Source: Chitinophagaceae bacterium
GTDB lineage: Bacteria > Bacteroidota > Bacteroidia > Chitinophagales > Chitinophagaceae
Direction: 5' to 3'
Assembly: GCA_947446645.1 (NCBI GenBank)
Contig: CANFHA010000001.1
Span: forward strand, 186,001-250,000
DNA length: 64,000 bases
Positions 1 through 64,000 of this stretch are shown here, one piece after another. The first letter of the stretch is position 1; each line of letters opens with the position of its first letter. The position numbers were made by a program, and so were the translations under genes. The notes beneath the pieces were generated by a model, which saw only the letters and a list, made by a program, of their open reading frames with translations, was not told where the DNA came from and did not search any database.

Positions 1-358
1 CATTGCGCTATCTACCGCCCACGGATGCCTGGATGTGGACAAGCGTTATTTAAGCGGCATTGCCGTACCTAGTCCTGCGCTGTTTGTATACACACTGCCC
101 AACATTATGCTGGGCGAAATTTGCATCAGGCATGGCTTTAAGGGAGAGCAGGTATGCCTGGTTAGCGAGCAGTTTGATGCCGAAGAGCTGTTTTTTACCA
201 CTAAGGGCCTGCTGGACCGGGGCATGGATGCCTGCCTTTGTGGCTGGGTAGATGTATCAGGCGATGAGTTTGACGTTTGCCTGTTTTGGGTAACACCCGG
301 CGGGGAGGGCCCAAAATTTGAACCGGCAGGTTTACTTGGCATTTACAACGGCCATTAA
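1..358 (+). CDS. Ketosynthase-fold protein, C-terminal part (cut by window edge)
   Basis: The reading frame is open from base 2, so the true start lies outside the window; the GTG at 35 is only internal. The protein resembles the N-terminal half of beta-ketoacyl-ACP synthases: a SPALFVYTLPN block, then GFKGEQVCLVSEQFDAEE and a GMDACLCGWVDV strand. In KAS enzymes the segment after 'KGp' carries the catalytic Cys; here the aligned place reads SEQFDA, with Gln where Cys is expected, as in chain-length-factor subunits. The protein stops about 35 residues after this region, so the C-terminal half with the active-site His residues is absent. Such short synthase-like proteins are known from aryl-polyene/flexirubin pigment clusters, which would lie to the left. 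The fold assignment is moderately supported; the pigment role is inference. Confidence 0.5.
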   Translation, partial: IALSTAHGCLDVDKRYLSGIAVPSPALFVYTLPNIMLGEICIRHGFKGEQVCLVSEQFDAEELFFTTKGLLDRGMDACLCGWVDVSGDEFDVCLFWVTPGGEGPKFEPAGLLGIYNGH

Positions 359-392
359 GATTTTTGCACGAAATTTGCTACCTGTTACTCAG

Positions 393-773
393 ATGGAAAA
401 GCTCAGACTCGATAAATACTTATGGGCCATACGCATTTTTAAAACGCGCACCCAGGCTACTACTGCTATTGACGAAGGAAAAGTGAAGTGGAACAGCGCA
501 AATGTGAAGCCATCGCGCATAGTAGGTATGGGGGACCAGTACACTATAAAAACACCGGCCCGCCGCTGGACCATAGAAGTTACCGGTCTCATTCATAATC
601 GTGTGGCTTACGAAGATGCAATAAAAAATTATACCGATCTTACTTCAGAAGAAGATAAGCAGCTAAACCAGCTCACGGGGTCAAGCTTCTACACCGGAAA
701 GCGCCAAAGTAAAACAGGTCACCCCACTAAGAAACAGCGGCGTGACCTGGAAGATTTTATGGATGATCTGTAA
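393..773 (+). CDS. S4-domain RNA-binding protein (Hsp15/HslR-like)
   Basis: This 126-residue protein begins MEKLRLDKYLWAIRIFKTRT, the typical opening of the S4 RNA-binding domain in the heat-shock protein 15 family, which in E. coli binds stalled 50S subunits carrying nascent chains. The S4 domain spans about residues 3-65; the tail is basic and ends KKQRRDLEDFMDDL, also typical of the family. The frame stays open upstream to an ATG at 318, but that would overlap the preceding gene and add residues not found in the family, so the ATG at 393 is chosen. The gene lies 34 bp after the ketosynthase-like gene on the same strand and may be cotranscribed. Confidence 0.85.
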   Translation: MEKLRLDKYLWAIRIFKTRTQATTAIDEGKVKWNSANVKPSRIVGMGDQYTIKTPARRWTIEVTGLIHNRVAYEDAIKNYTDLTSEEDKQLNQLTGSSFYTGKRQSKTGHPTKKQRRDLEDFMDDL

Positions 774-820
774 TTATTTTCCGGACCGAATTATTTATCC
801 CGGCCCAGGCTTTTCTGATA

Positions 821-2023
821 CTAATATAGGGCAGTATAGTTGCCTGCTATTGTCATTATCCAGTTAACACCACCGTCCGTGCTTTGGAAAATGCCCTTAT
901 TGGTTGCCAGGTATATGTACTTCTGTATAGTACCGTTCTTAAAGATATTTTGTTTGAAGGCAATGTTGCGCACCACCAGGTTGCTGGCCAGGCCACTATT
1001 GTTTTGCTGCCATACGTGCGTATTAGTGTTGTAAATATACAGCCCTGCAGAGTCAGTGCCTATCAGGCAAACCTCTTCAAACGGAGCAGAGATACAACGA
1101 AGCGGACGGTTAGGCAGGCCGGTGTACTGAGCCCAGTTAGCACCATAATCATCGCTGTACCATGCGCCATACTTGCCGCGGTTGTCAATGGCAATAAGCC
1201 TGTTGTTATAGTGCCCCAGTGTAAAGAAGCTGGAATCCGTCATTACAGTGCCATGCGGTGGCAGTGGTGTGCCTGAAGGATTGCCAGAATATACACTTCC
1301 TGAGTTGTCCGGATTAGCAGTGGTTTCCAGCCATCTATCGTCTTTAGCAGGTTTGTAAAAATTCCTTGCATATCGCAGATTATATGCGCCTGGTGCAGGC
1401 AATCTTTTATTTTCGAATGCCAGGCCACACAGATATCCGTTTGCTAATTGAGTAAATGAATACATTTTAACTGGCAGTATGCCCACATGTGTGGTATCGT
1501 AGCTGTTTTCAAAATGCCATGTGCCTATTGCGCCATTCTGGTCACTGTATACCAGGCCCAGGTAGCTGGGGTAAAGGGTACTTCCATCAAGCATACTAGA
1601 AGCCCTGCTGCTTGCGTATACGCGGTTGCCCCAGCTAGGAATATTGATCAGCATTGACTGGTTAAGATTAATAGCAACGCCGTTGATGGCTGTATCTGGC
1701 TTCCAGTACAGGGAATCGTAGCTGTGATTAAAGTTTGTGCCCTCGTTAGTGCTGAAGTACAATGAGTCTTTAGCCCACAAAATATTATTGCCTGATGTAA
1801 TAAGCGCACGGCAAGGCTTCCCGTCTGGCGGAAATATTACCGGGCTGATTTTTTTGCCATCATTCGTCAGGAACAAAGTGCCGGAAGTATCGCAGAAATA
1901 CAGGCTGAACGGCGTTTCAATAACATTCTGATTATTAATAGCGTTTATTTTCTTACAACTGTATGCAGCCACAGCTATTATGGCAAGCAGTACTGCCGCA
2001 GCATATAAGGATGATTTTTTCAT
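821..2023 (-). CDS. Lipoprotein with Asp-box (BNR/sortilin-like) repeats
   Basis: This 400-residue protein starts with a hydrophobic signal peptide ending in a lipobox, AAYSC, with the lipidated Cys at about residue 23. The rest contains Asp-box-like motifs typical of beta-propeller blades (S-x-D-x-G-x-x-W): STNEGTNF, SDDYGANW and STDGGVNW. Similar propellers occur in sialidases, Ycf48 and Bacteroidota exo-proteins, where the motif is structural, so no enzyme activity can be claimed. The protein is probably anchored in the inner or outer membrane, facing the periplasm or surface. A TATCTTTG -7 box lies 36 bp upstream. Confidence 0.7.
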   Translation of the reverse strand: MKKSSLYAAAVLLAIIAVAAYSCKKINAINNQNVIETPFSLYFCDTSGTLFLTNDGKKISPVIFPPDGKPCRALITSGNNILWAKDSLYFSTNEGTNFNHSYDSLYWKPDTAINGVAINLNQSMLINIPSWGNRVYASSRASSMLDGSTLYPSYLGLVYSDQNGAIGTWHFENSYDTTHVGILPVKMYSFTQLANGYLCGLAFENKRLPAPGAYNLRYARNFYKPAKDDRWLETTANPDNSGSVYSGNPSGTPLPPHGTVMTDSSFFTLGHYNNRLIAIDNRGKYGAWYSDDYGANWAQYTGLPNRPLRCISAPFEEVCLIGTDSAGLYIYNTNTHVWQQNNSGLASNLVVRNIAFKQNIFKNGTIQKYIYLATNKGIFQSTDGGVNWIMTIAGNYTALY

Positions 2024-2058
2024 TGGTATCGTTCTAAAGTCCTAAAAATAGTAAAAAA

Positions 2059-2066
2059 CAAAGATA
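2059..2066 (-). promoter_or_regulatory. Bacteroidota -7 box for the Asp-box lipoprotein gene
   Basis: On the minus strand the sequence reads TATCTTTG, an exact match to the TAnnTTTG -7 element used by the Bacteroidota primary sigma factor. It lies 36 nt before the start codon at 2023. No clear TTTG -33 box is visible at the expected distance. Confidence 0.5.
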
Positions 2067-2157
2067 ATATTCTGTTCCTGAATATTATGACATGTATAAA
2101 GACATAAAATACGCCTGAACCGTTGGCCGTAAAGCGCCTTTATAGGCTAAAAAATAA

Positions 2158-3825
2158 CTATTGGGTTATTTTATCGGCTTCGTTCATCTTCATACCGTAA
2201 TCCAGAAGCTCTATAATGCTGTTCTCGTCTTTATTAGTAAAGTTTATATCCAGGTGATATTCGAAGGCGCCTCCTTTGAACTCGCCTCCGTTAAAAGAAA
2301 TATTATTGAGCAGCTTTTTACTCTCTATGATCATCGCCGAATCATGAGCAGAATGGCTGATGCTTGCATCTACATGCTTCAGTATTTCCTGCATATCCAT
2401 ATACATTGCCCATGGGTGGCCGGTAATATCACTTGCGGCAGATGGCATCTTTTGCGATGTAAAATTGCCCGCAATAATTCCCGATGCATAATTGTTTTTA
2501 TTTGATACAACAAGGTACTGGTCGTTTGCCACCAGGTATACCGAGTCTTTTTCGTCTATTGGTATCACATATCCGCTACCCATTGGCTGTAGTCCGTTCT
2601 GCTTTGCAAGGGCCAGCAGCTTCTGAAATTTTTCCTTTTTGTTCAACTTCATCACATAGCTCATGCTCAGGGTAGGCTTTTGGTTCTGGTGGGTTACCGC
2701 CTGGCCCATAAAGCTGTCTGTAACGGTTTCCGTATGCAGGCTGAAGTCATTCATTACAAAGCTCATATCACCGGTGAAGGCGTCGAAGATATCATCGGCA
2801 TTCATGTTCTGCTGTGCCAGGCCAGTATTGGCAAGCCCCAGCATACCCATCTTCTCCAGCATATCCTTTATCCCTTTCGGCGATATATGCATGGCCAGCA
2901 GCACATCCATATTCTGGCCCGGCAGGCGGCTCAGCATGTCTTTGTCTATGTTAGTACCACCAAGCTCTGCGCCAATTTCCTTCATTTCTGTTGGTAAGTA
3001 GTAGCGCATATCACCGGCTATCTTACCTTTCTTAAAGTCGAAGCCGGCTGTAAAAGTAGCGTCCTTCCATAGCGCACCAGACAGCGACACACCGCCCATC
3101 ATTTCCGACATATTACTGCCGTACTGCGACATCACCTGTCCATAGTTGAGCCAGAAGGTGATGTCATGCCCTTCTCCTTCCAGCGAGGAAAAGCGGGGAT
3201 TCTCAAGTATTGAATTCTCCTTTGTAATCCCAAAAGCAACGTTCATCTCTGCCGACAGGCTGGCCATGTCTTCCATCGGCCTGTCTGCAGACTGCGCTCC
3301 GCGGCCTTCCATCAGGTCGTTATAGTCGGTTGGTGCCGACATTACGTTTATTATAATTAGCAGGTCACTGTTCCAGCCTACAAACATGTCACTGCCCAGG
3401 CTGGCCTCTTTATGGCCTCCGTTCTGTTTTATCTCTACCTGAGGAAACACGCGTTTTACATAATCTTCCCACTGGGCCGAGTTAGACAGTGGCACCAGTC
3501 CGGTTATCCGGTTTCCACCTTTGAAGCGGGTATCGGGCTTTACATACACGTAAAACGTATTCACAAGATCTATTCCTGCCTTTTCTATGCCTTCCATCGC
3601 GTCTTTAGTGCGCTTCTCAGGTATGCGGGATTGCATTTCTTTGAACAGCTTGCTGCCCGTTATCATATTCCAGGCTATCTTTTTGCCCAGGGCTTTCAGG
3701 TTTATTCCGGCCACGGCTACCGCATCCTTTGGTATGTAGCGGGCATGGTCAGGCTTGCGACTGCAGGCGCTGAGCAGCACAACAGGCAATAAAAAGGCAA
3801 TGGAAATACGCGAATAGCGGGACAT
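2158..3825 (-). CDS. DUF4836 family lipoprotein
   Basis: The start is set at 3825, giving 555 residues, because this Met opens a clean lipoprotein signal peptide with lipobox LSAC and Cys21; the upstream open frame is basic, low-complexity and crosses a terminator hairpin. After the Cys comes ARYIPKDAVAVAGINLKAL, the hallmark opening of the DUF4836 family found in Bacteroidota. The body has alternating strands and helices with no recognisable catalytic motif. Family members are predicted surface or periplasmic lipoproteins of unknown function. The gene follows the DUF3127 gene on the same strand, separated by a strong hairpin with a U-tract, so it is probably transcribed separately. Confidence 0.8.
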   Translation of the reverse strand: MSRYSRISIAFLLPVVLLSACSRKPDHARYIPKDAVAVAGINLKALGKKIAWNMITGSKLFKEMQSRIPEKRTKDAMEGIEKAGIDLVNTFYVYVKPDTRFKGGNRITGLVPLSNSAQWEDYVKRVFPQVEIKQNGGHKEASLGSDMFVGWNSDLLIIINVMSAPTDYNDLMEGRGAQSADRPMEDMASLSAEMNVAFGITKENSILENPRFSSLEGEGHDITFWLNYGQVMSQYGSNMSEMMGGVSLSGALWKDATFTAGFDFKKGKIAGDMRYYLPTEMKEIGAELGGTNIDKDMLSRLPGQNMDVLLAMHISPKGIKDMLEKMGMLGLANTGLAQQNMNADDIFDAFTGDMSFVMNDFSLHTETVTDSFMGQAVTHQNQKPTLSMSYVMKLNKKEKFQKLLALAKQNGLQPMGSGYVIPIDEKDSVYLVANDQYLVVSNKNNYASGIIAGNFTSQKMPSAASDITGHPWAMYMDMQEILKHVDASISHSAHDSAMIIESKKLLNNISFNGGEFKGGAFEYHLDINFTNKDENSIIELLDYGMKMNEADKITQ

Positions 3826-3840
3826 AAACTTGTATTTATT

Positions 3841-3879
3841 AAAAACGATAAAACAAGCCCGGAAGGCTTGCTTTATCGT
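3841..3879 (-). terminator. Intrinsic terminator after the DUF3127 gene
   Basis: A stem of ACGATAAAnCAAGCC pairs with GGCTTGnTTTATCGT around a 5-nt loop, with one mismatch per arm. On the minus strand it is followed by TTTTTAATAAA. It sits 14 bp after the DUF3127 stop codon and just before the DUF4836 start. Confidence 0.8.
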
Positions 3880-3892
3880 CTTATTTACTGAT

Positions 3893-4327
3893 TTAGAATG
3901 GCAGGTCGTCGATCGTTTCCGGAGACGGGTTAAAATTAGGAGCTGCATTATAGTTGCCGCCCTGGTTACCACCACCATTATTATACGACTGCGCTGGTTG
4001 GCTTTGGCCGCCACTTTGTGTACCTGCAGGTGCTGCGGTTGCACTTTCTACACGCCATGCATCCAGGTTAGTGATGTAGTTCACCTTGCCATCGCGTTCC
4101 CACTTGTTGCCCTTTATGTTAAAGCTCACTTTCACCGGGTCGCCTACATTGAAGCGATCTATGATGTCGCATTTGTTCTGCACCAACTGCATTTTTGCAA
4201 AATTGGTATATATGTTTCCGTTGATCTCTTCAGCTAATTCAAGCACAAATTCGCGCTTCTTAAACTTCTCACTTACCTGTTGGGTGTCGTACTTTACAAC
4301 CAGTTTGCCATTTACTTCTAGACTCAT
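3893..4327 (-). CDS. DUF3127 domain protein, OB-fold-like, with SSB-type C-terminal tip
   Basis: The protein has 144 residues. The first ~95 form a compact beta-rich domain (MSLEVNGKLVVKYDTQQVS, KKREFVLELAEE, DPVKVSFNIKGNKWE, YITNLDAWRVE) that matches DUF3127, a Bacteroidota family proposed to adopt an OB-fold. Residues ~96-137 are a flexible Gly/Asn/Gln/Ser-rich linker. The last residues are ETIDDLPF, very like the acidic tip DDIPF of single-stranded DNA-binding protein that recruits repair and replication partners. Core, disordered linker and acidic Phe-ended tip together repeat the SSB layout. A nucleic-acid-binding role is inference; the family itself is uncharacterised. Confidence 0.8.
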   Translation of the reverse strand: MSLEVNGKLVVKYDTQQVSEKFKKREFVLELAEEINGNIYTNFAKMQLVQNKCDIIDRFNVGDPVKVSFNIKGNKWERDGKVNYITNLDAWRVESATAAPAGTQSGGQSQPAQSYNNGGGNQGGNYNAAPNFNPSPETIDDLPF

Positions 4328-4392
4328 TTTTCTTGAAATTTAATAATAAAACAATAGTTTACAAATATACAGATTCGGGACTGAAAGATACT

Positions 4393-4423
4393 AAAAAAGT
4401 GTCCTGTTTCGAGGACACTTTTT
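4393..4423 (-). terminator. Terminator after tRNA-His
   Basis: AAAAAGTGTCC pairs with GGACACTTTTT around an 8-nt loop. On the minus strand it lies 11 bp past the tRNA 3' end and supplies a U-tract. The symmetric A/T flanks would also allow termination from the other direction. Confidence 0.8.
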
Positions 4424-4434
4424 AGAAATTTTAG

Positions 4435-4509
4435 GGAGGATGACGGGGGTCGAACCCGCGACCCTCAGAACCACAATCTGATGCTCTAACCAACTGAGCT
4501 ACAACCTCC
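4435..4509 (-). tRNA. tRNA-His (anticodon GTG)
   Basis: The minus strand folds as a complete cloverleaf. The acceptor stem has eight pairs including the extra G-1 opposite C73 that is diagnostic of tRNA-His. The D arm is GCTC...GAGC. The anticodon stem TCAGA/TCTGA is perfect around the loop TTGTGGT, which presents GTG. The T arm is GCGGG-TTCGACC-CCCGT. There is one U-U mismatch in the acceptor stem. CCA is not encoded, so it must be added post-transcriptionally. Confidence 0.95.
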
Positions 4510-4525
4510 GTGATAATTTGGACGC

Positions 4526-4533
4526 CAAAGGTA
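4526..4533 (-). promoter_or_regulatory. -7 box of the tRNA-His promoter
   Basis: The minus strand reads TACCTTTG, matching TAnnTTTG, 17 bp before the tRNA 5' end. No -33 match is evident. The rest of the gene-free stretch 4534-4778 is AT-rich and shows nothing else recognisable. Confidence 0.5.
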
Positions 4534-4778
4534 ATATTTTTTTTCTTTTTTCTCATACATTTTCCTGCATTCCTTCCGTTTATCTATCACATGGTGTGAA
4601 TTTGACCCCGTTACAGATTGTTTTTCCTTATTTGCAAGTAGTAAAACAGGCGTAAACTGCTAATTGCCTCATTAGATAAGCGCTTTTGAAATAAACAAAA
4701 GACCACAGCAGGCCACTGACAGGCTATTATTGTTCCTGATCCAAAAAGTTAATTACATTAGCCATCATAAAACGGGAA

Positions 4779-6278
4779 ATGAACAGCAACAGCTTTACAA
4801 AACGGATATTACCACTGCTGGTGCTCCTGCTGTTTTCCATATTCCTGTTCTTTCACAATATTCACAACACCCACTCCACCGGCGGCGATGACTATGCCCT
4901 GTATATTAAAGAGGCGCAGAACATAGCTCACGGCAAACCTTACTACCAATCTAATTACGTTTTCAATAAGTACAACAACTACTATTCGCCACCACAGTAC
5001 CCACCGGGCTTTCCGCTAATGCTGGCACCGGTGGTGCGGTATTGCGGCATTGAAATAAGGCCAATGTGCTATTTCAATACCGTTATAGCTGCGTTCATCC
5101 TTTTTGGCCTCTATTTCTACTTTCGCAGGTATGCAAGCATAGTTGCCGCCTTGTGCCTGGCCATAGTCATATCCTATAGTCAGAGCCTGATGGATCTGAA
5201 GCAGTCTGTGTTGTCCGATGCCCCGGCACTGCTTTTTGTACTGCTCTATCTTATAGCCCGCACCGCTGATTCTTTTTCATGGCGGCGCATTGCACTACTC
5301 ATCCTTTTCTCCACTATGGCCACCCTTATACGCACGCAGTCCATATTACTGCTGGTGGCAGAAGCTATCTTTTTGTTGCGATCACTGGGAAAACAGTTTG
5401 CAAAAGAAAAGCGGTTCAACCTCCGATATACACTCCGCAGCCCCTCACTTGCTGTCATTGCAGGAAGTGTTTTGCTTACTGTGCTGCTGAACAAAACTAT
5501 CTTCTATTGCCCCACAAGTGCCGCCGGCTTCTATGTCGATTTCCTTAAATCCATTCTGCAAAAAGGCATCCCCACCATCATCCGTGATAATTCATCCGCA
5601 TTCCTTGCTGATATCACCAACCTCTTCCACTATGACACCGACCACGGCCTGCGCACAGCCATTGTTACGGTTATAGAAAGCACGGGACTGATATGCTGCA
5701 TCCTCGGCTTCATTATGTCTGTCACCAAAAGGCTGGCTTTTGATGATATTTTCTTTGTGCTCGTTTGTGGTCTCGTACTCTACTACCCCATTCATGATCC
5801 CCGCTATTTCTTCCCGGTTATACCTATTGTATTCTATTATTGCTACCTGGCACTTGTAACAGTAAGGCCGCTGGTTACAACACTAAAACCGCGTTACGTA
5901 GCCCTGGCACTCTCCTTTATCTACCTTTTCTCCGGCACGCTCTACCTGCGCAGCACCACCAAACCGCCCTTTGGCTATGCACCGGAGCTTAAGGATAAAC
6001 AAGCATTTAACTACCTGTCACAACATGTTAGTGACTCCGATATCATCATCACCTCAAGGCCACGATTGGTAACGCTCTACACCAACAAGCGCTGCATTAT
6101 TCATGCCTGGCAATATCCTTACGATGTGAACAAACGGGTGTTCGACAGCCTGCACGTAAAATACCTGCTGCTTAACGGCATAGTTGACGACTATTATCTG
6201 AAATACCTGCACCACTACGAGCACCCAAAGGACAGTTTGCTACTTGCGCCCGGCTATGTATTGTACACGCTCAGGTAG
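4779..6278 (+). CDS. GT-C fold membrane glycosyltransferase (family 39/ArnT-like)
   Basis: This is a 499-residue polytopic membrane protein with about ten or more hydrophobic segments. After the first membrane segment comes THSTGGDDYALYIKEAQNIAHG followed by PPQYPPGFPLM. This is the conserved first external loop of GT-C enzymes, in which acidic residues bind the catalytic metal and lipid-linked sugar donor. The C-terminal region after about residue 400 is a soluble domain (DIIITSRPRLVTLYTNKRC), as in many bacterial family 39 and 83 enzymes. It likely transfers a sugar from a polyprenyl-phosphate carrier to an acceptor outside the inner membrane. Donor and acceptor cannot be told from the sequence. 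Confidence 0.7.
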   Translation: MNSNSFTKRILPLLVLLLFSIFLFFHNIHNTHSTGGDDYALYIKEAQNIAHGKPYYQSNYVFNKYNNYYSPPQYPPGFPLMLAPVVRYCGIEIRPMCYFNTVIAAFILFGLYFYFRRYASIVAALCLAIVISYSQSLMDLKQSVLSDAPALLFVLLYLIARTADSFSWRRIALLILFSTMATLIRTQSILLLVAEAIFLLRSLGKQFAKEKRFNLRYTLRSPSLAVIAGSVLLTVLLNKTIFYCPTSAAGFYVDFLKSILQKGIPTIIRDNSSAFLADITNLFHYDTDHGLRTAIVTVIESTGLICCILGFIMSVTKRLAFDDIFFVLVCGLVLYYPIHDPRYFFPVIPIVFYYCYLALVTVRPLVTTLKPRYVALALSFIYLFSGTLYLRSTTKPPFGYAPELKDKQAFNYLSQHVSDSDIIITSRPRLVTLYTNKRCIIHAWQYPYDVNKRVFDSLHVKYLLLNGIVDDYYLKYLHHYEHPKDSLLLAPGYVLYTLR

Positions 6279-6353
6279 AATATGTACCTGTCTCGGTTGC
6301 CTGCATCATGTAGTACAGACCTTTTTAGCAGGAAATTCTTATTATTGCCCATT

Positions 6354-7244
6354 ATGAAAGCTTTACTGTTCATACTTGCGGCCTGCTTTGCTGCTTCTGC
6401 GGTCTTTGCCCAGCCCAAACAATACACGCTGACCGGCGCACTCGTTATGCAAACCGGTGAGACCTTTCCGTACAAGATCATATTCAGCGATTCAGGTGCA
6501 GGTATAAAGGGCTTCTCCCTTACCTACAAAGAGCCAAATGAAACAAAGACAACTATCCGCGGCAAGCTGGACCGCCAGATGCGCACACTCTCGTTTAAGG
6601 AAAAAGACATTGTCTATTCGCACAATGTGCAGACCAAAGCATTTATGTGCCTCGTAAATGCCAACCTGGAATATGTGCAGGATGGCAGCGGAAAGGCACT
6701 GAAAGGCGCAATAACCAGCCGCGAGGCAGATAACACAGCCTGCACTGAAGGCCAGATCGTCTTTCGAGATGAAAAGGAGCTGCAAAACATATTCTCCTAC
6801 CATGAGCAGTTTGATACGGTCATTACCATGAAGAAAAAGGTAAAAGCACCCGTGGCAGATGTAACGCCCGGAGAAGCCATACCCCAGGAACCAATGACAA
6901 CAGAAAAAGTGACAGCTGGTGTAGACCGATCTTACGACTGGCACTCAGATACGGTGGTTGTAGATGTATGGGACGGCGGCAATGTAGATGGCGACCGCGT
7001 AACCATTCAGTTTAATGGCAAACCCGTGCTCACCAACTATCCGCTCATAAAAACCAAAAAACAGTTAAAGCTGCCCATTACCGGCACCGGTGTAAACACC
7101 ATTATGATCACTGCCGAAAGTGAGGGCAATGAACCACCAAACACAGCCAGCCTTATGCTCAGTGATGGTCTCACCCAATACAGCATACTCGCCTACAACA
7201 AAAAAGGAGATGCCGCGCTTATTAAAGTAAAACGGGTGAAGTAG
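6354..7244 (+). CDS. Secreted hypothetical protein
   Basis: The start is set at ATG 6354 because it opens a standard Sec signal peptide (MKALLFILAACFAASAVFAQ, cleavage after FA-Q near residue 19); upstream in-frame codons do not. The mature part is about 277 residues. The C-terminal third reads VVDVWDGGNVDGDRVTIQFNGKPV, then a strand-rich stretch containing NEPPNTASLML. I have seen this D-G-N-x-D-G-D-x-V / PPNTA pattern in Bacteroidota exported proteins of unknown function. It lies 75 bp after the GT-C gene and converges with the OmpA gene, whose stop is 6 bp away. No catalytic motif is visible. Confidence 0.65.
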   Translation: MKALLFILAACFAASAVFAQPKQYTLTGALVMQTGETFPYKIIFSDSGAGIKGFSLTYKEPNETKTTIRGKLDRQMRTLSFKEKDIVYSHNVQTKAFMCLVNANLEYVQDGSGKALKGAITSREADNTACTEGQIVFRDEKELQNIFSYHEQFDTVITMKKKVKAPVADVTPGEAIPQEPMTTEKVTAGVDRSYDWHSDTVVVDVWDGGNVDGDRVTIQFNGKPVLTNYPLIKTKKQLKLPITGTGVNTIMITAESEGNEPPNTASLMLSDGLTQYSILAYNKKGDAALIKVKRVK

Positions 7245-7250
7245 CCCCTT

Positions 7251-9242
7251 CTACCTTCTGTGCTGCTCCATAGTAATAATATCCAGTGTCAGCACCGCAC
7301 GCCTGTTCTTGGCACGGCCGGCGGCTGTTTTGTTGTCACCTATGGGGTCGTTGGTTCCTTTCCCTTCCACACGTATCTGGCTTGCGCTTACTCCCATTTT
7401 TATCAGTTCGTCGCGCACAGCTTCCGCCCTGTTTACAGATAGCTCCATGTTCTTATCTGCCTTGCCACTGTTATCGGCATAGCCATTTACTACTATGTAT
7501 GCCTCCTTATGTTCTATCATCTTTTGAGCCGCATACTCCACCGTAGGCCGTGTAGCCTTGGTGATAGTTTTCTTACCAGGGTCAAAATAAATAGAACTGG
7601 ATAATTTAGAAGTATCAATGGTCTCATATACCGATGGCGGCGGCGGTGGCGCAGCAGGTGCCGTAATGGTTACATCCGTAGTGTGGGCTATACAGCTGTT
7701 CATCTTTGCAGCTATGTGCGTATACACACCAGGGCACAGATGCCTTATTGTCACCGTTCCATCTTCCCCTACCATTTGCACCATTTCATTGTTAGGCGGC
7801 TGTGGCACACCGTTAAAGTCATAGTCCAGGGTTACATACTTGTTTTTGTTCAGCCCCGTAAGTGTTATCGTACCGTCGCATTTATCGTGGTGGGTGGTAT
7901 TCAGCGAGCGCACAGATGCTATCGTCAGCACAGGGTTCACCAGTGTTACGGGCGCACCTATTGCCTTATCCCGGCCATCTATCACCAGTATCTCGGAATA
8001 GTCGCCAGGCCCTAGTTCTGTAAGCCTTATGTTGCCGTTCGCATCCGTCATGCTGCCGTATGCTGGCCGCACAGATCCGTTCAGGTTGTAGCTTACCATT
8101 ACGCGCTCAGCCGGTGGCAGGCCATGCAGCACTATTGCACCGTCAGTAAGGCCGCAGTTGGTCGGGTTTATTGCCTCCTGGGTTATGCTTAGTGTCTTGC
8201 GGGTTTTACCAATAAATACACGCACACCCACATTCAGACCATAAGACTGGTCCCACGACCGGGATACATTGTTCAGCACAGAGCTGTACTCGCCCATATT
8301 TTTAGTGAGCGTATATCCTGATTTTGCATTGTTGCCCGGCCATTGGTACAGGTAATATGCACCGAAATTAAGCGCTACGTTATCCGACAAAAAGTAGTTA
8401 ACCGACGGCTGTAAAAACAACCCGCCCGATCCACCGGCTCTGTAAGAAACAGTGCCTGTATTCGTTTTAGGCTTCACATTGAGGCCCACATTTCTGCCAA
8501 GGCCAGCCTGCTGTGTAAAGAATGCACCCACATTACCATTGTGGTCTGTAGCCAGGTAACCTGCCTTGGTGATCAGGAAATCTGTAGTGTTCGGCGTTGG
8601 TGAATTATCATATACGGTCGGCACTCCACCCGGGTTAGCAGAGTACTTATAAATAGCCTCGTAGTCAAACGACGCATTTGCTGTATAGCTGTTCTTCATC
8701 TGGAAATTCCAAAGCACTCCGGCATCAGCGGTAAAGCCCCATTGCTCAGACAACCTGTTCTTATACTTCAGCACCAGCGGTATATTGAAATTGGAGATTT
8801 TCAGTTTCTCCTGTATTGGCTGGTTAGGCGTCACCACCTGTCTGTATATGTTGCCGCTGGCATCCGTAGCCCGGAACTCTACATGAAAATTATCCAGCTG
8901 CACTGTGGCAGCCTGGCCCAGGTACATAACGCCGGTGCCTACTCCCCAATGCCGCTTTTTGCCAAAGAAATAACCACCCTGTGCATCAAATCCAAACGAA
9001 CTGCCATTGGCTCTTCTCAGCGATCCCTGGTTCACGTTCACGCCATTCAGATAGTTGCCGGCGCTGTTCTCCATAGCCAGCTTCTGAGTCAGCGCACCGC
9101 CCAGCACATTCACATCCACCACCCACCGCGGCAGGTGCCCGTCGTCATGACTGCTGCTGATCTTTGCAGGCATTTTATCTGTGGTTTGCGCGGTCGCTGA
9201 TAATGCTCCTGCGGATATCAACAAAAAAAATAGTCTCCTCAT
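7251..9242 (-). CDS. OmpA-family outer membrane protein with N-terminal barrel and two SprB-like repeats
   Basis: The 663-residue protein has a signal peptide (MRRLFFLLISAGALSATAQ). Residues ~50-345 look like an outer-membrane beta-barrel, with alternating strands such as GFDAQGGYFFGKKRHWGVGTGVMYLG. Residues ~350-530 hold two related modules (CGLTDGAIVLHGLPP and KCDGTITLTGLNKNKY), each ending in a GPGDY or CPGVY turn, as in SprB-type repeats. Residues ~545-655 form an OmpA C-terminal domain (SSIYFDPGKKTI, VVNGYADNSG, ELSVNRAEAVRDEL, NRRAVL) that binds peptidoglycan. It is 28 bp downstream of the giant T9SS gene on the same strand, so the two are probably cotranscribed and the barrel/OmpA protein may help anchor or assemble the adhesin. 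Confidence 0.8.
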   Translation of the reverse strand: MRRLFFLLISAGALSATAQTTDKMPAKISSSHDDGHLPRWVVDVNVLGGALTQKLAMENSAGNYLNGVNVNQGSLRRANGSSFGFDAQGGYFFGKKRHWGVGTGVMYLGQAATVQLDNFHVEFRATDASGNIYRQVVTPNQPIQEKLKISNFNIPLVLKYKNRLSEQWGFTADAGVLWNFQMKNSYTANASFDYEAIYKYSANPGGVPTVYDNSPTPNTTDFLITKAGYLATDHNGNVGAFFTQQAGLGRNVGLNVKPKTNTGTVSYRAGGSGGLFLQPSVNYFLSDNVALNFGAYYLYQWPGNNAKSGYTLTKNMGEYSSVLNNVSRSWDQSYGLNVGVRVFIGKTRKTLSITQEAINPTNCGLTDGAIVLHGLPPAERVMVSYNLNGSVRPAYGSMTDANGNIRLTELGPGDYSEILVIDGRDKAIGAPVTLVNPVLTIASVRSLNTTHHDKCDGTITLTGLNKNKYVTLDYDFNGVPQPPNNEMVQMVGEDGTVTIRHLCPGVYTHIAAKMNSCIAHTTDVTITAPAAPPPPPSVYETIDTSKLSSSIYFDPGKKTITKATRPTVEYAAQKMIEHKEAYIVVNGYADNSGKADKNMELSVNRAEAVRDELIKMGVSASQIRVEGKGTNDPIGDNKTAAGRAKNRRAVLTLDIITMEQHRR

Positions 9243-9270
9243 TTTGCGATCTTTATTGCTGAAGTTCTTT

Positions 9271-12200
9271 TTAGTTTTTAACGAATTTAGCTGCGCCTAT
9301 CTTCAACCCATCACGGTAGCACTCTATCACATACACGCCAGGTGCCAGTTTCGATACTTCTATTGTTGCCTTATTATTTACAGCTGTTGAATTGCTTATC
9401 TGCTTGCCCAGCAGGTCTGCCATCGTCACCAATACTTTACCCATGGCTGTAGTCTTGATGTCTACATTCACATGATCGGTGCCCGGGTTCGGATAAACGC
9501 TTACGGATGTAGTGCCGTCGATGTTGACAACCGCAGTAGTACCTGCCGGTGCGTTGTAATACGCCTTACTCATGCAGCTTCCCTGCGTGGTCATTACCCA
9601 GTAGTAGTTATTCAGCGTATCTGGTGCAGCATTTACATACGCCTGGTTTATCTGCCCTGCAAGTATTGTTGAGTCCAGCGTCGTCTTCACGTCATAGCCC
9701 CACTGGTAGCCGGTAACATCGTTCTCCAGGCAGATAAATTCACCCCCGGCATAAACCACATAAGGTTGTACGCTCGATGATGTGCCTACCGATACGGTAT
9801 ACGATGTATCCGTGGTACAGCCCAGGCTATCTGTAGCAGTAAGCGTTACTACAGCGGTGCCCGGTGCATCAAAGTCCACTATGCAGAACTGCCCGTTACC
9901 TCCGGTAGCTACTATGCTTGCCCCGGTTGCGCTCCACACATAGGCGCCACCGGCTGCCGGTGGCAGCGCTGCGCCAAAGTTTTGGTTCATGGTATTGTTA
10001 CATACCGTGGTAGGGGCTGCGGTTGTGATCACCGGCCCTGCGCCTTTGGTCTTCAGGTCTACCAGCACATCTTCGCTATGGGTACAGCTCCCTATATGCA
10101 TTGTTACCACGTATATGAGGTGTTGAATGTCTGCAGAAGTATTAATAACCGCTTCAGATATATTACCCACACCCGAACCACTTTCAGGGGCTACATTAGT
10201 GTTCGTTCCTCTGCTCCAGCTATAGCTTATACCCGGCGTTACACTGTTGGGTACATATTCTACCTTACCTCCGCTGCACAATGCAGGTATTGTTAGTGGT
10301 GTAGTAAGCAGCGGTGTAGGATGCACGGTCACAACTACATTTTGCGAATCGCTGCAACCGTTAGCGCCGGTTGTGAACCTATAGATAACATCCACGTTAA
10401 AGTTGGTGGTGTTGATCAGCGTGTCGCTGATACTGCCACTGCCGCTGCCTGCAGGCTTATCTATGCCGCTTACAAAAGGCCGTACCCAGCTATATTCAAA
10501 ACCGGAAACACTGCTGGCAGGCGCATAATTAAATGCGGCACTATCACATATGCTCCTGGAAAGTGGTGTAGAAAGCAGAGGATAAGGGAACACAGTAACT
10601 GTAACCTCCTGTATATTGCTGCAGCCATTGGCGGTTACCGTGTATATATACACTACGTCAATCGGGCTGTTGGTTGTGTTGTACAACGTCTCACTTACTG
10701 TATCAATACCTGAACCACCCAGATTGCTCAGGCCAGGTATAAACGGCCTGTGCCATGCCAGCGTGCTGCCCGGCATAAGAGCAGTACCCATGTAGTTGAA
10801 TGCTGTGCTGTCGCATATACCTGTTGGTGTCAGTGTGCTGCTGAGCACTGGCAGCGGGTTCACGGTTACCACTATGTTCACAGTATCAGTACATCCGTTC
10901 GCACTCAGTATGTTTACATAAGTTACCGCTATCGGGTCGGTAGTAGTGTTAGAAAGCAGCTCATTTACAGTATCTATGCCGCTGCCTGCTATATTATCTA
11001 TACCTGCAATAGCATCGCGGCTCCAGTTGAATGTAGTGCCTGCCGTGAGGCTGGACGAAGCATAGAAGAATGTAGTATTGTCGCAGATGGATGCCGATAC
11101 CGGAGTGGTAACAAGCACAGGGTTTGGATTTACCACTACAGTTACGTTCTCCAGGTGGCTGCAGCCATTCGCACTAAGTGTATACCTGTAGGTTACAACA
11201 AGCGGATCAGGTGTTGTGTTCACCAGCACTTCCGCCGGATCGCCCAGGCCGCTGGCTGTATCATTGGCAATGCCGGCTACGCTGTCGCGGCGCCATGCAA
11301 AGGTGGTTCCCACTGTATTGCTGGCTGGCGCATAGCTGAACAAACCGCCGCTACAGATGGGCGCAGCGGTTAGCGTACCTGTGAGTATTGGCGTCGGATT
11401 TACAGTTACCACTATCTGCTCTGTGTTGCTGCATCCGTTGGCGGTCAGCGTATAGGTATAGGTCACCACTACAGGCGCGGCTGTAGTATCTATCAGCTGC
11501 TCCAGCGGGTTGCCGGTTCCCCCGGTCGAATCATTGAGTAGCCCCGTCACAGCACTGCGGCTCCACGTAAACGTTGTGCCCGCAGTAAGGCTGGCAGGCG
11601 TATAGTCAAATCTACTGCTGTCGCAAAGCGTTGCCTGCGGCAGACTGGCAATATCCAGCACCGGTGTAGGATTCACAGTGAGCACCACATTTTGCAAATT
11701 GGTGCACCCGTTAGCGGTAAGCGCATAGGTATACACAACTTCTATAGGATCCGCGCTGATGTTCTCGAGCGTCTCTGCCGGATCATCAGCGCCGGTCATA
11801 GCCGCGTTTGTGATGCCCGTTAGGACCGCCCGGCTCCAGGCAAACGTTATGCCTGTAATTGCGCTGGTCGGGGTATAATTAAATTCTGTAAGGTTACATA
11901 TTGCACCCGGTGTCAGCGTGCTGGTAAGCACCGGCATCGGGTTCACAGTTACATTTACTGCCTGGGTGTTGCTGCAGCCATCTATTGTTACGGTATAAGT
12001 GTACACTACTGCTACCGCATGTGTACTAGTATCCGTGAGCGTTTCCATCGGGTTACCGGTGCCACTGTTTGCAGCATTGCTCAGGCCTGTCACAGCCGTA
12101 CGGCTCCACCTGAAGGTCGCACCATCGGTTTCGCTTGCAGGGGTATAATCAAATACGGAGCCGCTGCACACCGGCGCCGGTGTCAGGGTGCTGCTCAGCA

Positions 12201-15200
12201 CCGGTGTAGGGTTCACTGTTACTACCACATTTTGTGCGTTCACACATGCGCCTACTGTTACCGTATATACATACACCACGCCTATAGCGCCTGTTGTGGC
12301 GTTTGTCAGTGTTTCTGCCGGATCATCCGTGCCCGCTGCAGCCGCATTGGTAATGCCTGTTATAGCTGCCCTGCGCCACTTAAAGGTCGCTGAGCTTGCT
12401 GAGCTTTCAGGGTTATAATGGAATACCGAGCCATTGCATATAGATGCCGGGGTAAGTGTGCTCGTCATTACCGGTGCGGCGTTTACCGTCACCGTTACAT
12501 GCTGCACACGGTCGCACCCGTTCAGGCGCATGGTATACTGGTAGGTAACTACCACATTATCTGCACTGGTATTATTCAGTACTTCGCTTACTCCATATCC
12601 TCCGCTGGTCGCAGGATTGGCGATTTCTGCTATTGCCGGGCGGTACCACAGGAACTGAATATCTGATGTAGCGCTTCCTGGTGTGTAGGTAAACAGCGTA
12701 TTGTCGCATATTGCACCATTAGTAAGCGGTGTATTAAGCGAAGGAGTCGGGTTCACTGATACCTGTACATTCTGTGTATTACTGCATCCGTTCACGGTCA
12801 CTGTGTATACATAAGTAACCAATACCGGGTTTATGCCTGTGTTCGTCAGCGTTTCCGCAGGATTGCCTGTGCCGTTTGCGGCTGCATTACTGATATCAGC
12901 TACCGTAGCACGGCTCCAGCGGAATGTTGCGTCGGTGGTAGCACTGGCAGGGATATAGTTAAATGTCGTGCTGTTGCATACCGGAGCAGGCGTAAGCGTG
13001 CTGCTCAGCACCGGTGTAGGATTCACAGATACCAGTACATTCTGAGTATTCGTGCAGCTATTTGCAGTAAGCGTATACACATAAGTTACTACTACCGGTT
13101 CGCTACCTGTATTTACGAGTGTTTCACCAGGGTTGCCTGTACCTTCAGCAGCACCATTGCTGATGTTTGCAACCACCGCACGCGTCCAGGCAAAAGCAGT
13201 ACCGCTGGTGGCGCTTGCTGCCGGATAGCTGAATGCCGTGTTATTGCAAATTGCTGCCGGTGTTAGAGTAGTGCTCAGCACCGGTGTAGGATTCACTACT
13301 ACCGATACGTTCTGAATATTGATACAAGCATTTATCCCTACGCTGTATATATAGGTAACAGCAACCGGGTTAGCGCTTGTATTATTCAATGTTTCCAGCG
13401 GGTTTCCGAAGCCATGACCAGCGGCATTGCTGATATTTGCGACGGTCGCGCGGCTCCATTCAAATGTTGCGCCTGTGGTCGCACTGCCCGCCGGATAATC
13501 AAATACCGTATTGTTACAAATAGGTGCAGGAGTCAGCGTGTTCGTCAGCGCAGGCGTAGGATTTACTGCAACAGTTACATTTTGTGTCTGGCTGCATCCC
13601 CCCGCACTCAGCGAGTATACGTAAACAACCGCTACCGGGTTAATGCCGGTATTGTGAAGTCTCTCGCCAGGGTTCCCGGTCCCGCTTCCTGCTGTATTAG
13701 AAATGTCTGTTACTGAAGCCCTTGTCCAGAAAAAGGTAGTGCTGCCTACCGTGCTCACCGGTGTATAGTTAAACACGGTATTGTTGCATATACCAGCAGG
13801 TGTAAGACCACTACTGAGTGCCGGCACCGGGTTCACACTTACAACTTTCGTTGCTGTAGCCAGGCAGCCAAATGAGTTATCCACGGTTAATGTTGCAGTG
13901 TAATTGCCGGAGGCAGCATAGGTATGTGATACGTTGTTACCAGTTGTTGTAGCTGCATCCCCAAAGTCCCAGGTATAGCTGGTTATGCCACTTGCTGCGT
14001 TTGAAAATACGGTTGCCACACCTATACATACCGGGTTAGGTGTTGCGGTAAACGTAGCCACCGGTGCAGGATTTACAATTATTGTCTTCGTGGTAAATCC
14101 ACCTGGTGCTATGTAAGATATTACCGCAGTACCGGCCAGTAAGCCTGTTACCACACCCGTTGTTGACCCTACACTTGCTGTAGCAGGTGCATTGCTGCTC
14201 CACGTGCCACCAGGTGCCACCTCGCTAAGTGTTGTTGTTGGTCCGTTCTGGCATATAGCAGCAGCGCCCGTAATTGGCTGCAGCGGATCGTTTCTAAACA
14301 GAGATATGGAACCTGCGGTGGTATTAGCGGTTGCCATGTCAGCCTTGCCATCTCCATCCAGGTCACCGGCCACTACCCACGCAGCGCCTATGCCTGCGCT
14401 ATAGTCTGCCTTTGCAGCCAGTGAAGATGTAGTGATAGCGCCACTGGTTGCAGTATTGCGGAATACAGAAACTGTATTAGAACCATTATTAGCTACGAAT
14501 ACATCGTTTTTACCATCGCCATTAGCATCCGCCAGGGCTATCCCTGCGGGCTGTGTGCCGGTTGCAAAGGTTACCTGCCCGCTGAAGCTTACACTACCTA
14601 TGCCCGAAGCGTTGCGCAATACCGAAAGTGTATTGCTGCCGTTATTAGCGGTAAGCACATCCAGCTTGCCATCGCCGTCTATGTCGGCAACAGCTACCAC
14701 CGGATTACTGCCTGCTGCAAAGTCCACATGGGTTGCAAAAGATGAACCGCTGATCACTCCCGTAGTCGTTGTATTCCTGAATACCGATACCTTGCTCGTC
14801 GTTACATCCGCTGTTATAAGGTCTGGCTTACTGTCTCCATCTATATCGGCTATTACAGTATTATATATTCCTGCTCCGCCGGCGTTAAAGTCTACATGCG
14901 CCGCAAAACTTATCGAACCCGGGGTTGACGTATTTTTCAACACTGCTACATTGTCGCTGGTCCGGTTGCTCACTACTATCTCAGGTTTGCCATCGGCGTC
15001 CAGGTCTGCAGTTCTTACACTTGATGGCAGCGTTCCGGTTGTAAAGGTTACTTGTGGCGCAAACGATATAGTTCCGGTAATGGAAGTATTGCGCAACACA
15101 GATACATTGCCTGTACCGCTGTTTGCAGTCACCACATCCAGCTTGCCATCACCATCAATGTCGCCCAGCGTCACGTCAGCAGGACTTGTACCAACAGTAA

Positions 15201-17943
15201 ACAATTGTACCGGCCCAAAAGATGCCGCACTCAATGAGCCACTGGTACTGGTGTTCAGGTATACAGACACCGTATTGCTGCCGGAATTGGCCACAACCAT
15301 ATCGGCCTTTCCATCGCCATCTATATCGCCTGTATACATCCCTGTTGGGTTGTTAGCTACCGTTATATCTGTCTTTGGATCAAAGTTTATGGTATTAGCT
15401 ACGTATGCTGCATTGTTGTAGTTATGAAGAAATGCTGATGCTGAATTAGCCTGTAGTCCGCAGGTATTTGTCTCCACATTCACAGGCCCGTATACAGCAC
15501 CTAATGGTACGTTTACTGTGAGTGAAGTAGCATTGGCTGTCGTCACCGAAGCTTGTGTAGCGCCAAAGAAAACGATATTGTTAGTATTGGTTGCGCTGAA
15601 GTTAGTGCCCGTAATGGTCACTGACGATGAAGGGAAACCTACTATCGGGCTCACTGCGGTCACAGTTGGCGGGGCCAGCACAGTCGTCGTATTTGTTGCT
15701 GGCGCTGCGCCTGTACACCCATTTGCATCCCTATAGTTTACGGTTACAGCTTTCGCACCCGGGCTTATCCAGTTGAGCGTTACCGAATAGCTGCCTGTGC
15801 CGGTGCCACCTGTGGTTACCGTGTAGTCTATGCCCGCTGTTCCCGGCACACTCCATATATAGTTATTGATACCGCCACCCAGCTGGGTAATATAGCTTGC
15901 GCTGGTACGTGGACATAGATTAGCTGCCGGTATAAGCGTAAAGGTTGGGATAGGCAAAACATTAACCGTAACAATTACGCTTGAAGTTGCCAGGCAGCCA
16001 AACGAATTGGTAATGGTAAGCGAGGCAGTATAGCTGCCTGCTAAAGCATACAAGTGACTTACGCCGTTCCCGGAAGCTGTTGTAGCATCGCCAAACTTCC
16101 AGGCATAATCTGTAATGTCGGTAGTTCCACCGGTAAACACTGATGCTGTATTAAAGCATACCGGGTTGGGGTTAACGGTAAATGTGGCTACCGGTGCAGG
16201 ATTTACCGTTATCGTAGTTGTCGCATAACCACCCGGTACTATGTAAGATATAACCGCAGTACCTGCTGTTATTCCGGCAACTATACCGGTTGATGCACCA
16301 ACTGTTGCTAAACCCGGTGTGCCGCTCACCCATGTTCCGCCATGTGCCACTTCGCTCAGGGTACTGGTAGGGCCAGCCTGGCATATCGTTGTCACTCCCG
16401 TTATTGGCATCAATGGTTCATTTCTCAGCACCGATATTTTCGCAACACTCTGATCGGTCGTTACTATATCCGCTTTACCATCTCCATCCAGGTCACCCAT
16501 CACAAGTATGCGCGGCTTATTGTTTGCTGTGAAATCTACTTCAACAGCCAGAGAGCTGGCATTTATTGTACCGGGCACAGAGGTGTTGCGGTATACAGAT
16601 ATCTGGGTATTGGTATTGTAGCCCACAGCTATATCTGCTTTACCGTCACCATCGACGTCGCCCAGTGCTACAGAAAATGGTCCGGTTGCCAATGTGCCGA
16701 AATCTACTTTACCGGCAAACGAGGTTAGATCTATCGCACCGCTGCTGCTGGTATTCCGCAATATGGAAACAGACTCCCCGTTAAAATTGCTGGATATCAG
16801 TTCCGGTTTACCATCCCCGTCTATATCCCCTATCGCCAGTCCATGGGGTGCATTGCCGGTTGCAAAATCAACCTTTGCTGCAAAACTTGCCGCATTTATG
16901 GTACCGGCAGTTGCCGTATTGCGTAATACGGATATCGAATTCAGGTTAAAATTGGATGCCGCAAGGTCTGCCTTACCATCGCCGTCTATGTCACCAATCA
17001 CCACACCAGATGAAAAGCTGCTGGTCGCAAAGTCAACCTTCGTGCCAAATGATATGGTCCCCGGAGTACAGTTATTTTGCAGTACTGATATACCTATACT
17101 GCCGCTACCTGTATTTGAAGTTATTATTTCAGGCTTGCCATCCCCGTCTACATCGCCGGCAGTGATGCCTTCCGGTCCACCGGCCGTGGTAAAGTCTGCC
17201 TTAAGCGTAAAGGCAATAGTGCCTATAGAGGAGATATTCCGGAATACGGATACGCTGGCGGACCCAAAATTGGTAACCGCTACATCAAGTTTGCCATCAC
17301 CATCCAGGTCAGCTATGGCAATGTTATCTGCATTTGTTCCTGCCGTCAGCGTCACCGGTGCTGCAAATGAGCCGGCGGTTAAAGTGCCGGTAGTGCTTAT
17401 ATTTCTGAATACAGATACACTGTTGCCACCGTCATTACCCACCACTATATCTGCCTTGCCGTCGCCATCTATATCGCCAATAGCCACGCCCCAGGGATTT
17501 GTACCTGTGGTAATATCTACGTGCGGCGCAAAGTTCACAATGCCCGCCAGGTATGCTGAGTTATCGTAGTTCGGCATAAACGCATATTGCGAATAGCCGG
17601 TAAGCGATGATGCCGTGTTGGTCACAGACACCTGCATGTAGGTAGCACCCGCTGGCACTGATACCACCAGCGAGCCTGCACTGGCCGTAGTAACGGTAGC
17701 CTGTGTAGCACCAAAATAAACGATGTTATTGGTAGCTGTCGTATTAAAATTGCTGCCGGTAATGGTTACCGCTGAGGCAGGGTACCCCACCAGCGGACTT
17801 ACCGAACTGATTACCGGTACCTGTGCCACCGCTGCCGAACCAATCAGCAGCAGGCCGGCAATAAGATAAATACTGGTTAGCGCCCGCGCTCTTAAATTCT
17901 TCTTTCCCGTTCGTGAATCAAGATAAAAAGTCCCAATGCTCAT
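9271..17943 (-). CDS. Giant T9SS-secreted repeat protein (IPT/TIG, FG-GAP, Big, PKD domains; type A sorting domain)
   Basis: The protein has 2890 residues. A signal peptide lies near residues 15-40 (LIAGLLLIGSAAVAQ). Then follow an IPT/TIG domain (~43-125), a block of FG-GAP/VCBS repeats with calcium-loop motifs such as DIDGDGKADIVVGN (~135-510), a Big_2-like domain (~515-580), a PKD domain (YAWKFGD..., ~580-665) and an Ig-like domain (~665-755). IPT, FG-GAP, Big and PKD then recur in the same order (~760-1370). Next come 14 PKD-like repeats of about 90 residues (~1370-2633). The C-terminus (SVYPNPGTDHVNVDI ... LAPGVYVIECYRDG) is a T9SS type A sorting domain. It is expected to be exported by Sec, cross the outer membrane by T9SS and act as a surface adhesin. 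Ligand unknown. Confidence 0.9.
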   Translation of the reverse strand: MSIGTFYLDSRTGKKNLRARALTSIYLIAGLLLIGSAAVAQVPVISSVSPLVGYPASAVTITGSNFNTTATNNIVYFGATQATVTTASAGSLVVSVPAGATYMQVSVTNTASSLTGYSQYAFMPNYDNSAYLAGIVNFAPHVDITTGTNPWGVAIGDIDGDGKADIVVGNDGGNSVSVFRNISTTGTLTAGSFAAPVTLTAGTNADNIAIADLDGDGKLDVAVTNFGSASVSVFRNISSIGTIAFTLKADFTTAGGPEGITAGDVDGDGKPEIITSNTGSGSIGISVLQNNCTPGTISFGTKVDFATSSFSSGVVIGDIDGDGKADLAASNFNLNSISVLRNTATAGTINAASFAAKVDFATGNAPHGLAIGDIDGDGKPELISSNFNGESVSILRNTSSSGAIDLTSFAGKVDFGTLATGPFSVALGDVDGDGKADIAVGYNTNTQISVYRNTSVPGTINASSLAVEVDFTANNKPRILVMGDLDGDGKADIVTTDQSVAKISVLRNEPLMPITGVTTICQAGPTSTLSEVAHGGTWVSGTPGLATVGASTGIVAGITAGTAVISYIVPGGYATTTITVNPAPVATFTVNPNPVCFNTASVFTGGTTDITDYAWKFGDATTASGNGVSHLYALAGSYTASLTITNSFGCLATSSVIVTVNVLPIPTFTLIPAANLCPRTSASYITQLGGGINNYIWSVPGTAGIDYTVTTGGTGTGSYSVTLNWISPGAKAVTVNYRDANGCTGAAPATNTTTVLAPPTVTAVSPIVGFPSSSVTITGTNFSATNTNNIVFFGATQASVTTANATSLTVNVPLGAVYGPVNVETNTCGLQANSASAFLHNYNNAAYVANTINFDPKTDITVANNPTGMYTGDIDGDGKADMVVANSGSNTVSVYLNTSTSGSLSAASFGPVQLFTVGTSPADVTLGDIDGDGKLDVVTANSGTGNVSVLRNTSITGTISFAPQVTFTTGTLPSSVRTADLDADGKPEIVVSNRTSDNVAVLKNTSTPGSISFAAHVDFNAGGAGIYNTVIADIDGDSKPDLITADVTTSKVSVFRNTTTTGVISGSSFATHVDFAAGSNPVVAVADIDGDGKLDVLTANNGSNTLSVLRNASGIGSVSFSGQVTFATGTQPAGIALADANGDGKNDVFVANNGSNTVSVFRNTATSGAITTSSLAAKADYSAGIGAAWVVAGDLDGDGKADMATANTTAGSISLFRNDPLQPITGAAAICQNGPTTTLSEVAPGGTWSSNAPATASVGSTTGVVTGLLAGTAVISYIAPGGFTTKTIIVNPAPVATFTATPNPVCIGVATVFSNAASGITSYTWDFGDAATTTGNNVSHTYAASGNYTATLTVDNSFGCLATATKVVSVNPVPALSSGLTPAGICNNTVFNYTPVSTVGSTTFFWTRASVTDISNTAGSGTGNPGERLHNTGINPVAVVYVYSLSAGGCSQTQNVTVAVNPTPALTNTLTPAPICNNTVFDYPAGSATTGATFEWSRATVANISNAAGHGFGNPLETLNNTSANPVAVTYIYSVGINACINIQNVSVVVNPTPVLSTTLTPAAICNNTAFSYPAASATSGTAFAWTRAVVANISNGAAEGTGNPGETLVNTGSEPVVVTYVYTLTANSCTNTQNVLVSVNPTPVLSSTLTPAPVCNSTTFNYIPASATTDATFRWSRATVADISNAAANGTGNPAETLTNTGINPVLVTYVYTVTVNGCSNTQNVQVSVNPTPSLNTPLTNGAICDNTLFTYTPGSATSDIQFLWYRPAIAEIANPATSGGYGVSEVLNNTSADNVVVTYQYTMRLNGCDRVQHVTVTVNAAPVMTSTLTPASICNGSVFHYNPESSASSATFKWRRAAITGITNAAAAGTDDPAETLTNATTGAIGVVYVYTVTVGACVNAQNVVVTVNPTPVLSSTLTPAPVCSGSVFDYTPASETDGATFRWSRTAVTGLSNAANSGTGNPMETLTDTSTHAVAVVYTYTVTIDGCSNTQAVNVTVNPMPVLTSTLTPGAICNLTEFNYTPTSAITGITFAWSRAVLTGITNAAMTGADDPAETLENISADPIEVVYTYALTANGCTNLQNVVLTVNPTPVLDIASLPQATLCDSSRFDYTPASLTAGTTFTWSRSAVTGLLNDSTGGTGNPLEQLIDTTAAPVVVTYTYTLTANGCSNTEQIVVTVNPTPILTGTLTAAPICSGGLFSYAPASNTVGTTFAWRRDSVAGIANDTASGLGDPAEVLVNTTPDPLVVTYRYTLSANGCSHLENVTVVVNPNPVLVTTPVSASICDNTTFFYASSSLTAGTTFNWSRDAIAGIDNIAGSGIDTVNELLSNTTTDPIAVTYVNILSANGCTDTVNIVVTVNPLPVLSSTLTPTGICDSTAFNYMGTALMPGSTLAWHRPFIPGLSNLGGSGIDTVSETLYNTTNSPIDVVYIYTVTANGCSNIQEVTVTVFPYPLLSTPLSRSICDSAAFNYAPASSVSGFEYSWVRPFVSGIDKPAGSGSGSISDTLINTTNFNVDVIYRFTTGANGCSDSQNVVVTVHPTPLLTTPLTIPALCSGGKVEYVPNSVTPGISYSWSRGTNTNVAPESGSGVGNISEAVINTSADIQHLIYVVTMHIGSCTHSEDVLVDLKTKGAGPVITTAAPTTVCNNTMNQNFGAALPPAAGGAYVWSATGASIVATGGNGQFCIVDFDAPGTAVVTLTATDSLGCTTDTSYTVSVGTSSSVQPYVVYAGGEFICLENDVTGYQWGYDVKTTLDSTILAGQINQAYVNAAPDTLNNYYWVMTTQGSCMSKAYYNAPAGTTAVVNIDGTTSVSVYPNPGTDHVNVDIKTTAMGKVLVTMADLLGKQISNSTAVNNKATIEVSKLAPGVYVIECYRDGLKIGAAKFVKN
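10045..13834 (-). repeat. 14 tandem ~270-bp coding repeats inside the giant gene
   Basis: Each unit encodes about 90 residues on the pattern LSSTLTPAxICNNTxFxY, TFxWSRAxVxxIxN, GTGNPxETLxNT, VxVTYxYTxxxNGCxNxQNV and VTVNPTP. I count 14 units read in order along the minus strand; the last three are the most diverged (for example KVEYVPNSVTPGISYSWSRG in the last). Boundaries are approximate. The repeats are diverged at DNA level, so this is an old expansion rather than a fresh satellite. Confidence 0.85.
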
Positions 17944-18129
17944 GTATTACTATAAATAAGTGCGTGAAATAACAAAATTGAATATATCGGAAAAATAGTC
18001 AAAAAAAGCCAATTGTTAGTTATTGGTACGTTATCACATAGCACGGCTGCGATCCCAAAACAGCTTGTGCCGTTTTGTTAAATGTTGACCACCGTTTTTC
18101 GCAGGCCATAAAATTGTAAAGGAAGTTGT

Positions 18130-18137
18130 TACTTTTG
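18130..18137 (+). promoter_or_regulatory. -7 box for the first signal peptidase gene
   Basis: TACTTTTG matches TAnnTTTG and lies 20 bp before the ATG at 18158, predicting a leader of roughly 15 nt. No -33 match is seen at standard spacing. Confidence 0.5.
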
Positions 18138-18157
18138 AAACCAAATAATATGCCCGC

Positions 18158-19357
18158 ATGGCTTTTCCTTTAGATAAGAATGCCCCTAAGAAAGAAAAAA
18201 AGAAAAAGCCGGTCTGGCGCGAGTGGCTGGACGCCGGCCTGTTTGCCATAGTGGCAGCTACGCTCATACGAACATTCTTTTTCGAAGCTTACACCATACC
18301 TACCGGCTCTATGGAGGGTACTATGCTTATAAACGATTACCTGTTTGTAAGCAAACTTGCCTACGGCCCACGTGTACCTATGACGCCGCTGGCTATCCCA
18401 TTGGTTCACAATACTATGCCGTTCTTTGGTGGTAAGTCTTACACCGAGGCGGTACAATGGAAATACCATCGCATGCCTGGTTTCGGCCACGTGGAGCGCA
18501 ATGACGTGGTGGTGTTCAACTTCCCTGCCGGCGATACGGTCATCACCGAAAATCCGGAAATGGATTATTACCAGGCATGCCGCGGCATTGGCCGCGAAAA
18601 TGTGATGAGCCGCAGTAAGATCATCACCCGCCCTGTAGATAAAGAAGAGAATTATATCAAGCGTTGCATAGGTGTACCCGGCGATGTACTGCAGATAAAG
18701 GATGCTCGGGTATATATTAATGGTCAGCCAAACGTATCGTACCCACACTCCCGGCTGAACTATATTATTAAAACCAATGGCCGCCCACCCGCCATAGATG
18801 AGGCCGCAGAGCAGCCGCAGATGATCAACCCTAATACCTACGTCTGCAATCTGGCCAACGACCAGGTAGCGGATGCGAAAAAAGCGCCAAACGTACTAGC
18901 GGTAGACCTCTACCTGAATACCCCCGCCGGCCTCTCGCCTGCCGACCCTGAGCAATGGGTTTTCCCTTTCGATACCGTTAACTACAAATGGAATCGTGAT
19001 AACTACGGGCCGCTTACCATTCCTAAAGAAGGTACTACCGTTACACTCACTCCGCAAAATATTGCTGTCTATCGCCGCATCATCCGCAATTACGAGGGCA
19101 ATACCCTGGAAGAGCAAAATGGTAAGTATATCATCAACGGCAAGGAAGCAACTACATACACCTTTAAGATGGACTACTACTGGATGATGGGCGATAACCG
19201 CCACAATTCAGCAGACTCCCGCTACTGGGGCTTTGTTCCCGCCGACCACGTTGTGGGCAAAGCCTGGTTTGTATGGCTCAGCTACGGCGAAGGTGGCCTG
19301 CTCAAAGACATGCGCTGGAAGCGCCTGTTCCGCGGCATCCACTCGCTGGAAAAATAA
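18158..19357 (+). CDS. lepB: Signal peptidase I, copy 1
   Basis: This 399-residue type I signal peptidase cleaves Sec and Tat signal peptides at the outer face of the inner membrane. A basic N-terminus (KKEKKKKP) precedes one membrane segment (~24-42). The catalytic Ser is Ser51 in IPTGSMEGTM. The general-base Lys is in NYIKRCIGVPGD. The box E motif MMGDNRHNSADSRYWGFVP is intact near the C-terminus. The protein is much longer than E. coli-type minimal enzymes because of an insertion of about 120 residues between the Lys box and box E, common in Bacteroidota. A close paralogue follows at 19504 after a strong terminator. Confidence 0.95.
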   Translation: MAFPLDKNAPKKEKKKKPVWREWLDAGLFAIVAATLIRTFFFEAYTIPTGSMEGTMLINDYLFVSKLAYGPRVPMTPLAIPLVHNTMPFFGGKSYTEAVQWKYHRMPGFGHVERNDVVVFNFPAGDTVITENPEMDYYQACRGIGRENVMSRSKIITRPVDKEENYIKRCIGVPGDVLQIKDARVYINGQPNVSYPHSRLNYIIKTNGRPPAIDEAAEQPQMINPNTYVCNLANDQVADAKKAPNVLAVDLYLNTPAGLSPADPEQWVFPFDTVNYKWNRDNYGPLTIPKEGTTVTLTPQNIAVYRRIIRNYEGNTLEEQNGKYIINGKEATTYTFKMDYYWMMGDNRHNSADSRYWGFVPADHVVGKAWFVWLSYGEGGLLKDMRWKRLFRGIHSLEK

Positions 19358-19373
19358 ATAGTATATAAATAAG

Positions 19374-19410
19374 AAAAAGGCGTTACTGCATCTGCGGTAA
19401 CGCCTTTTTT
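19374..19410 (+). terminator. Terminator between the two lepB genes
   Basis: AAAAAGGCGTTAC pairs with GGTAACGCCTTTTT around a short loop, with T6 at the end. It starts 17 bp after the first lepB stop, which argues that the second copy has its own promoter or depends on readthrough. Confidence 0.9.
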
Positions 19411-19503
19411 CTGCCCGGGCATTTGTTAAATATTTACTTAAGTTGCTTACCGGCAAAATAACTGTGGCTGCAGGTCGTTTCTTCCTGTTACAAACGCACA
19501 CAT

Positions 19504-20715
19504 ATGTTATTCGGCAAAAAAACGAGCACCCCGCAGAACTCTCTGGTGGAAAATAAGAAATCGGTACTGCGCCAGTGGCTTGATGCGGGCGTATTCGCCA
19601 TTATTGCAGCCACGCTCATCCGCACCTTTGTCTTTGAAGCCTACGCCATACCATCTGGTTCCATGGAAGGCACTATGCTTATAAATGACCACCTTTTCGT
19701 GAGCAAGCTTGCCTATGGCACGCGATTACCTATCACACCGCTCGCCCTTCCGCTGGTTCATAATACAATGCCATTCACTGACGACAAATCCTATTCAGAT
19801 GCAGTACAATGGAAATATCACAGGCTACCCGGCCTGGGCCGTGTTGAGCGTAATGATGTTGTTGTCTTTAATGCCCCTGACGGCGATACCGCAATAACAG
19901 GGCTGGGAGATGAAAGCCTCGACTACTACCAGGTATGTCGTATACTTGGCCGCGATGAGACCTATAGCCGGTATAAAATTGTAACCCACCCGGTGGACAA
20001 ACAAGAAAACCTGATCAAAAGATGTGTTGGCCTCCCCGGAGACAAACTGGAAATAAAAGATGCCCTCGTATATGTAAATGGCCAGGCTGCTGTCCGGTTT
20101 CCTCATTGCAAACTCAACTATATCGTGCACACAAACGGCACAGCTCCGGCCACCGATGACAATATTGAATTGACCCAAAAGATCAATAACAGCGAATATA
20201 TTTATAACCTGGCAAGCGACCAGGCGGCCAATATGAAGAAGGCAGTCAATGTCATATCCGCTGAACCCTATATTCAATACCCGGCAGGTGTATCACCCGC
20301 TACACCCGGGGAATGGGTATTTCCGCTTGATACCACCAACTACAAGTGGAACCGCGACAATTACGGCCCACTCACCGTTCCTATGGAAGGTACTACAGTC
20401 AACCTCACCTCACAAAATATAGCTCTCTACCGCCGTATCATCCGCAACTATGAGGGAAACACCCTCGAAGAACAAAACGGGAAGTTTATTATAAACGGGA
20501 AGGAAACTACATCCTATACCTTTAAAATGGACTATTACTGGATGATGGGCGACAACCGCCACAATTCCCTCGACTCACGCTATTGGGGCTTTGTTCCGGC
20601 AGATCACATAGTGGGCAAAGCAATGTGCGTCTGGCTCAGCTACGGCGATGGCGGAATGCTTGCCGACATGCGCTGGAAGCGCCTGCTGCGCGGAATACAC
20701 TCGCTGGAGAAATAA
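19504..20715 (+). CDS. lepB: Signal peptidase I, copy 2 (tandem paralogue)
   Basis: This 403-residue protein is collinear with copy 1. The catalytic Ser is Ser53 in IPSGSMEGTM, the Lys is in NLIKRCVGLPGD and box E is MMGDNRHNSLDSRYWGFVP, so all key residues are kept and the copy should be active. The same long insertion is present but diverged (for example AEPYIQYPAGVSPATPGEWVF against VDLYLNTPAGLSPADPEQWVF). The first ~20 residues differ. Conservation is highest at the membrane segment and catalytic boxes, suggesting an old duplication with both copies under selection. Different substrate preference or expression is inference. Confidence 0.95.
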   Translation: MLFGKKTSTPQNSLVENKKSVLRQWLDAGVFAIIAATLIRTFVFEAYAIPSGSMEGTMLINDHLFVSKLAYGTRLPITPLALPLVHNTMPFTDDKSYSDAVQWKYHRLPGLGRVERNDVVVFNAPDGDTAITGLGDESLDYYQVCRILGRDETYSRYKIVTHPVDKQENLIKRCVGLPGDKLEIKDALVYVNGQAAVRFPHCKLNYIVHTNGTAPATDDNIELTQKINNSEYIYNLASDQAANMKKAVNVISAEPYIQYPAGVSPATPGEWVFPLDTTNYKWNRDNYGPLTVPMEGTTVNLTSQNIALYRRIIRNYEGNTLEEQNGKFIINGKETTSYTFKMDYYWMMGDNRHNSLDSRYWGFVPADHIVGKAMCVWLSYGDGGMLADMRWKRLLRGIHSLEK

Positions 20716-20743
20716 GTATCGTTAGATATAAGAGTCAGTAATT

Positions 20744-20775
20744 GTTTGTAAATTTGCCTTATAAGCTATACAAAC
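20744..20775 (+). promoter_or_regulatory. yefM promoter (-7 box) with flanking inverted repeat, candidate autoregulatory operator
   Basis: A TAAATTTG -7 box lies at 20749-20756. It is overlapped and flanked by GTTTGTA (20744-20750) and TACAAAC (20769-20775), an exact 7-bp inverted repeat with an 18-nt spacer that ends one base before the yefM ATG. YefM-type antitoxins are known to repress their own operons at palindromes near the promoter. Use of these sites here is inference. Confidence 0.5.
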
Positions 20776-20776
20776 T

Positions 20777-21031
20777 ATGAGAGTTGTCGGTTATTCAGAG
20801 TTTCGCAATAATCTTGCACATAACCTTAATGTGGTAAATGAAGACACGGAAATCGTCATTGTCGCAAGGGCTCAAGGTAAGAATGTAGTGGTTATTGATA
20901 TGGATGAGTATAACTCCATAATGGAAACTTTACATTTGGTAAGTACCAGCGCCAATCGTAAAAGAATTGATGAAGCCATTGAAGAAATGAACAAAGGGAT
21001 TTCTTTTAGCCACGATCTTATTGAAGAATAA
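20777..21031 (+). CDS. yefM: Antitoxin, Phd/YefM family
   Basis: This 84-residue protein opens MRVVGYSEFRNNLAHNLNVV and contains ARAQGKNVVVIDMDEYNSIMETLHLVS, the conserved DNA-binding/dimerisation fold of Phd/YefM antitoxins. The C-terminal ~30 residues (NRKRIDEAIEEMNKG) are the part that wraps around the toxin in this family. The stop is 2 bp before the toxin gene, the usual tight coupling. It should neutralise YoeB and, with it, repress the operon. Confidence 0.92.
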   Translation: MRVVGYSEFRNNLAHNLNVVNEDTEIVIVARAQGKNVVVIDMDEYNSIMETLHLVSTSANRKRIDEAIEEMNKGISFSHDLIEE

Positions 21032-21033
21032 TT

Positions 21034-21288
21034 ATGGATCTGGTTTGGCAGACAAATGCCTGGGAAGACTATCTCTACTGGCAGCAACAGGATAAAAAGA
21101 CACTTTTCCGTATCAATGAACTTATTAAGGACACGCCGCGTTCACCTTTCAAGGGCATTGGAAAACCTGAACCGCTAAAAGGACAATATTCAGGTTGTTG
21201 GAGTCGTAGAATTACAGAAGAACACAGGTTAATATATGCGGTTAAAGACAACGCATTACGTATCGTTCAGTGCAGATTTCATTACTGA
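21034..21288 (+). CDS. yoeB: mRNA interferase toxin, YoeB family
   Basis: This 84-residue protein is full length for YoeB. The catalytic set is present: Glu in GKPEPLKG, Arg in WSRRITEEHRLIY and His-Tyr at the end (CRFHY). YoeB is a ribosome-dependent endoribonuclease that cuts mRNA at the A site when freed from YefM. The pair is intact. It sits between lepB and rfaE2 with no mobile-element remnant visible. Confidence 0.93.
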   Translation: MDLVWQTNAWEDYLYWQQQDKKTLFRINELIKDTPRSPFKGIGKPEPLKGQYSGCWSRRITEEHRLIYAVKDNALRIVQCRFHY

Positions 21289-21332
21289 ATAATTGCTCTA
21301 CCCCCCTTGTGCTTTTACCTTTTGACTTAACG

Positions 21333-21824
21333 CTACAATCCCTTTATCCGATCAATAATAGAAGTTGTAGAATATCCATTCACAAAAGGTATGATCTCCA
21401 CCCTGCCGCCATTCTGCTGCACAAAGTCCGCACCTACTATTTTATCTATGGTGTAGTCGCCCCCCTTCACCAGCACGTCCGGATTCAGCAATTGTATCAG
21501 CTCACCGGGGGTATCTTCATCAAACAGGCACACCGCATCCACACACAGCAGAGACGCTACCTGGAACGCCCTGTCCTGTTCATTGGTCACTGGCCGCTCA
21601 GCCCCTTTCAGCCGCTTTACCGAGCTGTCCGTATTTATACCCACTATCAGCACATTTCCCTGGTCAGCAGCGCGGGCCAGCAGGTCCAGATGCCCATGGT
21701 GAAGTATGTCAAAGCAGCCATTGGTGAATACAATCTTCTTGCCGGTAGCCCGCCATACATTGCACTCACGCACCATATCCTCACGGCTGTATATTCTGTG
21801 CTGTATCCAATCCAGCTTGCTCAT
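21333..21824 (-). CDS. rfaE2: D-glycero-beta-D-manno-heptose 1-phosphate adenylyltransferase
   Basis: This 163-residue cytidylyltransferase-fold protein has the nucleotide-binding motif FTNGCFDILHHGH (HxGH) and INTDSSVKRLKG followed by RPV, typical of RfaE domain 2 (HldE C-terminal half). It forms ADP-heptose from heptose-1-phosphate and ATP for lipopolysaccharide core or other heptose glycans. It is the stand-alone adenylyltransferase form without the kinase domain. Its start lies 44 bp inside the flippase-like gene, so the two are translationally linked. Confidence 0.9.
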   Translation of the reverse strand: MSKLDWIQHRIYSREDMVRECNVWRATGKKIVFTNGCFDILHHGHLDLLARAADQGNVLIVGINTDSSVKRLKGAERPVTNEQDRAFQVASLLCVDAVCLFDEDTPGELIQLLNPDVLVKGGDYTIDKIVGADFVQQNGGRVEIIPFVNGYSTTSIIDRIKGL

Positions 21825-22803
21825 CTCTGCGTTTGTTATACGGGTGAATTAATAAAAGGGAGATTACCCCAAGTATAATAATAAGACCTGTCTGCACCGC
21901 CCACGCTATCCAGCCAAACGCCTGCCCTGGCACCTCGTTTATCAGGTACAGTCCCAGCATCTGCTTCACCAGGAAGGGGTACAAACCTATGCCGCCCGGT
22001 GTCACTATCATCCCCACACTACCATATACCAGCACCATTAGCGCTGCCAGCGGACTCAGGTGCTGCGTAGCCGGCAGGCTCTTCAGCCCTATGTATATCT
22101 GCAGCACGTACATAAGCCATATCAGCACGGTATAGCCTATGAACTGCCACCTCTTTTTCATGTGCAGTATAGACAGTATACCCCGGTTCATTTCTTTCAT
22201 AAACCGGCCAAACTTGGTTTCCTTATTCTTGCGGTATATCACTATGCTGCCCACTATAAACAAAGCCAGGGCCACCACACTGGCTATCAGCACATGTTCA
22301 TGCGCCTTTATGCTTGCCTGTAGTCTATGCATTCGTGCACCTATATACTCGTCTATCACGCTGAACTGCAGCACAAAGGCCGCAAGTGCTATAATGAGCA
22401 GGCAAACGATATCAAACGCACGCTCCGCCACTATCGTGCCTATCATTTTATGCGCCGGCATTTTTTCATACTTCGCCAGCACCGTGCATTTGGCTACCTC
22501 CCCTGCTCTTGGCAGTGCCAGGTTGGTAATATAGCCTATCATCACGGCAAAGGTTGTATTGAGCACAGTCGGCTTCATGTCCACTGTTTCCAGCAGGTAG
22601 CGCCATCGCAGCGCCCTGAAAAAATGAGATAGAAAACCCACAAAACAGATGGGTATCAGGTAAAGGGGGTGAATGCTTTTTATCGCCTCAATAAGCTCGT
22701 CCTTCTCCTGTGGCTGCAGCTGGTGCAGCATGTGATAGACGATCCATATACCCAGTCCCAGAAAAACTACATATTGTAATATGGTCAGGAGGGTCTTCTT
22801 CAT
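21781..22803 (-). CDS. Flippase-like integral membrane protein (LPG synthase TM / AglD-YbhN type)
   Basis: This 340-residue polytopic protein shows the signature of the lysylphosphatidylglycerol-synthase transmembrane family: FFRALRWRYLLE near the N-terminus, NLALPRAGEVAKCTVLAKYE in the middle, and VYGSVGMIVTPGGIGLYPFLV near the end. Homologues lacking the synthetase domain are thought to act in lipid or glycan-lipid transport. It lies 20 bp after panD and overlaps rfaE2, so panD-flippase-rfaE2 is likely one transcript. The exact substrate is unknown. Confidence 0.85.
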   Translation of the reverse strand: MKKTLLTILQYVVFLGLGIWIVYHMLHQLQPQEKDELIEAIKSIHPLYLIPICFVGFLSHFFRALRWRYLLETVDMKPTVLNTTFAVMIGYITNLALPRAGEVAKCTVLAKYEKMPAHKMIGTIVAERAFDIVCLLIIALAAFVLQFSVIDEYIGARMHRLQASIKAHEHVLIASVVALALFIVGSIVIYRKNKETKFGRFMKEMNRGILSILHMKKRWQFIGYTVLIWLMYVLQIYIGLKSLPATQHLSPLAALMVLVYGSVGMIVTPGGIGLYPFLVKQMLGLYLINEVPGQAFGWIAWAVQTGLIIILGVISLLLIHPYNKRRDEQAGLDTAQNIQP

Positions 22804-22823
22804 AGTTGGTATAAAGGTATTGA

Positions 22824-23168
22824 TTACAGGCTATTATCCTCCTTCGGGAAAATAATAGTCGGCTTATGCTTCTTTGCCGCCTCAAACTCCATAGAGCAGT
22901 AGGACACAATTATCACGGTATCACCTACCGATATCCTGCGGGCGGCCGGGCCGTTCATACAGATCATACCGGAGCCACGGGTACCTTTTATTACGTACGT
23001 ATCCAGGCGTTCCCCGTTGTCTATGTTCAGCACAGTTACCTTCTCATTTTCAATCAGGTTCGCGGCTTCCATCAGGTCCTCATCTATAGTTATGCTACCT
23101 ATATAATGCAGGTTGGCCTCCGTTATCTTTACCCTATGGATCTTAGATTTTAATACTTCTATATGCAT
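22824..23168 (-). CDS. panD: Aspartate 1-decarboxylase
   Basis: This 114-residue proenzyme makes beta-alanine for pantothenate and coenzyme A. The self-processing site Gly24-Ser25 is visible in [11 protein letters not shown]; cleavage there creates the pyruvoyl cofactor. Lys9 in LKSKIHR and the block [19 protein letters not shown] are conserved. Length fits the family. A TAACTTTG box ends 8 bp before the start codon, so the message may be leaderless. Confidence 0.95.
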
Positions 23169-23175
23169 AGCCGCG

Positions 23176-23183
23176 CAAAGTTA
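23176..23183 (-). promoter_or_regulatory. -7 box of the panD operon
   Basis: The minus strand reads TAACTTTG. Transcription from such boxes starts roughly 5-7 nt further on, which would be at or next to the panD start codon (23168). Confidence 0.5.
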
Positions 23184-23366
23184 AACGTTTACTTGATTGT
23201 TTAATCGTTAAATCCGCATCTAAAACTATACATATTTAATATGACGCGTGTATGCACTTAAAGGATATCAGAAAAATCTTTTAATCAAGCGAATCTGGGT
23301 TCAGGACAATGTTAAATAAGGTTAAACGTTGTATATATATAAAGCTTTACTCACTACTTTTATAAC

Positions 23367-24698
23367 ATGGCAGGCATAAAAAAATCAAAACTTCAATGGA
23401 TAAAAGCCCTCATGGTCTTTAGCCAGGTGCTGCTGCTGGTCTTTACCGCCCAGTGGCTATATAGCCAGTATACCGATCAGCAGGAACAACTGAAAAAGAA
23501 CCTCACGAAAGTGTTTACAGATGTGCAGCAGCGCATCTCCGACTCCCTGCTCATCACCAATGTTATGGACCCGGTTTTTACTTCCGGCGCCCAGGCAGAA
23601 ACCGAAGACCCGCAAAACGATAAGTTCCTCAAAGGCAGCCCCGGTAAAAAATTTGCCCTATCGCAGCAGGGTATCCACAGCGTACTTAGCGGCACCCACA
23701 TTTCCACTGCCGAAGAAAAAAGACTGTTCGGCATAGACACCATCAAGTTCAATGAAATGTTCGCCAGCACACTCAGGCAAAACGGCTGGAACTTTAGCTC
23801 AGAATGGATAAACAACAGTGACAGCAACAACAAAGCAGCCAACACCATTTTTATCAACAGCCCCTTCTTTACAGATGCCAATGGTATCGTAGTCAGCAAC
23901 TACCGCGATTTCATCTTCTGGAAAATGCTGCCACAAATGTTCTTTGTGCTCATCCTGTTATCGCTCACGGCCACCGCTTTTGTAGTTACCTTCAAAAGCC
24001 TCAGCGCACAGATCAGGCTCAGCCTCCTCAAAGACGACTTCATCAGCAATATGTCGCACGAGCTCAAAACGCCTATCGCTACAGTAAAAGTGGCCCTCGA
24101 AGCCCTCAACAACTACAACATTATTGATGATCCTAAGCTCAGCCGCGAATACCTGGGCATGGCCACTTCAGAAATGGACCGCCTGGAGCTGCTGGCCACC
24201 CGCGTGCTCAATACCTCCCTCCTCGACTCCGGCAAAATATACCTGCAGCAGGAAAGCCACGACCTGAAGGAACTGGTAGAAGAAGTGCTGCAAAACCTGC
24301 AGCCCCGCCTCCGCGAGCACAATGCACAGGTATCTTTCGCCGCAGGCCCGGGCTATTTTCCAGTGCATGTGGACAAACTACATATGCAGGGCGTACTGGT
24401 AAATCTCATTGACAATAGCCTCAAATACGGAGAAGCACCTGTTTGCATCAATATTGATCTTACCCTGCAAAACAGCACGGTGCAGCTTGCGGTAACAGAC
24501 AATGGCCCCGGTATACCGGAAGAATACAAAGAAAAAGTGTTCGAGAAATTCTTCCGCGTACCCACAGGCGACAGGCACAACACCAAGGGCCACGGACTGG
24601 GTCTTAGCTATGCCGCACAGGTTATGCGCCAGCACAAAGGCAGTATTGCAGTAAATAACCTGGCTGCCGGCGGCTGTATGTTTACCTTGACATTTTAA
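23367..24698 (+). CDS. Membrane sensor histidine kinase
   Basis: The protein has 443 residues. One membrane segment is near residues 14-32 (VLLLVFTAQWLY) and a second near 188-210 (MFFVLILLSLTATAFVV), enclosing a periplasmic sensor region with no recognised domain. The dimerisation/phosphoacceptor helix reads FISNMSHELKTPIATVK with His231. The ATPase domain follows, with NLIDNSLKYGE (N box), VTDNGPGIPEEY (G1) and GHGLGLSYAAQV (G2). It is 9 bp from the response regulator downstream, which should be its partner. The signal sensed is not evident. Confidence 0.92.
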   Translation: MAGIKKSKLQWIKALMVFSQVLLLVFTAQWLYSQYTDQQEQLKKNLTKVFTDVQQRISDSLLITNVMDPVFTSGAQAETEDPQNDKFLKGSPGKKFALSQQGIHSVLSGTHISTAEEKRLFGIDTIKFNEMFASTLRQNGWNFSSEWINNSDSNNKAANTIFINSPFFTDANGIVVSNYRDFIFWKMLPQMFFVLILLSLTATAFVVTFKSLSAQIRLSLLKDDFISNMSHELKTPIATVKVALEALNNYNIIDDPKLSREYLGMATSEMDRLELLATRVLNTSLLDSGKIYLQQESHDLKELVEEVLQNLQPRLREHNAQVSFAAGPGYFPVHVDKLHMQGVLVNLIDNSLKYGEAPVCINIDLTLQNSTVQLAVTDNGPGIPEEYKEKVFEKFFRVPTGDRHNTKGHGLGLSYAAQVMRQHKGSIAVNNLAAGGCMFTLTF

Positions 24699-24707
24699 CC
24701 CCTTCTG

Positions 24708-25397
24708 GTGAAAAAAATACTGTACATAGAAGACGAGCCCTACCTGGCCCGCATAGTAAAAGACACACTGGAGCTGCGTGGCTACGAGGTGCTGCATAAA
24801 AAAGACGGCAATAAGATAATGGAACAGGTGTCTGCATTTGCACCCGATATCTGCCTGCTCGATGTGATGCTGCCCAATGTGGACGGCTTTACGCTTGCCA
24901 CCCATATCCGGAACCTCAATCCCCAATTACCCATCATCTTCCTCACCTCAAAAACGCAGCCAAACGATATCGTAAAGGGCTTTTCCTCTGGCGGCACCGA
25001 CTATCTCAAAAAGCCGTTTAGCATGGAAGAGCTGATCGTGCGTACAGAGAACCAGTTGAAGATAATGAGCCGCGATACCTCCCCGCTCCAGTCATTGCCG
25101 GAGGAAGTAGTGCTCAAAAACTGCCGGTTTTATCCCGGCAGGTTCGAGCTGCACACCGGTAAGGGCATTATAAAGCTCTCTAACCGCGAATCCCAGATAT
25201 TGGCGCACCTCTGCACACATACCAACAGTGCCATAGACCGCCGCGAGCTGCTGCAGCTCGTGTGGGGCGACGACTCCTTTTTCAACTCCCGCAATCTTGA
25301 CGTCTATATCCGCAAGCTCCGTGGCTATCTCGAAGGTGCAGACGGCATAGAGATAGTGACCCTCAAAGGCAAAGGTTACCACTTTGTGGTATCATGA
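24708..25397 (+). CDS. OmpR-family response regulator
   Basis: The protein has 229 residues and a GTG start. The receiver domain (~1-120) keeps the acidic pair IEDEP, the phosphoacceptor Asp52 in LLDVMLPN, Thr in FLTSK and Lys in LKKPF. Residues ~130-229 form a winged-helix DNA-binding domain (LSNRESQILAHLCTHT, DVYIRKLRGYLE, IVTLKGKGYHFVV). It is cotranscribed with the histidine kinase upstream. Its DNA targets are unknown. Confidence 0.93.
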   Translation: MKKILYIEDEPYLARIVKDTLELRGYEVLHKKDGNKIMEQVSAFAPDICLLDVMLPNVDGFTLATHIRNLNPQLPIIFLTSKTQPNDIVKGFSSGGTDYLKKPFSMEELIVRTENQLKIMSRDTSPLQSLPEEVVLKNCRFYPGRFELHTGKGIIKLSNRESQILAHLCTHTNSAIDRRELLQLVWGDDSFFNSRNLDVYIRKLRGYLEGADGIEIVTLKGKGYHFVVS

Positions 25398-25430
25398 TCG
25401 GCTTTGTGTCCAGGTATTCATCAGTAAGCC

Positions 25431-25464
25431 ATTGAGCTTGTCATCCTGAGCGTAGCCGAAGGAA
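25431..25464. repeat. Dispersed intergenic repeat (TCATCCTGAGCGTAGCCGAAGG type)
   Basis: The stretch around TTGTCATCCTGAGCGTAGCC matches a short sequence I recognise as recurring between genes in many Bacteroidota and some other genomes. It lies between the response regulator stop and the PUR promoter. Only one copy occurs in this window, so the call rests on recognition alone. Confidence 0.45.
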
Positions 25465-25502
25465 AGCAATTGAGCCATTACATAAAACTTGATTCAATTT
25501 AA

Positions 25503-25533
25503 TTTGGATACTTCAACTCTTTAATTATTTTTG
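25503..25533 (+). promoter_or_regulatory. Complete Bacteroidota promoter for the PUR-family gene
   Basis: A -33 TTTG (25503-25506) and a -7 TATTTTTG (25526-25533) are separated by exactly 19 nt, the Bacteroidota consensus spacing. The GTG start at 25564 is about 25 nt past the expected transcription start. Confidence 0.7.
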
Positions 25534-25563
25534 TAGCATATTACTCACTTAAAACACAGAATT

Positions 25564-26031
25564 GTGGCGTACGAAAACAAAAATTTTGGCGAGAACCGTG
25601 GCGAGAACCGTGGCGAAGCACGTAACGAAAGTCTTTTTAGCAAACGTATCAAAGCCGGTAAGAGAAGGACCTATTTTTTTGACGTGCGCGCCACCCGTGG
25701 CAACGATTATTTCATAACCATCACCGAAAGCAAGAAGCGCTTTGATGATAATGGTTACGACAGGCACAAGATGTTTTTGTACAAAGAAGACTTCAACAAA
25801 TTCCTTGCTGGTCTTACGGAGACCATCAACTATGTGAAGACCGATCTTATGCCCGATTTTGATTTCGACGCATTCAACCACGACCAGGAAAATGAAGAAG
25901 GCGGCATGGTAACCTCGGAAATTTCAGAAATGTCAGAAATAGCCGAAGTATCAGAAGTAGCTGAGATACCTGAAGTATCAGCAGTTGCCAGCCTCAATGA
26001 TCATGGCAGTGTAGACGAGTGGAAAATGTAA
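25564..26031 (+). CDS. PUR-family nucleic acid-binding protein (DUF3276)
   Basis: This 155-residue protein starts with GTG. Residues ~25-100 (LFSKRIKAGKRRTYFFDVRAT, NDYFITITESKK, KMFLYKEDFNKFLAGL) form the single-PUR-repeat domain of the bacterial Pur-alpha family, known to bind DNA or RNA. The N-terminus has a short tandem repeat (FGENRGENRGE). The C-terminal ~40 residues are acidic and repetitive (SEISEMSEIAEVSEVAEIPEV), a likely disordered tail. It is monocistronic, with its own promoter and terminator. Confidence 0.88.
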   Translation: MAYENKNFGENRGENRGEARNESLFSKRIKAGKRRTYFFDVRATRGNDYFITITESKKRFDDNGYDRHKMFLYKEDFNKFLAGLTETINYVKTDLMPDFDFDAFNHDQENEEGGMVTSEISEMSEIAEVSEVAEIPEVSAVASLNDHGSVDEWKM

Positions 26032-26054
26032 ATTTCTACTTTTAAAATACTCAG

Positions 26055-26081
26055 ACCGCTGCACCTCGCAGCGGTTTTTTT
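26055..26081 (+). terminator. Terminator of the PUR-family gene
   Basis: ACCGCTGC pairs with GCAGCGGT around a 5-nt loop and is followed by a T-tract. It is 24 bp past the stop codon. Confidence 0.92.
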
Positions 26082-26368
26082 ATGTCCCTGCACCACATAT
26101 TGCCTTGATTTGAATGACCGTAAAAACACTCCGAAAGAACAGGTACGGCATGATAGACATTGAAATCACACTATAAGGACTCACGTCATTGCGCGGAGCA
26201 AAGCTTAGCCTTTGTGCGTGGCTGCGACAAAGCAATCTTTTACAACACCCGAAATTATCAATGTAGTATTAAAGTCCATTTGGCATGACACCTCCCCTCC
26301 TGTTTTTAGCGGTGCCCGCACCGGTCTGGGGTGGTTAACTCGCGCTTCCGCCGCCTGTTTACAAATAG
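26082..26368. other. Gene-free stretch with a dispersed repeat
   Basis: No credible gene is present. At 26184-26240 the sequence CGTCATTGCG...GCGACAAAGCAATCTTT resembles a widespread imperfect interspersed repeat (CGTCATTGCGAG...AGCAATC type) that I know from several bacterial phyla. The remainder up to the glycosyltransferase stop is unremarkable. Confidence 0.5.
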
Positions 26369-27601
26369 CTACCGGCCCAGCTTCGCCTTTACATATCTCG
26401 CCACAGCCCTCACGTTCGATTTCATTTTGTCCATCGCAGATAGCCTCAGGTTTCTTGCCGTAGCCGTACTATTGCCCATAGCCTCCAGTGCAGCAAAATA
26501 GTGTTCCAGGCACACCTGCATACTAAAGTCCGCTTCCGCCAGTTTACGCGCAGCTGCCTGCCGTTCGCGCACCGGCACAGCAGCCAGTCTTTTTATTTGT
26601 TCCACCCCTTCCGCTATATCGCCCACTTTATATACACCTACACAGTTTTTAGCGTCCGTTCTGTGCTCATAGTCGTCCACACCACTCACCCTTGTACCCG
26701 CAAACGCACAGCCCGATGCCAGCGCTTCCATCATCACCAGCGGCATACCCTCTGAGTTCGATGTCAGCAGCACCACATCGGTTTTATTTAGCAGTGTCTG
26801 TATACTTTCCTTCGCCTGCCATCCATGAAAAGCCACATATTCGGCCACACCGGCCTCACGAAAACGCTTTGTAAAATCCTCTTTCGAATCCTCGCTGTTC
26901 CCTGCTATATCCAGCCGGTATTTCACACCCTGTTTATGCAGCATTGCTCCTATCAGCACCAGGTCCTCTGCCCGCTTCTCATAGTCCGTAAGCCGCCCGA
27001 TAAAGGTTATGTGTATGCTATCGTCTTCTTTCTTATTCGGGGCAAAATCTGGCAGGTTTATGCCACAGGGTATGGTGTGCAGCTTCTTCACCTCCATATC
27101 ATAGTTGCGCTTCTCCGTAGTGGCCCTTATCCTTTGAGATACGCCTACGCATACACTCAGCTGCTTCATGTATTTTTTGGCCAGGTTGTAGTATACATCC
27201 TGGTCGCCATGCAGCACCCCTATCATCGGGTATTTGTCGGCTATACTGGCCGCACCACACCACACAGCCGGGTCGTCAGATACTATTATGGGCACACCCC
27301 GAGGCACACCCGCAAGCACCAGGTCGCTATATACACTCGCCCGGTAGTCCTCACTGCCAAACTCAAAGGTAAAACCCACCTTAGCCGACACTACCTTTAC
27401 CGCGCTCTTACCACCCGCCAGCAGGCTCAGCATCCGCTCCCTGCCACCGGCAGATACAAACTCCGTAGCAGGCTCCACAGTTACAAAATACACCTCCGCG
27501 CCCCCCGCTGCAGCAGCCACAGCAGCATCTGCCATCCAGCGTGTCACACCCCCACGGTGGTAGGGATGGCATAAAAAGGCTAATCTTCGTTTTTCACTCA
27601 T
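26369..27601 (-). CDS. Glycosyltransferase, family 4 (GT-B)
   Basis: This 410-residue GT-B enzyme has a Rossmann-like N-terminal acceptor domain (LAFLCHPYHRGGVTRWMADAA) and a C-terminal donor domain with ITFIGRLTDYEKRAEDLV and the retaining-enzyme motif SEGMPLVMMEALASG (E-x7-E). It should transfer an activated sugar to a glycan or lipid. Acceptor and sugar cannot be deduced. No other glycan cluster gene is adjacent. Confidence 0.88.
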   Translation of the reverse strand: MSEKRRLAFLCHPYHRGGVTRWMADAAVAAAAGGAEVYFVTVEPATEFVSAGGRERMLSLLAGGKSAVKVVSAKVGFTFEFGSEDYRASVYSDLVLAGVPRGVPIIVSDDPAVWCGAASIADKYPMIGVLHGDQDVYYNLAKKYMKQLSVCVGVSQRIRATTEKRNYDMEVKKLHTIPCGINLPDFAPNKKEDDSIHITFIGRLTDYEKRAEDLVLIGAMLHKQGVKYRLDIAGNSEDSKEDFTKRFREAGVAEYVAFHGWQAKESIQTLLNKTDVVLLTSNSEGMPLVMMEALASGCAFAGTRVSGVDDYEHRTDAKNCVGVYKVGDIAEGVEQIKRLAAVPVRERQAAARKLAEADFSMQVCLEHYFAALEAMGNSTATARNLRLSAMDKMKSNVRAVARYVKAKLGR

Positions 27602-27852
27602 GTATACCTGATAAAATTACGCTAATACCCGTTAATAAGCCGATGTCTATTTTCTTTTGGCGCGAATCCCAATACATGCTCGTTTGAAATGAGGATGTAT
27701 TGGTACCGCATCTCTGGCGCGATTATAGAACAGTCACTTTCACTATCCTTTTTTACCGCTATAAACATAAGCACTGCTATAAAGATAATCGCACTCGTTT
27801 GCTACGATCAGTTGCTGGACAAGGTCTTAAGAATTAGCGAAATAGAATGTTA

Positions 27853-27930
27853 TTGCCCCGTAGGTGGCAACCGCTTTGTAGAAACGCTTGATGCCCCCAA
27901 TATACAGCGCCCCATAGGGGCGCAACCTAC
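27853..27930. repeat. Palindromic GCCCC-GGGGC type interspersed repeat
   Basis: GTAGGTGGC near the left end pairs with GCAACCTAC at the right end (one mismatch). Inside lies GCGCCCC-ATA-GGGGCGC, a 7-bp stem with a 3-nt loop. The pattern GCCCCGTAGG...GGGGCGCAACC with CTTTGTAGAAA between resembles a repeat common in Bacteroidota intergenic DNA. Confidence 0.55.
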
Positions 27931-27970
27931 TCGCGATGGATGTTTATAAACTACAATCAGAAGATTCTGC

Positions 27971-27997
27971 CGTTGTTGGTGTTCTTCACCAACAACG
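27971..27997. repeat. Perfect 11-bp stem-loop
   Basis: CGTTGTTGGTG pairs exactly with CACCAACAACG around TTCTT. There is no T-tract on either side, so it is not an obvious terminator; it looks like part of the interspersed repeat mosaic. Confidence 0.7.
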
Positions 27998-28115
27998 CTC
28001 ACGCAGGAAAGGGCACCTGTACGTGCAACAGCCCACTTATTGCAAGTAGTTTCTGTGTCCCCTTTCCCAGAGTGGAAGGGGGAAATGTCGAATCAGGTTT
28101 TTGAAGACCCTGTTG

Positions 28116-28143
28116 TTCGGGATGTTCCGAAGGGCATCCCGAA
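28116..28143. repeat. 9-bp stem-loop in repeat mosaic
   Basis: TTCGGGATG pairs exactly with CATCCCGAA around a 10-nt loop, with no T-tract. It lies beside a CCCTTTCC...GGAAGGGGG inverted repeat at about 28058-28085. Confidence 0.65.
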
Positions 28144-28471
28144 CGCAAAATAGAACTCCGTCTCCGACGGCATTCACCGAACCAAAGCTAAATGAATAGC
28201 AGTTGCGAAAGATATCCACATTCTTAGTATCAAACCTCATCCGGCACAAAAATTGCGGCAGTATTGTCGCCTGATAGAAGGTATTCTCCGTGTTACATTT
28301 TGGCAGACCAGCAAACATGCTTACTGATTTCGACGAATTATTTTTTACGCTGAAGATCTAGAGACAGAATGTTAGCGGCACGAACAACCAAAGTCGCAGT
28401 GGGTAAAAATGGGGCATAAATTTCACCCATCCTACATCAGGAAAAAATCAATTAAGCACGTAAATCAGGGT

Positions 28472-28637
28472 TCAAACAAATGCCTCACATGAGTAAATGT
28501 GCGGCACAAATGGGAAATTTTGATTAAAAGTAATATAAGCCCTGAAGTCATTGTCTTTCAGGCTGTTTAGAAAAGTAACCAACAAAATAAAATGCCCCAT
28601 ATCATCAGTATTTTTATTTGATTGAAAATGGGGCATT
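28472..28637 (-). repeat. ~165-nt dispersed repeat with ATGCCCCAT palindromes, copy A
   Basis: Read on the minus strand, this copy runs AATGCCCCATTTT ... ATCAAATAAA ... ATATGGGGCATTTT, then about 49 nt later TATTAC-TTTTAA and AAATTTCCCATTTG, and ends GGCATTTGTTTGA. The same blocks, in the same order with nearly the same spacing, occur on the plus strand at 60765-60926. Further ATGGGGCAT motifs flank it (for example near 28409). No protein is encoded. Confidence 0.8.
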
Positions 28638-28954
28638 AGGCATCACAAGGCTTGAGTTTCGGCACTCAAAGATTCTCAGTTTCCGGAAATGAATAAAAAA
28701 TTACAATCCGTGGTATTATGAAATCAGTTAGATCTTTGATGCGGACATCATTTCCGGCACCCGCAAAAACCAGAAGAAAACCCGCAATCCCTTATTTCAC
28801 AATTCACTGAGTCACAACAAAAAAGCTACCGCTATCCATAAAAACATTTTTTCTCAGCAACCCGCAAAATAGCTAAACTGCGGTCTTAAAAACAAAATAC
28901 GGGAAACTGCGCCTTTGCGCCTTTGCGAGAGATACCCTTATGCCCTCGCTGCCT

Positions 28955-28962
28955 TACATTTG
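28955..28962 (+). promoter_or_regulatory. -7 box of glnS
   Basis: TACATTTG matches TAnnTTTG and lies 18 bp before the ATG at 28980. This supports that start over the in-frame ATG at 28923, which lies upstream of the box. Confidence 0.55.
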
Positions 28963-28979
28963 CAACATATTTATTACCA

Positions 28980-31022
28980 ATGAGCGAAGAAAGATCACTT
29001 AATTTCCTGGAAGAAATAATTGAAGCCGATATCACGGCAGGCAAAAACAACGGTCGTGTACTTACCCGTTTCCCGCCTGAGCCCAATGGCTACCTGCATA
29101 TCGGTCATGCCACATCTATCTGCCTCAACTTCGGTCTGGCAAAAAAATACAACGGCAAGACCAACCTCCGTTTCGATGACACCAACCCCGTCACCGAGGA
29201 GACAGAATATGTAGAAAGCATAAAAAACGACATAAAATGGCTCGGCTTCCAGTGGGACAATGAGTTTTATGCATCCGATTATTTCGATAATATGTATGAT
29301 TTTGCGGTAACGCTCATCACCAAAGGCCTTGCCTATGTAGATGATAGTACCGCCGAAGAGATCGCAGCCACCAAGGGCTCACTCGTTACACCCGGCATCA
29401 ATAGCCCCTATCGGGACAGGACCGTTGCGGAGAACATGCAGCTGTTTGCAGATATGCGCGCCGGCAAATTCAAGGATGGGGAAAAAACACTGCGTGCCAA
29501 AATAGATATGGCGCACCCTAACCTGCTTATGCGCGATCCGCTTATGTACCGTATCAAGCATGAGCATCACCACCGCACAGGCGATAAGTGGTGCATCTAC
29601 CCCATGTACGATTTTGCGCATGGCCAGAGCGATAGCATTGAGCAGATCACACATTCTATCTGCACGCTCGAGTTCATTCACCACCGTCCCCTCTACTACT
29701 GGTTCATTGAGCAGCTCGGCATCTTCCCATCGCACCAGTATGAGTTTGCCCGCCGCAACCTTACGTATACCGTTATGAGCAAGCGCAAGCTGCTGCAGCT
29801 TGTTAACGAGAAGCATGTTTCCGGCTGGGACGATCCCCGCATGCCCACCATCAGCGGCATGCGTCGCCGTGGCTACACCCCTGAGGCCCTGCGCCAGTTC
29901 TGCGATACCATAGGCATTGCAAAGCGCGAGAACATTACCGATATCAGCATGATGGAGTTTTGCGTGCGTGAGCACCTAAACAAGATCACACACCGTGTTA
30001 TGGCTGTGCTCGATCCCGTTAAGCTCGTCATCACCAACTACCCTGCCGGCCAGGAAGATATTTTTACACTCGAAAACAATCCCGAAGATCCTGCAAGCGG
30101 TTCGAGGCAGGTGCCATTCAGCCGCGAGCTATGGATAGAGCGCGAGGATTTTATGGAAGAAGCCGCTAAGAAATTCTTCCGCCTCACACCCGGTAATATG
30201 GTCCGGTTAAAAGGCGCCTATATCGTAAAGTGCGAGGGCTGTGCTAAAGACGCTGCTGGCAATATTACGGAAGTGCTCTGCACCTACCTGCCCGAAAGCC
30301 GCAGCGGCAACGACACCAGCGGACTCAGCGTAAAGGGCACTATACACTGGGTAAGCGTGGCCCACGCCCATACTGCTGAAGTGCGCATGTACGATCGTTT
30401 GTTCCGCGTCGAAGATCCATCTAACGAAGAAGGCAACTTCAAAGATTACATTAACCCGGACTCCATGCACATATTGCCATCGGTATATATAGAACCCGCG
30501 CTGGCCACTGCTAAGCCAGGCGACCGCGTGCAGTTCATGCGCAAAGGATATTTCTGTGTCGACACAGATAGCACCTCGGCTAACATCGTCTTTAACCGCA
30601 CGGTAACCCTGGTTGATGCCTGGGCAAAAGAAAAAAATGAGCTGCTCAGTTTTGACGATTTCTTCCAGTCCTTCAAAGACAATGACTGGCTGAAGGAACA
30701 GCGGAAAGCCATCACTTTCGACACCTTCCTGCAGGCGTTAAAAGAAAAAGAATCAGCCGATGCACAAAAGAAAAAGATGAGTGCCGCTGCACATGAAAAA
30801 AACCTGAAAGATGCATGGACAAAGGAACAGAGGCGCGTTATGACCTTTGATGAATACGCGCAGTCTATGCAGCACAGCGAGTGGGCACAAGAGCAGAAAA
30901 AGGTGTTGAGCTTTGATGAGTTCGTTGCTTCTTTAAGGGAGAATGACCTTGCAAAGAAGGAAAGAAAAATGATGACGTTCGACCAGTTTGTAAAAGACGA
31001 ACGGAAAAAGAAAGTGCTGTAA
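28980..31022 (+). CDS. glnS: Glutaminyl-tRNA synthetase with C-terminal 22-residue tandem repeats
   Basis: This 680-residue class I synthetase charges tRNA-Gln. The catalytic core has [17 protein letters not shown] (HIGH) and the KMSKS equivalent [10 protein letters not shown]. Discriminating GlnRS blocks such as LRFDDTNP and [23 protein letters not shown] are present. Two anticodon-binding barrels follow to about residue 550. E. coli GlnRS is 554 residues; the extra ~125 (556-680) are 22-residue repeats of the form [LIM][ST]FDxF...K-E-Q-R/K-K, about 5.7 copies, charged and probably helical. They do not look like the YqeY-type tail known from Deinococcus GlnRS. Start chosen from the promoter position and the conserved N-terminus. 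Confidence 0.95.
30645..31019 (+). repeat. 66-nt coding repeat in the 3' end of glnS
   Basis: Units begin at residues 556 (LSFDDFF), 578 (ITFDTFL), 600 (diverged, MSAAAHEKN), 621 (MTFDEYA), 643 (LSFDEFV) and 665 (MTFDQFV, partial). Spacing is 22 residues, except for 21 in the diverged unit. Copies differ clearly at DNA level. Confidence 0.85.
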
Positions 31023-31036
31023 GACAATTAAATACA

Positions 31037-31080
31037 AGAGAGCGGATAATGTTATCCTGGTAACATTATCCGCTCTCTTA
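31037..31080. terminator. Bidirectional terminator between glnS and ridA
   Basis: AAGAGAGCGGATAATGTTA pairs perfectly over 19 bp with its complement around the loop TCCTGG. It sits between two convergent genes, 14 bp from the glnS stop and 11 bp from the ridA stop. Confidence 0.88.
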
Positions 31081-31091
31081 AACAAGCCTTT

Positions 31092-31472
31092 TTATTTTCC
31101 GGCTATCATGCTTATTTCCACGTTCACTCCCTTTGGCAGTCCTGCCACCTGCACTGTTTCTCGTGCCGGAGGATCAGTGGTAAAGTAGCTTGCATATACC
31201 TCGTTCACCTGCGCAAACTGGCCCATATCCATCAGGAAGATAGTGGTCTTCAGTATGTTAGTGAAGTCCATACCTGCTTCGCGCAGTATAGCTTCCAGGT
31301 TTTTCATTACCAGTGTTGTTTCGGTTTTAATATCGTCCAGCACCAGGTTGCCGCTTTTAGGGTCCAGTGCTATCTGGCCCGATATGAACAGCATATTACC
31401 AAATTGAACGGCCTGGTTATAAGGCCCTATAGGCGCGGGAGCGTTGTCTGTACGAATGATCTTCTTTTCCAT
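31092..31472 (-). CDS. ridA: RidA family enamine/imine deaminase
   Basis: This 126-residue protein (start MEKKIIRTDNAPAPIGPYNQAVQ) matches the RidA/YjgF family, which hydrolyses reactive 2-aminoacrylate and related enamines from PLP enzymes. The substrate-binding Arg is in PPARETVQVAGLPKG and the conserved Glu in VEISMIAGK. GDxxxQ-like GNMLFISGQIALDP is present. The upstream extension to 31508 is rejected because it runs through the promoter region. A TACTTTTG box abuts the start, suggesting a leaderless or nearly leaderless transcript. It is divergent from tsaB, with 41 bp between start codons. Confidence 0.93.
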   Translation of the reverse strand: MEKKIIRTDNAPAPIGPYNQAVQFGNMLFISGQIALDPKSGNLVLDDIKTETTLVMKNLEAILREAGMDFTNILKTTIFLMDMGQFAQVNEVYASYFTTDPPARETVQVAGLPKGVNVEISMIAGK

Positions 31473-31477
31473 GCTCA

Positions 31478-31485
31478 CAAAAGTA
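31478..31485 (-). promoter_or_regulatory. -7 box of ridA
   Basis: The minus strand reads TACTTTTG, ending 6 bp before the ridA start codon. Only 10 bp separate it from the divergent tsaB -7 box, so the two promoters must compete for polymerase. Confidence 0.5.
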
Positions 31486-31495
31486 ATACTCGGCT

Positions 31496-31503
31496 TACAT
31501 TTG
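31496..31503 (+). promoter_or_regulatory. -7 box of tsaB
   Basis: TACATTTG ends 10 bp before the tsaB ATG, predicting a leader of about 5 nt. No -33 box is visible. Confidence 0.5.
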
Positions 31504-31513
31504 CACACTATTT

Positions 31514-32179
31514 ATGACCTACTTGTTACATATAGATACTTCGGGCGATATTGGCACCATAGCCATTAGTGGTGATGGCGCCATCCTCTGCAGTACATCC
31601 ACGCAGGAGACACGCAACCATGCAAGCGCTATCAACAATATGATTGCCGCAATGGCCGCAGAAGCAGGCATTACGCTTCACCAGCTAAGTGCCGTTGCCG
31701 TATGCGCCGGTCCGGGCTCCTATACCGGCCTCCGCATAGGTGTGGCTACGGCCAAGGGCCTATGCTATGCACTCGATAAACCACTCATACTTGACAATAA
31801 ACTCACATTATTAGCCTATACTGCTCACAAAGCTTACCCTTCGCTCGATCAATATGTCTCCTTACTGGTAGCCCGCGAAAAAGAATTTTTTGTTACCATT
31901 TACGACGATACATTTAGCTGTATCGTGCCACCACAGCATATTACAGAAGATGCTCTATCTCCATTATTAAATAAAACTGCACGTACATACATGGTTTCTG
32001 ATGCACCTGCAGATACTATAATTAATTTAGAACTCAGTGATATAAAACTGGAAAATAACACTGAAATCGACTTAAATTCCTGGGCTTTTTACTCATTTGA
32101 GAAATATAATTGTAATCTCTTTGTAAATTTAGCCGCCGCCGAACCTTTTTACCTTAAGCAAGTTTATACCCATAAGTGA
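31514..32179 (+). CDS. tsaB: tRNA threonylcarbamoyladenosine biosynthesis protein TsaB
   Basis: This 221-residue ASKHA-fold protein has the motifs LLHIDTSGDIGTIAI at the N-terminus and VCAGPGSYTGLRIGVATAKGLCYAL, which are diagnostic for TsaB. TsaB is the non-catalytic partner of TsaD in forming t6A37 on ANN-decoding tRNAs. The C-terminal half is shorter and more diverged than in E. coli but family-like. No tsaD or tsaE is nearby. Confidence 0.93.
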   Translation: MTYLLHIDTSGDIGTIAISGDGAILCSTSTQETRNHASAINNMIAAMAAEAGITLHQLSAVAVCAGPGSYTGLRIGVATAKGLCYALDKPLILDNKLTLLAYTAHKAYPSLDQYVSLLVAREKEFFVTIYDDTFSCIVPPQHITEDALSPLLNKTARTYMVSDAPADTIINLELSDIKLENNTEIDLNSWAFYSFEKYNCNLFVNLAAAEPFYLKQVYTHK

Positions 32180-32365
32180 TTGATAGTAAAAAGGTTAAAG
32201 AAACATAGATACCATTTAGACCTCAATTTAACTTTGACTTAACATTTTTAACAAATAACATGTGTCTCATATCGCTTTAAATGCGTATGTTTGCAAAATA
32301 TTCATATAGGTTATATCATAGGGGTATAGAAACAACATTTTTAATCAAATCGTAAAATTAAATTA

Positions 32366-32734
32366 ATGGAAACGACAGTATCGGCAAACACTCTGGTAAT
32401 TCGGAAAAACGAAGGGTCAAGCGAGCACATTAAGCTGGATTATGTAGCTGTGAAGAATGCGGCTATGACGTTGAGGGCTATCAATCACAAACTCCGCCAG
32501 CAGATCGTAAAGCTGCTTGAAGAGAACAAGCGCATGAATGTTACAGACATTTATGTAAAATTACGTTTAGAGCAGTCAGTTGCATCGCAGCATCTTGCTA
32601 TCCTGCGCCGTGCAAACATCGTTATCACTGAGCGTGATGGCAAGTTTATTCACTATGCACTGAACCATGCCCGCATTGCAGCGGTTGCTAAGTTCGTTAA
32701 TGAGCTGGTTCATTCTGAAGAAGCAAATAACTAA
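32366..32734 (+). CDS. ArsR-type winged-helix transcriptional regulator
   Basis: This 122-residue protein contains LRAINHKLRQQIVKLLEENKRMNVTDIYVKLRLEQSVASQHLAILRRANIV, the ArsR-family winged helix with the recognition helix SVASQHLAILRR, and a wing ITERDGKFIHYAL. It has no cysteine, so it cannot be a CxC-type thiol-metal sensor; regulation is likely through another input. The 186-nt upstream gap is AT-rich. It is monocistronic with a strong terminator. Targets unknown. Confidence 0.88.
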   Translation: METTVSANTLVIRKNEGSSEHIKLDYVAVKNAAMTLRAINHKLRQQIVKLLEENKRMNVTDIYVKLRLEQSVASQHLAILRRANIVITERDGKFIHYALNHARIAAVAKFVNELVHSEEANN

Positions 32735-32753
32735 TAAAAGCCAAAAGCTACAT

Positions 32754-32790
32754 AATAAAGCCACAGATCATCTGTGGCTTTATTATTTTT
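32754..32790. terminator. Terminator after the ArsR-type regulator
   Basis: AATAAAGCCACAGA pairs over 14 bp with TCTGTGGCTTTATT around a 3-nt loop, followed by ATTTTT. It can serve both this gene and the convergent PaaY-like gene ending at 32828. Confidence 0.9.
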
Positions 32791-32827
32791 ATAAGTTTAT
32801 CAGTCCCAATTAACCAAGCTGATTGGT

Positions 32828-33433
32828 CTAGCTTTTCACCTCGCCTTTTATCTTCTCCCAGGTATCATAAAGGCTTTCCTGCGCAGGCCAGGTAGCAGGG
32901 ATCTCGGTTAGCGGCTGGCATGCCACCAACGTCTCGTGGCAGTCGTTAGGCAACATCTGGTACAGTCGCGTACCCTTGGTTTTCCAGGCTATCATTTCAT
33001 CGCTCACCTGCTTTATCACCTTCCCCGGGCTCCCAACCACCAATGATCTTGCCGGTATTATGGTCTTGGGGGCTATAAACGTCATAGCGCCTATTATGCA
33101 CTCATCTCCTATCTCTGCCTCATCCATTATCACTGAGTTCATACCTATCAGTACATTGCGGCCTATATTAGCGCCATGCACTATAGCGCCATGCCCAATG
33201 TGTGCCGCTTCTTTCAAGGTCAGTGTCACACCAGGAAACATGTGTACAGTACAGTTTTCCTGTATGTTACACCCATCTTCTACCACAATACCTCCCCAGT
33301 CACCACGAATAGCCGCACCAGGACCTACGTACACGTCCCTGCCAATAATAACGTTGCCTGTAACGGCCGCCAGCGGATGCACAAAAGCCGATGGATGCAC
33401 CACTGGTATAAAACCCTTAAATGCGTATATCAT
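32828..33433 (-). CDS. Left-handed beta-helix hexapeptide protein (PaaY/CaiE, gamma-carbonic anhydrase-like)
   Basis: This 201-residue protein is made of hexapeptide repeats (VIIGRDVYVGPGAAIRGDWGGIVV onward). The likely zinc ligands are the His in CTVHMF and the pair in HIGHGAIVHG. After the helix comes MIAWKTKGTRLYQMLPNDCHETLVACQPL, the C-terminal helix typical of the PaaY/CaiE subgroup rather than plain gamma-carbonic anhydrase. PaaY is a thioesterase protecting phenylacetate degradation; no paa genes are seen here, so function remains open between thioesterase, carbonic anhydrase and acyltransferase. Confidence 0.8.
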   Translation of the reverse strand: MIYAFKGFIPVVHPSAFVHPLAAVTGNVIIGRDVYVGPGAAIRGDWGGIVVEDGCNIQENCTVHMFPGVTLTLKEAAHIGHGAIVHGANIGRNVLIGMNSVIMDEAEIGDECIIGAMTFIAPKTIIPARSLVVGSPGKVIKQVSDEMIAWKTKGTRLYQMLPNDCHETLVACQPLTEIPATWPAQESLYDTWEKIKGEVKS

Positions 33434-33461
33434 ATAAATAGTTGTAGTCCCTATTGGACGA

Positions 33462-34013
33462 TTAATGCGTTTCCTGGTGGGTTAACTTATAAAGATCGCC
33501 AATGCTCACATGTCCATCAAAGAACTTCACAAGGTTTTTGCGTTCGTCATACAGCACCAGGTCTGGAACAAACTTTACACCATAATAGGTGATGAAAAAG
33601 TATTCGTAATCTCTGCCTACTACCTCAATATTTTTGTAATCGCCCAAATGATATTCCGCATAGAAATCACATATCCTCTGAAAATCATGTACGGAGGTTA
33701 TGATATAAAAGCGGGTATCCTTCAGTGAGTCCATTCCCGCGAGCAATACCTTTATTTCCGCCTTACAATGTTTGCAATCAGGATCAAAAAACAGTATGAC
33801 AACCGGCCGGTCTTCAGGAATGTTATAAGTGTTGAATATGGTAGCACTATCAAGCAACATGATATTAAATGCCGGCAATGTTGGGTATTTCTGGTATGGC
33901 AGGGTGTCGTTGGCCTGTTCATGCTTTCTTCTTTTTAACTCACTCCGCTCCTGTCCGTAGCAGTTCCCTGCAAGGACTAACCCTATTAAAGCAACTAAAC
34001 AAAACCTGTGCAT
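33462..34013 (-). CDS. Exported thioredoxin-fold protein (TlpA-like)
   Basis: Start at 34013 gives 183 residues with a signal peptide (MHRFCLVALIGLVLAGNCYG) and a good ribosome-binding site (AAGGAG 8 nt upstream), unusual in this window. The domain has RPVVILFFDPDCKHCKAEI, with the CxxC redox pair at DCKHCK, and a cis-Pro region FVPDLVLYDER. It is probably a periplasmic thiol oxidoreductase or a heme/cytochrome maturation helper. It is followed 28 bp later by the minus-strand PaaY-like gene. Confidence 0.8.
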   Translation of the reverse strand: MHRFCLVALIGLVLAGNCYGQERSELKRRKHEQANDTLPYQKYPTLPAFNIMLLDSATIFNTYNIPEDRPVVILFFDPDCKHCKAEIKVLLAGMDSLKDTRFYIITSVHDFQRICDFYAEYHLGDYKNIEVVGRDYEYFFITYYGVKFVPDLVLYDERKNLVKFFDGHVSIGDLYKLTHQETH

Positions 34014-34100
34014 CAGTATCTCCTTTCCTATTTTGAAGTAACGAAAATAATCTGAAAAATTCATAAACGGATGTTTGATATGCCCACCAAGACCAACCTT

Positions 34101-34136
34101 AAAAAAAGAATACCACCGCATTAAGCAGTGGTATTC
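34101..34136 (-). terminator. Terminator of the 1052-residue T9SS gene
   Basis: On the minus strand GAATACCACTGC pairs with GCGGTGGTATTC (one wobble) around TTAAT, followed by T7. It is 26 bp past the stop codon. Confidence 0.9.
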
Positions 34137-34161
34137 CGGTTGAAGTTTAATTAGCCATCAA

Positions 34162-37100
34162 TTATCTTACCAAGGTGCAGTCACCCTTTTCCTCTACGGT
34201 ATTTCCACCACAGTCATACTTTATATAGTAGTAATACACGCCTATATCCTGTGGCGCACCATTGAAATTACCATCCCACTCAGGTGTAGAGTTTGTGCTC
34301 TCAAACACAGTTTGTCCCCAACGGTTAACAACTTTGAACGTATGGAAGTTGTGGTATCCGTTGAAAATCGGGCGGAACTTATCATTCTTTGTATCGCCAT
34401 TAGGGCTGAAAGCTGACGGGAACAATACAGTACAGCACGCATCAGGACTCAGTTGCTGGCTAGTGGTTGATTTACAGCCAAAAGGGTCGGTAACTGTAAG
34501 GGTAATATCAGTACGGCCTCTTTCTACACGTCCCCATATCATTGACTTGTTGTTATTGTTGAAACAATGTTCCGGCTGCCAGAGGTAATTTGCATTTGCG
34601 TCCTGCAGATGAGCCGAAAAAAGCAGGCTATCCTCAAGACATAATACACCGCTTCGTTTAGGATTGAAAGAGAATAACGCATCTGGCAGACCGTGCACAT
34701 AAATACTATCGAAAGTAAAGCGTGACAAACAGCCTTCGTGTGTGCCGCATTGCAAGGAAATGATGTGTTGGCCTGCATTATTCCAGCTTAAGCTGTATGG
34801 GCCACCGCTATTAGAGTTAGCTGAAACTATGTCCACTTCAGTTGAATTTGCAAGTGAAGTACCATCAATTTTCCAGAAGAAATCTTCAGCATTTGACGAC
34901 TGGTCAGAGAGAGCAAGAGTTACAGTGTCGTCTTTACAAATATCTGGCCTGCAGTGAGAATGTGCGTGAGGCTGTGTAACAACATGCACATTAAATGTGT
35001 CTGTTGTGCTACACTGACCATTCAAATTGCTGATGGTGAAATATCCAATACTGTGGCTGGTAAGTGCCGTATCAAATACAATATCAATATTCGGATTGTA
35101 AATTGAATTACCAGTTGCCGGAGCGGCGCCGAAAGGCAGCTGCCAGTAGTAAACCGGGGAAACAAGTACCGAGCCACCTGTAAGATTGAATGCGAAATTT
35201 ACTGAGTCATGCTGGCATACCCAGTTGCGATAAACAAGGTCAAATTTTGGTGTAGGTATAACAGTAACCTTAATTGGAGACTGGGGACCGGTACAGCCAT
35301 TTATGGTCTGGCTTACATGCCAAACCGTACCGGCCGGATAGTCTGCTATATTCACTGTGGGCACCGGCGTCCCTGAAAGTGGAGAACCGGATGGCGCAAA
35401 CCAATTGAGCCTGGAGCCTGCTGCGCTGTCCACTTCATAGTTAAGCGGCAAAACGAATCCACCATAGAACTGGCAATAAGTGGTGTCGTGAGTAACCGGT
35501 GCAGAAGGCTGTGGGAATATGGTGATAACGTCGGTAGCGCTGTCGCTGACGCAACCAAATGATGAAGTCTGCGTAACGTAATAAGTTATTGTCCCTGGTA
35601 CTGAAGTACCTGGTGTTGGCGCAGTTGTGCTACCAACAGTTACTCCGGGACCATACCATAAAAGGTTAGAGCCCGATGCGCCAACAGGATTTGACGGATC
35701 AAACTGGCAATATCTGAATGGAGCTGTAGGTGTTGGAGGTGCAGGCGTAGGATGAACAGTAACCACGGCATTAGCGGCACAACCAGTGGGTAATGTGTAA
35801 ATAATAGTTGCTGTGCCGCCAGCGAGACCGCTTACAACGCCACTTGCGGCATTTACCGTAGCTACGCTGGTGTTGGTACTAGACCATGAACCGCCAGAAA
35901 AAGCATCAGCTAACGTAGTCGTAAATTTCTGGCACATTTGCAGCACACCTGTGACAGGTGCTACAGGATTTATGGTCACTGTGGTGGTGCAGCCAGCTGG
36001 AGTTGTATACATAATAACAGTGGTGCCGGAGGACACATTTGTAATAACGCCGGTAGGGCTTATGGTAGCTACACCAGTATTGCTGCTCATCCAGGTACCA
36101 CCCGGTACAGCATCAGTCAATATTGTTCCATTTTGCACACAGTTCGAGGTCAGGCCTGTTATCGGCGGTGCCGTATTTACTGTAACGATCAGCGTAGAAC
36201 TACAACCAGCCACTGTATATGATATAGTTGATGTACCACCGCTAACACTTGAAACCAAGCCTGTAGCATCTACTGTGGCCACGCCGGGATTACCGCTCGT
36301 CCATACGCCACCTGCTGTAATATTGCTTAATGATGTGGTGTATCCGAGGCACATTGTTGGTGTACCGAGAATTGGTGTAGCGCTGCTTGTTTTAGTTACT
36401 GTGGAAACACCTTTTATTGCTATACCTCCAGTGCAGGCGGTGGTAGTAGCAGTTACTGTATAGTTAGTGGTAGAGGTAGGACAAACCGTTACAGATGTAC
36501 CAACTCCCACTGCAGCACCACCTGGGCCTGTCCATGTATATGTCCACGGACTGGTAGCGCCGGCTGGTGCAAACCTCCAGGATTGATTGCTAGCGGTGAA
36601 AGACGTGCCATTCTGTCCAGGCGCGGTATAGAAGAGCGTACCTGCAGCGTTTTCAATCCCTGTCACCGCGTAACCGCTATTCCATGAACTGCAAACCGGT
36701 TTATTCTGAGTATTCATTTCTATAACATTTGTACCCTCATAAAGCACCACTTGCTGAGTGCCGTGCGTACTTGTACAGCTAAAAAAGGCTACATTGTTGT
36801 AGGAAACTACAAAAACGCGGCATGGAGCAGTGCCATAAGTAGCATAGTAGATACCGCCACCAGAAGTATTGAGGTAATCCATCCAGGAAAACATAATACA
36901 GTTCTGAGATCCGGTACTATTGCTGCCTGGCAGCGGACCTGAGATAGACCACGGATCGTAAGCACCAGCCAAGGTGAGATCGAAACACAAGTTGGCGTTA
37001 GAGCCAATAAGCACCGAGTTATAAGTATTACCGAAATAACAGAACGGAAAAGGAAGCGGGATAACCGCAGAATATATATCATCTGAAAGAGCAGGTAACA

Positions 37101-37320
37101 AAGTACCAGTAGTGTAGGAATATGGTGCAAACGGAATAGACGATACCGTATAACTAGTAGTAGCGTTATAGTCTGTCGGCATCGGATTGACTGTTAGTAC
37201 AGCGCACGGTGTTGAACAATCCAATATCACATTATTGGGTGTAATGGAACATTGCGCAGTTGCCTTTTGGCTTATTTGAAAAAGGACGCAAAGCGTGAAT
37301 ACTAAATAAAGGTTCTTCAT
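34162..37320 (-). CDS. T9SS type B (gliding motility-associated) surface protein with Ig-like repeats
   Basis: The 1052-residue protein has a signal peptide (MKNLYLVFTLCVLFQISQKATAQ). Residues ~60-250 form a globular N-terminal domain with GIYYATYGTAPCRVFVVSYNNVAFF and VVLYEGTNVIEM, seen in other Bacteroidota exo-proteins. Then come at least four Big_2-like units with the recurring pattern GGxWTSxNxxVATVxxxxGxVxxxxxGTxxIxYT (~320-530), and further Ig/PKD-like modules. The C-terminus (LFPSAFSPNGDTKNDKFRP ... FKVVNRWGQTVFES ... IGVYYYYIKYDCGG) is the CHU_C/type B sorting domain that directs T9SS export. Likely a cell-surface adhesin; ligand unknown. Confidence 0.9.
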   Translation of the reverse strand: MKNLYLVFTLCVLFQISQKATAQCSITPNNVILDCSTPCAVLTVNPMPTDYNATTSYTVSSIPFAPYSYTTGTLLPALSDDIYSAVIPLPFPFCYFGNTYNSVLIGSNANLCFDLTLAGAYDPWSISGPLPGSNSTGSQNCIMFSWMDYLNTSGGGIYYATYGTAPCRVFVVSYNNVAFFSCTSTHGTQQVVLYEGTNVIEMNTQNKPVCSSWNSGYAVTGIENAAGTLFYTAPGQNGTSFTASNQSWRFAPAGATSPWTYTWTGPGGAAVGVGTSVTVCPTSTTNYTVTATTTACTGGIAIKGVSTVTKTSSATPILGTPTMCLGYTTSLSNITAGGVWTSGNPGVATVDATGLVSSVSGGTSTISYTVAGCSSTLIVTVNTAPPITGLTSNCVQNGTILTDAVPGGTWMSSNTGVATISPTGVITNVSSGTTVIMYTTPAGCTTTVTINPVAPVTGVLQMCQKFTTTLADAFSGGSWSSTNTSVATVNAASGVVSGLAGGTATIIYTLPTGCAANAVVTVHPTPAPPTPTAPFRYCQFDPSNPVGASGSNLLWYGPGVTVGSTTAPTPGTSVPGTITYYVTQTSSFGCVSDSATDVITIFPQPSAPVTHDTTYCQFYGGFVLPLNYEVDSAAGSRLNWFAPSGSPLSGTPVPTVNIADYPAGTVWHVSQTINGCTGPQSPIKVTVIPTPKFDLVYRNWVCQHDSVNFAFNLTGGSVLVSPVYYWQLPFGAAPATGNSIYNPNIDIVFDTALTSHSIGYFTISNLNGQCSTTDTFNVHVVTQPHAHSHCRPDICKDDTVTLALSDQSSNAEDFFWKIDGTSLANSTEVDIVSANSNSGGPYSLSWNNAGQHIISLQCGTHEGCLSRFTFDSIYVHGLPDALFSFNPKRSGVLCLEDSLLFSAHLQDANANYLWQPEHCFNNNNKSMIWGRVERGRTDITLTVTDPFGCKSTTSQQLSPDACCTVLFPSAFSPNGDTKNDKFRPIFNGYHNFHTFKVVNRWGQTVFESTNSTPEWDGNFNGAPQDIGVYYYYIKYDCGGNTVEEKGDCTLVR

Positions 37321-37474
37321 TTCTTAACTGTTAAGTAATTATAAAAATATCGCCAACTATTATGCCAAACTAAAAAAATTACTCTGAATATTTATAAAAA
37401 AAGCAATTACAAAGTTATAAAATTTACCGATTTACTATAGATCATTCCCACCGGGTTTAATCCCTATATTGTTT

Positions 37475-40400
37475 TTATCTGATCAATGTTACATTTCCAT
37501 GCTTCTCCAGCACACGGTCAGTTGATGTCACGCCCTGTACCTGGTATATGAATACACCTTCTGGCTGCGGCTCTCCATTAAAAGTTCCGTCCCAACCCTT
37601 ATTTATATCCGTAGTTTCAAATACAAGCTGTCCCCAACGGTTCCATATCCTGAAGTAATTCAGATTCACCAGACCCTTCAACAATATTTTAAATTCTTTG
37701 TTGATACCTGTGCCTGGCGTAAATGCGTTTGGTAGTGCAATCAGAGATTCCACCTCCACATATATATTTATAGAATCACGGGTTTCACAGCCCCACGAAG
37801 TTTCACCATAAAGAACATACTTGGTGCTGATAGACGGTGAAGCAACCGGGTTAGCTATGTATGGATTGCTCAGTCCGCCTGGAGGCGTCCACATAAATGC
37901 ACTACAGTTAGTTTGCGGATTCAGCTGGAATGTTTCTCCAGGATAGAGCCTTACCGAGTCACCAAGGTGGATAACCGCATCCGGGTGCACCCAGATAACT
38001 GCAATCGCAGTATCTGTACAATTATACTGGTTGCTGGCCACGACTGTATAATGAATATCAGTTTCAGGATGCACGGTCACTGATGCACCGGTGTTAGTAT
38101 TCAGGTACATAGATGGTGACCATGAATAATAAGCTATCGCATCAAGGTCATGTGCAGTTAATATCACAGAGTCGCGTGGGCATACAGCGGTATCTGCGGG
38201 CGTTACCCATACGTCAGGCTTTGGATTCACCGTCACCTTCATCGAGTCCAGTGCGCTGATACATCCATCAACAGTCTGCGTAAGGAAGAACCACATTACT
38301 GTATCGCTGCTGGTAGGCGGAAGCGGAGGTACAGGTGAGCCGATGCCGTTAGCAGTATCTGTAGGATACCACAATATGTTTTCACCGCCCGCCATAAGGG
38401 GGGCTGCAAGATAATACTGGCAATAGGTAAGATCGGTAACCCATGGTGGCGCAGGCGTTCGGATAACTATTACGGTATCATCAACCGTATTCTTACAGCC
38501 ATTGAGGAATGCAGTAACCTGGTATATGCCGCCATACTCAAATATCACAGAATCGCGCCGTGGATCAGAGTTTCCGGAAGAGAATACATAAGGACCAGTC
38601 CAGCTGAAAGTAGCGCCGGCAGGTGCTATGGCATGCAGGAATAAAGTATCCGCAGCTCCCGTACATACAGGGCTGTTGCTGGTGGCGGAGAGTGGTGGAA
38701 CAGCACTGATGCTTACCGAAATTACCGCGAGGTTGGTACAACCGGTTCCGTTAGAAACTGTTACCGTGTATAGCCCGGTAGCTGCTGCTGTCACATTGGG
38801 TATTACCGGGTTTTGCAGTGTAGAAGTAAACGAATTAGGTCCGGCCCAGCTGAAAGTAACACCAGCTGTGGCATCAGTTGCAAATAATTTCAGCGTATCC
38901 CGCTCACAAATACTGGGTACGCCGGGCGAATTGCTGCCAGCCACAGGCGCAGCAGGCGTTGAGTCCACTTCAGCAAAAATAATGGCCATTGATGACGGGC
39001 AGCCATTGAGCGTAGCAACAACCGAATAGTTGCCTGTAGCCAACGTGGTAGCCGGGGATATAGAAGGATTCTGCAAAGTAGAGCTAAACCCATTAGGACC
39101 TACCCAAACAAACGTGGACCCGGCACTGGTAGTGGCGGTGAACACTAATGCAGTGCCTGAACATATGGGGGAATTGCTGGTAAGCGTAGGAGCAGTTGGC
39201 GTAGGTTTAATAGTTACAAAAGTGGTAGCAAATGACCTGCAGCCTCCAAGTATTGCGGTAACCGTATAGGTGCCGGAAGCACTTGTGGTAACCGGTGTTA
39301 TAGATGGGTTTTGCAACGTAGATAAATACCCACCTGGACCGGCCCAGCTATAGCTAACACCTGCAGTGGCATCAGTGGCCGTGAGGCTAAGTGTGCCCCC
39401 GGCACAAACAGGAGTGTTGCTGCCAGGTGTAGGCGCAAGCGGTGTGGAATCAACCACTATCGCCATCAATGCCAATGGGGACGGACATCCGTTAAGCGTA
39501 GCAATCACCGAGTACGTACCCGACGCAAGCGTTGTTGCGGGGTTTATTACCGGGTTCTGTAATGTAGACGCAAACCCATTTGGGCCTGCCCAACTGTAAG
39601 TAGAGCCTGCCGTAGTAGTTGCAGTAAGATTTAGTGCGTTGCCGGAACATACAGGTACGTTGCTTCCTAATGTGGGTACGGGTGGCGTCGGATTTACAGT
39701 AACCGCAGTAGTAGCTGAGTTGCGGCAGCTGCCCAGTTTCACGGTAACTGTGTAAATACCGGCTGCGGCTGTACCAACAGGCGAAATGTTAGGATTCTGC
39801 AATGTTGACGCATAACCGCCCGGGCCTGACCAGCTGTACGTTACGCCCGGCGTAACGTCTGTGGCATTTAATGATAGTGTATACGTGCCCGAACAAACCG
39901 GTGAATTATTACCAGCTACCGGCACTGCAGGCGTTGAATCCACCTTTACGTGTACAGAAGCACTGTCGATACAACCATTGAGCGATGTGTGCACCCAGTA
40001 TATTCCAGAATCAATAACAGGCGTGCTGCCAATGATGGGGTTTTGCAGCGTTGATGTAAAGCCATTGGGCCCGATCCAGCTGAATGTTTCACCCACAGAC
40101 GCAGGCGTTGCAAACAGGTTGAGCGCCGTCTGCGAACAGATGGGTGCATTGCTGGTAGCCACGACCACCGGTAATGATCTGATGATAACGTGCGTAGAGG
40201 TAGTATCTGATGTTGTACCTACAGTTTTAATTACGTAGATGATACCTGTATCAGCCCAGGTGGATGGGAAGATGTTCAGGTACTGACCAGTACCCAGCAC
40301 CGGACCGCCGATACCCGGTCCAAACCAGGTATAAGTGGCGCCGGTAGAGTCGCCGTGTGCAGCGAGCTTTAGCGTATCGCCAATGCAGGGTGAATTACTA

Positions 40401-41752
40401 CTCGCATTAAAACAAGCAAGCACTGTAAGAAAGAAAGGAGGAAAATGATCGCAGGAAGCTGTATCAGAAGGAGTAATAGTATAAACAGTCGTGCCACTCA
40501 AAGCAAGTACATTCACACTATTAGTGATACCTACGGTGGTGGAAAGACCCACTGCCGGCGCCCATTTCCATGTAGTAGTACCCCACTGCCCATTAACTAT
40601 GTTTACCGGGAACGAAGTTTGCGGGCAAGGGCTGAGGGTATAAGAATTAGGCACAAGTGCACAATTCACGTCTAGCCTTGGCTGCTGGTAAGCACTATCT
40701 ACAGCTGAAGTATCGCTGAATATCCAGGCAAATGCAATACCCGTGCTATCGCCAGGCGCAAGATTGCCCAAGTTGAAAACCAGCCCATATGCTATATCCT
40801 GACCAAATGTTGTCGTGTCGAGTTTCGTCAACGTTAAGTCGGAAACGGTGGAATGATCAACAGTTCCCCAAAAATCACTAAGCGGAATGGTAATTGACGA
40901 TGGCCAGGTCTGGTATATTATAGCCTTTGCACGACAGTCCTTTGTTGCAAGGCCGGAAAATGCATCCTGGTGCTCAGCTGGTGGACGTGCATTTACTTCC
41001 ACACGGTGCTGCGCATCGTTCTGGTAAGTTATGTGATTGTTTGTGGGATAGCTTCCACTGCAACTACCTATAGTTACATCATTATCAGGGTCAGCAGTCG
41101 CCAAATAATATAAACCAGTGATGGTGGTAGCACCGGTATTTTTAAATACTATGTTCACTTTATCCCACGAGGCATTGGTATCTACACGGTTAGTTGCTCG
41201 TATTGACAAAGTGCCGCCACCTGCCGTGTAAGTACCAGACCAAAAACCAGCTGCACTACTTTCCAGGTATGGGCCACAGGGAGAACCCAACGTCATTGAA
41301 TAACTATTGTTGGTTCCTGTAAATGCAGTGGCCCCTGCACCCAGAGCAAAACCCGCGGTGGTGTAATAAGCGTCGCTACGCACACCATTCATCTGTATTG
41401 CCCAGCCGTCAAACGGAGTTCCCGGTAAGAAAAAAGCACCATAAAATCCCAGATCAGCCCCTCCGGGGCTGCCTGTAGGCCAGCCATCATGTCCCGGATC
41501 ATAAGAAAAATCCAATCCATTTCCCGTTGCGCTGGTTCCTGTAATCGGATCCGAATAACTTGGGAAACTACAACCATGAGTATGGTATGCTGCAGGTACA
41601 GGCATCGTATTGCCCCAAGACCCGTTTGGCGCTACGCCAACTTCCAGAAACTTACCCTGCAAAAATATTTGGTCGCCTGCCAATTGCGCAGTCGCTGCTC
41701 CGTTAAGAAACAACAAGCAACCAATAATGAGTAAGAGTACTTTTGCCTTCAT
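37475..41752 (-). CDS. T9SS type B surface protein with alternating Ig-like repeats
   Basis: The 1425-residue protein has a signal peptide ending NGAATAQ. Residues ~25-430 form a large N-terminal domain (AGDQIFLQGKFLEVGVAPNGSWG, NKNTGATTIT-like, YYLATADPDNDV) of a type I cannot name. Residues ~445-1110 are about eight Ig-like units of 80-85 residues with the pattern SNSPVCSGxxLxLxAT, YSWxGPxGFxSTLQNPxI and GxYxVxxxLxGC. PKD/Ig modules follow, then a type B sorting domain (LPNAFTPGTGINKEFKI ... FRIWNRWGQLVFETTD ... EGVFIYQVQG). It lies 154 bp upstream of the 1052-residue gene on the same strand; both may serve adhesion or gliding. Confidence 0.9.
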   Translation of the reverse strand: MKAKVLLLIIGCLLFLNGAATAQLAGDQIFLQGKFLEVGVAPNGSWGNTMPVPAAYHTHGCSFPSYSDPITGTSATGNGLDFSYDPGHDGWPTGSPGGADLGFYGAFFLPGTPFDGWAIQMNGVRSDAYYTTAGFALGAGATAFTGTNNSYSMTLGSPCGPYLESSAAGFWSGTYTAGGGTLSIRATNRVDTNASWDKVNIVFKNTGATTITGLYYLATADPDNDVTIGSCSGSYPTNNHITYQNDAQHRVEVNARPPAEHQDAFSGLATKDCRAKAIIYQTWPSSITIPLSDFWGTVDHSTVSDLTLTKLDTTTFGQDIAYGLVFNLGNLAPGDSTGIAFAWIFSDTSAVDSAYQQPRLDVNCALVPNSYTLSPCPQTSFPVNIVNGQWGTTTWKWAPAVGLSTTVGITNSVNVLALSGTTVYTITPSDTASCDHFPPFFLTVLACFNASSNSPCIGDTLKLAAHGDSTGATYTWFGPGIGGPVLGTGQYLNIFPSTWADTGIIYVIKTVGTTSDTTSTHVIIRSLPVVVATSNAPICSQTALNLFATPASVGETFSWIGPNGFTSTLQNPIIGSTPVIDSGIYWVHTSLNGCIDSASVHVKVDSTPAVPVAGNNSPVCSGTYTLSLNATDVTPGVTYSWSGPGGYASTLQNPNISPVGTAAAGIYTVTVKLGSCRNSATTAVTVNPTPPVPTLGSNVPVCSGNALNLTATTTAGSTYSWAGPNGFASTLQNPVINPATTLASGTYSVIATLNGCPSPLALMAIVVDSTPLAPTPGSNTPVCAGGTLSLTATDATAGVSYSWAGPGGYLSTLQNPSITPVTTSASGTYTVTAILGGCRSFATTFVTIKPTPTAPTLTSNSPICSGTALVFTATTSAGSTFVWVGPNGFSSTLQNPSISPATTLATGNYSVVATLNGCPSSMAIIFAEVDSTPAAPVAGSNSPGVPSICERDTLKLFATDATAGVTFSWAGPNSFTSTLQNPVIPNVTAAATGLYTVTVSNGTGCTNLAVISVSISAVPPLSATSNSPVCTGAADTLFLHAIAPAGATFSWTGPYVFSSGNSDPRRDSVIFEYGGIYQVTAFLNGCKNTVDDTVIVIRTPAPPWVTDLTYCQYYLAAPLMAGGENILWYPTDTANGIGSPVPPLPPTSSDTVMWFFLTQTVDGCISALDSMKVTVNPKPDVWVTPADTAVCPRDSVILTAHDLDAIAYYSWSPSMYLNTNTGASVTVHPETDIHYTVVASNQYNCTDTAIAVIWVHPDAVIHLGDSVRLYPGETFQLNPQTNCSAFMWTPPGGLSNPYIANPVASPSISTKYVLYGETSWGCETRDSINIYVEVESLIALPNAFTPGTGINKEFKILLKGLVNLNYFRIWNRWGQLVFETTDINKGWDGTFNGEPQPEGVFIYQVQGVTSTDRVLEKHGNVTLIR

Positions 41753-42085
41753 ACACCAGGATAAAAAAACGAAAAATCAATAATTGCCAATTATGGGCAA
41801 TTAATATTACCCCTAAATATAACTATTTTTTCTTTCAGCACCATTAAAACTCTATACGCATTTTTATTATTATAATAAAAATAGGCGAAAATAATAATGT
41901 AAGTAAATAGACAGTGTGTGGGTGAGAAAAGGATGGGTAGGGATGAAAATAAAATTTCGGCAGCGGCAATACTAAAACCTAATAATATTTATGTGCCTAT
42001 GGGTTATCTCTTTCACTCAGGAGCATCCCATTTGCGAGATTTTGCAGACTGACCAACTTCGCAGGTTTCCGAACTGATAAAAACA
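41753..42085. other. Gene-free AT-rich spacer
   Basis: Upstream of the 1425-residue gene (minus strand) there is a short inverted repeat ATTGCC-N7-GGCAAT at about 41785-41803, possibly a regulator site. The rest is AT-rich with no credible gene or RNA. Confidence 0.4.
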
Positions 42086-42111
42086 AAATGCCCCCAAAAC
42101 CGGGGGCATTT
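42086..42111 (-). terminator. Terminator of typA
   Basis: AAATGCCCCC pairs perfectly with GGGGGCATTT around a 6-nt loop. On the minus strand a TTTTGTTTTT tail follows. It begins 25 bp past the typA stop. Confidence 0.9.
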
Positions 42112-42135
42112 CATATTATAAAATTTTAAAATTAT

Positions 42136-43944
42136 TTACGCATCTGCTTTCATTATCTTCTGGTATTTCTTGCGATCTTCTTCGTTTAGCATGATCTTAC
42201 GCAGACGGATATTCTGAGGTGTTACCTCAATGCACTCATCCTGCTGTATATACTCCATACATTCCTCAAGCGTCATCTGTATTTTTGGTGTTATCCTTAC
42301 CGAGTCATCAGTACCGCTTGAGCGCATGTTGGTCAGCTTCTTGGTTTCCGCCACATTTACTACCAGGTCTCCCGGCTTAATGTGCTCACCTATTATCTGT
42401 CCTTCATACAGCTCCTGCATTGGGTCTATAAAGAATGCACCACGATCCTGTAGCTTATCTATAGAATAGCCAGTTGCCTTACCTGCAGTCTTTGCAAGTA
42501 AAACGCCATTGCTACGGCCAGGTATGAACCCTTTCCATGGCTTATATTCTGAGAAGCGGTGAGCCATTACGGCTTCGCCCTGCGTATTGGTAAGCATCTG
42601 CGAGCGCAGGCCTATGAGTCCGCGTGAAGGGATATCAAATTCCAGGTGCTGCATTTCGCCCTTTGTCTCCATTACCAGCATTTCGCCTTTACGCTGTGTA
42701 ACAAGGTCTATCACCTTTCCGCTGAATTCAGCAGGCACATCCACCACCAGTACTTCAAATGGCTCGTTTTTCTTGCCATTGATCTCCTTGGTAATTACCT
42801 GTGGCTGACCCACCGTAAGCTCGTAACCTTCGCGACGCATAGTTTCTACCAGTACGCTAAGGTGAAGGATGCCACGGCCATAAACGAGGAATTTATCTGC
42901 ATCATCTGTTTCTGATACACGCAGCGCCAGGTTCTTTTCCAGCTCTTTCATGAGCCTGTCGCGAATGTGACGGCTGGTAACAAACTTACCTTCCTTACCA
43001 AAGAAAGGAGAGTTATTGATGCTGAACTGCATGTTCATAGTAGGCTCATCGATCGGTATGATCGTTACTGCCTCAGGATTTTCAAAATCGGCAATAGTCT
43101 CGCCTATCTGGAAACCTTCGATGCCCACTACGGCGCAAATATCGCCGCACTGCACTTCGGTCACCTTCTTCTTACCCATGTCCACAAACACATACAGCTC
43201 TTTTACTTTACTGCGCTGCATGGTACCATCTACCTTGCAAAGCATCACGGTCTGTCCTTCTTTCAGCACACCACGTGTTATTTTTCCTATAGCTATACGG
43301 CCAAGGAAAGAAGAATAATCAAGCGAAGTTATCTGCAACTGCACCGGGCCGTCAACGACTGTTGGCGGTGGTACTTTTTCAAGTATAGTGTCGAGGAGAA
43401 CAGTAATGTCAGTAGTCGGCTCTATAGAAGTGTTAAACCAGCCCTGCTTTGATGAACCATAGATGGTTGGGAAATTAAGCTGCTCTTCAGTGGCGTCCAG
43501 CTGGAAGAAAAGTTCAAAAACAGCATCATGTACTTCGTCCGGGCGGCAGTTTGGCTTATCTACTTTGTTGATAACCACAATTGGCACCAGGTTCAGGTTC
43601 AGCGCCTTCTGCAGCACAAAACGTGTTTGAGGCATAGGTCCTTCAAAGGCATCTACCAGAAGCAGTACACCATCTGCCATCTTCAGCACGCGCTCCACTT
43701 CACCGCCAAAGTCGGCGTGACCTGGAGTATCAATTACATTTATTTTGGTTCCTTTGTAAGTAACAGAAACGTTTTTGGCAAGAATGGTGATACCACGCTC
43801 ACGCTCCAGGTCGTTGCTGTCCATAATCAGATCACCTGTCTCCTGGTTGTCACGAAATACGTTGGTGGTGTGTAGTATTTTGTCTACCAAGGTAGTCTTA
43901 CCATGGTCAACGTGCGCAATAATGGCAATGTTACGAATATCCAT
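42136..43944 (-). CDS. typA: Ribosome-associated translational GTPase TypA/BipA
   Basis: This 602-residue GTPase has all G motifs: AHVDHGKTTLVDKIL (G1), RERGITI (G2), DTPGHADFGGEVERVL (G3), NKVDKPNCRPDEV (G4). EF-G-like domains II, III and V follow, and the TypA-specific C-terminal domain with PSRGLIGLRSQMLTNTQGEAV and EYKPWKGFIPGRSNGVL. TypA binds the ribosome and helps 50S assembly and growth under cold or stress. Length fits the family. The 5' leader is long and structured (see 44041-44089). Confidence 0.97.
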   Translation of the reverse strand: MDIRNIAIIAHVDHGKTTLVDKILHTTNVFRDNQETGDLIMDSNDLERERGITILAKNVSVTYKGTKINVIDTPGHADFGGEVERVLKMADGVLLLVDAFEGPMPQTRFVLQKALNLNLVPIVVINKVDKPNCRPDEVHDAVFELFFQLDATEEQLNFPTIYGSSKQGWFNTSIEPTTDITVLLDTILEKVPPPTVVDGPVQLQITSLDYSSFLGRIAIGKITRGVLKEGQTVMLCKVDGTMQRSKVKELYVFVDMGKKKVTEVQCGDICAVVGIEGFQIGETIADFENPEAVTIIPIDEPTMNMQFSINNSPFFGKEGKFVTSRHIRDRLMKELEKNLALRVSETDDADKFLVYGRGILHLSVLVETMRREGYELTVGQPQVITKEINGKKNEPFEVLVVDVPAEFSGKVIDLVTQRKGEMLVMETKGEMQHLEFDIPSRGLIGLRSQMLTNTQGEAVMAHRFSEYKPWKGFIPGRSNGVLLAKTAGKATGYSIDKLQDRGAFFIDPMQELYEGQIIGEHIKPGDLVVNVAETKKLTNMRSSGTDDSVRITPKIQMTLEECMEYIQQDECIEVTPQNIRLRKIMLNEEDRKKYQKIMKADA

Positions 43945-43976
43945 ATTTTAGTTTGATCTATTAACTTTGTTTCTTA

Positions 43977-44028
43977 ACTTAGTTAACCATATGTTGATTC
44001 CTTATCCTAATCGACCACTTAGTTAACC
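43977..44028. repeat. Two 12-bp direct repeats in the typA leader
   Basis: ACTTAGTTAACC occurs at 43977-43988 and again at 44017-44028, exactly 40 bp apart. In the typA RNA they read GGUUAACUAAGU. Each contains the palindrome GTTAAC. They lie between the leader hairpin and the start codon. Confidence 0.7.
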
Positions 44029-44040
44029 CTTTACTTATCT

Positions 44041-44089
44041 AAAAAAAATTACCCTTCCGTGTGTTAAACAGGAAGGGCCCGTTTTTTTT
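44041..44089. promoter_or_regulatory. Terminator-like hairpin in the typA leader (possible attenuator)
   Basis: CCCTTCC pairs with GGAAGGG around a 12-nt loop. On the minus strand it is followed by TAATTTTTTTT; on the plus strand by CCCGTTTTTTTT, so it looks like a terminator both ways. It lies between the nearest -7 box (44097-44104) and the typA start (43944). If that box is used, the hairpin would sit in the mRNA leader. Confidence 0.6.
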
Positions 44090-44096
44090 CAGGGTG

Positions 44097-44104
44097 CAAA
44101 GGTA
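44097..44104 (-). promoter_or_regulatory. Likely -7 box of typA
   Basis: The minus strand reads TACCTTTG. It is the only exact TAnnTTTG match found between typA and the next gene, and predicts a leader of about 145 nt. Confidence 0.45.
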
Positions 44105-44192
44105 CGGAAATAAAGCACCAGATAAATCAATATAAAGTTAATTTAGTGATAAGATAGTGGTTTTAATGCAGGTTATTGGTTATCAACAAGAA

Positions 44193-44214
44193 AGGCTACT
44201 CTTAAGAATAGCCT
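44193..44214 (-). terminator. Hairpin after the 155-residue hypothetical gene
   Basis: AGGCTA and TAGCCT flank the palindrome TCTTAAGA with one mismatch pair. On the minus strand TTCTTGTT follows, a weak U-tract. It lies 50 bp past the stop codon. Confidence 0.55.
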
Positions 44215-44263
44215 CCTTCTCTTCTTCCTATGTAAATTTTAGTTATCCTGTTCGCCAGCCTTA

Positions 44264-44731
44264 TTAGCTGGCTTTACGAAAAAATGATGGTGTACCAAAT
44301 GAATAACGCATCATAAATGAACGTCTTGACATGCTAAATCTGTTTTGCTCTTCTGTAATGGCAAATTTCAGTCGCATATTCATATCTGCCAGATTATATA
44401 AATACTCTTTAGCGTCCAACCGTAAGCCCACCATGTCAGGAGAATGAAAGTCGCTTTTGTTTATATGCATTACTACTTCAAAAGTACCGTCTGCGTCTAC
44501 ATAAATAAATGTAGACTGTATAGCAATGTGTGAATTACGCAAAGCCCTGGATTTGAAAATCTCAAGCCTGCTTGTAACGGATGGTAAGTAAAGTCCAATT
44601 TTCCTTTTTAGATTTTCAAACTGCTTTACTTCCTGCGGTTTTGAGGTATCCACGTGCACTTCCAGTTCCCAGCCTTCCGGCACTTCCATCCCTTTTATTA
44701 TTTCATCTGAATTAAATCCTGATCGCTGCAT
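44264..44731 (-). CDS. Hypothetical protein
   Basis: This is a 155-residue soluble protein with no signal peptide. It contains LEVHVDTSKPQEVKQFENLKRKIGLYLPSV, a strand-rich middle (HIAIQSTFIYVDADGTFEVVMHINKSDF) and an Arg/Ser/Met-rich end (NRFSMSRRSFMMRYSFG). I do not recognise the family. Codon use is like its neighbours. The gene is isolated, with a weak terminator downstream and no clear promoter. Confidence 0.6.
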   Translation of the reverse strand: MQRSGFNSDEIIKGMEVPEGWELEVHVDTSKPQEVKQFENLKRKIGLYLPSVTSRLEIFKSRALRNSHIAIQSTFIYVDADGTFEVVMHINKSDFHSPDMVGLRLDAKEYLYNLADMNMRLKFAITEEQNRFSMSRRSFMMRYSFGTPSFFRKAS

Positions 44732-44874
44732 AGTCTGCCGGCAATTTTATGTATGTACCGCTACTCTAGTGTAAGCAAGACCGTGCCACTGAGAGTAAAA
44801 TGTAACCCGAATTGCGACATGTTGACAACTTTTACAACAATATTTTTAGCCGCATTTTAAACTAGAATGTAATT

Positions 44875-44905
44875 TTTGTTTTTATAATCACACTTATTAT
44901 CTTTG
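44875..44905 (+). promoter_or_regulatory. Complete Bacteroidota promoter for the SRPBCC gene
   Basis: A -33 TTTG (44875-44878) and a -7 TATCTTTG (44898-44905) are separated by exactly 19 nt. The predicted transcription start is near 44911, which excludes the in-frame ATG at 44903 and supports the start at 44927. Confidence 0.75.
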
Positions 44906-44926
44906 CACTTACTAAAACAAAGTATT

Positions 44927-45367
44927 ATGTGGACACGCACACACACTATTGTAACAAAGCAGGCTACAGCAGAACAAATGTGGCAACTGATGTCGGATGT
45001 AAATAACTGGCACAAATGGGAAAAAGGATTGGAATTTGCAAAGCTGGAAGGCAAATTTGAAAAAGGAAATTTCTTTACGCTGCGACCTAAGGGAGGACCA
45101 AATGTAAAAGTGGTCCTGCTGGAAACTGAGGAAAATAAAAGATTCCAGGATGTAACCAACTTCCCATTGGCAAAGATGTATGATGACCATGTTTTTGAAG
45201 AAACGACAGAGGGCTTGAAGATCACCTATACAGTTTCGGTAAAAGGACTTCTTTCTTTCCTATGGATAAAACTGGTGGCAGGAAAAATTGCCGCAGATAT
45301 GCCTTCAGATATGCAGATACAAATAGCAGCCTCTTCCCGACTTTTAGTGCCAGACTGTTTAGGTTAA
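44927..45367 (+). CDS. SRPBCC/START-like ligand-binding protein
   Basis: The 146-residue protein begins MWTRTHTIVTKQATAEQMWQLMSDVNNWHKWEKGLEFAKLEG, the usual first strand, helix and 'W...W' of polyketide-cyclase/SRPBCC proteins, which enclose a hydrophobic ligand pocket. The end (SSRLLVPDCLG) does not continue as the amphipathic C-terminal helix usual in the family, so a late frameshift or natural divergence is possible. It is followed 48 bp later by a MarR regulator on the same strand; the two probably form a small operon. Confidence 0.8.
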   Translation: MWTRTHTIVTKQATAEQMWQLMSDVNNWHKWEKGLEFAKLEGKFEKGNFFTLRPKGGPNVKVVLLETEENKRFQDVTNFPLAKMYDDHVFEETTEGLKITYTVSVKGLLSFLWIKLVAGKIAADMPSDMQIQIAASSRLLVPDCLG

Positions 45368-45415
45368 AAATGGCTGCAAATTTGGTGTAGTTTTAAGCCG
45401 GCAAATCAAGGGACG

Positions 45416-45883
45416 ATGAAGTCAGGAGACAATACATTTAGCGTGGAGCAACCGGAAGAAAGCTCGGGCTTCCTGCTGTGGCGGGTCACTAATCTGTGGC
45501 AGCGGGAGATACGAAAAGCTCTGGTGCCGCATGGTATTACCCACTCACAGTTCGTGCTAATGGCAAGCGCACACTGGCTGGCGCTGCAGGGCAAAGAAGT
45601 AACACAAGTATTGCTGTCTGATCATACAGACATAGATCCTATGACCACCTCCACCGTGTTGCGCACATTGCAGCAAAAAGGTTTGGTAGTGCGAAAAGAA
45701 CACGCAACCGATACCCGTGCCAAAACGGTGGCACTAACTGAAAAGGGCAAAGAAGTAATAAAGAAAGCTGTAGTAACTGTAGAGACATTTGACACCCGTT
45801 TTTTTACTGTGCCCCGTCTTAACACGGGCGACTTCAATAAAATGCTTTTGTCGCTACTGGGCAGAAATGAAACAAAGCCATAA
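45416..45883 (+). CDS. MarR-family transcriptional regulator
   Basis: This 155-residue winged-helix protein has LWQREIRKALVPHGITHSQFVLMASAHWL, recognition region HTDIDPMTTSTVLRTLQQKGLVVRKEH and wing TDTRAKTVALTEKGKEVIKKAV, all typical of MarR. It probably regulates the upstream SRPBCC gene or a ligand-related pathway. The effector is unknown. Confidence 0.9.
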   Translation: MKSGDNTFSVEQPEESSGFLLWRVTNLWQREIRKALVPHGITHSQFVLMASAHWLALQGKEVTQVLLSDHTDIDPMTTSTVLRTLQQKGLVVRKEHATDTRAKTVALTEKGKEVIKKAVVTVETFDTRFFTVPRLNTGDFNKMLLSLLGRNETKP

Positions 45884-45942
45884 TTACCATGCACTTATAA
45901 AAGGTGCAATTGCTAAGCAAAATGTATACTGGCCAAAATAAT

Positions 45943-45971
45943 GAAGGGTTCCCATACACTGGAAACCCTTC
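45943..45971. terminator. Bidirectional hairpin between marR-like and TPR genes
   Basis: GAAGGGTTCCC pairs with GGAAACCCTTC (one mismatch) around a 7-nt loop between two convergent genes. Confidence 0.7.
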
Positions 45972-45991
45972 AGGCTAAAAAGGTCAGCACA

Positions 45992-47413
45992 CTATTTTTT
46001 TGATTTTTTATACTTTGCGATCAGATCCGAAACCGAGGAACGCAGCAGATATTCAGGATTGAGCTCTGTAAATATCTTAGCTTTTGCCGGTGCCAGTTTC
46101 AATGCTTTTTCAAGCTGTAGCATCGCTTCCTTAGCCTTACCCAGCTCAAATAAAGCAGCAGCATGATAATATGCGAAGTCACCCTTTTCGCCACAATGCT
46201 CACGCGCCACTGCTATTTGAATCAAAGCCTCATCGTAGTAACCAGTCATGTACAAACCACGGATGAGCGCTACCCAAGTAGTTTTATTACCTGGTTTCAG
46301 GCGCACTGCATTAAGGTAGCATACGAGGGCTTCACTCTTCACGTCCATTTCCATCAGGCAATTACCGATAGCCATGCAGTAAGCGGCGTTGTCTTTGTCC
46401 AGGTGCAGGGCTACAGAGAAAGACTTTACAGCCTTTTCCCATTGTTTTTCACGGGCATAGGTTTCTCCTATTTTGTAGAAGATACCATCGTCCTGCGGGC
46501 TTAGCTGCGAGGCCTGGCGATAGAACTGGCGTGCACGGGCAAAATCCTTTTGCTTCTCCCAGCAATAACCCATGGCTTCAAATATCACATCTTCGGCCTT
46601 AGCTATTTCAATGTGTTTTTCCAGTACTTCCAGCGCTTTGCCATACCATTTCAGTCGCATATAAGCGTCAGCCATATTACGGTAAGCAAATTCAAACTTA
46701 TCATCTATAGCCACACAATACTCGTAGGAGTCGATAGATTTCTCATACATCTTCAGCCCCTGGTACGCTGCACCCAGGTTAAACCAGGCCAGTGCGTTAT
46801 ATGGGTCGTCATCAGTAAGTTGCTGATGCAGTGTTACACTTTCCTCCAGCCGCTCTGTAAACTCCGCCCAGAAGCACAATTTCTGCAGCGCTTCTTCATT
46901 TCTGCGGTCTATTTTTATTACCCTCTTCAACGTATCGAAGACTGCATCAAACTCTTCACTCTCGTCATACACATCAGATAGTTCAAGCAATATCTCGGCC
47001 TTTTCCTTGCCAGTATATTCTGCCGATCGCTGCTCCAGCCACAGCGCAGCCTGGTCGTATTTAAACTGGGCCAACAGAATGTCTGACCGTAACAGCACTG
47101 CATCAAGGTTTGCATTGTCGTACTGTTCCATTTCATCAAGCGCCTTCAGCGCCTGGCCATACTTCTGTGCCTGGGTAAGTATCTCCGCTTTAAGCAAAAG
47201 AATGGTGCCAGAGAACGGATAATACGTTCTCGCTATATCGCAAGCCAGCAGTGCCTGCTCTTCGTTACTGTTCTGGAAAAAATATTCAATTACCCGCTCA
47301 AACTCCTCTTCATCCAATATACTGACTGATTCTCCTCTTTTCACCTCTTCGTACTTGCTGAGGGTTTCATCAAGTGGGCCCCATTCGTCGTCATTAAAAT
47401 CGTCATCAAACAT
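45992..47413 (-). CDS. Tetratricopeptide repeat protein
   Basis: This 473-residue cytoplasmic protein starts with an acidic segment (MFDDDFNDDEWGPLDE). From about residue 35 it is built of TPR units, clear examples being NALAWFNLGAAYQGLKMYEKSIDSYEYCVAID, KFEFAYRNMADAYMRLKWYGKALEVLE and DGIFYKIGETYAREKQWEKAVKSFSVAL. TPR arrays mediate protein-protein contacts; no enzyme domain is present. A TAACTTTG box is 17 bp upstream. Confidence 0.9.
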   Translation of the reverse strand: MFDDDFNDDEWGPLDETLSKYEEVKRGESVSILDEEEFERVIEYFFQNSNEEQALLACDIARTYYPFSGTILLLKAEILTQAQKYGQALKALDEMEQYDNANLDAVLLRSDILLAQFKYDQAALWLEQRSAEYTGKEKAEILLELSDVYDESEEFDAVFDTLKRVIKIDRRNEEALQKLCFWAEFTERLEESVTLHQQLTDDDPYNALAWFNLGAAYQGLKMYEKSIDSYEYCVAIDDKFEFAYRNMADAYMRLKWYGKALEVLEKHIEIAKAEDVIFEAMGYCWEKQKDFARARQFYRQASQLSPQDDGIFYKIGETYAREKQWEKAVKSFSVALHLDKDNAAYCMAIGNCLMEMDVKSEALVCYLNAVRLKPGNKTTWVALIRGLYMTGYYDEALIQIAVAREHCGEKGDFAYYHAAALFELGKAKEAMLQLEKALKLAPAKAKIFTELNPEYLLRSSVSDLIAKYKKSKK

Positions 47414-47429
47414 ATGCGTCCGGTTTTAC

Positions 47430-47437
47430 CAAAGTTA
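47430..47437 (-). promoter_or_regulatory. -7 box of the TPR gene
   Basis: The minus strand reads TAACTTTG, ending 17 bp before the start codon at 47413. Confidence 0.5.
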
Positions 47438-47674
47438 CTGAAAATAATATGCCATACATACGCGTCAATGTTACCACAGTGTCAAAATGCACACTTTATT
47501 AACAATGTGTTTTGATTGCAGCTTTTACGCTAATCAGGCAATCATAATATAAAGTATTCCCAACTGATCAGCGATCTTTTATTTATAGCTTTTAAATGCT
47601 ATCTTGCATATCCTGAAAAAAAATTTTACCTTGTTTTAGTTATTTTCAAAAAGCCCCAAAACGAAACGAAGGAT

Positions 47675-48097
47675 ATGGAAGACCAAGAAACATACAGGCA
47701 TAACAGAGCAATGGTGATCGATGATTCCCGTATAGACCGGTTTGTAGCTGACAGGATAATAAAACGCTCCGGCTTTGCCCGGGAAGTAATACTGATGGAA
47801 TCTGCAATAGCTGCCCTGGAATATCTAACCGCGGTGGAAAATGTGGATGAACTACCGGAAGTAATCTTCCTGGACATAAGGATGCCCGTGATGGATGGCT
47901 TCGGATTCCTGGACAGTTATAACTCATTGCCTGACAATGTGAAGAGGAATTGCATTATTGCTATGATCTCATCTTCAGCCGATGTAAATGACCACATTAG
48001 GGCCAGGTCTAGCCAATATGTTTCCTGCTTCATGGAGAAACCACTGGATAAAGAAAAACTGGACCAGTATTTCCTTGAATCTATGCAATCACAGTGA
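47675..48097 (+). CDS. Stand-alone response regulator receiver protein
   Basis: This 140-residue protein is a single receiver domain of the CheY-like type. The acidic pair is in MVIDDSRIDRF, the phosphoacceptor Asp in EVIFLDIRMPVMDGFGFL, Ser in MISSSAD and the Lys in CFMEKPLDKEKL. There is no output domain. The start has a GAAGGAT ribosome-binding site. Its stop overlaps the start of the hydrolase gene (GTGA), suggesting joint translation. No histidine kinase is adjacent. Confidence 0.88.
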   Translation: MEDQETYRHNRAMVIDDSRIDRFVADRIIKRSGFAREVILMESAIAALEYLTAVENVDELPEVIFLDIRMPVMDGFGFLDSYNSLPDNVKRNCIIAMISSSADVNDHIRARSSQYVSCFMEKPLDKEKLDQYFLESMQSQ

Positions 48098-48900
48098 GAC
48101 GGTTCAAAAAAGTCCTTACCTGGATTGCTTGCGTAACTGCAGTGCTTTATGTGGCTGTATGTACCTTCTTCTATAGCGAACAGAACGAGATACTTTTCGT
48201 ACCTACTAAGCTGGCTGCTGATTATCAATTCAGTTTTCCGGGACAGTTTAAAGAATTGAACGTAAAAACCAGGGATGGCTTCACGCTTGACGGAGGGCTT
48301 TTTAAAACAGACTCGGCAAAGGGGCTTATATTTTACCTGCATGGTAATGCGGGTGCGCTAAGCACATGGGGAGAAATTGCTGGAATATATACTAGCCTGG
48401 GCTATGATCTGTTCATCCTGGACTATAGGGGATACGGGAAAAGCGAAGCCCAAATAACATCCGAAGTGCAACTGTTTGATGATGTGCAGATTGCCTACGA
48501 CTCACTCCGAAAACAATACCCGGAAAATAAGATCGTTATACTAGGCTACTCCATTGGTACTGGCCCGGCCGCAATGCTGGCCGCACACAATAACCCGAAA
48601 ATGCTGATACTGCAGGCACCCTACTACAGCATGAAGGACATGATGGAGCATACCTACCCGTTCCTGCCTACATTTATGCTTAATTACCCATTGAATACAG
48701 ATGGATTTATAAAGGAAACAAAGGCGCCAATTGTCATTTTTCATGGCGATGGTGACGAGGTAATCTATTACGGATCTTCCGTAAAATTGAAAAAAGAACT
48801 AAAACCAGGCGATACCCTCATCACCTTGAACGGGCAAGGCCACAATGGCTTTACAAAAAACAAACAGTACCTCACCGACCTTGAAAAGGTATTGAAATAA
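48094..48900 (+). CDS. Alpha/beta hydrolase, membrane-anchored (ABHD13/BEM46-like)
   Basis: The 268-residue protein (GTG start) has an N-terminal membrane anchor (~7-24, LTWIACVTAVLYVAVCTFFY). The oxyanion region is FYLHGNAGALSTWGE. The nucleophile elbow is ILGYSIGTGPA, with the catalytic Ser in GYSIG. The Asp is probably in FHGDGDEVI, and the His in NGQGHNGF. This layout fits the BEM46/ABHD13 serine hydrolase group. Substrate unknown. It overlaps the receiver gene by 4 nt. Confidence 0.85.
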   Translation: MRRFKKVLTWIACVTAVLYVAVCTFFYSEQNEILFVPTKLAADYQFSFPGQFKELNVKTRDGFTLDGGLFKTDSAKGLIFYLHGNAGALSTWGEIAGIYTSLGYDLFILDYRGYGKSEAQITSEVQLFDDVQIAYDSLRKQYPENKIVILGYSIGTGPAAMLAAHNNPKMLILQAPYYSMKDMMEHTYPFLPTFMLNYPLNTDGFIKETKAPIVIFHGDGDEVIYYGSSVKLKKELKPGDTLITLNGQGHNGFTKNKQYLTDLEKVLK

Positions 48901-48931
48901 ATATTATTTTTATCGCCGCACCCATTAAACC

Positions 48932-50863
48932 ATGATGAACCTTCTGCGCGATAAAAAGCTTGTATTCATAGCCACCATCTGCCTGGTTACTTTTATTTGC
49001 TTTTCCTATGCACTTCATAACCAGTTTACCAACTGGGACGATGATTTTTATGTAACCAACGATCCCTACATAAAAGCGCTGACTCCACATAATCTCAAGG
49101 TAATTTTCACTGAAGACATTACAAAGAACAACTATCACCCCGTCTGTATGTTGTCTCTTGCCGTGAATTACCTGTTTGCAGGTCTCAACCCAATGACTTA
49201 TTACGTTACCAACATACTGATACATACAGGCAATGTAATACTGGTATTCATACTGCTGCTGGCATTGTGCAAACGGCTTAAGATGGTTGAAAACGCGAAA
49301 CTGTTCATTGCATCTTTCGGTGCACTCTGGTTTGGTATACATCCCATGCACGTAGAGTCGGTATGCTGGATAGCGGAGCGGAAGGATGTGCTCTACGCAT
49401 TCTTCTATTTCTCTGCATTGCTCTGTTACATAAGGTATGGAGACAATGGAGAAAAGAAGTGGTACTGGTGCACTTTCCTCCTGTTCATAGCATCCTGCTT
49501 GTCTAAGCCTATGGCCGTGGTATTACCCATGTCATTACTATGTTTTGACCTACTGTTGCAGCGCGACCTTACCAAAAAATTAATCACAGAGAAGATCATA
49601 TTTTTTGCCGTGTCCCTGCTCTGCGGAGCTATGGCATTTTATACGCAGAACAAGACCGGTGCGATATCATCATTCAGCACACTTACTATAGGCGAGCGCA
49701 TTATGTATGCCTCCTACGGCTTTGTTATGTATATCGCCAAGCTATTCAATCCGTCCTATTTGTCTACCTTTTACCCATACCCATACCGCATATACCCCAG
49801 TGGCAACCTGCCGGGAATATTTTATGCGGCGCCATTTATTGCCATCGGACTGCCTGCATTACTGCTTTATATCACCTACCGTATTAACCGTGCCTATTTC
49901 AGGATAGTAGCATTTGGATTCGGCTTCTTCGTGGCAAATGTCATCTTTGTTTTGCAGTTCATATCAGTTGGTGCAGCCATCATGGCCGATCGCTATTCCT
50001 ATGTAGCATATTTCGGCCTGTTCTTTATGATCGCTTACTTCCTCAATGAGGCCACCAGGCGGTTACCCACTTTTAAAACAGCACTCGTAACGCTGCTCGT
50101 ATTGATTTCGGGAGTATTGGCCTATGCATGCCATGAACGCACTTATGTATGGCACAATGCAGAAACATTACTGAGCGACGCAATAGAGAAATATCCTTAC
50201 CAGGCGCTACTATCATACAAATGGCTTGGCAATTATTACCTGGACCAGGGAATGCCGGAGAAGGCACTGGAAAACTACAATGTGCTGGTGAACTTACGCA
50301 CGGCAGATGCAAAAGTATATTCGAATATAGGGAGAGCCCGCTCAATGATGAAAGACTACAAAGGAGCCGCTGAAGCCTTTGAACAATCATCAGCCATGCA
50401 AAATAGTAGTGCCGGGCCGCAACCCATACCACCAGTCCCGCACAATGCTGTGTCAGCCAACGGTCAGGGGCCGAAGCTAAGCAATGATATGCAACGGAAA
50501 ATTGCACAAAAGGGTTTCGAGTTTGTACAATCCGGCAAATTTGATGCTGCCATAAACCAGTATGATGTACTGATAGAAATGAATCCTGGCGTACCTGACT
50601 ATTACTTCTACCGCGGTGTTGCTCATTTCAGTAAGAGCAATCTGCCAAAGGCAATAGAGGACTGGACCAAGGTGATATCTTTTGACGCTAAAGAAGTAAA
50701 AATGTCGGCGGCCTATGACCTTAGCGTAGTGTATGATACGCTGAATAAGGACTCAATGGCTGTGTACTATATGGATATGGCCCTGGGGCTTGGCTATAAG
50801 GCCAGCCCGGATTTTGTAGCCCGGCTGCGCAAGAAAAAGACAGAGCAAATGAAAAAGAGGTAA
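48932..50863 (+). CDS. TMTC-like membrane protein with C-terminal TPRs
   Basis: This 643-residue protein has an N-terminal polytopic domain (~1-410) and a C-terminal soluble domain. After the first membrane segment comes NQFTNWDDDFYVTNDPYI, the acidic loop of GT-C enzymes, then HPMHVESVCWIAERKDVLYAFFYFSAL, strongly like the eukaryotic and bacterial TMTC family. Residues ~430-640 hold TPR-like units (ALLSYKWLGNYYLDQGMPEKALENY, PDYYFYRGVAHFSKSNLPKAIEDW). TMTC proteins transfer mannose to proteins; the role in bacteria is unproven. It converges with the GHL10 gene 13 bp away. Confidence 0.75.
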   Translation: MMNLLRDKKLVFIATICLVTFICFSYALHNQFTNWDDDFYVTNDPYIKALTPHNLKVIFTEDITKNNYHPVCMLSLAVNYLFAGLNPMTYYVTNILIHTGNVILVFILLLALCKRLKMVENAKLFIASFGALWFGIHPMHVESVCWIAERKDVLYAFFYFSALLCYIRYGDNGEKKWYWCTFLLFIASCLSKPMAVVLPMSLLCFDLLLQRDLTKKLITEKIIFFAVSLLCGAMAFYTQNKTGAISSFSTLTIGERIMYASYGFVMYIAKLFNPSYLSTFYPYPYRIYPSGNLPGIFYAAPFIAIGLPALLLYITYRINRAYFRIVAFGFGFFVANVIFVLQFISVGAAIMADRYSYVAYFGLFFMIAYFLNEATRRLPTFKTALVTLLVLISGVLAYACHERTYVWHNAETLLSDAIEKYPYQALLSYKWLGNYYLDQGMPEKALENYNVLVNLRTADAKVYSNIGRARSMMKDYKGAAEAFEQSSAMQNSSAGPQPIPPVPHNAVSANGQGPKLSNDMQRKIAQKGFEFVQSGKFDAAINQYDVLIEMNPGVPDYYFYRGVAHFSKSNLPKAIEDWTKVISFDAKEVKMSAAYDLSVVYDTLNKDSMAVYYMDMALGLGYKASPDFVARLRKKKTEQMKKR

Positions 50864-50876
50864 AAACCTTATGGTG

Positions 50877-52370
50877 CTATTTTACAGCACCCTCCACCTT
50901 ATTACTGGCTATACTCTCATTCCACACCCTATCCAGTGCAGTAACCACGTAGGTGCATTTCTTATACCTTTTTACGTCTGCATCATTGTACTCCAGCTCC
51001 TGCTGTATCGAAAGGATCCTGTCATTCCTTTCAATGTTCACTGGCTCATCATTTACAAAGCGGTATACAACGAAATGCAGTGGCTCTTTTTTAGGGTTAT
51101 TAACCTGCCATTTCAATTTTCCGCCGGTTTCGGTAACAGTTATTGCCAAGGTAGGCGCAGCCGGAGGAATGCTGTCCAGCCAGGGCATAGGCGGCACTAG
51201 AGCCGGGTATTTGTTGAAGCCATGCTGCAGGCTGTCTTTAATAGGCGCTGTGATCTTGTCGAAACTTGCGGCACTAAAGAAAGCATAACCGGAATTAGGA
51301 CAGTTGCCACGTATATCGCGTAGCTGCCACATCAGCTCTTTTACACCAGACCAAACACCGCTATGTGCATTTACCATACGGTATGGTGCAAGGCCATAGT
51401 ATACATGCCGCTTATAGCAATGCCCATACCACCATGGCATAAGCACGGTAAAAGGCGCGGGCCTGCTGGAGTGCTCCCAATAGAGTTGGGGTACCAGGTA
51501 GTCTATCCAGCCCTTCTGCATCCAAAGCAGCACATCAGCATACAGGTCGTCATAGTTGGTCTGACCTCCTTTTGTATTAGAGCCCTCGGGGTCTTTGTCA
51601 GCATTGCGCCAGATACCAAACGGGCTTATCCCTAGCTTCATGTAGGGTTTAATAGCCTTTATCCGGGTATTTAGCAGCGTTATAAACCTGGTTACATTGT
51701 CGCGGCGCCAGTCATCTTTGCTCATGCCATTACCATACTTCGCATACATTTTTGCGTCATTAAATTCCTTGCCGGCAATACGGTAAGGATAAAAATAGTC
51801 GTCAAGGTGCACCGCATCAATATCGTAGCGTTTTACCACATCTGCAATTACGTCCGCAACATATTCGCGGGCCTCGGGTATACCCGGGTTTATAATAGCC
51901 TTATCACCATAATTCACTATCCATTCGGGATGCGTATGCGTTATGTGCTTTTTTGACGGGGCCTGCCGTGTGTTGTCCATAAGTGCACGATATGGATTGA
52001 ACCATGCGTGGAACTCCATGTTACGCTTGTGCGTCTCCGCTATCATAAAAAGCAGAGGATCATAATAAGGGAACGGGGGTTCTCCCTGCCTGCCTGTAAG
52101 GTAATGGCTCCATGGTTCCAGCTTAGATTCATATAGTGCATCAGCCGCCGGGCGCACCTGCACTATAGCCGCATTGCAGCCAAGCGCTTTCAGCTGATCC
52201 AGCCGTTGAATGAACTGCTGTTGCTGCTCAATGGCTGAAAGGCCGGGTTTGGACGGCCAGTCGATATTGGCCACTGAGGCTACCCACGCCGCGCGAAACT
52301 CACGCTTTGGAGACTGCCCAGAGGCAGCTGTTACGAAAAGAAGTAGGAATGCGACGAAGGAACGGTACAT
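50877..52370 (-). CDS. Exported GHL10 family glycoside hydrolase-like protein (YngK type)
   Basis: The start at 52370 gives 497 residues with a signal peptide (MYRSFVAFLLLFVTAASGQ). The motifs EFRAAWVASVANIDWPSKPGLS, GCNAAIVQVRPAADALYESKLEPWSHYLTG, FHAWFNPYRAL and IDAVHLDDYFYPY define the GHL10 (DUF187) TIM barrel, in which LDDYFYPY carries the likely acidic catalytic residues. Homologues are suspected to cleave peptidoglycan or other glycans. A C-terminal Ig-like region (~400-497) is present. It faces an outer-membrane protein gene on the opposite strand. Confidence 0.85.
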   Translation of the reverse strand: MYRSFVAFLLLFVTAASGQSPKREFRAAWVASVANIDWPSKPGLSAIEQQQQFIQRLDQLKALGCNAAIVQVRPAADALYESKLEPWSHYLTGRQGEPPFPYYDPLLFMIAETHKRNMEFHAWFNPYRALMDNTRQAPSKKHITHTHPEWIVNYGDKAIINPGIPEAREYVADVIADVVKRYDIDAVHLDDYFYPYRIAGKEFNDAKMYAKYGNGMSKDDWRRDNVTRFITLLNTRIKAIKPYMKLGISPFGIWRNADKDPEGSNTKGGQTNYDDLYADVLLWMQKGWIDYLVPQLYWEHSSRPAPFTVLMPWWYGHCYKRHVYYGLAPYRMVNAHSGVWSGVKELMWQLRDIRGNCPNSGYAFFSAASFDKITAPIKDSLQHGFNKYPALVPPMPWLDSIPPAAPTLAITVTETGGKLKWQVNNPKKEPLHFVVYRFVNDEPVNIERNDRILSIQQELEYNDADVKRYKKCTYVVTALDRVWNESIASNKVEGAVK

Positions 52371-52551
52371 AAGATAATGTGACAATGTTGTGAAGATGTA
52401 AAAGTAATTATAAGTCCACATCATACCACAATTTCCAAAGGCCGATCCAGAACTATAAATTATCCTATTGTGGTTCGTCGCATGATTTTTGCATACGATA
52501 TTTATATTGTCCGATAAACTTGTTTTGTGTATCCTTGTCTAAAAGAGCATA

Positions 52552-54423
52552 TTGCCGAACCGCTGTGTCTATATTTTCATATTCTTGCTATGCTGGTTGC
52601 TACCAGCCTATAGTGCCTATGCCCAAAAACCAGGTAAACTGGATAGCGTGGATATTACAAAGCTGCACTTTACCCATAACAAGTTTGTAAACAACATTTT
52701 TCAACAGGCCGTAAACTCAGTAAAAAGGACACCTGATGCAGGGCCGGATGAAAGCTACCTGAGCGGAAAAAGTGAAGATCCTTACCTGCCCTACCAGGGG
52801 AAGATCATACGCCATATTTTTGTCAACACATTCAACTTCGACCGCTCGCTGGAAGACACCAGTAAGCCGGACAACAGCCTGGCCGCAAGGGTAGGTAACC
52901 GGCTGCACAAAAGCACCCGAAAGTTCGTGATCAGGAACAATCTCTTTATAAAAGAGAATACGCCGATAAACGCATTTATGATGGCCGATAATGAGCGTTT
53001 CCTTCGTTCGCTGGACTATATACATGATGCGCGTATCATTATCACAGATATCCCGAACAATCCAGACTCTGTGGATATTACCATTTATACTAAGGACCTG
53101 TTCAGTATAGCTGGCGGCGGCGCATCGCAGGGAGCTAACCATATTAGTGCAAATCTGTACGAAGACAATCTTGCCGGTATGGCCCAGCGCCTGGAGGTAA
53201 GCGGCCTTTATGATTACAACCGTAACCCCAACTGGGGATATGGTGTACTCTACCGGAAAGACAATGTGGCCCATTCTTTCATAGATGCAACACTAGGCTA
53301 CAGCGTGATGAGCAACAACCCCTATACGCACGAAGAAGAATCAACAACCTTCTTAACACTTACGCGCCAACTGGTTTCGCCATACTCCAGGTTTGCAGGC
53401 GGGCTTACTATAAGCCAGAACCAGGCTTTCAACGTATACCACTTGCCTGATTCCATAGTTTTCCCCTACAAGTACCGGGTGCTTGATGGATGGGCAGGTT
53501 ATAGCATTGGCATAAAACAGCTCACCGCTACCAATAATACCATACGCGACCGACGTTTCCTGGCAATAAGATATTACCGGCATGATTTCTCCCAACTGCC
53601 AACGCAAATAATGACCCCAACCGGCCCAAGGTTTGACCCTATTTTCAACAGCTCGCAGGCAGTGCTGGCGCAGTTCACTTTCTTCCGGCAAGACTACTAC
53701 AAAACCCAGTACATCTATGGTTTCGGCACTACCGAGGATCTGCCCTATGGTTACAATATAGCTGTAACGCTGGGCGGGCATGAGCAACTGGGAATACAGC
53801 GCCCCTATGCGGGATTAAATGCTTCAGACTACATTGCCTCAGGCCGCGGAGACTTCATACAGCTGTACCTGAGAAGCGGTGGCTTCCTGTATAAAAACAA
53901 AGTACAGGACGGTAGTTTCCTGATCGGCGCAACAGCCTATAGCCGCATAGTCTTCCTCAACAGTACCAAGGTACGTCAATACCTGAACCTTAGCTATACG
54001 CATCTGTACAACAGGGTTACCTATGCGCCGCTGCGTATAGATAACTTTTATGGTCTCCGCGGCTTCCTCTCAGATTCGGCATATGGTACACGAAGGCTTA
54101 GCCTGCAGCTGGAGACTGCGTTCTACCTAAGATTCAAACTTCTCGGCTTTCAGTTTGCACCTTTCCCATGGGGCGACCTGAGCCTGATAACGCCCGAGCA
54201 CGGCCCCTACTCAAAGTCGGCATTATACACCAGCCTTGGTGGCGGCCTGAGGATGAGAAATGAGAACCTCGTTTTTGAGACCATCGAAATACGGGCCTTT
54301 TTCTTTCCTATAGCCCCAAATAACATGAAGGGCTTTAAGGTGGTGACCAATGCCAACATCAGGTACCGGTATCGAAGCAACTACATTACCCAGCCGGATC
54401 TTGTACAGCTGAACTCGCAATAG
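52552..54423 (+). CDS. Outer membrane beta-barrel protein with POTRA-like N-terminus
   Basis: The 623-residue protein starts with TTG and a signal peptide (FIFLLCWLLPAYSAYAQ). Residues ~85-190 include KIIRHIFVNTFNFDRSLED and RSLDYIHDARIIITDIPNNPDSVDITIYTKDLFS, which resemble POTRA-domain strands of the BamA/Omp85 superfamily. The rest is rich in aromatic-ended amphipathic strands and ends with a strand-like segment (ANIRYRYRS). It has GLRGFLSDSAYGTRRL, resembling the conserved L6/(V/I)RG(F/Y) region of Omp85 proteins. It may insert or export a specific cargo. Confidence is moderate; the start codon is uncertain. Confidence 0.65.
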   Translation: MPNRCVYIFIFLLCWLLPAYSAYAQKPGKLDSVDITKLHFTHNKFVNNIFQQAVNSVKRTPDAGPDESYLSGKSEDPYLPYQGKIIRHIFVNTFNFDRSLEDTSKPDNSLAARVGNRLHKSTRKFVIRNNLFIKENTPINAFMMADNERFLRSLDYIHDARIIITDIPNNPDSVDITIYTKDLFSIAGGGASQGANHISANLYEDNLAGMAQRLEVSGLYDYNRNPNWGYGVLYRKDNVAHSFIDATLGYSVMSNNPYTHEEESTTFLTLTRQLVSPYSRFAGGLTISQNQAFNVYHLPDSIVFPYKYRVLDGWAGYSIGIKQLTATNNTIRDRRFLAIRYYRHDFSQLPTQIMTPTGPRFDPIFNSSQAVLAQFTFFRQDYYKTQYIYGFGTTEDLPYGYNIAVTLGGHEQLGIQRPYAGLNASDYIASGRGDFIQLYLRSGGFLYKNKVQDGSFLIGATAYSRIVFLNSTKVRQYLNLSYTHLYNRVTYAPLRIDNFYGLRGFLSDSAYGTRRLSLQLETAFYLRFKLLGFQFAPFPWGDLSLITPEHGPYSKSALYTSLGGGLRMRNENLVFETIEIRAFFFPIAPNNMKGFKVVTNANIRYRYRSNYITQPDLVQLNSQ

Positions 54424-54465
54424 ACTGGTTATCAAAAGAAAAAAAGAATCTCTACTTTTGGTGAT

Positions 54466-55101
54466 ATGCACCTGCCTCACACCATAATTGCCAAATTACT
54501 TTTGTCTGTGCTGCTGGGCAGCGTGATAGGTATAGAGCGGGAGATCAGGAGCAAATCGGCCGGCTTTCGCACTATAATGCTCATCTGCCTCGGCGCTACC
54601 ATGTTCACCATTTTTTCACAGGTCATTGGTTGGCCGTCTAATCAAGACCGTATTGCTTCAAATATTGTTACCGGCATCGGCTTCCTGGGTGCGGGAGTCA
54701 TCTTCCGGAATAACAACCGTGTGAATGGCATAACCACGGCTGCGAGTATTTGGCTTTCGGCCGCGCTGGGCATGGGCATCGGCTGCGGATACTACACCGT
54801 ATCTATCGTCGGTTGCGCACTGGTACTTATCATACTTTTCCTGTTCTCCTTTTTGGATAGATATATAGACCGCATAAACCAGGTGAGGGAATATAAGATT
54901 ACCTATCCTTACGAATATAGCCAGGAGCATAAGTATGAGGACGAGATCAAAGAGCTGGGCCTGGATATTAAAAGCAGATCGCACACCAAGACCGGCAATA
55001 TCATTACCGGTGAATGGACAGTGACCGGCAATGAAAAGGCCCACCATGAATTCATAGACCGCATCTTAAAAGACGAGACGGTTACCGAATTTAACTACTA
55101 G
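54466..55101 (+). CDS. MgtC/SapB family membrane protein
   Basis: The 211-residue protein shows the diagnostic MgtC block: LLSVLLGSVIGIEREIRSKSAGFRTIMLICLGATMF, then IASNIVTGIGFLGAGVIFRNNNRVNGITTAASIWLSAALGMGIG. Five membrane segments occupy about residues 5-140 and a soluble ACT-like C-terminal domain follows. MgtC proteins act in magnesium homeostasis and membrane potential control. Its stop codon overlaps that of the convergent GH3 gene by 3 nt. Confidence 0.92.
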   Translation: MHLPHTIIAKLLLSVLLGSVIGIEREIRSKSAGFRTIMLICLGATMFTIFSQVIGWPSNQDRIASNIVTGIGFLGAGVIFRNNNRVNGITTAASIWLSAALGMGIGCGYYTVSIVGCALVLIILFLFSFLDRYIDRINQVREYKITYPYEYSQEHKYEDEIKELGLDIKSRSHTKTGNIITGEWTVTGNEKAHHEFIDRILKDETVTEFNY

Positions 55102-56594
55102 GCGATCCATGGCTGCAATGCATCTGCTATCTTCCTGTCGTTGCCGAGGCGCGGCACCTTGTTCTGCCCACCCAGGCGGCCTATAGATTTCATATACTCA
55201 ATAAAGGCGTTCTTCTTCATTGTCCTTATCTTCAATGTCTGCAGTATACTGCCGCTGATAAGGTCGTTGTAGTAAATGTTCTTTTCCTTGAGATAGGTGT
55301 TCACTGCATCTGCAAATGCATTCATATCTGCAGGCGGAGTCTCAAACTCTATGAACCACTCATGATACGGCAGGCCCTCTGTAACCTGGATAGCAGGCGC
55401 TATGGTAAACTCTATTATGTGCGTGTTAAAGTCCTTTGACGCATGCATAATAGCATGCTCTACTTCCTCGCCTATTACATGCTCACCAAAAGCCGATATG
55501 TAGTGTTTTATACGGCCCGTTACTACCAACCGGTAGGGGCTGGTACTTACAAAGCGCACTGTATCGCCTATGTTGTATCCCCACAGTCCGGCATTGGTGC
55601 TTACAATAAGTGCGTAGTTCTCACCCACCTTCACTTCTCCCAGCGCGAGCCTGGTAGGGTTCTCATTGGCTATCTCACCAGCAGGTATGAATTCATAAAA
55701 TATACCGGCATTCGTATTCAGTAATAGTCCTTCACTCTCTACCAGGTCCTGGAAGGCGAAAAAGCCTTCGGAGGCCGGGAAGGTCTCTATCATATCTACC
55801 TGCCCGCCCAGGCTATCCAGCAGCTTGGTTTTATAAGGCTCAAAGTTCACACCACCATGCACGATCACCTGTAGTTCAGGAAACAGTTCCTTTATCTTTT
55901 TCCCCTCATTGCGCTGGCTCAGCCAGTCGAAATACATCTGCATCCATGGAGGTATGCCACTGATAAGGGTCATATTCTCCTTCATGGTCTCATTGACAAT
56001 ACTATCCAGCTTCACCTCCCAGTCGTCAATACAGTTGGTCTCGTAAGATGGCAGCTGGTTTCCACGCAGGTAGCGGGGAATATAATGATTCACGATACCG
56101 CTAAGCCGGCCAGTTGGTATGCCGCCAACCCTTTCCAGCTCAGGAGAGCCAGAGAGGAAGATCATCTTACCATTAGCAAAGTCGGCATTGCCGCTCTCAG
56201 CCATGTAACAAAGCAGTGCATCGCGTGCACCATTTATATGGTTGGAAATAGACTCACTGGTGATTGGTATATACTTTGCACCGCTTGTTGTGCCTGATGT
56301 CTTAGCAAAATAGATCGGCTTCCCCTTCCAAAGCACGCCCTGCTCGCCGCTTTTTATTCTATCTATATATGGCGTAAAGGCCTCGTAGTCGCGGATAGGA
56401 ACAGCCTCCCTGAACTCTTCATAAGTCTTTACTGCGTGCAGGCCGTGATCTCTTCCAAATGCCGTACGGCTACCTTGCTTCAACAAATGCTGCAACACCG
56501 CCTGCTGGTCTGCAACCGCAGTGACCATGCCCTTGCGCACCTTTGCGTGAACGATAGACGCGTAAGGCCGTGCAAGAAAGGATTTTATCTTCAT
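55098..56594 (-). CDS. GH3 family acyl-adenylating enzyme (auxin-responsive GH3-like)
   Basis: This 498-residue protein belongs to the GH3 family of ANL-type enzymes. The P-loop-like motif is IYFAKTSGTTSGAKYIPIT. Other conserved parts are HGGVNFEPYK, FPASEGFFAFQD and YNIGDTVRFVSTSPYRLVVTGR, then a C-terminal lid. Plant GH3 enzymes join amino acids to jasmonate or auxin through an adenylate. The bacterial substrate is unknown. A TAACTTTG -7 box is 21 bp upstream. Confidence 0.9.
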   Translation of the reverse strand: MKIKSFLARPYASIVHAKVRKGMVTAVADQQAVLQHLLKQGSRTAFGRDHGLHAVKTYEEFREAVPIRDYEAFTPYIDRIKSGEQGVLWKGKPIYFAKTSGTTSGAKYIPITSESISNHINGARDALLCYMAESGNADFANGKMIFLSGSPELERVGGIPTGRLSGIVNHYIPRYLRGNQLPSYETNCIDDWEVKLDSIVNETMKENMTLISGIPPWMQMYFDWLSQRNEGKKIKELFPELQVIVHGGVNFEPYKTKLLDSLGGQVDMIETFPASEGFFAFQDLVESEGLLLNTNAGIFYEFIPAGEIANENPTRLALGEVKVGENYALIVSTNAGLWGYNIGDTVRFVSTSPYRLVVTGRIKHYISAFGEHVIGEEVEHAIMHASKDFNTHIIEFTIAPAIQVTEGLPYHEWFIEFETPPADMNAFADAVNTYLKEKNIYYNDLISGSILQTLKIRTMKKNAFIEYMKSIGRLGGQNKVPRLGNDRKIADALQPWIA

Positions 56595-56614
56595 TCCCTA
56601 ATTTTATTCAAATC

Positions 56615-56622
56615 CAAAGTTA
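56615..56622 (-). promoter_or_regulatory. -7 box of the GH3 gene
   Basis: The minus strand reads TAACTTTG, ending 20 bp before the start codon at 56594. Confidence 0.5.
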
Positions 56623-56692
56623 ATACTAATTACATCCTTATTATTGTAGTTTTATTTACAGATATTACAGAGTAAAGATTTTATAGTCCTCT

Positions 56693-58090
56693 ATGCACTC
56701 CAGGAAGTTTTTAGCGCTTTTCATCATCACGTCAATTTCGCTGATGGCGTTGTCGCTATATAACGGCTATCCCCTGGTGGAAAATGATAGTGCTGCCTAT
56801 ATAGAGCAGGCGATCTTCCCTCACTTTACACCAGAGCGTACGCCGTTCTATGGTATGTTCATGCGGGTAAGCAGCATGTGTGCTTCCCTTTGGTTTACCG
56901 TAATGGCACAGTGCTTTATGCTGGCCTACTTACTTCTTAAGTTCATATTTGAAATTCAGAAGTCAAGCGCGAGCAACCGGGATGACAAACAAAATTCCGT
57001 TGACTTTAACTTCGGCCTGGTTGCCGTTATTGCTATTATCACCTTTACCTGTGTGTCGTGGGTTACCTCTTGCCTTATGCCCGATGTGTTTGCCGGTATC
57101 CTGCTACTTTCCAGCATTCTCTTTGTAACAGCGGCAAATGAAAAACCGCTTATACTGGGTGTATATCTGCTGTTTGTATTCGTGGCCATGCTCATGCATA
57201 ATTCGCATTTCCCTATAGTTGTGCTGTTCTCACTAGCACTACTGGTGCCTGCACTTATAAAAAAGCAGGCAAATATGTGCAACAGAAGCCTGGCGCTGCT
57301 GTTGGTGTGCGGCAGCGTATGGGGTGTTATGTGCAGCATGAATGCGATAAAGAAACACGGCTTCACTTTCTCCCGGGGTAAAGACATTATGCTCACAGCC
57401 AAATTTGCTGAAGAAGGCATTCTGGACCTTTACCTGAGCGATAACTGCGGCAGGCAACCCCTCCGGCTATGCAACTACAAGGGCCGTATACCCGGTAACA
57501 TCACAGAGTTCCTCACATCAGGCGAAGGGCCCGTATACAAAATGGGCGGCTGGGATAGCAACCGTGTGGAGTATAAGACCATAGTGCACGATGTGCTCAC
57601 GACTCCTAAATACTTATCGATGGTGGCACAGAAATCGGTAGTGGGCACGCTGAAGCAACTGACCCAGGTACATGTCGCTGATAAGGCCAGCGCGCAGGGC
57701 TACGGGAGCGAAACCTGGGGGAAAGTAAAAAAGTACTTTGCCGCAGAACTGCCCGCCTACACAACATCTATGCAAAACAATAATTCACTGAGCGGGGCGG
57801 CAAGCAACTTCATTTACTATCTATTCCTTGTTTGCTCATCGCTTTGGATGCTTATCTGCTATCAAAAAGTGATGAGCAAGGAGCTTGCCTTTACTTATTA
57901 CTGCCTGTTCCTTTTCCTGGTGGTAAATGCATTCGTTACCGCATCCCTGTCAGCTATTACCTACAAATTTCAGTACCGGGTGGCGTGGGTATTGCCCGCC
58001 ACTAATGCTATAGTTATACTCAGGTACTACTACCTAAAACTCCATTCATCAAGCACTACCCCTCAAACCGCAGACGCTCTATCAGAATGA
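56693..58090 (+). CDS. Polytopic membrane protein, tandem copy 1 (possible GT-C enzyme)
   Basis: The 465-residue protein has about ten hydrophobic segments. The first external loop reads YNGYPLVENDSAAYIEQA, an acidic plus Tyr motif that resembles the donor-binding loop of GT-C glycosyltransferases. Other conserved blocks shared with the next gene are VSWVTSCLMPDVFAGILLL, HNSHF, FTFSRG, DNCG and GGWDSNRVEY. A large soluble loop lies at about residues 225-360. I do not recognise a named family. Its stop overlaps the next start (ATGA). Confidence 0.7.
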   Translation: MHSRKFLALFIITSISLMALSLYNGYPLVENDSAAYIEQAIFPHFTPERTPFYGMFMRVSSMCASLWFTVMAQCFMLAYLLLKFIFEIQKSSASNRDDKQNSVDFNFGLVAVIAIITFTCVSWVTSCLMPDVFAGILLLSSILFVTAANEKPLILGVYLLFVFVAMLMHNSHFPIVVLFSLALLVPALIKKQANMCNRSLALLLVCGSVWGVMCSMNAIKKHGFTFSRGKDIMLTAKFAEEGILDLYLSDNCGRQPLRLCNYKGRIPGNITEFLTSGEGPVYKMGGWDSNRVEYKTIVHDVLTTPKYLSMVAQKSVVGTLKQLTQVHVADKASAQGYGSETWGKVKKYFAAELPAYTTSMQNNNSLSGAASNFIYYLFLVCSSLWMLICYQKVMSKELAFTYYCLFLFLVVNAFVTASLSAITYKFQYRVAWVLPATNAIVILRYYYLKLHSSSTTPQTADALSE

Positions 58091-59484
58091 AGCTAAAAGC
58101 CTCCATATCGCTGCTACTCCTCACCTCCCTGGCACTAATGGTGGTGGCGCTGTATTGCGGCTACGGACTGGCAGAGAGCGATACAGGCGCCTATATCGAA
58201 AAGGGCATTCTTAATATAATCCCTAATGACCGGTCACCTTTTTATGGCTGGTTTATCAGGTATACGAGCATGTGGTCATCGCTTTGGTATTCACTATTTG
58301 CGCAGAGCCTGCTGCTTGCTTATGTGCTGCTTAAGTACGTTGACCGAATTCAACATTCAGACGTCAAAAGCCCAAATGCAGGACCGGCAATTACCGATGT
58401 AGGCGATAGTGCACCCCAACAGTTTCGTTTTAAACTCTTCACTGTTATTACGATAGTTTCCTTTACCTGCGTCTCCTGGGTGGTAAGCTATCTTATGCCC
58501 GATGTATTTGCGGGTATACTATTGCTGGGTGCCCTACTCTTTCTTACAGAAAAAACCGGCAAGGCGATGCAGCTGCTTATCTATGTGCTTATCATTTTCC
58601 TGTCCATCATTGTTCACAATTCGCATTTCCTTATCCTGGGGCCTTTCGCAATACTGCTGATAGTGTGGTCATTGGTAAAAAAGTATACAGTGGTTCTAAA
58701 GCGCAGCATTGTTCTTTTATCCCTGTCTGCGCTCAGCTGGGCTCTAATGTGTACCGTGAACGCGGCCAATGGATATGGATTCACCTACTCACGTGGCAGC
58801 CATGTGTTTATGATGGGCAAGTTTGTGGAAACGGGCCTACTGAAGACCTATCTTGATGATAACTGCGCGACCAAAAATCTGAAGCTTTGTAATTACAAAG
58901 ACCAGATACCCATGTACTCCTGGGACTTTCTCTGGGACCTGCAAGGACCACTTTACAAAACCGGAGGCTGGGACAGCAGCAAAACAGAATATAGCGCCAT
59001 TATAAATGATGTGTTTACAAGGCCACGGTACGTGAACCTATTTGCACGCAGCTGCGCCACGTCCACCCTTCGCCAGCTCTTTGATGTGCAGGCTCCGGAC
59101 CATACGACTTTCCAGGGCAAGTGGTCATCGCCATGGCAGCGTATAGGTACATATTTTTGTGACGAGCTAAATGAATACTGTAATTCGAAGCTGTATACTG
59201 ACGGGCTCTCCGCCACGGGGAACAACTATATTTATTATCTCTTTTTTGTGCTCTCGGCGGTGTGGCTGTTGTTTCATAAGCAGGTATTTGGTAAAGAGTT
59301 ATTGTTTATTTATGCAGGTATTTTTTTATTTTTAGTGCTGAATGCATTTGTAACAGCAACTTTTTCTACTGTGGTACCGAGGTTCCAGAATCGTGTATTC
59401 TGGGTGCTTCCGGCCACTAATGCTATTATTATTGCGGCTTATTACTGGGGTAAATTTCAGCGAACAGACGACTTACAACAATAA
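58087..59484 (+). CDS. Polytopic membrane protein, tandem copy 2
   Basis: This 465-residue paralogue of the preceding protein is collinear along its whole length. Matching blocks are YCGYGLAESDTGAYIEKG, VSWVVSYLMPDVFAGILLL, VHNSHF, FTYSRG, DDNCATK and GGWDSSKTEY. Acidic residues in the first loop are kept. The 4-nt overlap with copy 1 implies translational coupling and possibly a heteromeric pair. Function unknown; GT-C-like glycan or lipid transfer is the best guess. Confidence 0.7.
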   Translation: MKLKASISLLLLTSLALMVVALYCGYGLAESDTGAYIEKGILNIIPNDRSPFYGWFIRYTSMWSSLWYSLFAQSLLLAYVLLKYVDRIQHSDVKSPNAGPAITDVGDSAPQQFRFKLFTVITIVSFTCVSWVVSYLMPDVFAGILLLGALLFLTEKTGKAMQLLIYVLIIFLSIIVHNSHFLILGPFAILLIVWSLVKKYTVVLKRSIVLLSLSALSWALMCTVNAANGYGFTYSRGSHVFMMGKFVETGLLKTYLDDNCATKNLKLCNYKDQIPMYSWDFLWDLQGPLYKTGGWDSSKTEYSAIINDVFTRPRYVNLFARSCATSTLRQLFDVQAPDHTTFQGKWSSPWQRIGTYFCDELNEYCNSKLYTDGLSATGNNYIYYLFFVLSAVWLLFHKQVFGKELLFIYAGIFLFLVLNAFVTATFSTVVPRFQNRVFWVLPATNAIIIAAYYWGKFQRTDDLQQ

Positions 59485-59510
59485 AAAAAATCAAATAATA
59501 ATGATTTCTG

Positions 59511-59541
59511 TTGGTTGGAAGTAAAAAGTGTATTACCTTTG
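59511..59541 (+). promoter_or_regulatory. Promoter of the rplU-rpmA operon
   Basis: A TACCTTTG -7 box (59534-59541) follows a TTG-containing -33-like region (TTGGTTGG, 59511-59518). It lies 22 bp before the rplU ATG and downstream of the membrane gene stop, so it starts the ribosomal unit. Confidence 0.6.
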
Positions 59542-59562
59542 CGAAAATATTTTCGGTACATC

Positions 59563-59862
59563 ATGTTTGCAATAGTAACAATAGCAGGGCAACAATTCAA
59601 AGTGAAACAGAACGACGAATTGTTTGTGCATCGCCTCGAGGGCAATGCCGGTGACAAGGTTGAATTTTCTGATATCCTTATGGTAAGCAACGAAGGTGGC
59701 ATTACTGTAGGTAAGCATAGCAAAAAAATTCAGGCTGAGATCATGGATCATTTGAAGGGTGATAAGGTTATCATCTTCAAGAAGAATCGCAGGAAGGGCT
59801 ACCAGAAGAAAAATGGTCATCGCCAGAGCCTGACGAAAATAAAGATCAACGCGATCGCTTAA
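59563..59862 (+). CDS. rplU: 50S ribosomal protein bL21
   Basis: The 99-residue protein starts MFAIVTIAGQQFKVKQNDELFVHRLEG and has KVIIFKKNRRKGYQKKNGHRQSLTKIKI, the rRNA-binding signature of bL21. The start at 59563 is chosen because the upstream in-frame extension overlaps the promoter. It is cotranscribed with rpmA, 65 bp downstream, the near-universal order. Confidence 0.97.
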   Translation: MFAIVTIAGQQFKVKQNDELFVHRLEGNAGDKVEFSDILMVSNEGGITVGKHSKKIQAEIMDHLKGDKVIIFKKNRRKGYQKKNGHRQSLTKIKINAIA

Positions 59863-59927
59863 TTTTCGGATAATAATCAGTAATTTAGCTAATAGCATTT
59901 TAGTAATAAGTAATTATATAGTTAACA

Positions 59928-60200
59928 ATGGCACATAAAAAAGGTGAAGGCAGTGTACGGAACGGCCGGGACTCACATAGTAAAAGATTAGGCGTAAAGA
60001 TATTTGGTGGTCAACCAGCTATCAACGGTAATATTATAGTACGTCAGCGCGGTACAGTATACCATCCTGGTAATAATGTAGGCCTTGGTAAAGATTTCAC
60101 GATCTATGCTATTGCCGACGGGATAGTTGAATTCCGGAAAACACGCACAAAGACATTGATCTCAGTTAAGACAGTCAATACAGCAATCGCCGAGGCCTAA
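59928..60200 (+). CDS. rpmA: 50S ribosomal protein bL27
   Basis: The 90-residue protein starts [29 protein letters not shown] and has [25 protein letters not shown], standard for bL27. The N-terminus is the direct AHKKGxG form that reaches the peptidyl transferase centre, without the cleavable extension found in Firmicutes. Confidence 0.98.
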
Positions 60201-60257
60201 CCCCCACGGCGATTTTGCCATATTAAAGGTTTTTGTTTAACCCTTAAATTCACAGTT

Positions 60258-60524
60258 ATGGCAACAGCAAAGAAGGCAGCTCCTGCGAAAAAAGCAGCAC
60301 CTGCAAAGAAAGCAGCCCCTAAGAAGGCAGCACCAGTAAAGAAGGCAGCACCAGCTAAAAAAGCTGCACCTGCTAAAAAGGCAGCACCTGCAAAGAAGGC
60401 AGCACCTGCAAAGAAAGCCGCAGCTCCTAAGAAAGCCGCAGCTCCTAAAAAAGCCGCAGCTCCTAAAAAAGCTGTAGCTAAAAAGAATGCTGGCCCTACG
60501 AAGGCAGCCGCTAAAAAGAAATAA
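60258..60524 (+). CDS. Lys/Ala/Pro-rich histone H1-like protein
   Basis: The 88-residue protein consists almost wholly of AKKAAP and PKKAA repeats with no acidic residue after the N-terminus, like the C-terminal tail of histone H1 and bacterial H1-like proteins such as AlgP and HctB types. It should bind DNA or RNA through charge. It lies 57 bp after rpmA on the same strand, with a terminator after it, and may be read with the ribosomal genes. The repeat tract spans about 60260-60520 and is likely prone to length change. Confidence 0.75.
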   Translation: MATAKKAAPAKKAAPAKKAAPKKAAPVKKAAPAKKAAPAKKAAPAKKAAPAKKAAAPKKAAAPKKAAAPKKAVAKKNAGPTKAAAKKK

Positions 60525-60540
60525 TGATTTTAGCGATCTT

Positions 60541-60572
60541 AAAAAAAGAGACTGTTTACGGTCTCTTTTTTT
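60541..60572 (+). terminator. Terminator after the histone-like gene
   Basis: AAAAAGAGAC pairs with GTCTCTTTTT around an 8-nt loop, with a T7 run. Confidence 0.9.
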
Positions 60573-61360
60573 ATGCCCCTAACTGAGGCTGCTTAGCTGG
60601 ACCGGCAAGTTTCAGGTTGCTGAAAAAATAGCTTTTTGCACAACTTGAGATTGATAATCAATCGATTAATTCCTGATGATTTCCGGTTTTTGCGGGAAAA
60701 TTTCGGTTCCCGCAATCGGGTTATTGACTGATGCAATAGTTTTTGCGATTACAGGCAAAGAGGAAATGCCCCATTTACGATCAAATAAAGAGATGCCTCA
60801 TATGGGGCATTTTGTTTGAGGAGATCCCATTGTAAACAATTGCTTTACAGTGATCTAAGGGTCATATTATCTTTTAAGCAAATTTCCCATTTTACCCCAC
60901 AAGTAGCCGGGTGGGGCATTATTTGAGTTTCACATCCTTTTATTAAAAGCCGGGCTATCGAAAAACCGGGATCTTATGCGATATATGCGGAAAACGCTAT
61001 CTCCGATCAGGTAACGATAGCATCAAATTCGGCACAAATTTACCGAGCATATGGATTCGCTCCAAGACGATTTATTTATGGGGCAATTGTGGGTTTCTTT
61101 TTTGTGCAGGGGATCCATCTGTTTTTTAATGAAACACCTCTTGAGATCTTAACTGGTCAGAATAGGCGCGTGTGGGGGCATGCTGCTGAAGGAGCAGGTA
61201 TAGGCCGGAGACGTAAGGGAAAGGCCTCCTTCCCGCCCTCCCAAAGGGGAGGATGAAGAATAACAGGTTGCATTTTATATATGATGCGTGCAAGAAATAC
61301 AGCTCAGCTGAGGGCTTGCCATGGTATTTAAGAAGAGCGATTGAGGAAATCTACAGCATA
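60573..61360. other. Gene-free region with dispersed repeat elements
   Basis: No credible gene is seen. The region holds a CCGGTTTTTGCGGG / CCCGCAATCGGG stretch (~60680-60720) also found near 28770 in inverted order, the ~165-nt repeat copy B (60765-60926), another ATGGGGCA motif near 61078, and a CCCTCCCAAAGGGGAGG segment (~61238-61254) of a kind common in Bacteroidota intergenic DNA. Confidence 0.6.
60765..60926 (+). repeat. ~165-nt dispersed repeat with ATGCCCCAT palindromes, copy B
   Basis: AATGCCCCATTT, ATCAAATAAA and ATATGGGGCATTTT form an inverted-repeat module of ~50 nt. About 47 nt later come TATTATCTTTTAA and CAAATTTCCCATTT, then GTGGGGCATTATTTGA. The order and spacing match copy A (28472-28637, minus strand). 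Confidence 0.8.
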
Positions 61361-61390
61361 AAAAAAGCAACTACTTATATAGCTGCTTTT
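61361..61390 (-). terminator. Terminator of the alcohol dehydrogenase gene
   Basis: On the minus strand AAAAGCAGCTA pairs with TAGTTGCTTTT (one wobble) around TATAAG and is followed by a T-tract. It is 29 bp past the stop codon. Confidence 0.85.
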
Positions 61391-61418
61391 GAATAGGAAA
61401 ATAAGTGTCTCTATTTTT

Positions 61419-62528
61419 TTATTCTGCTGATGGTGCACCTTTGAGAGAGGCCATGTCTATTACATAGCGGAAACGGACTTCCTCATCCTTCACTTTTTTG
61501 AAGGCCTCGTTTATGTCCTTGATGTCTATCATTTCTACGTGGGGCAGTATGCCGTGTGCCGCACAGAAGTTGAGCACTTCCTGTGTTTCTGCTACACCAC
61601 CTATAAGGGAGCCGCCTACACTGCGACCCTTCATAGCTACCTCCATGTTGTTGGTAGGGGCTTTGTAGGGCCCCAGCAGGCCTACAGTTACCAGGTTGCC
61701 ACGCCATTTGAGCAGGTTTATATATGGGTTCACATCAAACGAGGTTGGTATGGTAACGAGTATAAAGTCGAAAGTGACTTCGTGCGCCTTCATTTCGCTC
61801 TCATTCTCGGACACTATAACCGCATCTGCACCTAGCGCCATTGCAGCTTTTCGTTTTACTTCCTTAGTGGTAATAGCGACTACATTTGCGCCCATAGCTT
61901 TTGCCAGCATCACGGCCATGTGGCCAAGGCCACCTATGCCTACCACGCCTACTTTATCGCCCGCTTTCACGTTCCAATGGCGCAAAGGCGAGTAGGTGGT
62001 GACGCCGGCACAGAGTATGGGCGATGCTTTGGCTATATCCAGGCTTGCCGGTATGGTGAGCACAAAGTCTTCGCTTACAACAATATGGGTAGAATAACCG
62101 CCAAAGGTATTGTACTTGCTTTCATCCGGCACCAAGTAGCCATTGTAAGTGAATGTGGCACCGTGCGGCCCCTGGCAAAACTGCTCCTCACCCTGCTGAC
62201 ATGGCTGGCAGTGGCGACAGGAATCTATCATGCAACCTACGCCTACGATATCCCCGACGCTGAATTTTGTAACCCCGCTGCCAGCGACCGTTACCTTGCC
62301 TATGATCTCGTGGCCGGGTACGCAGGGGTATATTGTATTTTTCCAGTCATTTGCCACCTGGTGAATGTCGGAATGGCATACGCCGCAGTATAGTACCTCT
62401 ATGAGCACCTCACCTGCCTGTGGTGTGCTGCGCTCTATATCCATTGGTACCAGCTTTTTGCCGCCTATAAGGTCGCCCGTGGCACCATATCCTTTCGCGG
62501 TCATTGTTCCGCTTGTAGTTGTATCCAT
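61419..62528 (-). CDS. Zinc-dependent NAD(P) alcohol dehydrogenase (YahK/cinnamyl-ADH type)
   Basis: The 369-residue medium-chain dehydrogenase has the catalytic zinc Cys in YCGVCHSDIHQV and the partner His in PGHEIIGKV. The four structural zinc Cys are in CMIDSCRHCQPCQQGEEQFCQG. The Rossmann motif is VGVVGIGGLGHMAVMLAKAMG. This set defines the YahK/CAD group, which reduces aldehydes with NADPH and acts broadly on aliphatic and aromatic aldehydes. Substrate here unknown. It carries a 14-residue N-terminal stretch before KGYGA. Confidence 0.92.
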   Translation of the reverse strand: MDTTTSGTMTAKGYGATGDLIGGKKLVPMDIERSTPQAGEVLIEVLYCGVCHSDIHQVANDWKNTIYPCVPGHEIIGKVTVAGSGVTKFSVGDIVGVGCMIDSCRHCQPCQQGEEQFCQGPHGATFTYNGYLVPDESKYNTFGGYSTHIVVSEDFVLTIPASLDIAKASPILCAGVTTYSPLRHWNVKAGDKVGVVGIGGLGHMAVMLAKAMGANVVAITTKEVKRKAAMALGADAVIVSENESEMKAHEVTFDFILVTIPTSFDVNPYINLLKWRGNLVTVGLLGPYKAPTNNMEVAMKGRSVGGSLIGGVAETQEVLNFCAAHGILPHVEMIDIKDINEAFKKVKDEEVRFRYVIDMASLKGAPSAE

Positions 62529-62748
62529 AATTTTATGTGTTTACCCGTAAACTCATAAAATCTGTTCCATACAGGGAATTGATAGCTGTGTGATAGCTGC
62601 CGCAAGTTTTGCACCACAATGGAAATGATCTTGAGTAAAGATTTGCCCGATTAAAATAGTAACTGCAAAATCGCAAGTATAAAATATGCGGTATAGTTTT
62701 TATGCGAATAGGCGCTATCGATTTAATATTTCCTTCAAAACACCCGCT

Positions 62749-63123
62749 ATGCTTCAGTACAACAAAACATTCAGCAGCTTTTCAGTAAATGATATTCAGA
62801 AGGCAAAAGACTTTTATAGCAAGATCATAGGGCTGGAGGTAGCTGACAAAGAGGAAGCCATAGAAATGACTGCCGGTGACAACCGAGTAGTGCTATATCC
62901 GAAACCGGACCATGTTGCCGCTACTTTTACGGTGCTTAATTTTTCTGTAGACGATATAGAGAAAGCCGTAGATAGCCCGACTGCCCAAGGTGTGCAATTT
63001 GAGCAATATGGAGGCGATATAAAAACCGACGCTAAAGGCATATGCAGGAGCGACCGGGGAGCAATAGCCTGGTTTAAAGACCCGGCAGGCAATATACTTT
63101 CTGTAATGGAAGGAATGGAATAA
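62749..63123 (+). CDS. VOC (glyoxalase/bleomycin-resistance fold) protein
   Basis: The start at 62749 (MLQYNKTFSSFSVNDIQKAKDFYSKIIGLEV) gives 124 residues with the standard beta-alpha-beta VOC opening. The second half has WFKDPAGNILSVMEGM, the usual closing strand. Upstream in-frame codons are not family-like. It is likely a small lyase or isomerase or a ligand binder; the metal site is not complete enough to name an enzyme. Confidence 0.85.
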   Translation: MLQYNKTFSSFSVNDIQKAKDFYSKIIGLEVADKEEAIEMTAGDNRVVLYPKPDHVAATFTVLNFSVDDIEKAVDSPTAQGVQFEQYGGDIKTDAKGICRSDRGAIAWFKDPAGNILSVMEGME

Positions 63124-63263
63124 AAGTGCCGATAGCAAGCGAATAAGAAAAGCCTATTGTGAAGATGAATGCAATAGCGGCAGAAATATACCTAAATTGT
63201 CGCGGTGGAGCGCCGGGCAGCTGGTAGCTGTTGATATGGTGAAACCGCGTTAAAGCCGGCTGT

Positions 63264-64000
63264 ATGAAAATAGCAACTTATAATGTAAACGGTGTGAATG
63301 GCCGCCTGCCTGTGCTGCTGCGCTGGCTGAAGGAAAGTGCGCCCGATGTAGTATGCCTGCAGGAGCTGAAAGCACCGCAGGAGAAATTTCCGCTACAGGC
63401 CATTACCGATGCTGGCTATAATGCTATATGGTATGGGCAGAAGAGCTGGAATGGCGTGGCCATACTGGCAAAGGGCATGGAGATACACGAGACCAGGCGC
63501 GGACTACCAGGCGACCCGGAAGACCTGCATAGCCGGTATATAGAAGCAGCAATAAACGGCATGGTGATAGGCTGCCTGTACCTGCCAAATGGCAACCCCG
63601 CGCCGGGACCGAAATTTGACTACAAGCTGGCCTGGTTCAAGCGGCTGACGGCCTACTCATCAAAACTGCTGAAGAAAGATATTCCCGTTATTCTTACCGG
63701 CGACTTTAACGTGATACCTACTGAACAGGATGCTAAGAAGCCGGAGAACTGGGTAAGAGATGCATTGTTCTTCCCCGAGAGCAGGGATGCCTATAAAAAA
63801 CTAGTAGCAAAAGGGTGGACAGACGCCCTGCGCAAACTCTATCCTGATGAGAAAATCTACACCTTCTGGGACTATTTCCGCAATGCCTTTGCGCGCGACT
63901 CGGGTATACGGATAGATCACTTTTTGCTCAGTCACCACTTTGACAAACGCCTTGTAGCAGGTGGTGTAGACCGCGAGGTGCGCAGCTGGGAAAAAACCAG
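63264..64000 (+). CDS. xthA: Exodeoxyribonuclease III (5' part, cut by window edge)
   Basis: The open frame from ATG 63264 runs to the window end, 245 codons without stop. It reads MKIATYNVNGVNGRLPVLLRWL, then DVVCLQELKAP (the metal-binding Glu), SWNGVAILAKG, LTGDFNVIPTEQDA (Asp and Asn) and GIRIDHFLLS near the end, the full set of EEP-fold motifs up to the last Asp-His pair. This is the family of exonuclease III/AP endonuclease in base-excision repair. Only about 15 more residues would be expected outside the window. Confidence 0.92.
   Translation, partial: MKIATYNVNGVNGRLPVLLRWLKESAPDVVCLQELKAPQEKFPLQAITDAGYNAIWYGQKSWNGVAILAKGMEIHETRRGLPGDPEDLHSRYIEAAINGMVIGCLYLPNGNPAPGPKFDYKLAWFKRLTAYSSKLLKKDIPVILTGDFNVIPTEQDAKKPENWVRDALFFPESRDAYKKLVAKGWTDALRKLYPDEKIYTFWDYFRNAFARDSGIRIDHFLLSHHFDKRLVAGGVDREVRSWEKT

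Follow-up and report, generated by a model that had tools for sequence, protein, structure and literature searches.

The glutaminyl-tRNA synthetase (GlnRS) of a Chitinophagaceae bacterium was found to carry, behind an ordinary core, a C-terminal tail of 22-residue units in which the first half of the unit corresponds to the C-terminus of the enzyme itself. The tail was found in two of the 33 GlnRS of the genus that could be read, and its spread among the species was patchy; these observations are new. Judged from sequence comparison, the first half of every unit was very probably derived from the terminal peptide of the same enzyme. The features of the window, that is the whole stretch of 64,000 nucleotides that was analysed, are collected in Table 1 together with two loci of other genomes.

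Table 1. Features at the glnS locus (positions in the window unless another locus is named).
Feature	Position	Strand	Remarks
glnS, glutaminyl-tRNA synthetase, 680 aa	28980..31022	+	ATG start, TAA stop; TIGR00440 755 bits
Catalytic domain PF00749, residues 27-334	29058..29981	+	E 8e-110
Anticodon-binding barrels PF03950, PF20974, residues 338-436, 454-528	29991..30563	+	E 3e-30, 3e-25
Unit 0, 22 aa	30612..30677	+	First ten residues in the place of KDAWAKE(Q/V)KK(G)-stop of tailless congeners
Unit 1, 22 aa	30678..30743	+	
Unit 2, 21 aa	30744..30806	+	Degenerate, FDxF motif absent; low unit-to-unit scores
Unit 3, 22 aa	30807..30872	+	Copy closest to the ancestral C-terminus
Unit 4, 22 aa	30873..30938	+	
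Unit 5 with basic end, 27 aa	30939..31019	+	Longest stretch identical to G016, 19 residues
RidA-like gene (presumed name)	31092..31508	-	Convergent, directly after glnS
RES-domain and Xre/MbcA/ParS-type genes	L164 5905-6411		Convergent
Palindrome TTGACAACTTTNNNAAAGTTGTCAA, example	G043 C44:186777-186801		

The core of the GlnRS was found to be complete, with PF00749 followed by PF03950 and PF20974, all well over their cut-offs, the last domain ending at residue 528, and its score was well over the TIGR00440 cut-off of 426. Residues 3-550 were covered by structures of the E. coli GlnRS in a match to PDB sequences. The three Pfam domains, the TIGR00440 score and the structure match place the protein among the canonical bacterial GlnRS, and the normal catalytic core and anticodon-binding barrels named in the first-pass annotation were borne out.

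The tail was found to contain six units, each of 22 residues except the third (unit 2), which is degenerate and one residue shorter. The consensus of the units was ENDWAKEQRK-VITFDEFVQSLK, and the consensus computed without unit 0 was ENDWAKEQRKVITFDEFVQSLK. Autocorrelation peaks at lags 65, 22 and 43 were found both in the own genome (G000) and in the second tailed genome (G016), and the value at lag 22 was reached in 0 of 2000 shuffles for each of them, which confirms the in-frame 22-residue array that had been described at this C-terminus. The earlier estimate of about 125 extra residues was also sound (about 126 residues are truly extra, the tailless congeners stopping at about residue 554-555), whereas the 5.7 copies counted there became six units. 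The array had been placed at 30645-31019; as unit 0 has the native C-terminus for its first half, the better bounds are 30612-31019. The units of the G000 tail shared only 44-56% of their DNA, and the array was not reported by Tandem Repeats Finder, so the amplification is taken to be old, followed by no recent expansion. A block duplication of three units as the final step was considered, since lag 65 was the highest peak, but is not claimed, as it did not stand out in the unit-to-unit scores. Elsewhere in the window, an 88-aa protein of AAPAKK-type repeats (60258-60524), presumably of histone-H1-like composition, adjoins a 90-aa frame that we take to resemble ribosomal protein L27, and at 18158-20715 a pair of neighbouring frames, alike and each about 400 aa long, presumably resembles signal peptidase I paralogs.

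The genus sample consisted of 35 genomes, the own genome included, in which the end of the GlnRS was readable in 33, no GlnRS being obtained from G030 (59% complete) and G031 (57% complete). The tail was carried by G000 and G016, and the remaining 31 GlnRS were found to stop at LKDAWAKE(Q/V)KK(G) or near variants. Outside the genus, 79 GlnRS among 80 relatives were found to end 1-15 residues past the aligned core; L078 was unreadable at this end, and L038 apparently belongs to the same species as G013. Overlapping samples of the family (394 genomes, G016 not among them), the order (396) and the phylum (395) were searched with a profile of the tail (A1), and no credible match was obtained. The profile search of the repeat alone, proposed in the first-pass annotation, thus gave no credible homologue in these samples, and a tail common to most Bacteroidota GlnRS, an outcome considered there, was seen neither in the genus nor in the relatives or the phylum draw. 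Titles and abstract openings in the literature yielded no paper on the tail, which is apparently undescribed so far.

Several weak matches were read and set aside. In the genus search with the tail, 5 of the 35 genomes gave a match at E <=10, among them G032 (E 0.06) and G039 (E 0.40), both of which run across stop codons, and G002 (E 0.30), which is located in a gene other than that of GlnRS, presumably a phage-like one. The weak A1 matches of G217, G325, G787 and G912 (family and phylum draws) were discarded after their loci had been read; these we take to be a protein of 646 aa, an array resembling a CRISPR, a protein of aminotransferase type and one made of FLKAL repeats. A 382-aa protein made almost entirely of (S/N)EDFLKAL-type repeats of about ten residues was observed in one genome of the Bacteroidota sample (L181 709-1857).

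Positions 1-10 of the unit were found to align in exact register with the end of the tailless congeners, KDAWAKEQKKG-stop. Scored on the unit profile with unit 0 excluded, KDAWAKEQKKG reached 27.8 at phase 0, which is the register at which the native end precedes unit 1, followed by a runner-up of 7.0 among the 22 phases, and 27.8 was reached at any phase by 0 of 20,000 column shuffles. The score of the variant end KDAWAKEVKRG was reached by 2 of 20,000 shuffles at phase 0 and by 36 of 20,000 at any phase. In a single-sequence test against the best copy (unit 3, the first half of which reads KDSWSKEQRK in G016), KDAWAKEQKKG was equalled by 0 of 20,000 shuffles for G000 and 1 of 20,000 for G016, and KDAWAKEVKRG by 5 and 27 of 20,000, respectively. 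With the native end recurring in register as the first half of the unit, the tail is taken to have grown in place and not to be a captured domain.

The second half of the unit reads xxTFDEFxxSLK. As to its source, both tails were compared in six frames with the DNA between glnS and ridA in 12 tailless congeners, and nothing convincing emerged; the best z among the 144 comparisons was 3.3, which is chance level, and an origin of the tail from a downstream gene or intergenic DNA was rejected on this result. A palindromic element, TTGACAACTTTNNNAAAGTTGTCAA, was found once directly 3' of glnS in each of G043, G015 and G044, where it reads FDNFLKVVK, and its likeness to the second half of the unit was reached by 4 of 5000 and 48 of 5000 shuffles, and at the DNA level by 8 of 200 and 1 of 200. 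It was chosen after the 144 comparisons had been viewed, and so gives no more than a weak lead to where the second half came from. The element is a dispersed perfect palindrome with 3 copies in G000, 7 in G016, 2 in G043, 1 in G015, 12 in G044 and 0 in G004; the window contained 0 copies at <=3 mismatches, the pattern used there having a spacer shorter by one base.

The tails of G000 and G016 were found to be colinear across all six units and 62% identical. Over 127 codons, pS was 0.90 and pN 0.214, and the bootstrap range of pN/pS was 0.17-0.32, which, with pS saturated, gives the direction of selection and not its precise strength; the changes at the three codon positions numbered 33/26/69. 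The core of the same pair had a pS of 0.76 and a pN of 0.081, and the tail is accordingly faster-evolving than the core yet clearly kept as protein. Since the silent sites are saturated and the protein is constrained, the tail is considered to be both old and selected. Unit 5 was the best-kept unit and units 2 and 4 the least kept, and the Phe, Trp and Asp positions of the unit were conserved. The earlier proposal that the repeat had been amplified and kept agrees with these values, and selection of the tail for a role at the protein level is held with high confidence.

An artefact of sequencing or assembly, or a pseudogenised read-through, could be suspected in view of the fragmented genome of G016, in which glnS is divided between two contigs and 8 codons of the core are unread. 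The six units, however, stand in identical order in two genomes from different lineages, the constrained protein is free of internal stops despite the silent saturation, and the gene order 3' of glnS is conserved; such an origin is regarded as extremely improbable. A repeat domain captured from another protein and fused to the GlnRS, its likeness to the native end being convergence, would agree with the frequent movement of repeat arrays between genes and with the new sequence in the second half of the unit, for which no convincing source was found. Against such a capture, the tail was found as a single copy in the own genome (no second copy at E <=10), no copy was found in viral contigs and plasmids, the sampled genomes of family, order and phylum gave no credible match, and convergence would have to produce the register match that none of the 20,000 shuffles reached. 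Capture is therefore thought very unlikely, and growth in place is followed below.

On the in-place account, the native terminal peptide KDAWAKEQKK would have lost its stop, followed by the addition of about 12 new residues, V-(I/M/L)-(S/T)-F-D-x-F-x-x-S-L-K. The resulting 22-residue unit would then have been copied in tandem to six, presumably in this order and before the split of the two known carriers, and the tail would have been under purifying selection ever since. Each unit would form one short helix, starting at the conserved Ser/Thr of S/T-F-D-[E/D/Q]-[F/Y], which resembles a helix cap, and would present a conserved F/F-Y/L/W set and a K-E-Q-K/R end that is zwitterionic. Strung together, the helices would most likely give the synthetase an arm for docking or self-association, with no part in catalysis. 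Considered as a whole, this account of in-place extension, tandem copying, selection and a docking or self-association arm is judged probable.

In the AlphaFold model of the tail alone, the pLDDT was 50 and the pTM 0.20, and in the full-length model the pLDDT of the tail was 34-52. The low-confidence full-length model contained a helix start one residue past each of the Ser/Thr residues 557, 579, 601, 622, 644 and 666. The structure prediction proposed in the first-pass annotation thus agrees with the unit pattern in its six helix starts, but its pLDDT is too low for a structural claim. When helical hydrophobic moments were compared with shuffles, only 2 of 12 segments were found at P < 0.05. 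The kept F, W and D positions fit protein contacts, either of the tail with itself or with a partner, and a protein-protein arm is put forward as a tentative role of the tail.

Two other roles were weighed against the protein-protein arm. An arm with affinity for tRNA or rRNA, raising the affinity for tRNA-Gln in a YqeY-like manner, would be in line with the many synthetase appendages that bind tRNA, with the last unit, which is the best kept and has a net charge of +3, and with the contrast between the core (net charge -12) and the tail (+1). The K/R and D/E residues of the whole tail are, however, near balance (27 and 26 in G000, 25 and 24 in G016), and because the net charge is only +1 a strong RNA-binding arm is not suggested; moreover, no known RNA-binding domain was found in the tails by Pfam, and 31 congeners do without the tail. 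By analogy with other appendages such an arm is conceivable, and it is thought unlikely here. A spacer or solubility tail under weak structural selection, fixed by chance after tandem copying and with no specific partner, would explain the high content of charged residues (41% and 37% in the two tails), the low predicted order, the decay of unit 2 and the patchy distribution, as if the tail were dispensable; but it leaves aside the protein constraint over the whole tail, the identical 19-residue stretch of unit 5 despite silent saturation, and the retained Phe, Trp and Asp positions, and is considered doubtful as well.

The two carriers were not found to be sisters. In the TypA tree (30 of the 35 genus genomes), G000 was grouped with G040, and G016 with G014, G031, G044 and G039. 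In the GlnRS tree and the joined-locus tree, G000 was placed beside G004, G043, G001, G005 and G015, and the single genes of the genus are thus not in full agreement. The joined tree contained the GlnRS core, RidA, TsaB and ArsR-like proteins of 14 genomes, the GlnRS core of G014 being excluded for a length mismatch. A sister relation of G000 and G016 was rejected by the AU test (p 0.015, and 0.0003 with TypA added). Because the carriers are not sisters, the tail must have been lost repeatedly or passed sideways, that is, either a tailed common ancestor was followed by several losses or the 3' end of glnS was exchanged; any such exchange would be old, because the silent sites are saturated.

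The gene order glnS - ridA - tsaB - arsR-like was common to the compared genomes, the names of the last two, like that of ridA, being assumed. Between glnS and ridA, two convergent frames were found in 8 of 11 tailless congeners inspected. In G040 the pair was found to be a RES-domain protein and an Xre/MbcA/ParS-type antitoxin (PF08808, PF20432, PF09722), and in G043, G015 and G044 apparently the antitoxin end alone remains at this place. The pair was absent from G000 (window 31023-31091) and G016, so that it was missing in 2 of 2 tailed and 3 of 11 tailless genomes inspected (Fisher p about 0.13); a link between the tail and the loss of the toxin-antitoxin pair, which would rest on two carriers, is not significant and was set aside. 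A wider reading would join these points: the last ten residues of the enzyme and formerly untranslated sequence past the stop, possibly the palindrome, would have given a selected docking array of six helices, and the allele, linked to the loss of the RES-Xre pair, would have passed from one species to another when the 3' part of glnS was exchanged. This wider reading is held to be improbable as a whole.

Most domains appended to synthetases are captured folds. The present tail allows the origin of a new domain to be read off directly, since the native end is found in 31 congeners and is retained in the copied units, and the selection on the resulting tail is measurable. The tail offers a tractable system for the way in which a new domain can start with a changed stop codon and tandem copies, and also an accessory function on an essential enzyme that can be tested.

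YqeY, a paralog of the C-terminal domain of GatB, is itself a captured fold. The GatB/YqeY GlnRS of Deinococcus, some Bacteroidota and Proteobacteria resemble the present enzyme in having a lineage-restricted C-terminal appendix on an ordinary core; the YqeY appendix has about 200-230 aa with its linker (8 read), whereas in the present tail the enzyme's own end is repeated in tandem. No match of the tail to PF02637 or PF09424 was found at E <=1, while the YqeY-type GlnRS tails of three other Bacteroidota matched PF02637 at 3e-24 to 4e-43, and the first-pass annotation was right to hold the tail unlike the YqeY extension. The suitable model for such fusions is PF02637 and not PF09424, the matches of which all lay away from GlnRS genes; in G000 and in G016 it matched one such other gene. 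In the part of the source available, the YqeY-type extension is described as raising tRNA affinity in Deinococcus, and the appendix of the F. johnsoniae GlnRS was noted in 2014 not to be a YqeY paralog (PMC3927822).

The window protein was also found to pass the GlnRS/YqeY fusion model NF011291 (858, cut-off 681). The window core alone (849.9) and all three tailless GlnRS tested (829-847) passed as well, and therefore the name of this model is no evidence of YqeY. It is a naming trap, in that Bacteroidota GlnRS without a YqeY domain pass it, and annotation pipelines may mislabel the tailed GlnRS as a YqeY fusion. In Pfam, no family was found over its cut-off, the best being DDT for the G000 tail (E 0.003, 18.1 bits, cut-off 22) and EFCAB10 for the G016 tail (E 0.04), and the best of the PDB sequences was 3msw (E 0.056). 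Within Pfam and the PDB sequences the repeat is thus no known named domain, a possibility raised at the first inspection.

Other appendices were found in the phylum draw, where 141 of 296 genomes contained a GlnRS at E <=1e-100. G000 aside, 45 of 140 GlnRS had open frames of at least 660 aa, and 20 of the 45 were read. In the shorter class, 12 of 20 were found to carry a non-repeat appendix, either of the Flavobacterium type (146-153 aa) or of a second type (116-125 aa), and in the longer class 8 of 25 carried appendices that share a motif and measure 199-230 aa; the three of these eight that were put to Pfam were all GatB/YqeY. The A1 profile matched none of the 45 long-GlnRS genomes at E <=0.01, and the control G016 was matched. 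The appendices of about 150 aa (G719, G902, G886, G841, G855; L182, L183, L190, L191, L193) and of about 120 aa (G767, G878, G801, G882, G807, G793, G910; L184, L185, L192, L186-L189) were mutually different, and when an example of either kind was put to Pfam, no family was assigned with confidence. The Flavobacterium and GT(A/S)xKKxGTR types share with the present tail the phylum and a non-YqeY extension after a normal LKD(A/S/T)W end, but contain no visible 22-residue repeats, and A1 matched none of the 20 genomes of this kind. Appended tails of GlnRS have thus arisen several times in Bacteroidota, the present one being separate from the others read.

The units of WHEP domains, which are present in several synthetases, are about 50 residues long. 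As far as the available part of the source describes them, WHEP arrays are tandem short helical repeats on animal synthetases (GluProRS, MetRS and others) with a lineage-variable copy number (PMC4394549). On that description the present tail is similar in being an array of short helical repeats, here predicted ones, appended to a synthetase, and differs from WHEP in its 22-residue unit, its restriction to one synthetase and two species, and the absence of a Pfam match; WHEP arrays are the closest analogy to it in function.
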